NCBI GenBank assembly: GCA_031278315.1
Contig: JAITKS010000231.1
Span: 1-44,642 of the forward strand
Reading direction: 5' to 3'
DNA: 44,642 nucleotides
Source: Planctomycetaceae bacterium
GTDB taxonomy: Bacteria; Planctomycetota; Planctomycetia; Pirellulales; Thermoguttaceae
Each line of letters starts with the position of its first letter. Within the stretch, counting starts at the first letter, position 1. The notes under the pieces were generated by a model that saw only the letters and a program-made list of their open reading frames with translations, made no database searches and was not told the origin of the DNA. The translations under genes and the position numbers were made by a program. This document shows positions 1 through 44,642 of the stretch, one piece after another.

Positions 1-361
1 AATACACAATCTGAAACACAGTAAATAGGGACAGGAATTTCTTAAAATAAAACGTAATAAACGTAATATATCAGTGAAATATTTATTTTTAGAAATTCCC
101 TGAATCTGAAAATCTAAAAATTACGTAATTCTTTCGGGGGTAATGTAAAAAACAAATATTTGTTACAAAAATATCTAATAAAATTTTCTAATGAATATTT
201 ACACCAACCAAAAATTAAAGCGAGATAAGTTTAAAATTTTCAGAATGAACAAATTAGAATAATTGATTCATTTTATCCACAAGTTGACTCAAATTACATG
301 AAAAAAATTTAACGGATAATTCGTGAAAATTAGTGGACAAAAAGAATTTTTAGAAATTGCT

Positions 362-1657
362 TTATGCGATTTTTGTAACATTTTCTTTTTCTGGTATTGG
401 TAAAATTGTTTCTTGTCCGTAAACTACTGCTTCTGTTATTCGATACGTTACACCATTTGGTAAATCCGGTAACTCATACATTATGTCCAGCATTATTTCT
501 TCAACGATTGATCTTAAACCTCTTGCACCTGAATTTTTTTCTAGTGCTTTTTGAGCAATTGCCCGTAATGCTGCATCTGTAAATTCGACATCCGAGTCTT
601 CCATTTGAAATAAACGTTTGTACTGTTTTACAATTGCATTTTTTGGTTCACTCATAACACGAATCAACGCAGCTTCATCTAATTGTTCTAGTGTAGATAT
701 AACGGGTAAACGTCCTACCAATTCAGGAATTAGACCAAAATGATGAATATCTTCCGATGTTACATTACCCCAATAATTTGATTTTTCTTCTCTTTGTGTA
801 TCTACAGCCGGGTTTGTAAAACCAATAGTTCTTTTTCCCAATCTTTGTCCAACGATTTCTTCCAAACCGACAAAAGTTCCGCCGCAAATAAACAAAATAT
901 TAGTTGTGTCAACGGGAATATAATGCTGCTCTGGATGTTTTCGTCCGCCTTGCGGCGGGACATTTGTTATTGTTCCTTCCAGCATTTTCAGGAGAGATTG
1001 CTGGACACCTTCACCAGAGACGTCCCGCGTTATTGAAATGTTTTGCGAAGTTTTACCGATTTTGTCGATTTCATCAATATAAATTATTCCGCGTTGTGCT
1101 AGTTCAACATCGAAATCTACGGCGTGCAGTAATTTCAGAATTAAATTTTCAACGTCTTCACCAACATATCCGGCTTCTGTCAATGTTGTTGCATCGCCGA
1201 TTGCAAACGGGACATCTAAAATTTTTGCCAACGTTTGAGCTAATAAAGTCTTTCCCGAACCGGTTGGTCCTATTAACATTACATTTGATTTATCTAAAAC
1301 AACATCATGTCCTTCATCTTTGTTAATAAGTCTTTTGTAATGATTATGAACAGCAACGGAAAGCACTTTTTTCGCATGTTCCTGTCCTACAACATACTCG
1401 TTAAGACGATTTACGATTTCACGCGGAGACGGCACCATCGCCAGAGGTTTCGAATTAGAACCCGCATGCTTACGGCGTTCTTGTGTCAGAATAGTTTGAC
1501 AAAGATCAATACATTCGCCGCAAATGTAAACATCACCAGGTCCTTCAACTAGCGGTCCTACATCCCTGTAACTTTTATGGCAAAAAGAGCAAAACGCATT
1601 TTTTCTAGCCGCGCCGCCTTTACCCGATGAGGTGTTGTCATTACGCCCAGAGGACAT
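362..1657 (-). CDS. clpX: ATP-dependent Clp protease ATP-binding subunit ClpX
   Basis: N-terminal C4 zinc finger (CSFCHKS...[10 protein letters not shown]), Walker [16 protein letters not shown], Walker [12 protein letters not shown]-terminal [21 protein letters not shown]. Confidence 0.97.
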
Positions 1658-2180
1658 GTGGTAATTACCTTTCGTTTTCGTGGTTACAATATATTAGTCA
1701 AGTAAGAGATTTCGTCAACTTTCTTACTCCGTCCGATTTATTACGCCGCAAATTACTCGTTATATCTGACACAATAAAACGTAATAAATCAAATCAAATC
1801 AAATCGTCAATTATATTCAAACATCGACATTTACAATTATCTAAAGCGAAACATTTGTAATGCCGTCTTACAACAATTATTGTCATCTATATTTCAAAAA
1901 ACATAACCGAATTTAATATAATTCAAATTCAAATATGTCTGAATTTCATATTACAATTCGTGCATGTTAATAGTTCAATATCAAAACAAAACAATATTAC
2001 GTTGTAATTATATTTGTTGTTTGAAAAATTTTTTCAACTGCTTAAACTTTAATTCAGCGGTATTGTTTGTTTATCTATTTGAAAGCAGACTTTAACGAAT
2101 CACTCGATTCTATTTCAAAAAAATTTATGAGAGTTATCGTTATCATTCTCTACATTATCGTCATTTATTATTTTTTATTT

Positions 2181-2630
2181 TCATTCAATCTTGTGAACTT
2201 CGTTTTGTTCTTTCATTTGTTTTGTTTCCGTTTCAATATATTCTGCTTGACCGTTTTTATTGTTACAAACGTTACTATGTCCTATAACCTGCGTATCCTG
2301 TAAAGCAGAATTATCAATCGTATGAAGTAACAAAGAAAAAGCGTCTTTATTTTTTGACGATAATTGTGAAATTCGTTTTTCTTTGTTTTTAATTTCATCT
2401 TTGATAAGTTCAGAAAACTGCTCTTTAATTATTCGGAATTCTACATCAGATAATTTGCCTTTGTCGTTTAATTCCTGAAAATAATTAAGTGCTTTACTGA
2501 TGTCGGATTCATGTTGTAACGAATTGTCTCGAAATATACCCAGTATATAAATGAAACACACCGTTATAATCATTAAAATTATGGTATAAATCAGACACTG
2601 AATTATCGGATTAAATAATATATTAAACAT
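2181..2630 (-). CDS. hypothetical protein with one N-terminal TM helix; short SHOCT-like segment (GKLSDVEFRIIKEQFSELI)
   Basis: ORF with hydrophobic N-terminus and charged C-terminus. Confidence 0.5.
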   Translation of the reverse strand: MFNILFNPIIQCLIYTIILMIITVCFIYILGIFRDNSLQHESDISKALNYFQELNDKGKLSDVEFRIIKEQFSELIKDEIKNKEKRISQLSSKNKDAFSLLLHTIDNSALQDTQVIGHSNVCNNKNGQAEYIETETKQMKEQNEVHKIE

Positions 2631-3258
2631 GTTTAGTTAAATCGGCATATTAAATTAAAGTTGTAAAAAGAACGGCATTATTTAACGATTGTTATTTACG
2701 TTTTCAAATTCTCGATGTTCTTAATATTGCCGTATAAAATTTTATTTCGAGGTAATATATCAGTAGAATATTTGTTTTTCAACTGTTTAAGTTATGAATT
2801 TGAAAACCGACATAATTTTCTTAACAAACAACAAAAATTCAAGTTTGAGTAGTATGGGGAGAGTATTCTTGTTTATTCGAAATTTTCTTGAATGATGAGT
2901 TGCGGTTCTATAATGAAATCAATCGAACTGAATTATAACGATTATAACTATCGCCCCGAGTTAGCTGCATATTCGACATAATCGAAACATTCAGATTTTT
3001 TCCAATTAGATCAAAGATCAAACAACTTAAAAACGAATCAAACAGTTCGATATCAAAATCAAATAGTTGTCCGTTTTAATTTGACAATTCATCCTACCGC
3101 ATATAAGTGCCGTACTATGACAATCGCGATATAAATACGTAAAAGCCTGTTTTCCAATAGTTCAGACAACAGACAACTCGAACCGAAACTTAAAATGCAA
3201 GCGGTTTAAAATGGAAAAATGGTTTCCAATCTAATCTACTTACCAACATTATTTTCTT

Positions 3259-4749
3259 ATGAATAAAATTTTGTTTTTAATATTTTTTGAAATTTTGTTT
3301 TTATTGAATGTCAATTTTAATAGTGAAATTGTTTTTTCACAGAATAGCAACACAATAGTTTATGTCAAAGATCGGTCGTTTTCAATTCCGTTTCAGATTC
3401 GTAATGATAATATGATCGATAAAATCGAAGAAGTTGAATTGCTCGTTTCAAAAGATTACGGAGTACGTTGGTACTCTGTCGGACGTAAACCGATTGATGC
3501 CCGATTCTTTTTATTCGAAACAGATACAGACGGCGAATATTGGTTTTCATTTAGAACCATTACAGCCTCCGGTATGGTGAAACGTTCCTTAAACAATTCG
3601 CCTCAAATTCGTGTTCGTGTTGACACGTCAATATTGAATGCAACACAAAATGTTAACGGCTCAATTGATTCCGCACAAAAAATACGGCATTCAAAAAATC
3701 AAAACGTAACAAACACAATTTCTAACTCGCCTAAACAAATTATCGAAGGTGCTATTCAACCGCCGAAACCAATTACATTCTACAAAGAACAAGAAAAAAA
3801 AATCGCACAATCAAATAACAAAAATAAAATTAATGTTACAAATAATCAGTCAACTCCAAACGAAATTAAAACCGAACAACTCAATTTGTCATTCAACGAA
3901 AAAAATAATCTGAAAAATAACGATGAGCAAAAAGATCAAAATGATCAAAATGATCAAAATGATCAAAAAAGTCTGTTTACCGAATTACCTTTTCCGATTT
4001 TGCCGGATGAGAAATTGATAATGGTCGGAAGTAAAAATGATGATTTAAAATCTGATATAAATGAAAAAAATAATGAGCCGAATAAAATAAGTAAAACAGA
4101 ACGAAAAGCTCTAATTCTAAAAAGATTATTTGACGATTTCGCGGCATTATTCAAAGAATATAATGAAACTGAAAATGAAGTGAATACAATAAACACTATA
4201 AATCAAAGCAATAATCGTAACTCAAATAATGACGTCGTTGCAAACGGCAATTCTACAACTAATTCTATAACTAATTCTGTTAATTCTGTTACGGTTGCGA
4301 ATTTGTCTGAAGAGCCGTCTGCTGTTACGGTAGAAAATGCGGGCAAGATTGCAAGAAATTATGAGTCGGTCAATGTTAAACATGATTCAGATAATATACA
4401 AAATCAAAATCAAATACAAAATCAAAATCGGCAAGAGAGTATAAATCACAAATCAGGTAAAGTGCGGATTGCGGCAGTAACAATGAATGTCGCAACGGAG
4501 CAACATCAGATAATTGTCAAATGGGATTCATCCGATTTATCTGCAACAGGTAATCTGGCAGATATACTACGCGGAGAATCTTCAACCGGACCTTGGCAGC
4601 CAATAGCAATCGGTCTCCCGAACAATGGCGAATATTGGTGGTACTTTTCACCGGAAGACAAAAAGCCGTTCTATCTTATGATTAGAACACGAAACGCTAT
4701 CGATATTATTGGCGAAGACATTACTCAAGCACCAATTACAGTGAAATAA
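3259..4749 (+). CDS. secreted hypothetical protein; two folded-looking ends joined by a long Asn/Gln/Lys-rich disordered linker
   Basis: N-terminal hydrophobic signal; low-complexity centre with DQN tandem repeats; conserved-looking C-terminus. Confidence 0.75.
   Translation: MNKILFLIFFEILFLLNVNFNSEIVFSQNSNTIVYVKDRSFSIPFQIRNDNMIDKIEEVELLVSKDYGVRWYSVGRKPIDARFFLFETDTDGEYWFSFRTITASGMVKRSLNNSPQIRVRVDTSILNATQNVNGSIDSAQKIRHSKNQNVTNTISNSPKQIIEGAIQPPKPITFYKEQEKKIAQSNNKNKINVTNNQSTPNEIKTEQLNLSFNEKNNLKNNDEQKDQNDQNDQNDQKSLFTELPFPILPDEKLIMVGSKNDDLKSDINEKNNEPNKISKTERKALILKRLFDDFAALFKEYNETENEVNTINTINQSNNRNSNNDVVANGNSTTNSITNSVNSVTVANLSEEPSAVTVENAGKIARNYESVNVKHDSDNIQNQNQIQNQNRQESINHKSGKVRIAAVTMNVATEQHQIIVKWDSSDLSATGNLADILRGESSTGPWQPIAIGLPNNGEYWWYFSPEDKKPFYLMIRTRNAIDIIGEDITQAPITVK
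3934..3969 (+). repeat. 9-bp in-frame tandem repeat (GATCAAAAT x4) encoding DQN repeats
   Basis: read directly from sequence. Confidence 0.9.
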
Positions 4750-4898
4750 AGATAGTGATTAGTGATTAATGATTAGTAGTGATTAGTGATTTGTAAGCGG
4801 ATATTTTATTGGAATCTTTTTGTGAAATTTTTGTAATTTTTTAATATATCAGTGGAAGTTCTCAAAGGTTTCAAGTTTATTTTTCACCGATTTTATTT

Positions 4899-6395
4899 TT
4901 ACTTAATTTTAATAGTTATTTTTCCTTTGTTATCATGTAAGCTGTTGGCGGCATCGTTTATTTTGAATAGTAGTAATCCTGATTTTGTTGGTTGCCATGT
5001 TGTATTTGAACCAATTGTTTTATATTCGAGCGGCAAAAAATTATAATTACTTGCATTGAGAAAATTCGGCATTTGTAAATTTATATCGGGAATTATCATT
5101 GCCTGTAGTTTTCCGATTGGCATTTTTTGATTGTATTTAATCGTAATTCCATCTGGTTCAGACCGCCAAGTATCAGGTTTTTCAGCAAGTTGAAATTTTC
5201 CGCTTGCTGTTAATTTGTATTGTTTTCCTGCTTCTAATTTTAATCCGCTGTTTTGCCAGCCTCGATCGGCATGAATAATTGTGTCGGGAAACAAATTATC
5301 TGTACTATTTTTCGTTACATTATTTGATAATGGACTAAAATCAATTTCAGCACGGTTAAAATCATAATCGTAACAAATATTCTTCTTGAAGTCATTCCAA
5401 TCGGCTTCAAGTTGTAATAGAGCTGTCGAAATATCAACTTTATTTTCACGAGCGATAAGCATGATAAAACGTTTTGCAAAATCAATATTCGAATCTGTCA
5501 ATTTAAATACGAGTTTACGAAATGCTTTACAATAGCGCCGATGATGTTCGCAAAACATTACAAAGCTCCAGCACATTTCATACAATTCAATTTGCTCATG
5601 GGCGGTTTTTTTGTCTAAAGTCAATAAATGACTCAATTCGCTGATATTAATTTTTTGAGTTGTCTCTTTAGTTTTATTTTTGTCATTATTATTTTTGTCA
5701 TTATTTTCGATGATTTTCTTAACAGTCTCAATTCTGCCTAAATTCGGTACTGATTTTGAATCAGTTGGAAACCAACCTAATTTCAACTTGCCGTTTTCTA
5801 ATTTATGAGTTGCTAACATTTCTGCTATACCTTCGCAATACCAAATCGGCATACTTGTACCAAACGCATAAAACATAAACGCATGAACTCCCTCGTGCAT
5901 AAATAAATGACGTTGATAATAACCGCTTTTCTGACGTCTCACCCAAATTTGATTTTGAAACGAATAACCATAACGCAAATCTATTCCATTATTGATAATG
6001 CCGTGCTTACTGAATTTACTTAAATCATCAATCAAAAAAGCTCGAACATGAAATTTATCATATTTAGCGAGTTCGACTTCAAAATATGCGCATAATTCTG
6101 ATACCAACAAATCAAAAATTTGGGGTAAACGATCAACTTCGGTATTCGATTTAATATCGGTGTAAAACGTGATATGTTTTCCTTCGAGTTTACGAATACC
6201 GGATTCATTAAGAAACGCATTCGGCAATTTTTCGAGTTGTTTCCACTTACTTCGCATTTGCCGCCCGGCATTTTCAGCGTCGGAAATTTTTCCTATTTCG
6301 AAATCTATAAACGAGTCGGCGGCTGTCATGTAATTTATCGTTACAAAAAAAGAAATAAACGACAGTACAAAAATTTTTTTCGTATAAAAATTCAT
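4899..6395 (-). CDS. secreted gluzincin-type metallopeptidase-like protein
   Basis: signal-like N-terminus; HEGVHAF (HExxH) followed by WYCEGIAEMLATH with downstream Glu. Confidence 0.7.
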   Translation of the reverse strand: MNFYTKKIFVLSFISFFVTINYMTAADSFIDFEIGKISDAENAGRQMRSKWKQLEKLPNAFLNESGIRKLEGKHITFYTDIKSNTEVDRLPQIFDLLVSELCAYFEVELAKYDKFHVRAFLIDDLSKFSKHGIINNGIDLRYGYSFQNQIWVRRQKSGYYQRHLFMHEGVHAFMFYAFGTSMPIWYCEGIAEMLATHKLENGKLKLGWFPTDSKSVPNLGRIETVKKIIENNDKNNNDKNKTKETTQKINISELSHLLTLDKKTAHEQIELYEMCWSFVMFCEHHRRYCKAFRKLVFKLTDSNIDFAKRFIMLIARENKVDISTALLQLEADWNDFKKNICYDYDFNRAEIDFSPLSNNVTKNSTDNLFPDTIIHADRGWQNSGLKLEAGKQYKLTASGKFQLAEKPDTWRSEPDGITIKYNQKMPIGKLQAMIIPDINLQMPNFLNASNYNFLPLEYKTIGSNTTWQPTKSGLLLFKINDAANSLHDNKGKITIKIK

Positions 6396-6479
6396 ATCAC
6401 ATCAAGAATTGATTTGTTACATTTTAGGGTGAACAGGCAACGATAAGTGAAATTTCAAGTGAGCAATTTACAATTTTTT

Positions 6480-7181
6480 TTATAAGACGGCGGCTTTCCA
6501 AAGGAAGTCGTATAATTGTTTTAATAAAATAAAACGTCCGGTTAGAAAATCGACAAGGTTTGATGAAAAAAGTGTTTTATCTGGTTTTCGGCTTCCTAAT
6601 ACTGCAATTGATTTGCTTTGATACCATCTATCAATTGTATCAGGATAATTCGATGGAATGCGGCGTTTGTACGTATCGGACTCTAATTTTAGACTTTTGC
6701 TTTTTTGTATTGGTTCTATGATTTCACGAAAATGATCGGGGTTCTCATCGATCAATTCTCGAAATCTGCGCATTGTTGCTGCTGATGCTGAGTACATACC
6801 CATTCCGAACATATAGTTGTTTTCGTCAAATTGAAAAAAATATGTTGGTGTCATTGTCCAAGTTTCTACATTTCGTTTGAAAGCGAACCAAATTCTTGGG
6901 CGATAAGGTAATTTATTTGTTGAAAATCGCGTATCTCTATAAATTCGTGAAATAACGCGATTCAACGACGTTACAACTAAAGGATCGAGGTGTGAAATTG
7001 CCGGTAATATTGCCCGCACGAGATTTTTCATTGGTTCAGAAACAAAATTAATATATTGTTCTCGATTTGCATAAAACCAATTCCGGTTGTTGTTACAATT
7101 CAAATCGTGAAAAAATTTGATACTAGATTGAGAAAATCCTTTAAACGATAAATTGTCATCTGAATTTACTTTTTTTGTCAT
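6480..7181 (-). CDS. DUF2461 family protein (TIGR02453-like)
   Basis: FFHDLNCNNNRNWFYANREQY and RIYRDTRFSTNKLPYRPRIWFAF are typical of the family. Confidence 0.8.
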   Translation of the reverse strand: MTKKVNSDDNLSFKGFSQSSIKFFHDLNCNNNRNWFYANREQYINFVSEPMKNLVRAILPAISHLDPLVVTSLNRVISRIYRDTRFSTNKLPYRPRIWFAFKRNVETWTMTPTYFFQFDENNYMFGMGMYSASAATMRRFRELIDENPDHFREIIEPIQKSKSLKLESDTYKRRIPSNYPDTIDRWYQSKSIAVLGSRKPDKTLFSSNLVDFLTGRFILLKQLYDFLWKAAVL

Positions 7182-7806
7182 TTTTTTTTATAGTATTTTC
7201 CAAAAATTTTAATTTAAATTTCTTTTTGTTTTTATATTTTTAGATATTAGATAATTGTGTAAATTGTGTGTATTTTTGATTGGTATGCAGAAGTACATTT
7301 AATTCAAATAAATTAAAAAACGTTGAAAATAATTTTCAAGATTTTTGAGTGTACAATAAATATTACAATCTGCTAAATTACAATCTTACAATCTGTTAAA
7401 TTACAAATTGTTAAATGGTTATTAATAGTTTTACGTTCCATAAAAAAATTTTGTGAGTAATAAATAAAAGTATAAACAAGGCGAAAAATTTATCACTGTT
7501 AAACACATTGTCAATAGACCGCGAAAAAAAACTTAAAAACTTGTAAATTTGTAAAATAATTTTTTTCTGTACGATAATGTCTGCGGTATGTGTTGACAAG
7601 TTATAAGACAAATCGATAATTGACACCAAAATTTTATTGTCAGTACAATTAAACGTTAATTATTTTTGAACTATTTTTGAACTATTTTTTAAACTATTTT
7701 CAATTTGAATTTTTGGTTTGAATCGTCTGTTTGCCTATCAAAAAAATAGGTTTTGTTAAATTTACATTCGTCCTACCGAAATTCATAGTACAAATTTTTT
7801 TATATT

Positions 7807-9699
7807 ATGAAAAATCTAAATTTTATGTTGTCAATGCCGCTGTCTCTTTTCACGCTGCTTTTATGTATTTCATGGCAAACCGCTTTTGCTGATAATACAG
7901 AAAAATTTATAGATAAAATTGTTTTAAGCTTTTACGTGTCGCCTGAAGGTAACGATTCTAATGCGGGCACAAAAGAAAAACCTTTTCAAACAATTACTAA
8001 AGCACAAGAAGCCCTTCGTAACACTAAAACTGAAAAAGAAGGAGATAAAGAAGTTCATCTGCTGCCTGGAACTTATATCTTGACTAAACCGCTGCGATTC
8101 ACTCCAGAAGACGGAGGAACAATTGATAAAGCTTATCATCAAGTATTTTACGAAGGTCACGATGCAGTAATCAGCGGCGGTAAACGTATTTCAGGATTTG
8201 TTCCAACTGAAAATAATTGCGTCGTAACAGATTTACCTGAAGTTAAAACCGGTCTCTGGACTTTTCGTGATCTCTACGTTAATAATGTTCGCGCAGTCCG
8301 TGCTAGATTTCCTAACACGGGTTTTTTACGCATAAATAAAACCGGTCAAGATAAACGGACTCACTTCTTTTTTCAACCCAAAGAATTAAAACCTGTTCCT
8401 GATCTCGATCTCGTCGAACTCGTTTTCCTACACGATTGGTCAATTACACGAACTCCTGTCCTGTCTATCGATACAGAAAAAAATAAATTGACCGTTCCAT
8501 TACAAATAGGCGGCGATTCCAACTGGGGAAACATTGATCACTTTGAACCTAATGCCCGCTACTTTCTCGAAAATTCTAAATCCTACCTTGATACACCCGG
8601 CGAATGGTTTTTAGATCAGAAAGAAGGAAAACTTTATTACAAACTCAAAGAAGGTGAAACAGCTGACAATATCAACGTAATAGCTCCTGTTGCATCACAG
8701 TTGATTATAATCGAAGGAACAAAAACTCGGCATGTAACAAATTTACATTTCTATAACCTGAAATTTGAACATTCTGCTTTTAATGAGAAATCAGAGAAAA
8801 CATATTGGGGAAGTCAAGCCGCTAAATTCTGTGAACCTGTTCGTAGAAGCTCGCCAAATGATAAAGGAAAAATGTTTGACTATCATTTTGTAGATTCAGC
8901 ACCAGCTGCAATTCAATGGGATTTCGCATCAAATTGCACTATGGATCAATGCTCTTTCAGCCGTTTGGGTGAAAATGGACTTTGGATCGGAAAATCATGT
9001 TACGCTAACTTGATTCTAAACTGTTCATTTGAAGATATCGGTGCCAATGCGGTAATGATTGGAACTCATAACGGAAATAATACAGCAAAATGTAATGTGA
9101 TTTCTTTTAGTAGAATAACTAAACCAGCTCAAACACTTTACGGTGCAGTGGGAATTTGGATCGGTTTAACAGAAAATTCAACAGTCGATCGCTGCTCGAT
9201 TTACGATACACCTTATACAGGAATTTCTCTTGGTTGGTCATGGAATGACTCACGGACTGCCGCTAAAGAAAACATGGTTCTTGGTTGCCATTTACACCAT
9301 TGTATGTTGATACTTTCTGACGGCGGCGCAATTTACACTCTCGGACGACAACCCGGCTCTCGACTCGGATTCAATAACATTCACGATATCCCAAAAAACA
9401 ACGGACGCGCCGAAAGTAACGGAATGTTCCTCGATGAAGGCTCTACCGATTTTACTATCGATTACAATCTCATAGTTGATACTTTTCAACCGCCGATACG
9501 TTTCCATCGCGCAGGAAAAAATTTAGTAGAAAATAACTTTTTCGCACAAAATAACGAAAAACCAGACTTGATAACTTACAACAATACTCCCAAAGAAAAT
9601 ATCACTCTAAAACAAAACAAAAAAGAAAATAAAGACAAAATAATTGAAATGTTTCTCAACACCATTAAAAACAAAATTTTTGATTACCGCACAAGATAA
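7807..9699 (+). CDS. secreted right-handed parallel beta-helix protein (pectate-lyase-like fold)
   Basis: signal peptide; FYVSPEGNDSNAGTKEKPFQTITKAQEALR; repeated NCSFEDIGANAVMIG-type coils. Confidence 0.85.
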   Translation: MKNLNFMLSMPLSLFTLLLCISWQTAFADNTEKFIDKIVLSFYVSPEGNDSNAGTKEKPFQTITKAQEALRNTKTEKEGDKEVHLLPGTYILTKPLRFTPEDGGTIDKAYHQVFYEGHDAVISGGKRISGFVPTENNCVVTDLPEVKTGLWTFRDLYVNNVRAVRARFPNTGFLRINKTGQDKRTHFFFQPKELKPVPDLDLVELVFLHDWSITRTPVLSIDTEKNKLTVPLQIGGDSNWGNIDHFEPNARYFLENSKSYLDTPGEWFLDQKEGKLYYKLKEGETADNINVIAPVASQLIIIEGTKTRHVTNLHFYNLKFEHSAFNEKSEKTYWGSQAAKFCEPVRRSSPNDKGKMFDYHFVDSAPAAIQWDFASNCTMDQCSFSRLGENGLWIGKSCYANLILNCSFEDIGANAVMIGTHNGNNTAKCNVISFSRITKPAQTLYGAVGIWIGLTENSTVDRCSIYDTPYTGISLGWSWNDSRTAAKENMVLGCHLHHCMLILSDGGAIYTLGRQPGSRLGFNNIHDIPKNNGRAESNGMFLDEGSTDFTIDYNLIVDTFQPPIRFHRAGKNLVENNFFAQNNEKPDLITYNNTPKENITLKQNKKENKDKIIEMFLNTIKNKIFDYRTR

Positions 9700-9789
9700 C
9701 ATATTAGACTTTTGCTTCAACAATAAAATAATAAAATTTAGTTTTTTTGTTACAATAAATAATCTGAAATTTAAAGACACACGGCAAAA

Positions 9790-9805
9790 ACACAAAGCAT
9801 TGTGT
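9790..9805. repeat. short hairpin of the AGACACAANGCATTGTGTCT family
   Basis: acacaaagcattgtgt palindrome; related copies at 32099, 38864 and 42946. Confidence 0.6.
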
Positions 9806-9898
9806 CTCTACGTTACGGCATAAGCTAACTATCAAGAAGTCCCGCAGGGACGACGCGATTATTTTCAGATTTTACCCATTCTCATATCTCAATAAAGT

Positions 9899-10072
9899 GT
9901 CATCCCTGCGGGACTTGGATAAGTTATAGACGTGTGATCCATAAGCTAAAGCATACGGTTAATAAAGTTTTTTGGTGAATAGTCCCTAGCGGGACTTGGA
10001 TAAGTTATAGACGTGTGATCCGTAAGCTAAAGCATACGGTTAATAAAGTGTCGTCCCTGCGGGACTTCTTGA
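9899..10072. repeat. dispersed repeat with TCCCTGCGGGA and CCGTAAGC..GCATACGG hairpins, ~82-bp period
   Basis: near-identical units containing gggacttggataagttatagacgtgtgatcc; further copies near 25760-25840 and 28520-28555. Confidence 0.8.
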
Positions 10073-10268
10073 TTGGCAGCTCCTTTATTATCATACCCCG
10101 AAGGGGGTATTTCCAATGTAGCCGTGCGTGGTGTACTCACCACACACGGAATCAAATGGACAAATTATCCCGCCAAAATCAAATGGACAAATTATCACAA
10201 AATTTAAAAATACAAAATCATATTTCTCTGTGTTCTCTGTGTCCTCTGTGGTTAATAAAAACAAAATA
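10059..10268 (+). repeat. ~210-bp composite repeat, inverted partner of 20232-20442
   Basis: near-identical to reverse complement of 20232-20442, including ccccgaagggggtatttccaatg and ccgtgcgtggtgtactcaccacacacgg. Confidence 0.9.
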
Positions 10269-10417
10269 AGATTAGAGCGTATGCGATACGCCCATTTCGT
10301 GTTTAAAAATTACAAAAAAATTGAAAAACAATTATTCCACTGATATATTACTATTTTTCAAACGTAATGTATAAGCGGAATTTTTGTTTTTCAATTTTTT
10401 TAGAAAGTATAAATAAA

Positions 10418-11524
10418 ATGCAACAATTATTAATCTATTACTCGGCGGTTATATTGTTTGCCGGCGGATATTTCTTTTCTGTATCTTCCGCCGCTTGCGA
10501 TACTTTGGATTGGATAGAAGTAAGCACTTGCAAAACTCATTTTGTTAAAAAAAAGACAAATAAACCTGTAGTCTTTTGGGGTGCAAATTACGATCACGAT
10601 ACGAAAATGCGATTGATAGACGATTATTGGATAAATGAATGGAATACAGTTGTCAAAGATTTCGACGAAATGAAAAACTTGGGATTGAATATTGTTCGTA
10701 TCCATCTGCAACTCGGACGATTTATGGATTCTCCTTCGCAAGCCAATAGACAATCATTAAATCAATTATCCAAATTAATTCATGCTGCGGAGAAGCGAGG
10801 GATATATCTTTATGTTACGGGATTGGCATGTTACAAGAAATCAAACATTCCTGATTGGTATGATACTTTGAACGAAACAGAACGTTGGGCAGTTCAAGCG
10901 GCATTCTGGAAACATGTTGCAAGAGTTTGTAAATCGAGTCCTGCTGTTTTTTGCTACGATCTAATGAACGAGCCATTGGTACCAAACGAACAAACCGGCG
11001 GCTGGCTGACACCAAATGGACTTGAAAATCTGTTTTATGTGCAAAAAATTACACGAAATCCAAACGGACGAAAGCCGCATGTCATTGCAAAAGCTTGGAT
11101 CGATTGTTTAGTTAAAGCAATTCGTTCTGTAGATCAGCGTCATTTGATTACGGTTGGAGTTATTCCATGGGCGATTGTGCAGGCGAATGCTAAACCGTTA
11201 TTTTATGATCCGGTTGTTGCCGAGAACCTAGATTTCGTAAGTGTACATTTTTATCCAGAGAGTCAAAAAATTGACAAAGCACTTAAATCGCTCAAAGTTT
11301 ACGCAATAGGAAAACCTATAATCATTGCCGAGATATTTCCAATGAAATGCAGTATCAAGGAAATGGATCATTTCATCGACTGCTCCCGATCTATCGCACA
11401 AGGATTTATTAGTTTTTATTGGGGTAAAACCATTGAGGAATATACTCAAATTCAATCTCCAACAATAAGCGAGAGTTTAATGAAAGAATGGCTGAATTAT
11501 CTCAAATCAAAAAGAGAAAATTAG
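10418..11524 (+). CDS. secreted glycoside hydrolase family 5-like (cellulase/mannanase superfamily) protein
   Basis: DLMNEPLVPN (acid/base NEP motif), KPIIIAEIFP (candidate nucleophile), GLNIVRIHLQLGRF; likely start MQQLL.. inside the longer ORF 10367-11524. Confidence 0.8.
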   Translation: MQQLLIYYSAVILFAGGYFFSVSSAACDTLDWIEVSTCKTHFVKKKTNKPVVFWGANYDHDTKMRLIDDYWINEWNTVVKDFDEMKNLGLNIVRIHLQLGRFMDSPSQANRQSLNQLSKLIHAAEKRGIYLYVTGLACYKKSNIPDWYDTLNETERWAVQAAFWKHVARVCKSSPAVFCYDLMNEPLVPNEQTGGWLTPNGLENLFYVQKITRNPNGRKPHVIAKAWIDCLVKAIRSVDQRHLITVGVIPWAIVQANAKPLFYDPVVAENLDFVSVHFYPESQKIDKALKSLKVYAIGKPIIIAEIFPMKCSIKEMDHFIDCSRSIAQGFISFYWGKTIEEYTQIQSPTISESLMKEWLNYLKSKREN

Positions 11525-11541
11525 TGGACTGACCGCTATAT

Positions 11542-13119
11542 TTACCTTTGTCTTAATTGATTTATTAGATTTACGATTCGATAGTCAGTGTCGAATTGGC
11601 ATTTTTCGATTAGTAATTTTCTTGTATGCGGATCATTCGATATTGATAAACGAGCGGCGGCGTTGTAACGGATTTCATCGTTTGGGTCATTTAATAATTC
11701 TATCAACCAAGTATTGATTAATATTCCGTGTGTTTCTGATAATTGTGTAATTATCTCTTTGCGTACTGCTGAATTACGATGATAAAGTTTGTATGCCAAG
11801 CTTAAATGTTGTTCGGTGAAGCCGTCTCTTGCTATAAGTACGCGTCTTGATTCTAAAACATAATTGCTGTTAGGGTGTTGCAGAAGTCTCATAAGTTGTA
11901 CAGTTGATAAAGACGGTATGCGGCTAAAATTTATTTTACTCAATTCATTTGTTAGAAAATAATTTGTTTCATCATTTATATTAGAATAATCATTTATATT
12001 TGACGAGCGGTCAGACGGTTGCTGTCTTGTCAATGAATTTGTGTTAGTAGAATTATTTGTCGATTTGTGTTCATCGATTGTTGTTGTTGTTTGATCGGAT
12101 GAATTTCTATTATGCGGATTATGTTTGCTTGCGATTTTATCTTGTCCTTTATCAATTTCCGGTAACAGGGGGAATATATTATTCGCTTCGTTATTATAGT
12201 TATGGTTTGTAGATAGGTCAGATAACAAATTTGGATTCGTCAGATTTTCATTTGGGTAGGAATTGTGCGAATTCGATCTGTGATTTATTGGCGAAGCCGA
12301 ATTATTAACCGGATCAGAATTGTAATTGTTTGACGAATTATTATCGGCGATATAATTTTCGGTATAGAGATTATCTAATGAATTTTTGCCGTTTAGTATT
12401 GTTTGTTTGAATGGTTTTCCATTTGCTGTGAATAATTCGTTATTGAAGCTGTTTGAGCGGTATCGTGCGATTGTTTTTGACGACGACGGCTGCAAAGTTC
12501 CGTTTTGTTCTCTGCCTTGTTGTAGAGTTGGTTCAACGATTGCTTGAATTCTTTCGCAATTTAAGGTTACGAGTTGTAGTTCGTATGAGCGTCCGTCTGA
12601 TTTAATGTTTAGCAGGTCGGTAATAATTTTTTGGACTAATTGATGTACGGCATTTTTAGCGACAGGTTTAAAGTTTGGTATTTGATGAAGTATTGCGTTG
12701 GTTAATTCCAGATAAATTTTGTTACGTTTTTTTTCATCGTGCATTTTGGGGAGTTTATTAAGTTCTTCGACAATTGCATCTTGGCAGGCGAAAAAGATTT
12801 TTTCACGATCTGATCGTAATCCGTTGAGTAATTCGATTAATCCGGCAGTTTCAAGACTTCGTAATATTTCAACTAATCTATCGATTTCATTATCTTCGCA
12901 TGACATTAGTTGAGCAGCGTAATCGGCGGCGAGGTCCCGTTGATTTTGCGCAACGAAAAGTGCCATTGCAATTGCCAGTAAGATTGCTATAGGAATTATC
13001 AATCCCCACACAGACATAAAAAAATTACCGGAAATAATGCGAATAAAATTTCCAATTTGTACAAAAAAATCGCCAAGAATTTCAAATGGCAAAGTAATTA
13101 GTCTTACAAATTTTTTCAT
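11542..13119 (-). CDS. membrane-anchored hypothetical protein with Asn/Ser-rich linker and C-terminal HEAT-like repeats
   Basis: TM segment near N-terminus; C-terminal LLNDPNDEIRYNAAARLSISNDPHTRKLL. Confidence 0.65.
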   Translation of the reverse strand: MKKFVRLITLPFEILGDFFVQIGNFIRIISGNFFMSVWGLIIPIAILLAIAMALFVAQNQRDLAADYAAQLMSCEDNEIDRLVEILRSLETAGLIELLNGLRSDREKIFFACQDAIVEELNKLPKMHDEKKRNKIYLELTNAILHQIPNFKPVAKNAVHQLVQKIITDLLNIKSDGRSYELQLVTLNCERIQAIVEPTLQQGREQNGTLQPSSSKTIARYRSNSFNNELFTANGKPFKQTILNGKNSLDNLYTENYIADNNSSNNYNSDPVNNSASPINHRSNSHNSYPNENLTNPNLLSDLSTNHNYNNEANNIFPLLPEIDKGQDKIASKHNPHNRNSSDQTTTTIDEHKSTNNSTNTNSLTRQQPSDRSSNINDYSNINDETNYFLTNELSKINFSRIPSLSTVQLMRLLQHPNSNYVLESRRVLIARDGFTEQHLSLAYKLYHRNSAVRKEIITQLSETHGILINTWLIELLNDPNDEIRYNAAARLSISNDPHTRKLLIEKCQFDTDYRIVNLINQLRQR

Positions 13120-13162
13120 CGGCAGATATATCTCTATCTTGTTATAAATTGGTTCTTTTGTT

Positions 13163-13302
13163 AATTTCTAAAAACCTAATGTAAAGATTTATTGTTAGAA
13201 GGAACGCGGCCGTCTCGACCGCATATATAGGTATTTTTTATACAAAAAAGTGTAGATATTTTTTTTACAAAAAAGTGCAGGCGAGACGCCTGCGTTCCTC
13301 CT
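13163..13302 (+). repeat. nested-hairpin MITE-like element (copy 1)
   Basis: aatttctaaaaacctaatgtaaa...GGAACGCGGCCGTCTCGACCGC...GCAGGCGAGACGCCTGCGTTCC; matches reverse complement of 39836-39972. Confidence 0.8.
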
Positions 13303-13312
13303 TTTATACCAA

Positions 13313-13387
13313 TTACACTTTAAATTTTACACTTTAAATTTTTGCACTTTAAAATTTTGCACTTTAAATTTTACACTTTAAAATTCG
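13313..13387. repeat. tandem ~14-bp repeat TTTTACACTTTAAA / TTTTGCACTTTAAA
   Basis: five to six units read directly. Confidence 0.85.
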
Positions 13388-13465
13388 TTTTTTATTTTTT
13401 GTAATTTTTTTGGGGGCGAAAGTACACAGTTACAAACCATTTTATTATGGGATATTATTTGTTAT

Positions 13466-15019
13466 TCAATTAACCATACACGTTTGATTTTCGTAGAGCC
13501 ATTGTCTTGTGAAGTATCTGTCGCAAAAGTTTTTTGATTTTGGGTTTTCCGATTTTTTGTTTCTGTTGAAATCGTTATCGTTATCGTTGTAAGTATCTGT
13601 TTCGTCTCGTCCTATAATTAGTACGGTGTCTCCTGATTCAGCTTCGGATAAAGCCCATGCGATAGCTTCGGCGCGATTGGGCATAACTTGAACTTCTTCC
13701 GAGTTAGTAAATCCTTTTCCTACTTCGCAAATAGCGGCGATAGTTTTTGGGTCGAGATTGTTTGAGGCTGAAGTCAGAATAATTGAATTTGCGAGCGAGC
13801 TTATAGTTTTACCGAGTTGAATTCTTTTTGCGGGATCGTGATATTCTGCGGCGGCGAATACGCAAATTAGTTTACCTGTAGTGATCTCTTTTGCCGTTTT
13901 CATAATTGCGGTAAGAGAATCGTTAGTTCGTGCGGAATCGATAAATACGTTGAAAGGTTGACCGCATTCGATTCTTTCCATTCGTGCGGGGACGCTTTCA
14001 ACTCGTTCTATTCCGCGTGCAACAACTTTTATATCGATTTCAAATCCGATACCTAATGCGGTTGCAATCATACAATTATATATATGTTCGTCACCGATAA
14101 TTTTTGTACAGAATGGAACAGCGGTTGTTCCTGCGGTAACAAGAAAAGTTTGTTCGTTTGGAAAACGCTCAACAAGTGTTGCGTTGACTTCCGCTTGATT
14201 ATGAATTCCAATAGAGAGCAGCGGATGATCAATTAGCGGTAGAATTGCACCGGTAATTTTGTCGTCAACGTTACAAATAGCGAGTGCTTTTTTCTTGGCG
14301 TATCTGAAAATTCCTAATTTTGTGCGTCGGTATTGTTCGACGGTGCCGTGAAAATCAAGATGGTCTCGTCTTATATTGGTCATACAAATTGCGTCGAAAT
14401 TTATGCCCGATAAATAACCTTGTGCGATTGATTTACTCGACGCTTCAAGAATAACGTGTGTGCAACCGTTCATTACCATTATGTTAAGCCATTTCGCGAG
14501 TTGATCAGGTGTGAGATCGGCGTTATTAGTTTGATTGAGAAAATGTCCGTCGAAAATTCCGAGCGAGCCGATTAGTCCGACTTGGTAACCGGCTTCCGCA
14601 AGTACGCCGGCGATTAAATATGAAGTCGAAGTTTTTCCACTTGTTCCTGTAACGGCAATCATTTTAAGCGACTTGGCAGGATAATCGCAAAGAGCATGAC
14701 AGAATTGTGCGAATCCTTCAAGAACATTAGGAACTATAAAGAATGGTACAGAACTCGTTCCGTTGACCGGTCGGTTAGCTACTACAGCGGAACAACCATG
14801 ATGAATAGCCAGACCAACGATCTCATCGAGTTCGTCTTCGTGATCCGGCAAAGCGAAAAAAACATCACCGGCTCGAACTGATTCCGCATCTGTCGTGCAG
14901 CTTTTAGCTTTAATATCTCTAGTAAAAGAAACGTGTATTTTTTTACAAACGGTTTTAAGTGTTTTTTTCAACGAAACCGGTTCGACTCCATTACAACTCG
15001 AACAATAACAGGTATGCAT
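13466..15019 (-). CDS. murE: MurE-like Mur ligase (UDP-MurNAc-tripeptide synthetase homolog), divergent active-site motifs
   Basis: GTSGKTSTS P-loop, TNIRRDHLDFHGT, FIDSARTNDSL; canonical DNPR and GKGHE are not preserved. Confidence 0.8.
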   Translation of the reverse strand: MHTCYCSSCNGVEPVSLKKTLKTVCKKIHVSFTRDIKAKSCTTDAESVRAGDVFFALPDHEDELDEIVGLAIHHGCSAVVANRPVNGTSSVPFFIVPNVLEGFAQFCHALCDYPAKSLKMIAVTGTSGKTSTSYLIAGVLAEAGYQVGLIGSLGIFDGHFLNQTNNADLTPDQLAKWLNIMVMNGCTHVILEASSKSIAQGYLSGINFDAICMTNIRRDHLDFHGTVEQYRRTKLGIFRYAKKKALAICNVDDKITGAILPLIDHPLLSIGIHNQAEVNATLVERFPNEQTFLVTAGTTAVPFCTKIIGDEHIYNCMIATALGIGFEIDIKVVARGIERVESVPARMERIECGQPFNVFIDSARTNDSLTAIMKTAKEITTGKLICVFAAAEYHDPAKRIQLGKTISSLANSIILTSASNNLDPKTIAAICEVGKGFTNSEEVQVMPNRAEAIAWALSEAESGDTVLIIGRDETDTYNDNDNDFNRNKKSENPKSKNFCDRYFTRQWLYENQTCMVN

Positions 15020-15781
15020 CCTTGCTCTCCCTTAAAAAGTCAAAATTAAATCAAAATTAAATTAAATCAAGTTATTAGATTAGATTAAAGATTAAATCTC
15101 AAAGCTCATCATCAAAAAACGGAAAAGTCTTTTTTCCGAGTCGATTTTTTTTCCGAGTCGATGTCATGTAATCAACTCGTGTGATCAACGAGGTGCGTAT
15201 TGTTTCTAATTTTCGATTTTTTGTCAACGTCAATTTTTAAGATTCAGACAAAGAAAAACAAAATTTTTATAAATTTTGTAATATACACATGAAATTTTGT
15301 TTTCAACTTTTTTGAGTTCAGAATTTGACACGGCTTATCAATCTCATATCTATTAAGTCCTGCAAGAACGGCACTGTATTAACTGTATTCTTTAGTTTAT
15401 GTCTTATTCTGTCTGCAACGCCGTATAATCGTTAATAATTTTCTCGTATGTAATGTTCATTTCTTTTTAACATTCTATTTTTTTTCAAGCTAACAAAAAA
15501 CTCTTGCCGATAAAAGATAAAAATAAGTATGCCGATTGTGTGTACATAAAACTTAATTGTTATTAAGTCATGTTGTAACATGTTAAGTTTCAATTAGTTT
15601 AGACAGTTTACACTTTAGAATTTCAGAATATTAGCAGGATTCCTAATCGGTAATCAAACTTTAATTTTTTTGAATTACCGAAAATTATAGAGTGAACTAA
15701 AACGATAGAGTGAATTACAGAGCTGCAAATTCCCCTATATTTTTTCGTACTTGCGGACAATAAATCAAATGGAGTTAAATA

Positions 15782-16108
15782 ATGTTACATAAATTTCTGT
15801 TTACGGCAATTTGTACAATTGTGATCTGTGCAATTTGTTTTGTATCGGATGCTCAGGCGCAGCAAGGTTTTGGACGTCAATGGGCAGGTGCGTATCATTC
15901 GCAAGATTGGCAGCGATTCTTGTATTATCCGTATATTTATTATCCGCACAATTATTATTCGCCTGAATATTTCCGCAGTTCGGAAGACATGTACAATCGC
16001 TACCCGGCTGAAATGAGAGTTCCTGCCTACAATAAAGATTGGATCAATTTTTATCCTGAACCGCGAAAATATCATTCAGGGCATCATTTCAGATTAAGTA
16101 TCTTCTAA
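15782..16108 (+). CDS. small secreted Tyr-rich hypothetical protein
   Basis: signal peptide ending CFVSDAQAQQ; YYPYIYYPHNYYSPEYF. Confidence 0.6.
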   Translation: MLHKFLFTAICTIVICAICFVSDAQAQQGFGRQWAGAYHSQDWQRFLYYPYIYYPHNYYSPEYFRSSEDMYNRYPAEMRVPAYNKDWINFYPEPRKYHSGHHFRLSIF

Positions 16109-16293
16109 AAAATTGAATAATATCAAAAAATTTTATGACGAAAATAATAGAATAATTTTGTGAAATTTCACTGATATATTACATAAAATTTAATTTATAT
16201 TACATAAAATTTAATTATTGAATTCGTTGAAGATGATTACAGTGATTGTTGTCGAATCATTTCCAATCAAGTAACAATTTTTGGCACGGATTA

Positions 16294-17028
16294 ATGTCAT
16301 TATTTATAAAGGCGGAAGATCATAATTTGGTTGAGGCGATTGTGCGTGAAGTGATTACGGCACGATGGAATCAACTTAAACCGGATCAAAAAAATGACGG
16401 TTTTCGCGAAAATGCATTTACGCCGAAACTTGTTGTTAGTATTTCTGCTCGTCATGTGCATTTGACGGATAAAGATGTCAAAACGTTGTTTGGTTATGAT
16501 GAGTTGAAGAAGATGAAAGACTTGTATCAAGACGGTTTTTATGCGGCGGAAGAAACGGTAATGATTGTAGGTCCGCGGCGGCGTATGCTGCCGACAGTGA
16601 GAATTTTAGGTCCAACACGGGCAGAGACACAAGTTGAGTTAGCTTTCACGGATGCTATTTCACTGGGAATTGATCCGCCGGTACGTGAAAGCGGAAAGTT
16701 AGAAGGAACTCCGGGATGTGTTCTAGTCGGACCGAAAGGTGTTGTTGAGTTAAGACAAGGCGTGATTCGTGCCGAAAGACATGTTCACATGAATAAAAAC
16801 GAAGCAATTTTTTACGGCGTTAAAGATAAAGATCGAATGATTTTGAGAATTACTTCAGACGGATGTTCAACAACTTTTGAAAATGTATTAGTTCGTATAG
16901 GTAACGGATTAAAATTAGAAGTGCATCTTGATACCGACGAAGCTAATGCCGCTGACTTAGAACACGCAGAAAAAGTAGAATTATTAAATGCAAATTGTAA
17001 TTATAAATGTCATGCCTCTGCCGCTTGA
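16294..17028 (+). CDS. pduL: phosphate propanoyltransferase PduL, microcompartment type
   Basis: VSISARHVHLTDKDV, RILGPTRAETQVELAFTDA, AERHVHMNKNEA; amphipathic N-terminal segment DHNLVEAIVREVITARW resembling an encapsulation peptide; ATG at 16294 within ORF 16246-17028. Confidence 0.92.
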   Translation: MSLFIKAEDHNLVEAIVREVITARWNQLKPDQKNDGFRENAFTPKLVVSISARHVHLTDKDVKTLFGYDELKKMKDLYQDGFYAAEETVMIVGPRRRMLPTVRILGPTRAETQVELAFTDAISLGIDPPVRESGKLEGTPGCVLVGPKGVVELRQGVIRAERHVHMNKNEAIFYGVKDKDRMILRITSDGCSTTFENVLVRIGNGLKLEVHLDTDEANAADLEHAEKVELLNANCNYKCHASAA

Positions 17029-17349
17029 GTTGATTAAATCGTAATATATCAGCAGAATTTTTATTTTTCATTTTGGGGAGTTATGAATTTTAAAACTAAC
17101 CTTGAAACCTTTGAAAAATTCCAATGATATATTAAAAATCGGTTAAGGGCAGGTTTGATAAAAATAAACTTGAATTTGAATCTTTGGGGAGATTCTACTG
17201 AATGTATTATTTATAAAAATTAAATTATTTACTAGCTGTGAATTGAAAATTGAATATCGTGTAAAGTCCGCAAAACAATTTTGCCAATTACAATTCAACG
17301 GACAGATAGATTAACTGATAATTAAACAATTAACTTCAATTAAGAAAAA

Positions 17350-17649
17350 ATGTCAAAGACAATAGAAGCATTGGGAATGATTGAAACGAAAGGTTTTATT
17401 CCTCTTGTTGAGGCGACCGATGCGATGATCAAGGCAGCGAATGTTACTTTTTTGGGCTGGGACAATGTCGGCAGCGGATTAGTAAGTGTATTTGTTACGG
17501 GTGATGTTGCAGCGGTCAAGGCGGCAACTGATGCCGGCGCTGCTTCTGCCGGAAGAATCGGCGAAGTTATTAGTGTACAAGTTATTCCGCGCCCGCATGG
17601 AGACATCGAAAAAATGTTGCCGTCAATTTCACCAAAAAAATCAAGTTGA
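17350..17649 (+). CDS. BMC-H shell protein (PduA/EutM type)
   Basis: [62 protein letters not shown]. Confidence 0.95.
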
Positions 17650-18116
17650 TTCGTTTATCAATTACAGTTTTCAAATTGGAATTGGTAATAATTTAGTCAG
17701 ATGTGAAATATTTATTTTTCAACTTTTTTTGGATTATGAATTTTTGGGGTTACAAATTTTTTTTACGGATTAATCAAACCAGTCCTGAAAGGGCGATCGG
17801 ATTATTGATTTATAATCAACGTGCAATTTAATGAAACAATAATTGTTGTTAATAATCGTGTTTAAATTTCGTGTTGTTCTTTTAGGGCGATTTTAATGAA
17901 TACATATTTATAAACGAAAACCGAAAACGAATACCGAAAAAAATTCCATAATATTGTTACAAAAAAATTATTTTTGATAACTTATGCAAACTTATATCGC
18001 AAGACATTTCAAGTTTATTTTTATGATATTAGTTTGATGGAGTGTGTTAGTGTAAGAAGATTTGTCAGAGTAGAAAATGTTAATTCATTTTTAACAATTT
18101 ACAAAATTTTAGAAAA

Positions 18117-18386
18117 ATGCAAGATGCTATTGGATTGATAGAAACAAAGGGTTTGATTGCGCTGGTCGAGGCGACGGATGCAATGGCGAAAGCTGCGAAT
18201 GTTCAGATCGTCAAACGGGTTCAAATTGGGGGCGGTTTAGTAACGGCTGTAGTTCGGGGTGATGTCGGCAGTGTTCGGGCAGCTGTAGAAGCCGGAGCCA
18301 ATGCTGCTCAAAACGTAGGCGATTTAATTTCGCAACATGTAATAGCGCGTCCGGCGGATGGTTTAGTTGCGGCTTATTTATCGTAG
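18117..18386 (+). CDS. BMC-H shell protein (second paralog)
   Basis: [57 protein letters not shown]...VIARP. Confidence 0.95.
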
Positions 18387-18500
18387 GGAGTTCTTGTCTT
18401 GTGATATATACTCATTGTACTTTAAAATTCGGTTTTATTTTTTGTAACGAAAAAGGTGACCATTCACGCATAAAATAAAATCGCCCTAAAAAGACAGCAG

Positions 18501-18551
18501 TATAGTGGTTAGTGTATAGTGGTTAGTGGTTAGTGGTTAGTTCGCATGCGG
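18501..18551 (+). repeat. GGTTAGT heptad array followed by TTCGCATGCGGA palindrome
   Basis: tatagtggttagtggttagtggttagttcgcatgcgg. Confidence 0.85.
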
Positions 18552-18870
18552 AGCTTAGCACCGATTATAAGTTCGAATCGCTAATCACTATTATTGAGCA
18601 AATATCCGATAGCCCTTTTCAGGGCGATTTTAGTTTAAAACGAATACCGAAATTTAAAGTGTGAAAAGTATATCGTGGAATTTTTGTTTTTTATCTTGAA
18701 GGGGCATCTCCAATATAGCCGTGTGTTGTGTACTTACCGCACACGGAATCAATTTAGAGTCGGTTCTAATTTCCGCATGCGAACTAACTGCTGTTCCTAT
18801 CTTTTCGGGGCTAATTTATTTTTATGTGTGAAAGGTTACAATAGTGATTTGAATTTATAATCTGTGTTAA

Positions 18871-18915
18871 TTTCCGCATGCGAACTAACCACTAACCACT
18901 AACCGTTAACCATTA
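18871..18915 (-). repeat. GCATGC palindrome followed by ACTAACC heptad array, directly upstream of the next CDS
   Basis: tttccgcatgcgaactaaccactaaccactaaccg. Confidence 0.85.
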
Positions 18916-18920
18916 ATTAA

Positions 18921-20117
18921 ATGATTGATTTACCGTCATTATTTCCTAGTGATTTATTTTCTGAATCGCAGGAACAGATTTTCAAGAAGCTTATAAAAGA
19001 TACTGTTATTGAAACGTCTGATATTTTTTTTAGCAAGCTTACATCGAAATCACCGTTACCGTCTGAAATTAAAATTGCGTCTGACGCATTAAAAAATAAA
19101 CTTACAGATACTATCGAATCGAATTATTGGATAGAGACAATTTGCGGCGAGGAATCGACTTCAGACCAACGCGGTTATCTTCGTTATCATTTACGCAGGC
19201 TTATTCCGCAAGTTGTTATTCCTGATTTATCGCATACACAATCTGAGGTTCGTTTATCGGTTTTAATGGTTGTTACGGCGGTTAGTACAGCACTTGGGTT
19301 ATGTCTTGGCAATGTGGTTTCGCAATTGGGGTTGGGGTTGGGGTTGGATATAGTAACGCAAGAAGTTGGTTTGATGTTTGGTGCGATTATTGGTGCGGTA
19401 ATAGGTGTATTTTTTGTAATGTATGTAGCAGCGAATGAGAAGTTGCGTAATGGATTTCTTTTGGGGCTTGGTCTTGTTGCGGGTACAGATTTAACGATAT
19501 ATCTTGTACGAAATATGTCTATAATTTTGCGAGGTTCGGTGTTATCGATTATAAAGCGATTCGTGTTTTACGGCGGTCTTGCAATAATTACGTTAATTTC
19601 AAAGCGTAGAATAGTTTTTAATCGTAACAATTATCGGAAGGAAATTGAAATCATAATAGAGCAATGGCTTCATGCGGTACTTATGATTTTTACTGTTTTA
19701 ACATACAAGATAAACACTCTTGAACAAAATCCGTTTAATCGTTATGCGCAAGATAAAGATAGATTGAATACTATTGTTTCTATAGTCAGAAGGCTGGAAA
19801 AGGCAGCTTTTGATGTTAATTCTGATTCTGATTCTGATTTATCTGAATCAAAAATTATTATAAAGGAGTTAGTTCAAGAGTTGGAATCTTGCGGATTTTC
19901 AATAAGTGAAGAAACTGATAGTTCAAATTTGTGTAACGATAATTCTGAATTGACGCCGGAAGCAATTCTTATTTGGGATGAATTTCAAAATAAATTTTTT
20001 GATTCGATTGGCATAATTCGTAATGGTGATCATTATCAAGTTGTCGAGGAACCAATTATTCGCAACGAAATTGTTGAACGAAAAGGCATAGCCAGAAAAA
20101 GAAACAAGATTAGTTAA
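18921..20117 (+). CDS. integral membrane protein of unknown function (Gly-rich TM pairs)
   Basis: GLMFGAIIGAVIGVFFVMYVAANEKLRNGFLLGLGLVAGTD hydrophobic segments; complete ORF. Confidence 0.65.
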   Translation: MIDLPSLFPSDLFSESQEQIFKKLIKDTVIETSDIFFSKLTSKSPLPSEIKIASDALKNKLTDTIESNYWIETICGEESTSDQRGYLRYHLRRLIPQVVIPDLSHTQSEVRLSVLMVVTAVSTALGLCLGNVVSQLGLGLGLDIVTQEVGLMFGAIIGAVIGVFFVMYVAANEKLRNGFLLGLGLVAGTDLTIYLVRNMSIILRGSVLSIIKRFVFYGGLAIITLISKRRIVFNRNNYRKEIEIIIEQWLHAVLMIFTVLTYKINTLEQNPFNRYAQDKDRLNTIVSIVRRLEKAAFDVNSDSDSDLSESKIIIKELVQELESCGFSISEETDSSNLCNDNSELTPEAILIWDEFQNKFFDSIGIIRNGDHYQVVEEPIIRNEIVERKGIARKRNKIS

Positions 20118-20231
20118 AAATAAATTGGAACTAAGCATTATTATTATTCCAATATCCGATCGCTCTTTCTGGGCTGGTTTGAAAAGAGCACACGCCGTAG
20201 GGGCGTATCGCATACGCCCCTACGCATACGC

Positions 20232-20442
20232 CCTTTTGTTTTTATTAACCACAGAGGACACAGAGAACACAGAGAAATATGATTTTGTAATTTTAGATTT
20301 TGTGATAATTTGTCCATTTGATTTTTGTGAGATAATTTGTCTATTTGATTCCGTGTGTGGTGAGTACACCACGCACGGTTGCATTGGAAATACCCCCTTC
20401 GGGGTATGATAATAAAGGAGCTGCCAATCAAGAAGTCCCGCA
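20232..20442 (-). repeat. ~210-bp composite repeat, inverted partner of 10059-10268
   Basis: reverse complement nearly identical to 10059-10268. Confidence 0.9.
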
Positions 20443-20463
20443 AAAAAATATTCCGCTGGTATA

Positions 20464-21630
20464 TTACAAATTTTTTAATATTTTTTGAACATGTTGTAAA
20501 TCTTTATCACCGCGGCCTGAAAGACAAATTAAGATGTTACGATTTTTCTCGTTCTTTACCTCCTTAAATGCTTGCGCTAAAGCATGAGAACTTTCTAACG
20601 CTGGTATAATTCCCTCGAACTTGCAAAGTTGCTTGAACGCTTCTAACGCTTCTTTGTCTGTAATGGTTTCATAACGTACCCTGCCTGCGTCCCTCAGAAA
20701 CGCATGTTCGGGACCAACACCCGGATAATCTAAACCCGCCGAAATCGAATACGCTTCACGTATTTGTCCATTTTCGTCTTGTAATAACATCGATTTCGCA
20801 CCATGTAAAATTCCGACCCTGCCCGCCGTAATAGAAGCGGCATGCTCACCCGAATCTAAACCCCTTCCCGCCGCTTCCACACCAACTAACTCAACAGCGT
20901 CATCCGATAAAAAAGAATAAAAAATTCCAATTGCATTACTGCCGCCCCCTACCGCCGCAATAACACAATCAGGTAATACCCCCGCATTTTCTAACATTTG
21001 ACACCTCGATTCGGCACCGATCACTTTCTGGAACTCCCGAACCATCCAAGGATACGGATCAGGTCCCGCAACCGTTCCTACAACATAAAATGTATCATCA
21101 ACGACATCACTCCAATATCTCAACGTTTCATTCATTGCATCTTTCAACGTTGCCGAACCTGAACTCACCGGAATAACTTCGGCACCGAGTAATTTCATTC
21201 GTTGTACATTCGGCTGCTGACGTCTTATGTCTTCTTCGCCCATAAAAACTTTACATTCGTAGCCCATTAACGCTGCGACAGTTGCAGTTGCTACGCCATG
21301 TTGACCCGCACCGGTTTCGGCAATTAAACGATGTTTATTCATCCGCTTGGCAAGCAACGCCTGACCAATCGTATTGTTGATTTTATGCGCTCCCGTATGA
21401 TTCAAATCTTCTCGTTTAAGCCATATTTTAACGTTTGATAAACTCCCGCTTAAACGTTGCGCAAAATAGCAAGGCGAAGGACGGCCGACATATTGACGTA
21501 ATAATTCATTATATTCAGACCAGAACGTGTCATCTTGCAATGCGTTTTGTGCCGCTTGTTTCAATTCAAGCAGCGGAGTAACAAGTGTTTCGCCGACATA
21601 AAGTCCGCCGTAATCGCCAAAAAAACTCAT
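20464..21630 (-). CDS. trpB: tryptophan synthase beta subunit
   Basis: [26 protein letters not shown] (PLP Lys), [34 protein letters not shown]. Confidence 0.97.
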
Positions 21631-21633
21631 CTT

Positions 21634-21682
21634 TAGTTGTTAGGGGTTAGTGGTTAGATGTTAGTGGTTAGTGGTTAGTGGG
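21634..21682 (+). repeat. GGTTAGT heptad array directly upstream of trpB start
   Basis: ggggttagtggttagatgttagtggttagtggttag. Confidence 0.8.
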
Positions 21683-21707
21683 GAGAAATATTATTGAGAT
21701 GATTTTT

Positions 21708-21767
21708 AAAATACAAAACACACGAAAGGTTTTTTGTATAGCTTTCGTGTGTTTCGTGTTTTGAAAA
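21708..21767. repeat. AACACACGAAAG...CTTTCGTGTGTTTCGTGTTTT inverted repeat of a dispersed cacgaaa family
   Basis: related copy at about 25971-26028. Confidence 0.65.
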
Positions 21768-21887
21768 ATGTGAACTAACAACTGAAATATTACGAAATTA
21801 GTTGTTAGTGATTTAATGATTAGCCGAAATTAGTGATTAGCGGAAGTTCCATATACGAACTAAACACTAATCACTAACCACTAATCA

Positions 21888-23039
21888 CTATTTGGAAAAT
21901 CGTCTTCTTAAACCTAGACCTGCAAGTCCAATTCCTATGATCAACATTGTTGCAGGTTCTGGTGTTGTCGGCTCTGGACCGGGATTACCGAAAATTGAGT
22001 CAGTATTCAAATTGATATTGGATGCGAAAGCAATAAGTCCATCGTTACCGTCATAAACAGTACCTCCGTTATATTCCGGTAAAATTGAATCAATCAAAAA
22101 TGCGATATTATTGTTACCATTACTCAATATACCTGCACTAAAAAGAGCAGCTAAATCGATTTCCATATTATACTGTCCGAACAGTTGCGAATTTAACATA
22201 TTGGCGGACAATTGCAGGTACGTGTCGCTAAGTTCTATTCCATTGATATAAATTCCGAGTAATGTTCCAAGTTCAGAAAACCAACCATTGAGGTATTGAT
22301 AAGTTGTCGCGGGGTCATAATTAAAATCTGTAACAAAAGCATAAATACCTGTATTGTGATCACCAATACCGGTTTTAGTTGTGAGTCCATCACTTGTAAA
22401 GGTATCTGTGGCTGCATTATAAAACCAGTTGTGATCTGTACTTTCGTTATTAGCCGCAGCAGAAGACGTTATAATATTTGTTGACTGACTACGCCCCTGT
22501 AACAACATAGCTTGAACGCCGCTTGTATCAACTTGACCTTTCAGAGTTTCCGCAGCTTGACCATAAATATTGCCAAAAAGATTCTTTGAATCGCCATAAT
22601 CGTCACCTGAATTGTGGGCAACTAGTGAATTGCTACCTGAGTGTAAAACCCCTAGCTTGTCACTACGTGTACTCATTTTGTTATTAGCAAGAGTATCAGC
22701 CAAGTAGTCTTTCATAAGAGCCAGTCGATAATCCCAAGTATCTACAGTATCTTTGTCTTTACCGTTAATCCATCTTGTTCTAACATTTCTGCCATCGTTT
22801 GATAACTCGCCTTCTCCGTATGCTTTGTAGTAATAGGCTTCTCTTTCGACATCGGAAAATACAGTTCCCCATGCTCCGATGTTTGTACCTATTTGAATGA
22901 CGTCAGCATTTGTATTACTGATTGTAACGTTTACTGTTACGATTGTTAAAATCGCTAGTAAAGTTGTGAAAATTTTTGTTTTCATTGTTTTTAATTTCCC
23001 TTTCTTCTCGTGTTTGAGAATCAAATTGTTATGTTGCAT
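21888..23039 (-). CDS. PEP-CTERM sorting domain protein
   Basis: signal peptide and C-terminus PEPATMLIIGIGLAGLGLRRRFSK. Confidence 0.85.
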   Translation of the reverse strand: MQHNNLILKHEKKGKLKTMKTKIFTTLLAILTIVTVNVTISNTNADVIQIGTNIGAWGTVFSDVEREAYYYKAYGEGELSNDGRNVRTRWINGKDKDTVDTWDYRLALMKDYLADTLANNKMSTRSDKLGVLHSGSNSLVAHNSGDDYGDSKNLFGNIYGQAAETLKGQVDTSGVQAMLLQGRSQSTNIITSSAAANNESTDHNWFYNAATDTFTSDGLTTKTGIGDHNTGIYAFVTDFNYDPATTYQYLNGWFSELGTLLGIYINGIELSDTYLQLSANMLNSQLFGQYNMEIDLAALFSAGILSNGNNNIAFLIDSILPEYNGGTVYDGNDGLIAFASNINLNTDSIFGNPGPEPTTPEPATMLIIGIGLAGLGLRRRFSK

Positions 23040-23306
23040 TTAGTGCAACCACTGTTTTACTGTTACTGCATATTACAAACTAGCAGTAGTTATATCGCAC
23101 CGTTGCGACATAAAGTATTGTAGCATAATTTATGCCAAAACAACACCTCAGAAATAATATTCTTGTAACTGTCTGTCTTAAAATGTCTTGTATCAAAATA
23201 TTCATCTTGTCCAAAATAATTTTCAAACTAAAATGGCAGAACAATTCCCCCTTTATATGTCTTAATAAAACAATTCTTTGTATCTTTTTAACCAAAGTGT
23301 AGCATA

Positions 23307-23355
23307 TTAGCGGTCAGTGGTTAGTGGTTAGCGGTTAGCGGTTAGTTCGCATGCG
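23307..23355 (+). repeat. GGTTAGY heptad array plus TTCGCATGCG palindrome
   Basis: cggtcagtggttagtggttagcggttagcggttagttcgcatgcg. Confidence 0.8.
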
Positions 23356-23417
23356 TAAATTATTACCGATCACAATTTCGAATCTCACTAAATCACTAAT
23401 CACTCCGCTATTTTTTT

Positions 23418-23452
23418 TATTAACCACAGAGGACACAGAGAACACAGAGAAA
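23418..23452. repeat. dispersed TTAACCACAGAGGACACAGAGAACACAGAG repeat
   Basis: other copies at 10223-10260, 20240-20277, 24878-24906 and 29673-29710. Confidence 0.85.
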
Positions 23453-23520
23453 TCAGATTTTGTAATTTTGGATTTTCGTTACAACAAAGATAACCGAAAT
23501 TTAATGTACAATGAGTATAA

Positions 23521-24687
23521 TTATGTAAATTTTTCTGCGATAGCTGCTAGTTTTAATTTTAATGAATTATCATTTTTTTGCTCATATTCAATTTTTTGTA
23601 TTAGATGCCTTATAGTCGCTTGATCCCTATTGCCAAAGAATTTCGCAATTTGCTTTAACGTTAATCCCGATTCCCTTCTTGCAAAATAAACCGCAATAGC
23701 CCTCGCCATCGCAAGCGTCTTATTGCGTGAACTGCCCCTTATTTCCGCAACCTTATACGAGAAATTCGCTGCAACAATTTTTACAATCTGCTCAATCGGA
23801 ATCCGCCTTTTATCAACACGTCCCTTTAAAAATTGCTTGAAATAACTCGTGTCAATTTTTACGTCATCTATCATCGACTTGCATACCATCCCCGCAATAA
23901 TTCCATAAATTTCCGGAATAGAACTCTGCAACACATTCGCTGCATACACTAACGCTGAATCCGCAATAGATACCCTAAACGCCGACAATAATCTCTCAAT
24001 GAAATATTTTCTTACCGCAATATCCGGTAACATTATCGGTACAGTTGTCCCGCTAATAATTCTGTCAAATAATCGCGGTGCAAATTTTGGTAACGTCCTT
24101 GAAGTCAAAATAACAGGAATATCCGCTGCAATTAAAATATCCAACGTATGCTGAAATTCTTCCAACACAACAACTTTTCCTTCTAACTGCTCAATATCAT
24201 CTACCAACAACATCGTTACATCCCTGAACCGGCGTCGAAAATCATCCGTTGCCTTCAAGTCAATTGCCTCCGCAAAAAAACGTGCGAAATCCGCCGCCTT
24301 GATTAACACATCCCTCTGCCGCTTTACCGCCCCCTTACGGCGTAAATCAAATATACCTTGCAAAAGATGCGTTTTGCCCGTGCCGCCCCGCCCATAAAAA
24401 AGTACCGGTAAATTCTCACGCACCAATAAACCGTCAAATAACATATTAATCACCCGCTCAACCGCATAATTCTCCTCCCCAACCAAAAAACCATTGTCCG
24501 CAACCTGCAACAATAAATTCCCATGACCCGATAACGACGATTTAACCGACTTGACTCCCCGCTGCTTACTCACTCGACCATGCACTTGTTTGTTTATCTT
24601 TTCACTCGTACCGTTATCTTGCCAACTGGAAACATCAAACTCCAGCGGCTTGCCCGAAAGCGGAATTATATGAATCGATTTATCCAT
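23521..24687 (-). CDS. dnaA: DnaA-like replication initiator ATPase, divergent; lacks a recognisable canonical domain I
   Basis: GRGGTGKTHLLQ (Walker A), MLLVDDIEQLEG (Walker B), domain-IV-like TLAMARAIAVYFARRESGLTLKQIAKFFGNRDQATIRHLIQKIE. Confidence 0.75.
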   Translation of the reverse strand: MDKSIHIIPLSGKPLEFDVSSWQDNGTSEKINKQVHGRVSKQRGVKSVKSSLSGHGNLLLQVADNGFLVGEENYAVERVINMLFDGLLVRENLPVLFYGRGGTGKTHLLQGIFDLRRKGAVKRQRDVLIKAADFARFFAEAIDLKATDDFRRRFRDVTMLLVDDIEQLEGKVVVLEEFQHTLDILIAADIPVILTSRTLPKFAPRLFDRIISGTTVPIMLPDIAVRKYFIERLLSAFRVSIADSALVYAANVLQSSIPEIYGIIAGMVCKSMIDDVKIDTSYFKQFLKGRVDKRRIPIEQIVKIVAANFSYKVAEIRGSSRNKTLAMARAIAVYFARRESGLTLKQIAKFFGNRDQATIRHLIQKIEYEQKNDNSLKLKLAAIAEKFT

Positions 24688-24960
24688 ACTACATAATCGA
24701 AATTAGAACCGTAAACTAAACTAGGTTAATATACTTTTCACACTTTAAATTTCGGTATCCGTTTTAAACTAAACCCGCCCTGAAAGGGTAACAGGATTAT
24801 AACCCGCCCCACTCGGGGCGAGTTGAGTTTAAAACAAATACCGAATTTGAAAGTACAATGAGATCATCAAAATCATCTTTCTCTGTGTTCTCTGCGGTTA
24901 ATAAAAAAAATAAAGTTGTCGCATAGTGATTTAATGATTTTGAACTTATAATCCGTAATA

Positions 24961-25000
24961 ATTTCCGCATGCGAACTAACCACTAACCACTAACCGCTAA
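24961..25000 (-). repeat. GCATGC palindrome plus ACTAACC heptads next to the stop codon of the 25010-25669 CDS
   Basis: atttccgcatgcgaactaaccactaaccactaaccgctaa. Confidence 0.85.
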
Positions 25001-25009
25001 TACGCCTCT

Positions 25010-25669
25010 CTACATATTTTTCCACATTTTTATCTCATCTATTACATGTTCCATCACCCTTATTTGATCATTGTCAATATGCTGGAAAAATTTTTGATAT
25101 TTGTAACTGTTCTGCTGACTTCCATTATTCGGAACTCCATTCGGATTAACATAACAACGAAACCTAAATAATTCACCCTGATTTCCCCATTTTTCTAGAC
25201 AATAATACGTTGCTCCTAAATTCTGAAGTTCCGCAACAATTTCTGCAAAATCGCGCTGCCGCTTCAACCGATTCGTATTATCACCCAACATCCGATTCGA
25301 TACAGAATTTTCTTGCGGCTTTAACGGCGTCATCGGTATAAAACGCACAATGTCAGAATCACCTCCAAACGAATTCTGATCCCTCACTCCCCCGCTAGAT
25401 AAAATATCAGCATTGCCCGATAAGGCATCATTCAATAACGGATCCGCATTCAACGGAATCGATGACTTCAACCAAACAGAATCAGAATCATTAGTATCCA
25501 ATTGATCAATCTGAACATAACCACTCGGATCGTTTTTGTCATTTTGCACAACAGAATTAACTTTCTCCTTCCAAAAAATATTCTTCGGAATCATGTTCCA
25601 ACAAACAGCAACCGCCGGTAACAAAATCAAAACTAAAATTAAAACACCGCTTCTAAATACTTGAAACAT
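25010..25669 (-). CDS. hypothetical membrane-anchored protein
   Basis: N-terminal TM segment; complete ORF. Confidence 0.6.
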   Translation of the reverse strand: MFQVFRSGVLILVLILLPAVAVCWNMIPKNIFWKEKVNSVVQNDKNDPSGYVQIDQLDTNDSDSVWLKSSIPLNADPLLNDALSGNADILSSGGVRDQNSFGGDSDIVRFIPMTPLKPQENSVSNRMLGDNTNRLKRQRDFAEIVAELQNLGATYYCLEKWGNQGELFRFRCYVNPNGVPNNGSQQNSYKYQKFFQHIDNDQIRVMEHVIDEIKMWKNM

Positions 25670-25676
25670 TTTTAAT

Positions 25677-25720
25677 TAGTGGTTAGTGGTCAGTGGTTAG
25701 TGGTTAGTTCGCATGCGGAA
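25677..25720 (+). repeat. GGTTAGT heptad array plus TTCGCATGCGGAA palindrome, inverted relative to 24961-25000
   Basis: tagtggttagtggtcagtggttagtggttagttcgcatgcgg. Confidence 0.85.
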
Positions 25721-26058
25721 ATTCGTACGGATCATAAACCTAAATCACTAAAGTTAATAAAGTGTCGTCCCTGCGGGACTTGGATAAGTTATTGCGTTTG
25801 TCCGTAAGCTGAAGCATACGGTTAATAAAGTGTCGTCCCTGCGGGACTTGTTGATTGATTGTTCGCTCTGTCGTAACTCAACTTCTGTCGTAACTCAAAA
25901 AAATTGAAACAAAAATTCCACGATATAAATTACTATTCTATTCTTTTTGCTTTAATTTTTTTAACACGAAAAACACGAAAATACACGAAAAAAGGTTTTT
26001 TAGATCATTTTCGTGCGTTTCGTGTTTACTATAACAGACATTTTTCAATGATATTTTT

Positions 26059-28272
26059 TTAATTTTTTGAAATTGCATTTTCTTCGATTAATATTGCGGC
26101 GGCATTTTTTAGAAATTCATGCGCTTTCAACTCTCTTTCGATTGCAATTTTTGTATCAATATTTAACGTCATTTCTACCTCCCATATCCCCGAACTGTCC
26201 GGAACAAGACGCCAATGCGGCTGCAACGCTGCCGATTGATGCACTAACTCAAATCCTGCTTCCGATTGACTTACCGTTTCAATTGGAAACGCATAAAAAT
26301 CAGTCGGACGATTCACATTCAAAATTACATCTAATCCAAGCCAATCGTCATACAAACCGATCTCACTCCAATTTTGAATATCTAAATTAGAACTTAAATT
26401 TCCAATATTTTTACCATTACTTACACTTTTTCCGCTATGATAAAATCTGTTATCAATCCCCCCTGGCATACCTGCAAAATTTAATTCTACTGCAAAATGT
26501 ATTCTATAATCTTTCGGTAAATTACTAAGCCGATATGCAATTTCAACAATACTGCTGCCTGCATTCAACGTTACCGCTTTGTCAATCCGAATCAGAGTCC
26601 CATAAGCATAAGCTTCACGAGAGAGCAAAACTTGAAACCGTCCGGCTTTTTTGCGGACAACTGCGTCATATTCTTCCTGCACAAAATTACCATGCTGCCC
26701 AACCCGTGAATGACAAACTGAATCGAAATCAGTATCATAATCATAAAATAAATCGATCATACTTTTTCGCGGATACCAATCATATTGCAATCGCCTTGCT
26801 AGACCCTCTTGCTTGAAAATTATTCTTTGACCCGTGTTATCAGCAGCGTCGAAATTATGCCGCTGAATAATTTTCTGATGATACGCCTCAGGACGGCGCG
26901 TAATAGTCGCAAGCAAATTATGTGCAATCGATTTTATGTCAAACTCGTAAATCGTGCCGCCTAAATACGGAGCTAAAAATAAATTTATTTTGTCATTCGT
27001 TAAACGCACTTCGTTTTTTCCGTCGAAATTGAAATCCGCAATTTGAGATTCAACCCATTCGCCGGTTCGTTCCGTTGCGGCATCAATTAAATTGTCCGCT
27101 TTAATCAATTCAGCATAAACGGCATTACGCAAATGCGGTAAATAAATACCGCCGAAAGCACCATGCCAATACCCGCAATTACATTGACTACGATACAGAG
27201 ATTCACGAGCTAAATCAATTTCCGCACCGCCCCAACCTTCCTCTATCGACTTTTTCAAACGCGTACTAACACTCATCATACGGCAATACATCTCATCCGA
27301 TTCAGGATAACGTACTTTGAAATTCCGCCAAAATCCGCCTCCCAAAAATTGACGTATTATCTGCCATCTTTCATCGTGTTCCATGTCAATCCGCAATTGT
27401 TCCAGCTCTATTTGCTGCTCGGGTTTGAGTACCCATTCAGTCATCTCACGATAACTCCCGTCATGAATATAAATTTTTCCAAGAGGCGGGATAGAATCCA
27501 TGACTTCAGACGGAGTCGTAGTAACAATCCAATCGCTGTTTTCGGAAAGTGCGTCGAAAAACTTGTACAGCCATTTGTCCTCATATACGTGCCGATGCGT
27601 TTGCGGCCAACTGCCGAATTTCTCACCGTCGTCGCCATGTACAATTACAGGAAATTGATCTTTGTCCGCAGTCTCCATTAGATACGAAATTACGTCTTCG
27701 ATCCGCCCGAAAGGAATTAAATACCGCAACCGCTCACTGCCGGGAAATACGTTTATTGTTTTTCCGTCGTCTTCGGTTAAATAGTGCCGGTAAAGAGCTG
27801 TTTCTTTAACTCCGGCATATTTCAAATGTGTGTCATCAAGAATTGTGTAACGCATACCGGCGTCAACAAGATCACGAACATAACTTTGTTCCCAAACGCG
27901 TTCAGGAATCCATAGTCCGGCTATTTTTGCGCCTAAACGTTTTTGCAACCAGTCTGAGTACATCTCAATTTGACCAATTCGATCACGTGAAGGCAGCATC
28001 GAAAGAATCGGCTCAAAGAATGGACCGCCGATAATTTCAACTCGATGTTCCCGCACAAGATCGGCAACACGGTCGAGATAGTCAGGATGATTTTCCGCAA
28101 GCCATTCAATAAGCGAACCGCTCGTATGTAAAGCGAGTTTAAGTTTAGGGAAACTTTCAAAAAGCTCAAGAAAAGGCTGGTAACTATCTTGATACGTCTG
28201 CTCGATTATATGACCAAAGTTACCAATAGGTTGATGATTATGAATAGCAAATATAAAACGGATTGGTTTCAT
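26059..28272 (-). CDS. glycoside hydrolase family 57 protein (alpha-amylase/4-alpha-glucanotransferase type)
   Basis: FIFAIHNHQPIGNFGHIIEQTY, GLWIPERVWEQS, VIVHGDDGEKFGSWP, QCNCGYWHGAFGGIYLPHLR. Confidence 0.93.
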   Translation of the reverse strand: MKPIRFIFAIHNHQPIGNFGHIIEQTYQDSYQPFLELFESFPKLKLALHTSGSLIEWLAENHPDYLDRVADLVREHRVEIIGGPFFEPILSMLPSRDRIGQIEMYSDWLQKRLGAKIAGLWIPERVWEQSYVRDLVDAGMRYTILDDTHLKYAGVKETALYRHYLTEDDGKTINVFPGSERLRYLIPFGRIEDVISYLMETADKDQFPVIVHGDDGEKFGSWPQTHRHVYEDKWLYKFFDALSENSDWIVTTTPSEVMDSIPPLGKIYIHDGSYREMTEWVLKPEQQIELEQLRIDMEHDERWQIIRQFLGGGFWRNFKVRYPESDEMYCRMMSVSTRLKKSIEEGWGGAEIDLARESLYRSQCNCGYWHGAFGGIYLPHLRNAVYAELIKADNLIDAATERTGEWVESQIADFNFDGKNEVRLTNDKINLFLAPYLGGTIYEFDIKSIAHNLLATITRRPEAYHQKIIQRHNFDAADNTGQRIIFKQEGLARRLQYDWYPRKSMIDLFYDYDTDFDSVCHSRVGQHGNFVQEEYDAVVRKKAGRFQVLLSREAYAYGTLIRIDKAVTLNAGSSIVEIAYRLSNLPKDYRIHFAVELNFAGMPGGIDNRFYHSGKSVSNGKNIGNLSSNLDIQNWSEIGLYDDWLGLDVILNVNRPTDFYAFPIETVSQSEAGFELVHQSAALQPHWRLVPDSSGIWEVEMTLNIDTKIAIERELKAHEFLKNAAAILIEENAISKN

Positions 28273-28659
28273 GTTTTTGTTTTTTATTTTCTAGCCGAGT
28301 AGGGGGTTAAAATTAAATTCCGGTAATATATCAATCGAATTTTTATAAAATTCCAACATACAATTAACATATTTTGCGAAATCAAAACGATCATGTCTTT
28401 TTTTACCGTGAAACAAAATTGTCTCTGTAAATCGGCTGATTTTGACGATTACATCAATTTTAACGGCAAATAATTTATAAAATTTCAAATAGAATCGTGA
28501 AGCTCCTTTAGTAAACTAAAATATACGGCTAATAAAGTGCTGCCCCCAGCGGGACTTGTTGATTGTTAGCTCTGTCATAACTCAAAAAATAATACCGAAT
28601 TTTAAAGAACAAAGAGTATATTATGAATTTAGTGATTCGAATTTATGATCCGTAATAAT

Positions 28660-28703
28660 TTCCGCATGCGAACTAACCACTAACCACTGACCGCTAACCG
28701 TTA
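28660..28703 (-). repeat. GCATGC palindrome plus heptad array reaching into the stop codon of the next CDS
   Basis: tttccgcatgcgaactaaccactaaccactgaccgctaaccgtta. Confidence 0.8.
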
Positions 28704-29441
28704 ATTTGAATCTATTTTCCAAATATCGTTTATCCATTTTGCGGGTTTTACGGCTCTTAAACCGTATTTTCCGATCCATCCGTTTACTACAGAATCGGGA
28801 TTCGGATTGCCGTGAAAAATTACGATTTTACAGTTTTTCGGTTTTCGCGGCGGGACAAAATAACATATCGGAAACGGTTGTAAACAATGTCTCTTAAAGC
28901 TACGGCACCAATCCGAGTCCCAATATTTAAGGATACCCTTCTGATTAATCGAATGAGATAAATACGCTTGTTCATTTCGATATGTCTTTCGTATCTGTTC
29001 TCCGTTGGTTAAGAAATTATCTAAAATGTCTTGATGTGCACCGATTTTAAATCTAAATACAGACGAATTACCAATTACTTTGTCTTTAAATCCCCATTCA
29101 CGTATGATCAAAAATTCACCCGGACAATCAAAAAAAGGCTGAATATTATCAAGTATTAAGACATCTAAATCTAAAAATAATCCGATACCTTTTATATCGC
29201 TGCCTAGTTGATTTCCGATAATTGTCAATTTCCGCCAACCGCGCTCGGGTAATGTTTTATCAAGATACATATCAGGCAGCGGGCGGATTTCGACACTCGA
29301 ATCTATACCAACATTATTATCGGTAAAGCAAATAAATCTATAAGGTTCGGATAAATTACAACGCACCGTACGTGCAAGATTATTTACATAACTGCTGGAA
29401 AATTTCGTTCCCCATTTCATACAAATTATATTTCTGTCCAT
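28701..29441 (-). CDS. glycosyltransferase-like protein (nucleotide-diphospho-sugar transferase fold)
   Basis: YRFICFTDNN, GIGLFLDLDVLILDNIQPFF (DxD-like), IIREWGFKDKVIGNSSVFRF. Confidence 0.7.
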   Translation of the reverse strand: MDRNIICMKWGTKFSSSYVNNLARTVRCNLSEPYRFICFTDNNVGIDSSVEIRPLPDMYLDKTLPERGWRKLTIIGNQLGSDIKGIGLFLDLDVLILDNIQPFFDCPGEFLIIREWGFKDKVIGNSSVFRFKIGAHQDILDNFLTNGEQIRKTYRNEQAYLSHSINQKGILKYWDSDWCRSFKRHCLQPFPICYFVPPRKPKNCKIVIFHGNPNPDSVVNGWIGKYGLRAVKPAKWINDIWKIDSN

Positions 29442-29529
29442 AACATAATTATTGTTACAAAAATTGAATAGCTTTCGATATATTTACCTTTTACATTTTG
29501 TAATATATCAGTGAAATAATTTATTGTTG

Positions 29530-29610
29530 CTGGGATCGCGGTCGTCTCGACCGCATCTTTAGGCGTTTTTTGTACAAAAAAGATGCAGGCGGGACGCCTG
29601 CGCTCCCGAC
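29530..29610 (+). repeat. nested-hairpin GC-rich element (copy 2, short form)
   Basis: gggatcgcggtcgtctcgaccgcatctttaggcgttttttgtacaaaaaagatgcaggcgggacgcctgcgctccc. Confidence 0.8.
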
Positions 29611-29809
29611 TAAAATATTTTTTAGTAATTCACTTAAATTTAAAATCTAAAATCTAAAATTACAAAATCCGATTTCTCTGTGTTCTCTGTGTTCTCTGTG
29701 GTTAATAAAAAAAATATTCCACTGACTATATTACTAAAAAACGAATTTTAAAGTGTAATTGGTATTATTACCAATTAAAAATTAAAGCAAGAACGATTAT
29801 TATTAACTT

Positions 29810-31072
29810 TTATCTTATCGGATAATTTAACCATACATTGGGATCGGCTTCGTATTTTTTTAGTTCGCTTTCATTTTTTGGCGGAATTAATGGTCGAACA
29901 ATTCTAAAGCCTGTAAAAGGAGCATCCGTTGTCCACCATATACTTTGCGGAATAATTGGGTCTTGCCTTTTCCATTCGGTAACAGAAAATAATCTTGCGG
30001 CAGAACGTAATTTATTTGTATCGTCATCTTCGCAATTTCCGCCGCGTAAAACTTGTCCCAAACCAGTCTGAATCGGAACACTTACAGGATCACTCGAATT
30101 CGACTCGCGATTTGAATACGTGTTTATATCATATTGTTCTAAAACCCATTCTGACAAATTTCCGTGCATATCATACAATCCCCATGCATTCGGTTTCTTT
30201 TGCATCACTCTCTTTGATGTTCCGTCACTGTTGTCAAAATACCATGCGTAATCGCCGATGTTCTTATCGGAATCGCCAAAAGAAAATGCCGTTGCCGTAC
30301 CTGCTCTACAGGCATATTCCCATTCGGCTTCAGTTGGTAAACGATAAAATCGTCCGGTTTGAATTGTTAGCCATTTACAATAAACTTGCGCCATGTACAA
30401 AGTCATTCCGCTTGCAGGATAACCATTTTTTGCGAAATTATCGTAACTGATCGCACTTATAGTATGAGGCGGCGTCGGTGAAGCCATCGCATCTGCTAAC
30501 AATTCACGTTCCGTCCGTTCATTTTGTTTCTTCCGTTTCTCCCTCAATATTTGTAACGCAAACAGACTAAATTCCTGCCACGTTACTTCATGCTCTTCCA
30601 TCCAAAACGGTTTAATTTCAATTTCGTGCTGCGGCGATTCATCTTGATTATGACCCGCCTCCGTTTCCGGACTGCCCATTGTAAATTTACCGCCGGGAAT
30701 CGGTAACATCTTAAAAGAAATCGACGTTCCGCTAATCGTTTCAATATACGGTTTCATCTCTTCAGCCGTAGCCGCCGACGAATCTGGAACCGGAACAGGT
30801 GACTCCAAAAACTCTAATGTCGATTTGAAAAATGGATTATTTCGCAATAAAACTGTTTTATTCGTATCCGTAACTTCCTTGCCCGTTGTGTCAGATTGAT
30901 TCTGATTTTTCGTTACAATAATTTTTGGTGAATCTACAGAAATCGAATCAGCCGAATTACTGCCGCCCCGAAAATCACAACCTAAAATACAAAAAAACAA
31001 AATCAATATCACACAAACTTGTTTAAACATTTTTATTTTCATTTTCATTCTTATTTTCATTCTTATTTTCAT
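29810..31072 (-). CDS. SUMF1/formylglycine-generating-enzyme-like lipoprotein
   Basis: lipobox-like CILGC; MLPIPGGKFTMGSPETEAGHNQDESPQHEIEIKPFWMEEHEVT, RLPTEAEWEYACRAGT, LRGGN. Confidence 0.92.
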   Translation of the reverse strand: MKIRMKIRMKMKIKMFKQVCVILILFFCILGCDFRGGSNSADSISVDSPKIIVTKNQNQSDTTGKEVTDTNKTVLLRNNPFFKSTLEFLESPVPVPDSSAATAEEMKPYIETISGTSISFKMLPIPGGKFTMGSPETEAGHNQDESPQHEIEIKPFWMEEHEVTWQEFSLFALQILREKRKKQNERTERELLADAMASPTPPHTISAISYDNFAKNGYPASGMTLYMAQVYCKWLTIQTGRFYRLPTEAEWEYACRAGTATAFSFGDSDKNIGDYAWYFDNSDGTSKRVMQKKPNAWGLYDMHGNLSEWVLEQYDINTYSNRESNSSDPVSVPIQTGLGQVLRGGNCEDDDTNKLRSAARLFSVTEWKRQDPIIPQSIWWTTDAPFTGFRIVRPLIPPKNESELKKYEADPNVWLNYPIR

Positions 31073-31244
31073 TCTTATTTTTATTATTTGTAAAATTGCT
31101 CTTACTTTAATTTTTCAGTTCGAGTTGTTTACTTACTTATCGAAAATCCGGTTTGACAAAATACTCTCTTGTATCCCCTGATCACCAGTATCACCGAAAT
31201 TAATGTTACGATAAATATATTTGACAAATTCTTTCTATACATAT

Positions 31245-32036
31245 CTATCCTGTTGCAATCACGGCTAACTTTAAATTGTTTACATTTTTATTCGCCCGCT
31301 TGACATCTATTCTAACACCAAAAAATTGCTTGCCCGTTATTGTTAGTTTCGCATCTTCAACATCAACTAAATAAGCGTCAACCGTCGGCAAACGCTCGAA
31401 AACAGGATAAAACGGAACATGAATACTCACCGTTAATTGATTTTCATCAAACTCAACCCGAAAATAACCTTCAAATTTGTCTTCGCCTAATTCAGTCTTA
31501 TGACGAATTATGTGTTGCGTTTTACCAATCTGCCAAATAGAACTCGATAAATTATCAAATTCATCTATCGCTGAATTTTCATTTGCTTGTTCAATATCAA
31601 TATCGATATTACTAACTCTATTTTCAAATACTTCATTCGGCTTGTTGACAATACTTTCTGCTGATTGCTGATAATTTTTGTCAGATTGATTTCTCTCGAT
31701 AAATAATTTTCGTAACCAAAAGTTCCACACAATTTCCGTTACAATAATTATCAATACGTATATCAGAAAAGCATCTGCCTGAAGTTGTACACCAAATCCA
31801 ATTGCAGATAACCAATTACGTCCGCCAAAACTTAAACACGTATCATTAGGTTTCAACAAATGCAAGAAAAGAAAAATAATCGCAACCCAACATCCCATCA
31901 TCGATGCAATACAATAATCGTTACTTCCTACACCCGCCCAAAACCGATTCAATACCGCAAGACACGAAGCCAACCAAAATATAAATTGACCAGTCCAAAA
32001 CAAACCTGTACTAATATTCTTGATTGAAAAAAACAT
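31245..32036 (-). CDS. hypothetical membrane protein
   Basis: N-terminal hydrophobic helices, soluble C-terminus. Confidence 0.55.
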   Translation of the reverse strand: MFFSIKNISTGLFWTGQFIFWLASCLAVLNRFWAGVGSNDYCIASMMGCWVAIIFLFLHLLKPNDTCLSFGGRNWLSAIGFGVQLQADAFLIYVLIIIVTEIVWNFWLRKLFIERNQSDKNYQQSAESIVNKPNEVFENRVSNIDIDIEQANENSAIDEFDNLSSSIWQIGKTQHIIRHKTELGEDKFEGYFRVEFDENQLTVSIHVPFYPVFERLPTVDAYLVDVEDAKLTITGKQFFGVRIDVKRANKNVNNLKLAVIATG

Positions 32037-32098
32037 CTTAAACTGCTCTTACTTGAGTTTCCAGTCTTAACCGCCTGCTGCCTTCCAATAGGAAAAAT

Positions 32099-32122
32099 AG
32101 AGACACAAAGCATTGAGTCTCT
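32099..32122. repeat. AGAGACACAAAGCATTGAGTCTCT hairpin
   Basis: near-palindrome; family member. Confidence 0.7.
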
Positions 32123-32167
32123 ACAAAATTTTTTTTGTAATACCAATTACATTTTAAAATTCGTTTT

Positions 32168-32902
32168 TTATTTTACGCTTGCATTATTTTTTTTGATGTC
32201 GATTATTCTTAAAATTACTTTGTTTGAAGCATGATTGTCTTGTAAGCTGCAGATATAATCTAAATCGAATCCGATTAATATTAGGAACAATAAATCACCT
32301 AGCGGCATTGTTGGCAGATGGTTTTCATCCCATACATCGTGCGGCACTTTGTTAAGATTGTTCCACTCGAACTGATGTCTTTGTGCTAAATCGCTTAACA
32401 CTTTTTTAGGTTCACTCAAGATTGGTAATTTAATTGTAACCGGCTTTTTCAATATTGATTGAGCTGCCGATAACGCCGTTTTGTTTTTTGCGTTACGAAT
32501 ATCAGTTTGTGAAATAAATTTACGATGTTCAGCAAGTAAGTGCGGAAAAATATTTCGCATCTCGTCAAGTCCAATATAAACAACCGACACGAAGAAATAA
32601 CAATATAATCCCGACGAATCTGTAAGTTTCTGAAAAACTTCTCTTACTTTTTTATTCTCTGCTTGAATACTTATTTTCGTCGATGGATCAATACGTCTGT
32701 CAATAAAAACAGAGACATTGCAGCTCTTCGCAATTTGCATCAACGAATCGCGCAACGGTACGTCATGAATTTTCACACTAATAACACTGTCAAAATTTGC
32801 TTTAGCTAAACTTAAAGTTGACGGCAAAAATAATAACAAAATTACAAGTATAAAAATTTTGTATCCATTTAACAGATTTTTATAATGTTTGTATTCATAC
32901 AT
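32168..32902 (-). CDS. secreted protein with secretin/TonB short N-terminal (STN)-like domain
   Basis: SVKIHDVPLRDSLMQIAKSCNVSVFIDRRIDPSTKISIQAENKKVREVFQKLTDSSGL; start placed at internal MYEYKHY because the upstream leader-like element overlaps the longer ORF start (32962). Confidence 0.65.
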   Translation of the reverse strand: MYEYKHYKNLLNGYKIFILVILLLFLPSTLSLAKANFDSVISVKIHDVPLRDSLMQIAKSCNVSVFIDRRIDPSTKISIQAENKKVREVFQKLTDSSGLYCYFFVSVVYIGLDEMRNIFPHLLAEHRKFISQTDIRNAKNKTALSAAQSILKKPVTIKLPILSEPKKVLSDLAQRHQFEWNNLNKVPHDVWDENHLPTMPLGDLLFLILIGFDLDYICSLQDNHASNKVILRIIDIKKNNASVK

Positions 32903-33082
32903 GATCTGATCTGATCTGATGACTGATAATTTGATGATCTGATTAGTTTTAAACTTAAACAACTCTTACTTAAATTTTCGTTTTGATTCGCTTGCCTATC
33001 GAAAAAGCAGACTTTCTAATGAATAGTTTTGTGCCGCCGAAAATCATAATGCAAGTTGTACAATGATACATTACCATTGAAA

Positions 33083-34057
33083 TTAAATATCAAAAGAAAT
33101 TGTTTCAAGATTAGTATCTCTGAAACCAGTACCGCGTACTTTCAAATTTGGTTTCTCTATCACAACGGTTGTATTAGGTGCTACTGAATATGTCAACCAA
33201 ACATTCGATCCGATAATTGAATCATGTCCAATTATAGTTTCACCTCCTAGTATTGTTGCATTCGCATAAATTACGACATTGTCTTCAAGAGTCGGATGCC
33301 GCTTTGTTGTTCTCACTAGATTTCCGGTTTCATCTTTTGGAAAACTTAACGCGCCCAGCGTTACACCTTGATAAAGTTTTACCCATTTTCCGATTTTACA
33401 AGTTGCACCTATAACGACACCAGTTCCATGATCAATGAAAAAATATTCTCCGATATCTGCGCCGGGATGAATATCTATTCCGGTTTTTGCATGTGCCCAT
33501 TCAGTCATCATTCTTGGAATCAAAGGAATCTCCAAACGATACATAACATGAGCTAACCGATAAACCGTAACCGCTTCAAGTCCGGGATAACAAAATATTA
33601 CCTCATCCTTCGATTTGCACGCCGGATCACCTGCGTATGATGCTTCAACATCTTTACTCAGCTTGCGGCGTATGTTCGGTAACTCGTCTAGAAATGCTGC
33701 CGCCTTAATAGACGCTTGCTCATTGGCATATTGAGTTTTAGATGGATTACAATCACACGAGTTACCATCACCATGACAAATCGCACGCTCGAATAACGTA
33801 CAAATGTGATCATGCAAACGGTCAACAAGATAACCAACATAATAACCAACATTCGACGAATTAAGCCGATCCAAATGACGATATCCGGGATATATTATCT
33901 CCTTCAAATCTTCTATTACGTTAATTACCGTACCATAATTAGGAAGAGGACAATGATCAAGATGATGCGTCAGTTTCGTTTCAAGATACGATTCAACTAT
34001 CCTATCGGTCAAGGAAGAAATATACGATTTTTGTTCTGGAAAATTAAACATTATCAT
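33083..34057 (-). CDS. cysE: serine O-acetyltransferase (EpsC/CysE family)
   Basis: GIDIHPGADIGEYFFIDHGTGVVIGATCKIGKWVKLYQGVTLGALSF; hexapeptide repeats. Confidence 0.92.
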   Translation of the reverse strand: MIMFNFPEQKSYISSLTDRIVESYLETKLTHHLDHCPLPNYGTVINVIEDLKEIIYPGYRHLDRLNSSNVGYYVGYLVDRLHDHICTLFERAICHGDGNSCDCNPSKTQYANEQASIKAAAFLDELPNIRRKLSKDVEASYAGDPACKSKDEVIFCYPGLEAVTVYRLAHVMYRLEIPLIPRMMTEWAHAKTGIDIHPGADIGEYFFIDHGTGVVIGATCKIGKWVKLYQGVTLGALSFPKDETGNLVRTTKRHPTLEDNVVIYANATILGGETIIGHDSIIGSNVWLTYSVAPNTTVVIEKPNLKVRGTGFRDTNLETISFDI

Positions 34058-34123
34058 TACGTTTCACGCTAAAATTTTTCTCAATATCGCACTAAACAAA
34101 TTAAAAACACGATAAACAATAGG

Positions 34124-34273
34124 GAATTTCTAAAAACTTATTTTAGGAGAACCGCAGGCGTTTTGTCTGTACTGTTTTAGTACAAAAAACGTCTAAATAT
34201 AATGTCTAAATATACGGTCGAGGCGGCCGCGTTCCTTCTAACTATAAATTTTTTATGCGAGTTTTTTAGAAGT
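34124..34273 (-). repeat. nested-hairpin MITE-like element (copy 3)
   Basis: aatttctaaaaact...gtacaaaaaacgtctaaatataat...gaggcggccgcgttccttct...agttttttagaagt. Confidence 0.75.
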
Positions 34274-34292
34274 CCCCTTTAACTTAATTTGA

Positions 34293-34526
34293 TTATTTTG
34301 ATTTATTGTCTGATGTTATTTTAGTTTTTGCCGCCTTGATTTTTCTGAAAAGAAATTGCCGTACTTCTTCAACGAGATGTTTTGGGATTCGCACCGCAGT
34401 TGTAACACATCCGTATCTGCCCGTACCTTGCGGACGGCCTCTTTTGATTTTGGATGTAACGCTCTTTTTCGTTTGTTTTGACTTTTTAATTAGTTTTGAT
34501 TGCTTTTTTAATTCCTTTTTTGCCAT
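34293..34526 (-). CDS. small Lys-rich DNA-binding protein candidate: AT-hook-like KRGRPQG plus ribbon-helix-helix-like segment
   Basis: KIKRGRPQGTGRYGCVTTAVRIPKHLVEEVRQFLFRKI. Confidence 0.65.
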   Translation of the reverse strand: MAKKELKKQSKLIKKSKQTKKSVTSKIKRGRPQGTGRYGCVTTAVRIPKHLVEEVRQFLFRKIKAAKTKITSDNKSK

Positions 34527-35040
34527 GTTAAATTCTATGGTTAAGGTTACAAAATGAAGTTACTGCATTACTGCATACGTTAGCAACATCTGAATTGTTG
34601 CATTTTCAAAATAAGTGTACATAAATTCGATTCACGCACACGAAACGCCGCCGGCATGAAATAAGTCTTGAATCATTTCAATCGATCTTTTTTCGAAACT
34701 CATTTTGCGTCAGATACCAAACATATACCAAATATAATTTCCGCATTCTTTGCAAGTAATCAATCTCTTGACTAATCTCTTGACTGTTCTCTTGCCTGAT
34801 TTTGAAAATATTGTTTTTACGTATGTTATCTATTCGCATTTGAGAAATCTGAAATTCGATACATGAATGAAACCGCCGCCGATTTCAATGCAAGCAGAGT
34901 TTATTAAATTTTTATTACTTTAATTATGTTTACTTCAACAGCATATTATTTTTTTACGTTTTCACGCTATCAAAATTTATAATAAGTTTCAGTAAACAAT
35001 TTTCATATATTTGTAAGTGTGGTAAATTTTTTTAAGTTGA

Positions 35041-36145
35041 TTATTCGTCGGTTTTCATTCGCCATCTTAAAAAAGCGTCTAAAAAGCCTTGAATATCGCC
35101 GTTTAATACTTGATGAAAATTTCCGGCTTGATAACCGGTTCTTGAATCTTTTATGCGTTGGTCGGGATGCAAAAAATAATTTCTTATCTGTGAACCGAAA
35201 CCAACTTTCGCAAGATTTTTGTATTTTTCTGTCATTGCTAATTCGCGTTTCTCTTCTTCGAGACGTATTAATCTTGCCCGCAGCATTTTCCATGCTAAAG
35301 CTCGATTTTTATGTTGACTACGTTCATTTTGACAATAAACAACCGTGTTTGTCGGAATATGCGAAAGCCGAATTGCACTCGACGTTTTATTTACATGTTG
35401 ACCTCCGGCACCGCTTGCACGCATTGTATCTTCGCGGACATCTTCCGGTCGAATATCTATATGAATTGAATCGTCGATTTCCGGTGTTACATCGACAGCT
35501 GCAAAACTTGTCTGACGTTTACCTTCGGAGTTAAACGGACTAATACGAACTAAACGATGTATTCCCGATTCTCCTTTTAGATAACCGTAAGTCATGACGC
35601 CGCGTATGACAAAACTTGTACTGTTTATTCCGGCTTCTTCGTTTTCTTGCCAATCTAAAATTTCAAAATCGTATCCTTTATTTTTTGCCCATAGTGTGTA
35701 CATTCGGAATAACATTTCAGCCCAATCGTTTGCGTCGGTGCCGCCGTCTCTTGCGTTTATTGTCACGATAGCGGCGTTTGCGTCGTAAGGGGCATTTAGC
35801 AAAGCTGCTGTTTCGAGGTCTGCTAATTTTTTTTCGATTTCGATTAATTTATCTGGAATTTCTGCGGCGAGTTCGGAATCATCTTTTCCCATTTCGAGTA
35901 AAAGGCCGAGATCGGAGACGCCGGTGATTACTTCATCAAACGGTTTCAATACCGAGTTAAACGATTTCAAACGCAGTACTATACTTTGTGCCCGTTCTTG
36001 ATTATCCCAAAATCCTGTACCCGACATTTCATTTTCGATTTCGGCAGCTTGTTGCGATTTACTAGTATAGTCAAAGGGAGTCCTTTAGTTGTGTCAGCCG
36101 CAAACGTATTTGTTCCGCTCGATTTAGCCATTCATTTTCAATCAT
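35041..36145 (-). CDS. prfB: peptide chain release factor 2, expressed via +1 programmed frameshift
   Basis: SPF anticodon-like motif (RISPFNSEGKRQTSF), GGQ (GAGGQHVNKTSSAIRLSHIPT); upstream frame ATG at 36145 runs MIENEWLNRAEQIRLRLTQLKDSL then CTT TGA C at 36076-36070 and continues in +1 as DYTSKSQQAAEIENEMSGTGFW. Confidence 0.95.
36070..36076 (-). promoter_or_regulatory. prfB: prfB +1 recoding site CTT TGA C with upstream AAGGA
   Basis: minus-strand sequence ctaaaggactccCTTTGACtatact. Confidence 0.93.
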
Positions 36146-36254
36146 ATTTTGATTTGATTATCTGCTGATTATTTATCTAATTTCAAAATCAATTTATCGG
36201 TGATAAAGTCCGCATTATAATTTTCGTTACGAAAAATATCGTTTGACCGTGAAA

Positions 36255-37091
36255 TTAATTTTCTTGCCCGATTGCCCATCTTATTGTCTTTTTAATTTTG
36301 ATATTTGCCTCATCGCAAATTTGTTGAACTGTTTTATTTTTATCTTTAACGAAAGGTTGATCGAGTAAGGTTTGTTCTGCGTAGTAAGTTCTCATCAAAC
36401 CGTCGATAATAGTTTGTAAAATATTATCAGGTTTTTTAGGATTACGTTCTTTTGCTTGTTTTGCGATTAAGTCGTATTCTTTTTTTATGATATCCGGTGC
36501 GATATCTTCTTTTCTCAAGTAAGGCGGATTCATAGAAGTGACTTGCATACAAATATCGCGTGCAGTTGCACTATCTTCGCCGTCGATTGAGATCAATGCG
36601 GCGATATGTTTGTTGTGATGTACATAAGAACTCGTAGTTCCTTCTATCCGTACGATTCTGGATAATCGGAATACTTCACGAATTTTATTGACTAGTTCGT
36701 CGAAGAATTGTTGTAAAGTAATATTAGGTTTATTGGGGAACGGCTGCTTTAGTAACTCTTCTGGAGTTGAAGCACCGGGACCCGCAGCGAGTTGTTCCGC
36801 AATAGCGTTAGCGAGTAATTCGAATTCGCTATTATTGGATACAGGTTCGCTTTCACAGAGTAATTCGATCATTGCTGTGACATTTTTATTTTTATCTGTG
36901 AATATTACGATTCGTCCTTCTTGTGTTGTTCGGTCAGTTCGACCTGCCATTGTTTTTGCGCCGCTTGCACGAAGTATCTCGATTGCGGCGGATTCATTAC
37001 CGTTAGCTTCAACCAATGCTTTTTTGCAATCCATCATCGGGAGACCGGTTTTATCGCGTAACTCTTTTACTTGTGATGCTGAAATTTCCAT
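36255..37091 (-). CDS. tsf: translation elongation factor Ts
   Basis: VKELRDKTGLPMMDCKKALVEANGNESAAIEILRASG. Confidence 0.96.
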   Translation of the reverse strand: MEISASQVKELRDKTGLPMMDCKKALVEANGNESAAIEILRASGAKTMAGRTDRTTQEGRIVIFTDKNKNVTAMIELLCESEPVSNNSEFELLANAIAEQLAAGPGASTPEELLKQPFPNKPNITLQQFFDELVNKIREVFRLSRIVRIEGTTSSYVHHNKHIAALISIDGEDSATARDICMQVTSMNPPYLRKEDIAPDIIKKEYDLIAKQAKERNPKKPDNILQTIIDGLMRTYYAEQTLLDQPFVKDKNKTVQQICDEANIKIKKTIRWAIGQEN

Positions 37092-37569
37092 TTTGTGATT
37101 TGTACTGTTCGTTTTCTATAATCTGAACAATTAGAAAAGACGATTAATGAGTACGGTTCGTACTATAAATTTCGCAATACGTAAGATAATTATTAACGTG
37201 TATTCATTAAAACCTGCTTTTGATAAATAAGCAGGTAAGAGTACCAAAATTTAATGTATAAACCGATTATATTCAAAAATCTTTTTTCTGACTTTTGCAA
37301 TTTTTTAAGAGACTTAAATAATTTTGATCGAAATTATAAAGTGAACAGTTTAAAATTTTTCCTTTATGTGATTATGTTCCTTATGCGTTCAAATATTTTT
37401 TTTCATGCCGTGCGTACGTTTTTTTGTACGATATTGACATCGACGCAACTCAACAAGGTTACGATAAGAACGCTATCGAAGGTTTGCGGGTAATGATTTC
37501 ACGCTATGAATAAACAGTAATCATACTGCCAATGCTTACCTACGATGACAACGAGGCGGGGATTATAAC

Positions 37570-37623
37570 CGATCTATTTATTGTGTCAATAACTCCCGAT
37601 CTATTTATTGTGTCAATAACTCA
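37570..37623. repeat. 27-bp tandem duplication (cgatctatttattgtgtcaataactcc x2)
   Basis: two adjacent, near-identical units. Confidence 0.9.
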
Positions 37624-37841
37624 TTATACATATTCATTGTTCAACAGGTAGTTTTTTTATTTTGTGATATTTTGTATCAAAAAATATTTTATTCTTTGTG
37701 CTATGAATTTCGGCGGTATGTGATATAAAGACTTATTCAATAAAATTTGTTTTCCGATTATTAGATAATCATGCGGCTCGAACTGAAAATTTAAGTGCGG
37801 GCAATTTACAATATTTTTCTTTTTTTTTAATATAAATTTTT

Positions 37842-38813
37842 ATGGATTCATTATTGATAAACGTATCGCGTCGGGCGTGGTTTGGTTCGATGTTGTTTCA
37901 TTTAGTTTTGGTTTTAATTTTACTACTATTATTTCGATTTCAGCCGGAACGTGAATTGTCGTCTGAAGGACGTAACGCTGCCGGCGGAATATTGATCAAA
38001 CAGATAAATAATAACGCCGCTCAATACAGCGGAGAAGAAGGATTGATATTTTCTGAAACAAATGAATCTCAATCTGAAATCGAAATAGACAAAACATTAA
38101 CCGGTCGATTTACAGATTTTTCACCTTTGCCGCCGCCGGACAAAATCGGTGTTGGTAGAAATATTAATGCAGATTCTAATATTGGATTATTTGAAGCTCA
38201 TCTTCCAATTAATAATCAAGCGAATTCTATTTATTCTGGTGCGGACAGTTCAAGCGGATTGTATGGAGACGGAAAAAAAAGACTTCGCGTTTTTGCTTTA
38301 CAGGCGGAGGGTAACAATTTCGTTTTTGTTTTTGATAAGTCTGGAAGTATGAACGAGCGGGGCGGAACTCCTTTTAAAGCGGCGAAATCGGAATTAATAA
38401 GGAATATTCAAGAATTAAATAACGAAAAATGTAAATTCAACATAATTTTTTATAACGATGAAATAAATCAATTGTGTGAAAACGGAATGCTTGAAACTAC
38501 AGAATTAAATTGTAAGAATGCAATTAATTTTGTGTATTCAGAAGTTGCTCGCGGAAATACAAAACATTTTGAGCCGTTGGTTAAAGCAATAAAACAAAAA
38601 CCGGACGCAATTTTTTTTCTAACAGACGGCGACGACAACAACGCATTGACACAAACGCAACTTAACGAAATAAAACGTATAAATCAGTTAATCAAAGTTC
38701 AGATTAATGTTATTCAATTTGGAGTAGGAAAATATCGCGAATCAGAATTTCTGATACAGCTAGCCAAAGACAATAATGGTTTATACTCCTACGTAAACGT
38801 TGATAATTTATAA
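37842..38813 (+). CDS. membrane-anchored von Willebrand factor type A domain protein
   Basis: N-terminal TM; NFVFVFDKSGSMNERGG (MIDAS DxSxS), DAIFFLTDGDDN. Confidence 0.88.
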   Translation: MDSLLINVSRRAWFGSMLFHLVLVLILLLLFRFQPERELSSEGRNAAGGILIKQINNNAAQYSGEEGLIFSETNESQSEIEIDKTLTGRFTDFSPLPPPDKIGVGRNINADSNIGLFEAHLPINNQANSIYSGADSSSGLYGDGKKRLRVFALQAEGNNFVFVFDKSGSMNERGGTPFKAAKSELIRNIQELNNEKCKFNIIFYNDEINQLCENGMLETTELNCKNAINFVYSEVARGNTKHFEPLVKAIKQKPDAIFFLTDGDDNNALTQTQLNEIKRINQLIKVQINVIQFGVGKYRESEFLIQLAKDNNGLYSYVNVDNL

Positions 38814-38863
38814 ACATTCTAGAGTATTTTTTTCACCGCAATATTACGTTTATGCCGTAACGA

Positions 38864-38887
38864 AGAAACACAAGGCATTGTGTTTCT
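38864..38887. repeat. AGAAACACAAGGCATTGTGTTTCT hairpin
   Basis: near-perfect palindrome. Confidence 0.75.
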
Positions 38888-39196
38888 ACATAGTAATCTC
38901 TTTTTTTGTAACGAAAAAGATAATCGGTCCCGCAAAAAAATAAATTATTCCGCTGATATATTACACGATTCTTTTAATTTATTATTTAAAAATCCTGTCA
39001 ATCTTGTAATCTTGTAATCTTGTCAAAAAACAAAACTAAAGATGCGGTCGAGACTACTGCGTTTTCGATAACAATCATTAATTATTTCACCGATATATTA
39101 TAAATTTCGTTTATTTCGTTATTTTGAGTGTTTCGTATTTCTCAAAAAATCTTTTCTGCGGTTAAGAAATAAATCTGAATAGTTACAAAGAATTTT

Positions 39197-39231
39197 AGGA
39201 GGAACGTAAGCATTACTCTTGCGTTCCTCCT
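39197..39231. repeat. AGGAGGAACGTAAG...CTTGCGTTCCTCCT hairpin; possible derivative of nested-hairpin family or terminator
   Basis: read directly. Confidence 0.7.
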
Positions 39232-39275
39232 GAATTTTGTTTTTAGAAATTTACTCAAGTTAGAGATAATGTCTG

Positions 39276-39791
39276 TTATTTATCATCTAAATTAAATACG
39301 TATGAGTTTTGTTTCTTACTTACTGTTGCGCTTAATAACGGTTTGTCAATTTGAGCATACTTTGCCGGAAGAATCGATTTCATCGTTGGACGTTGATTAT
39401 TTTGCGGCTCATTACTTGAACCCCATTGCGGAGCTTGCGGCACTTGCGGCGTCTGCGATTCCGCCGGCGGAATAGGATTTCCTTCAGCATCCAATGCTAT
39501 AATTTTTTCAACAAGTACATTGTACTCGCCCGCAACAGCACCAGGTTTCTCCGCACCTGCCGTAACCAACGAAAATGTTCCATCCGAATTAGTAAGTCCC
39601 GCCGCCATCACTCCCGCCGGGTCCTTCGGATAAAAACTAATCTGAGCCTCGCCCAACGGTTGACCATTGTATAAAATTTTGCCGGCCGCTGGATAAACCA
39701 CATGTCCGCCCTTGCTGCAACCAGAAAAATATACACAAAATACTAATCCCAAAATCGAAACTAATGACACACAATAAAATTTCGTTTTCAT
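39276..39791 (-). CDS. lipoprotein with carboxypeptidase-regulatory-like beta domain (planctomycete-type)
   Basis: lipobox-like YFSGC; GKILYNGQPLGEAQISFYPKDPAGVMAAGLTNSDGTFSL. Confidence 0.75.
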   Translation of the reverse strand: MKTKFYCVSLVSILGLVFCVYFSGCSKGGHVVYPAAGKILYNGQPLGEAQISFYPKDPAGVMAAGLTNSDGTFSLVTAGAEKPGAVAGEYNVLVEKIIALDAEGNPIPPAESQTPQVPQAPQWGSSNEPQNNQRPTMKSILPAKYAQIDKPLLSATVSKKQNSYVFNLDDK

Positions 39792-39835
39792 AAAAAACTC
39801 CTCATAAATTAAAGGTTAATGTTAATGTTAATGGT

Positions 39836-39972
39836 AACTTCTAAAAACTAATATTAGAAGGAACGCAGGCGTCTCACCCGCACTATTTTTGTACAAGAAA
39901 CGTCTAAATATGCTGTCGAGACGACCGCGTTCTTTCTACAATAAATTTTTACATTAGGTTTTTAGAAATTCA
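39836..39972 (-). repeat. nested-hairpin MITE-like element (copy 4) with terminal inverted repeats
   Basis: aacttctaaaaact ... aggtttttagaaatt ends; GGAACGCAGGCGTCTC...GAGACGACCGCGTTC core. Confidence 0.8.
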
Positions 39973-40128
39973 CTAATGTTAAAGTTAAAGTAAATGTTAA
40001 ATATTCTACAAGACATTCAAAATATTTCAGTAAAAATTTTTGAAATTGCTCCCGCTTGAATATTCGATTTTCGTTGTTTCTTTTTCGTTACAAAAAATAA
40101 AACTGAATTGCCGATGTGTATATTTTTT

Positions 40129-41370
40129 TCACGGTAACGATTTGCTTTCACTGCCAATTGCACTTCCGAGAGCACCTAAAACTCCGAATATACTTTGTTC
40201 GCCGTAGTGATCTGCCATGTACCACACATTCTTTGTTATGTCACCTGATTCGATCGTGTTACTGATAAAATGTGTAGAACCATCAGCCATCGCAACATTG
40301 GCACCGCCGGGATGATAACTACTCAAAGAAATAATTAAACTGGCATTCCCAGGATGATCTTCAAGTTTACCAACCATACACGATGGCGAGTTTGGCGGCA
40401 GTAATGAGTAAAATACACATATTCCTGAATTACCTTGCGCCCAAGACATTCCCATATAGCCGACACTATCATAAGTAAGGTTTTTCCAGCCTGCGACAGA
40501 ATTTAAACACCAAACCATTGTTCCTGTCCAATCTTCTGCACCTAATTTTTTTCCAGCCAAGTCGCCGCGTTGACGCATATTATTTGCTGACGATGAATAA
40601 CTTGTGTTAGAACCGCACAAAGCTTCGCCGATTAAAAAAGTATTCGATAGTCCGTCAGTAATAAAGGAAAAATTACGTCCTGTTTGAGTGCTGCCTCGCG
40701 GTCGTGCAAATACGCCGCGGAAATGTCTCGGTCCATCAGGTCCGCCAGTGGTGGGATGGACTTCGGCACAATTCCAGTTTGATCCATAATCACCGGCACT
40801 AGCAAGATAATTACGGCGTCCGGTTCCATCGACAAGCACTCTGGATTTGTGATCAGATGGACAAATCAGATTCGGAATTTGACGTCGAAGAGGAATATAG
40901 TTCGTATCCCAAGGTTCGCCGCCGAATGATGCGTAGTTAGTTGTTCCATTTAACGCTGCCGCCGTGCCGCCTGTTGACATCATTTCATAAACAGGACCTT
41001 GTTCCGTGAACGGTAACAACCAAACATTCCAACCGAGTTGGTGTTCATTAACGGTTTTGCCAAGTTTGCCAATCGGAGGTAATTCATCGTTGGTGTCGTG
41101 ATGGTTATGACATGCAAGAGCCCATTGTTTAATATTGTTCGAGCATTGCATTCGTTGAGCCGCAGCACGTGCCGCTTGTACTGCTGGTAAAAGTAACGCA
41201 ATCAAAATTCCGATAATCGCAATTACTACCAAAAGTTCAACAAGCGTGAAACCAAGTAAACCAAAAGAAAAGGAGGAAGAGTTTCCAGAAGAGTTATTAT
41301 CGTAACGATAATTCCAACTGAGAATTTTACATAGTCTGCCCCCCCCCCCCCCGTTTACCCAAATTAACAT
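40129..41370 (-). CDS. DUF1559 domain protein with type IV pilin-like prepilin N-terminus
   Basis: GFTLVELLVVIAIIGILIALLLPAVQAARAAAQRMQCSNNIKQWALACHNHHD; C-terminal HPGGANVAMADGSTHFIS. Confidence 0.93.
   Translation of the reverse strand: MLIWVNGGGGGRLCKILSWNYRYDNNSSGNSSSFSFGLLGFTLVELLVVIAIIGILIALLLPAVQAARAAAQRMQCSNNIKQWALACHNHHDTNDELPPIGKLGKTVNEHQLGWNVWLLPFTEQGPVYEMMSTGGTAAALNGTTNYASFGGEPWDTNYIPLRRQIPNLICPSDHKSRVLVDGTGRRNYLASAGDYGSNWNCAEVHPTTGGPDGPRHFRGVFARPRGSTQTGRNFSFITDGLSNTFLIGEALCGSNTSYSSSANNMRQRGDLAGKKLGAEDWTGTMVWCLNSVAGWKNLTYDSVGYMGMSWAQGNSGICVFYSLLPPNSPSCMVGKLEDHPGNASLIISLSSYHPGGANVAMADGSTHFISNTIESGDITKNVWYMADHYGEQSIFGVLGALGSAIGSESKSLP
41339..41352 (-). repeat. homopolymer tract (14 C on +, 14 G on coding strand) near 5' end of the DUF1559 gene
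   Basis: ctgcccccccccccccccgtttaccc read across 41339-41352. Confidence 0.9.
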
Positions 41371-41876
41371 CTATTTTAACATTTGTTGTAAAGTCAACTT
41401 TCATACTGACTTCGGTGTTTGGTAAATTTGACATTAAATTTGTCTTTTTCATTTTTCTTTTCCTTTCAAATAAGGTGTGTAATAAACGTTACATAAATTA
41501 TCGGCACTGTAGATTTTTTTCAAATGTCAAAATTAAAAAAATCGGTATGTCGATAAACAACATATTTAAACTCAAAAAAATTAACCTGCACAAAATCAAA
41601 TTTTTGTACAAAAAAACAGTTTGATTAAATTCTTTATGTTTAAATTTTACATTAATAATTGTTACAAAAATTAGCAAAATTCAAAATAATAAGTAATCCA
41701 TAAAAAAAATAAAACTTTAGAATGTCATTTGCAAAACGGGCGATGAGTATAATTAAATCGTCAAAAAACACAATACCCCATCATAAAAAATATTGTAAAC
41801 GCTATCAAAAAATTTTTATTTTGTGAATGATCATGTTTTAATTTTTAAAGAGAAATACAAATTAATTTTACTTATA

Positions 41877-41938
41877 ATTTTGAATCTTAAATTTTGAATC
41901 TTAAATTTTGAATCTTGAATTTTGAATCTTGAATCTTG
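41877..41938. repeat. tandem 14-bp repeat ATTTTGAATCTTAA/GA
   Basis: about four units read directly. Confidence 0.85.
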
Positions 41939-42252
41939 TTAGCCGATTTTTATCTCAAACAATAATTTCACTGCAATATTAACTTTTTTTTAATTAAAGA
42001 TGAGTTTTTATGAAGTTTCTGTAATTATTTTTAGTTTTTTTCAAAAAATTGTAAAAATCCGCAAGTTCGATACTATTGTTAAACGATAATTTTCAAAAGA
42101 GTCATTTTTCGTTGCGGATATTCTCAAGGGTAGTAGATTTTTGTTGTGATCATTCGCAGTGATTCTTATAACTTATCCAATTTACTTTGTTGATCTTTTA
42201 GATTACAAATTAGATTACAAAGTGAAAAATTTAAGAATATTTTGAGGTAGGC

Positions 42253-42831
42253 ATGTTGCGTTTTAACATTCGTTCAAGTATCGCAGGATTGGCGTTTTTT
42301 GTTTTGTTGACGTCTTCGGGCTGCTTTACATCGGGACCAACACTTGGTCCTTTTAGTGTGCCTGTTTTAGTTTTGCCGTTTATTCAAAGTGGTTACGAAG
42401 ACATGGCTTACGAGAGCAGCCGTTTCAACGGAGTCGATATACTCGATCCTATTACCGAAACAGATCATATTGCACTTGATCCTCCGTCTGATGATCAATG
42501 TGTCCGCCAATTTGAAAAAATTCGTCCTATAACCGGTCAAGTACCCGGTTTAGAAACTTGCCGTCGAGATATTGTCGGTATCACCAAAGAATTAATCGCC
42601 GACTATGTCGATGAACCCCGATTTTTCCCTCTTGTCGGTCCAGCTCAAGTGCATCATGCACATTACAAAATTACTATCTATTTTAAAGAAACAATAAACG
42701 TCGGTTGGCCAATTCCGCATACTATTACAGACGACGAAGCTATCGAAGTATTTTATATCGATAAAGACCATTTACATCGTGTCGGTACGCCAATTTCGGA
42801 TCTGAACGCAAACGTACCTCACCATCATTGA
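42253..42831 (+). CDS. putative lipoprotein of unknown function
   Basis: signal sequence with FVLLTSSGCF; His-rich C-terminus. Confidence 0.65.
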   Translation: MLRFNIRSSIAGLAFFVLLTSSGCFTSGPTLGPFSVPVLVLPFIQSGYEDMAYESSRFNGVDILDPITETDHIALDPPSDDQCVRQFEKIRPITGQVPGLETCRRDIVGITKELIADYVDEPRFFPLVGPAQVHHAHYKITIYFKETINVGWPIPHTITDDEAIEVFYIDKDHLHRVGTPISDLNANVPHHH

Positions 42832-42945
42832 TTGCAGCATAATAACAACTTAGGTCTATCAATAAATAATAATTGTGGTAATATACTTTTCGTACTTTGC
42901 AATTCGGTTTTGCTTTTTTACATAAAAAATAAATGAAATTTCTAT

Positions 42946-43005
42946 AGAGACACAACACCTTACATCACTCTGTTGCGATATTGAGATATAAGGTATTGTG
43001 TCTCT
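42946..43005. repeat. long hairpin AGAGACACAACACCTTA...TAAGGTATTGTGTCTCT
   Basis: 17-bp near-perfect stem. Confidence 0.85.
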
Positions 43006-43228
43006 GCTTTTCAATTTTATTTTTTGTAACAAAAAACCGAATTGACAAATGTGAAAAATATAATACGCACATCGTATAATGACTATTCGGCAATTTAAGA
43101 GCGTATTCAGTAAAGTCTGTTTCACGTAAGTAAGCAGACAGCTCGAAACCGAAATTCAAGTGTGAGTAGTTTAAATATATACATTCCTTGAACGGTTATA
43201 ATACTCATTTATTTTTTTATGAATAATT

Positions 43229-44203
43229 ATGTCTAAGTTGAAACGTATTCTTGTTACCGGCGGAGCTGGTTTTCTCGGTTCGCATCTTTGTGAACGTTTA
43301 GTTGAGTTCGGACACGACGTTATTTGCGCGGATAATTTTTTCACTAGTCAGAAATCTAATGTCGTTCATCTTCTCGGCTGCCCGAATTTTGAATTAATAC
43401 GTCACGATATTACGCTGCCTCTCTTTCTCGAAGTAGATGAGATATATAATCTTGCGTGTCCGGCGGCACCGGGTCATTATCAATATAATCCGGTCAAGAC
43501 AATGAAAACTTCACTATCCGGTTCAATTAATATGCTAGGACTTGCGAAAAGATGCCGTGCGAAAATCTTGCAAGCGTCAACAAGCGAAGTTTACGGCGAC
43601 CCCGAAATTCATCCGCAAAAAGAATCGTATCGAGGTCATGTCAATCCAATAGGACCTCGCGCTTGCTACGACGAAGGAAAACGCGCCGCCGAATCTCTGT
43701 TTATGGATTATTGGAGAATGCACCAAATGCCAATCCGAATCGTAAGAATTTTTAATACCTACGGACCAAGAATGCACCCCTACGACGGTAGAGTCGTATC
43801 AAACTTTATAAGACAAGCATTAAGCAACGAACCAATTACAATTTTCGGAAACGGCGAACAAACAAGATCATTTTGTTACAGAGATGATTTAATCGAGGCA
43901 ATAATAAGAATGATGGATAACACGGAAAATTTTGTCGGTCCGGTAAATATCGGCAATCCAATTGAATTTACAATTAACGAACTCGCCGAACTCGTTGTGA
44001 ATATATCCGGCTGTAAGGTAAATTTCGTAAAGAAACCACTGCCGGAAGATGATCCAAAACAACGTCAACCGGATATTTCATTAGCAAAAGAAAAATTAAA
44101 ATGGGAACCAAAAACAAACTTGCAGGAAGGACTCAAAAAAACTATTGATTGGTTCAAAAACATTGAATTCGAACAATATCGTCCGCCGACACCATTGTAT
44201 TAA
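43229..44203 (+). CDS. UDP-glucuronate decarboxylase (UXS), NAD-dependent SDR epimerase family
   Basis: [82 protein letters not shown]. Confidence 0.93.
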
Positions 44204-44453
44204 ATCGGAATGTATTAAAATCAGAATGCAGAAAAAATTGCAGACAAAATCAAATGTCTTTTACGAAATTCTCATACCTTGTGTTATGAATTTTGAATTA
44301 AATATGTCATTAAATAATTACATAATAATTACAGTCAGTACGAGACGAGACAACGTCAACGAAATTGATCCCGAATAATCTTAAAAAATTTCCAGACAAT
44401 GGTTGTCTTAATGCAATATTAAATTGACTTAAAAATCAAGGAGAAAATTTAAC

Positions 44454-44642
44454 GTGACAACAAAAGATTCAATTAACAAATCTTCAGGCGAAGAGATATT
44501 ACTTTTTAAAGTAAAAACAAAAAAGGAACTATTACGTCTCTTTCCTAAAACTTATAATCATGATGCGTTTTGTAAAAGTATTTGTTCGATACTTATATTA
44601 GTGCGTTGTCTTTTGCAACGTATATGTTCATTGCCGAAGAAC
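44454..44642 (+). CDS. partial hypothetical CDS running off the window end
   Basis: GTG start with AAGGAG Shine-Dalgarno at about 44438-44443; open to the end of the window. Confidence 0.5.
   Translation, partial: MTTKDSINKSSGEEILLFKVKTKKELLRLFPKTYNHDAFCKSICSILILVRCLLQRICSLPKN

Follow-up and report, generated by a model that had tools for sequence, protein, structure and literature searches.

The stretch of DNA analysed here (44,642 nt; the window) contains a block of sequence that recurs close to the start of several genes. A sequence-only reading had listed ten copies or part copies of this block, and had interpreted it as a shared 5' UTR or promoter module. We constructed a sequence-only profile from 14 copies and searched the window with it, accepting matches at E<0.01. 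All ten listed copies were recovered with small boundary shifts, showing that the repeated block is real. The three consensus blocks given in the earlier reading each had 4 matches in the window, against 0.03, 0.06 and 0.83 expected from dinucleotide shuffles. A marginal eleventh match was seen on the plus strand at 6366-6472 (E=0.007).

The best-preserved copy in the window (43068..43177, plus strand; 80.6 bits, E=3e-24) is positioned in sense orientation upstream of a gene encoding a UXS-like NAD epimerase (43229). Sense copies were also found upstream of the vWA gene at 37842, assigned by Pfam PF00092 (37695..37810, plus strand; 66 bits), the SUMF1/FGE-sulfatase gene at 31072 (31091..31216, minus strand; 56.8 bits) and the CDS at 3259 (3107..3212, plus strand; 46.3 bits). 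The copy at 32953..33056 (minus strand; 67.7 bits) is sense and upstream of the minus-strand ORF 32168-32962, and overlaps its annotated TTG start. A degraded copy consisting of the 3' half, with the 5' half mostly replaced (32036..32159, minus strand; 26.1 bits), abuts the start of a membrane-protein gene (31245-32036, minus strand). Not all copies are placed as sense leaders, and two are antisense to their neighbours: 7686..7794 (minus strand; 49.6 bits) lies just upstream of a beta-helix/GH141-like gene (7807, plus strand), and 37152..37267 (plus strand; 36.7 bits) is situated between the promoter of tsf and its start (37091, minus strand). Nor did leader-like proximity extend to a truncated copy that has lost its 5' part (2030..2111, minus strand; 24.5 bits), or to a weak 3' half (40039..40101, minus strand; 14.5 bits, E=0.001). 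The former is ~370 nt upstream of clpX (362-1657, minus strand; identified by NCBIfam) and the latter ~250 nt upstream of a gene, each on the strand of the gene concerned.

The window contains other features of interest. The tsf promoter (TTGACA...TATAAT; 37569-37616, minus strand) is conserved in three congener contigs, and its -35 side is tandemly duplicated in the window, where TTGACACAATAAATAGATCGG occurs twice. Repeats of GTAATATATCAGTGGAAT are present in both orientations at 63-80, 2752-2769, 10334-10351, 10364-10381, 17041-17058, 29500-29517, 38947-38964 and other positions. In the genome of the window, the same repeats immediately precede an IS630-type (DDE_3) transposase (locus L327), and because of this adjacency they are probably IS630-derived MITE ends. 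A separate repeat of ~140 bp (39832-39974) has been amplified many times in the congener G019 at 88-91% identity, and is enriched between convergent genes in the genome of the window.

The family has a length of ~112 nt and the consensus ATACGCATCGTACTATGAATTTCGGCGATACAAATGCGTATTCAGTAAAACCTGCTTTCCGATAGATAAGCAGGCAGCTCGAACCGAAAATTCAAGTGAGAGCAGTTTAAAA. Both edges are sharp, the left one being marked by a conserved TA followed by TACGC and the right one by GTTTAAAA; past the two ends only AT-rich flank is found. Folding of the consensus is better than that of shuffled sequences (z -2.96) and gives a long, imperfect stem that encloses an inner hairpin. The outer hairpin, formed by TCGTACTATGAATTTCGG and CCGAAAATTCAAGTGAGA, is imperfect and extends nearly tip to tip, and a second hairpin (CCTGCTT / AAGCAGG) caps it. 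In a few copies (L024 at ~1360-1500, and L003), an expanded tandem tract of GGCAGGC/AGACAGAC type stands in place of the hairpin arm and runs into the 3' core.

The genome of the window (G000) is a fragmented MAG of 4.03 Mb in 473 contigs. The 3' core had 203 matches in this genome (108 forward and 95 reverse, at <=3 mismatches) against 0 for a reversed-pattern control, and a profile search recovered at least 150 copies. Within the 1.11 Mb examined we located 244 copies, a density that is biased upward because about half of the contigs had been picked for their strong copies; the choice of contigs should leave the orientation statistics unbiased. Fourteen of 20 congeners carry copies, with the number per congener genome ranging from 0 to >60, and outside the genus the search returned only two marginal matches, both in G036. 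A strict 24-base core had 0 matches in 84,980 other species genomes (a set from which the genome of the window and those close to it may be missing) and 0 in viral contigs, and the phages and plasmids searched yielded no copies. The search of genome and relatives, which the earlier reading had put forward as a check, gave hundreds of copies, confined to a single genus apart from the two marginal G036 matches. The nearest named relatives of the window EF-Ts belong to the Planctomycetaceae bacterium MAGs Im510_bin130, Nm470_bin17, Ncb351_bin65 and Gsp477_bin102, which we take from their isolate labels to be termite-gut metagenomes. The family is confined to a single genus of uncultured, presumably termite-gut, Planctomycetota.

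Identity to the consensus was ~0.75-0.85 for most copies (about 0.80), with a pairwise identity of 0.70, and the divergence of copies is star-like. The substitutions were mostly G to A (23%) and C to T (19%), compared with a total change of ~14% at A or T. Decay was equal in sense and antisense copies, and equal near to and far from start codons, and certain positions were conserved beyond what base composition alone predicts.

The sequence-only reading had proposed covariation among the copies as a test. In an alignment of 150 G000 copies made without structure, no Watson-Crick column pair rose above the null in an APC-corrected G-test, and the top-scoring column pair was T-T, with a score inside the shuffle range. 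The covariation score was 0.138 (0.136 for shuffles), pairs altered on both sides numbered 15 against 15.5 expected, and base pairs were retained no oftener than independent decay predicts. RNAalifold gave no structure on the first MAFFT alignment. An RNA structured in situ was therefore rejected on the grounds of within-genome covariation, an outcome that the earlier reading had named as refuting its proposal. In Rfam, the window had no match at gathering score, and the sole match of a consensus-like copy at E<1 was a chance-level U4.

Several loci bear on how the copies came to their present positions. One copy (L071:15113-15225) is nested in, and interrupts, another dispersed repeat, and the uninterrupted host repeat is found in L086 and elsewhere; a poly-T tract at the nested junction obscures the exact target. 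Matching flanks of k=2-9 that might represent a target-site duplication were not in excess in 97 copies, a test whose power is limited by the AT-rich context, and target-site duplications are not made by all mobile families. The orthologous intergenic region of the UXS copy lacks the element in three congeners. In G020 a counterpart of the SUMF1 copy precedes the orthologous gene, while G018 has merely a ~28-nt gap there, and the 3' half that makes up the membrane-protein copy is also present upstream of the G020 orthologue, with a remnant in G018. No copy was found upstream of tsf in the G018 or G020 contigs, which carry the same tsf promoter. Among 46 orthologous gene pairs, drawn from contigs that were selected by gene, the site was occupied in both genomes for 1 pair, in G000 only for 15, in the congener only for 4 and in neither for 26 (Fisher p=0.64). 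An in-place inversion at C5 between G008 and G000 was considered and rejected: the alignment puts the two copies at different positions, and they are thus independent insertions. A 3' end of the element, in decayed form, directly precedes some full copies (window 43034-43063, L153 and L158), which suggests tandem insertion or duplication.

Placement relative to genes was analysed using simple home-made gene calls as gene boundaries, and the upstream and sense bias is real in G000. Across 1.13 Mb, 109 copies were assigned to tandem intergenic regions, 61 to divergent ones and 2 to convergent ones. Convergent regions were avoided (2 copies against 14.3 expected, p=8e-5), and in tandem regions sense copies outnumbered antisense copies by 72 to 37, or ~2:1 (p=0.001). 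At a matched intergenic length of 250-500 nt, 1 of 31 convergent regions was occupied, compared with 29 of 129 tandem regions. Five other G000 repeat families were without orientation bias, and all but one of them lean to convergent regions. In a sample of 32 copies from congeners, 6 were convergent against 6.3 expected, indicating no avoidance, and sense copies were still ahead by 14 to 6. Copies in tandem regions showed no proximity to start codons, their positions being uniform (KS p=0.6). Some arrays hold copies of the same orientation, and one 13-kb stretch of L075 (G000:C118, 2663-15386) contains roughly twelve copies, every one of them on the minus strand; one copy of this cluster recurs at the orthologous place in G007. 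The G000 pattern is unusual, given that enrichment between convergent genes has been read by Croucher et al. as a mark of parasitic repeats (PMC3049150). The promoter-side intergenic bias of the ~112-nt family may reflect either insertion preference or retention.

The upstream and sense bias, together with the fold of the consensus, is in keeping with the first proposal for the block, a leader RNA common to many genes that would act in cis from the 5' UTR in the manner of a riboswitch or attenuator. Against this stand the 150 divergent copies without covariation and without an Rfam family, the uniform positions within tandem regions, and the antisense third of the tandem copies, which is conserved equally. 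The genes concerned are functionally unrelated and the element is not common to their orthologues, and we regard a leader RNA as very unlikely.

Promoter and coding functions were also assessed. No recurrent sigma-70 promoter-like position was found on either strand of 144 copies, and no promoter hexamers were found at fixed flank positions. A short conserved peptide or uORF was rejected, as an ATG was present in 99 of 150 copies and an open frame of >=16 codons in 50 of 150; the subfamilies of G018 and G020 no longer have the ATG. Of the original interpretation as a shared 5' UTR or promoter module, the upstream bias and the ~2:1 sense preference survive, so that it is supported in part, but neither covariation nor a recurrent sigma-70 site was found, and the uniform tandem positions, the equal decay of sense and antisense copies and the lack of shared occupancy upstream of congener orthologues do not support it. 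A dispersed mobile repeat accounts for the pattern better than a conserved leader does.

It could alternatively be supposed that the block is a regulatory or promoter module acting at the DNA level, which was dispersed by transposition and retained where useful, as in Correia elements. Such a module would account for the convergent avoidance and the sense preference, in which the family differs from other G000 repeats, and for conservation that is uneven by position. However, a recurrent sigma-70 site is lacking both within the element and at fixed positions in its flanks, sense and antisense copies have decayed equally, the element has not been retained upstream of orthologues, and convergent avoidance was not reproduced in the 32 congener copies. 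We consider this explanation unlikely.

Each species has its own consensus. Most of these consensuses form a full-length hairpin (z about -2 to -2.7), which in G000, G018 and G020 takes in nearly the whole element; the G004 consensus hairpin is weak (z -0.6) and the G019 consensus folds differently. A joint fold of six consensuses contained 26 pairs, two of them with compensatory change, one of which is a U-A to C-G change in the inner hairpin of G018. The hairpin is maintained in source copies and not in dispersed copies, and we therefore infer that it matters for mobilization. At two sites common to G000 and G020, each copy resembles the subfamily of its own species. This is also what would be expected of a DNA-level module that tracks a trans-factor. 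A further possibility is a mobile hairpin element that selectively inserts, or is selectively retained, in sense orientation within promoter-side intergenic DNA, and whose species-specific consensus shifts in step across copies, shared sites included. It would be a regulatory module that was dispersed by transposition and co-evolves with a factor acting in trans; we judge this to be quite unlikely.

The search for a partner transposase concentrated on several families. Y1_Tnp genes were identified in G000 (one) and in the four congeners tested (one to three each). An element copy is located ~450 nt away from the Y1 gene of G000, within chance given the copy density, and no significant copy was found alongside the Y1 loci of congeners. 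No IS110 was found in G000, and its DDE genes are relics only (one DDE_Tnp_1 and nine DDE_3, IS630). No convincing linkage of the element to Y1, IS110, DDE_Tnp_1 or DDE_3 was seen, and the split pairs that might represent a longer autonomous form with separated ends were weak and unconvincing.

The Y1 genes, the hairpin architecture and the same-orientation copies of some arrays would accord with REP/REPIN repeats that depend on a RAYT (Y1) transposase for movement, or with recombination sites resembling integron attC. The chance-level distance to the G000 Y1 gene and the lack of copies beside congener Y1 genes argue against the former, as does the absence of a GTAG/CGTC tag. In addition, REPs favour unidirectional and convergent regions (PMC3733652), the opposite of the ~112-nt family. 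For attC, no integron integrase (IntI) scored above cut-off, and the consensus has no attC core, with no GTTRRRY/RYYYAAC in place. We regard both origins as most improbable.

Comparison with known repeat systems revealed partial resemblances. Correia/NEMIS elements of Neisseria are also non-autonomous, at ~107-155 bp, with hundreds of copies, a long hairpin and a TA end, and have been mapped predominantly immediately upstream of genes (PMC2229807, PMC10969869). Correia elements have clear 24-bp terminal inverted repeats, a TA target duplication and carried sigma-70 promoters, whereas the ~112-nt family has imperfect repeats, and neither a duplication nor a recurrent promoter-like site was found in it. 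BOX, RUP and SPRITE of Streptococcus pneumoniae likewise constitute several small base-paired families in one genome that proliferated earlier and are now slow (PMC3049150). Unlike the ~112-nt family, which is depleted between convergent genes in G000, all three are over-represented there (PMC3049150). REP/REPIN sequences with RAYT are high-copy intergenic palindromes, known in Planctomycetes too (PMC3733652), but measure 20-40 bp rather than 112 nt, carry the GTAG/CGTC tag and lie between unidirectional or convergent genes. ERIC/IRU is an imperfect intergenic palindrome of ~100-130 bp with an orientation-dependent effect on co-transcribed genes (PMC2229807); it comes from an unrelated organism, and the TA duplication reported for ERIC was not seen in our family. 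The ~112-nt family belongs to no named family, and is a new family of mobile-repeat type, with Correia-like placement without promoters.

The sharp ends, the one nested copy, the turnover of sites, the star-like decay and the species-specific consensus hairpins lead us to conclude that the block is probably a ~112-nt non-autonomous, MITE-like palindromic mobile DNA element that has undergone past bursts in the genus. The family is small, non-coding and of high copy number, with discrete ends, filled and empty sites, and a hairpin in G000, G018 and G020, as in MITEs. Under the MITE-like reading, a few source copies per species would be mobilized in trans by a putative transposase, with the hairpin presumably required for mobilization. 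The element would enter AT-rich intergenic DNA as a discrete unit, and each inserted copy would then decay independently by G/C to A/T drift. The promoter-side and sense preference could arise from an insertion preference, for example for negatively supercoiled or melted DNA, and/or from selective retention. Several observations sit less easily with the MITE-like reading. The convergent regions avoided in G000 ought to tolerate a repeat that is purely parasitic, as they do the other families of the genome, some positions are conserved beyond base-composition prediction, and neither a linked transposase (among the Y1, IS110 and DDE genes checked) nor a target-site duplication (97 copies) was found.

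Judging by its copy density, this previously undescribed family may occupy a few per cent of the genome in a termite-gut planctomycete, and it would mislead searches for leader RNAs in such genomes. The coexisting G000 families, which mostly lean to convergent regions as expected of parasites, provide a controlled contrast with the ~112-nt family, which avoids them; through this contrast, the choice between insertion preference and retention upstream of genes becomes testable.
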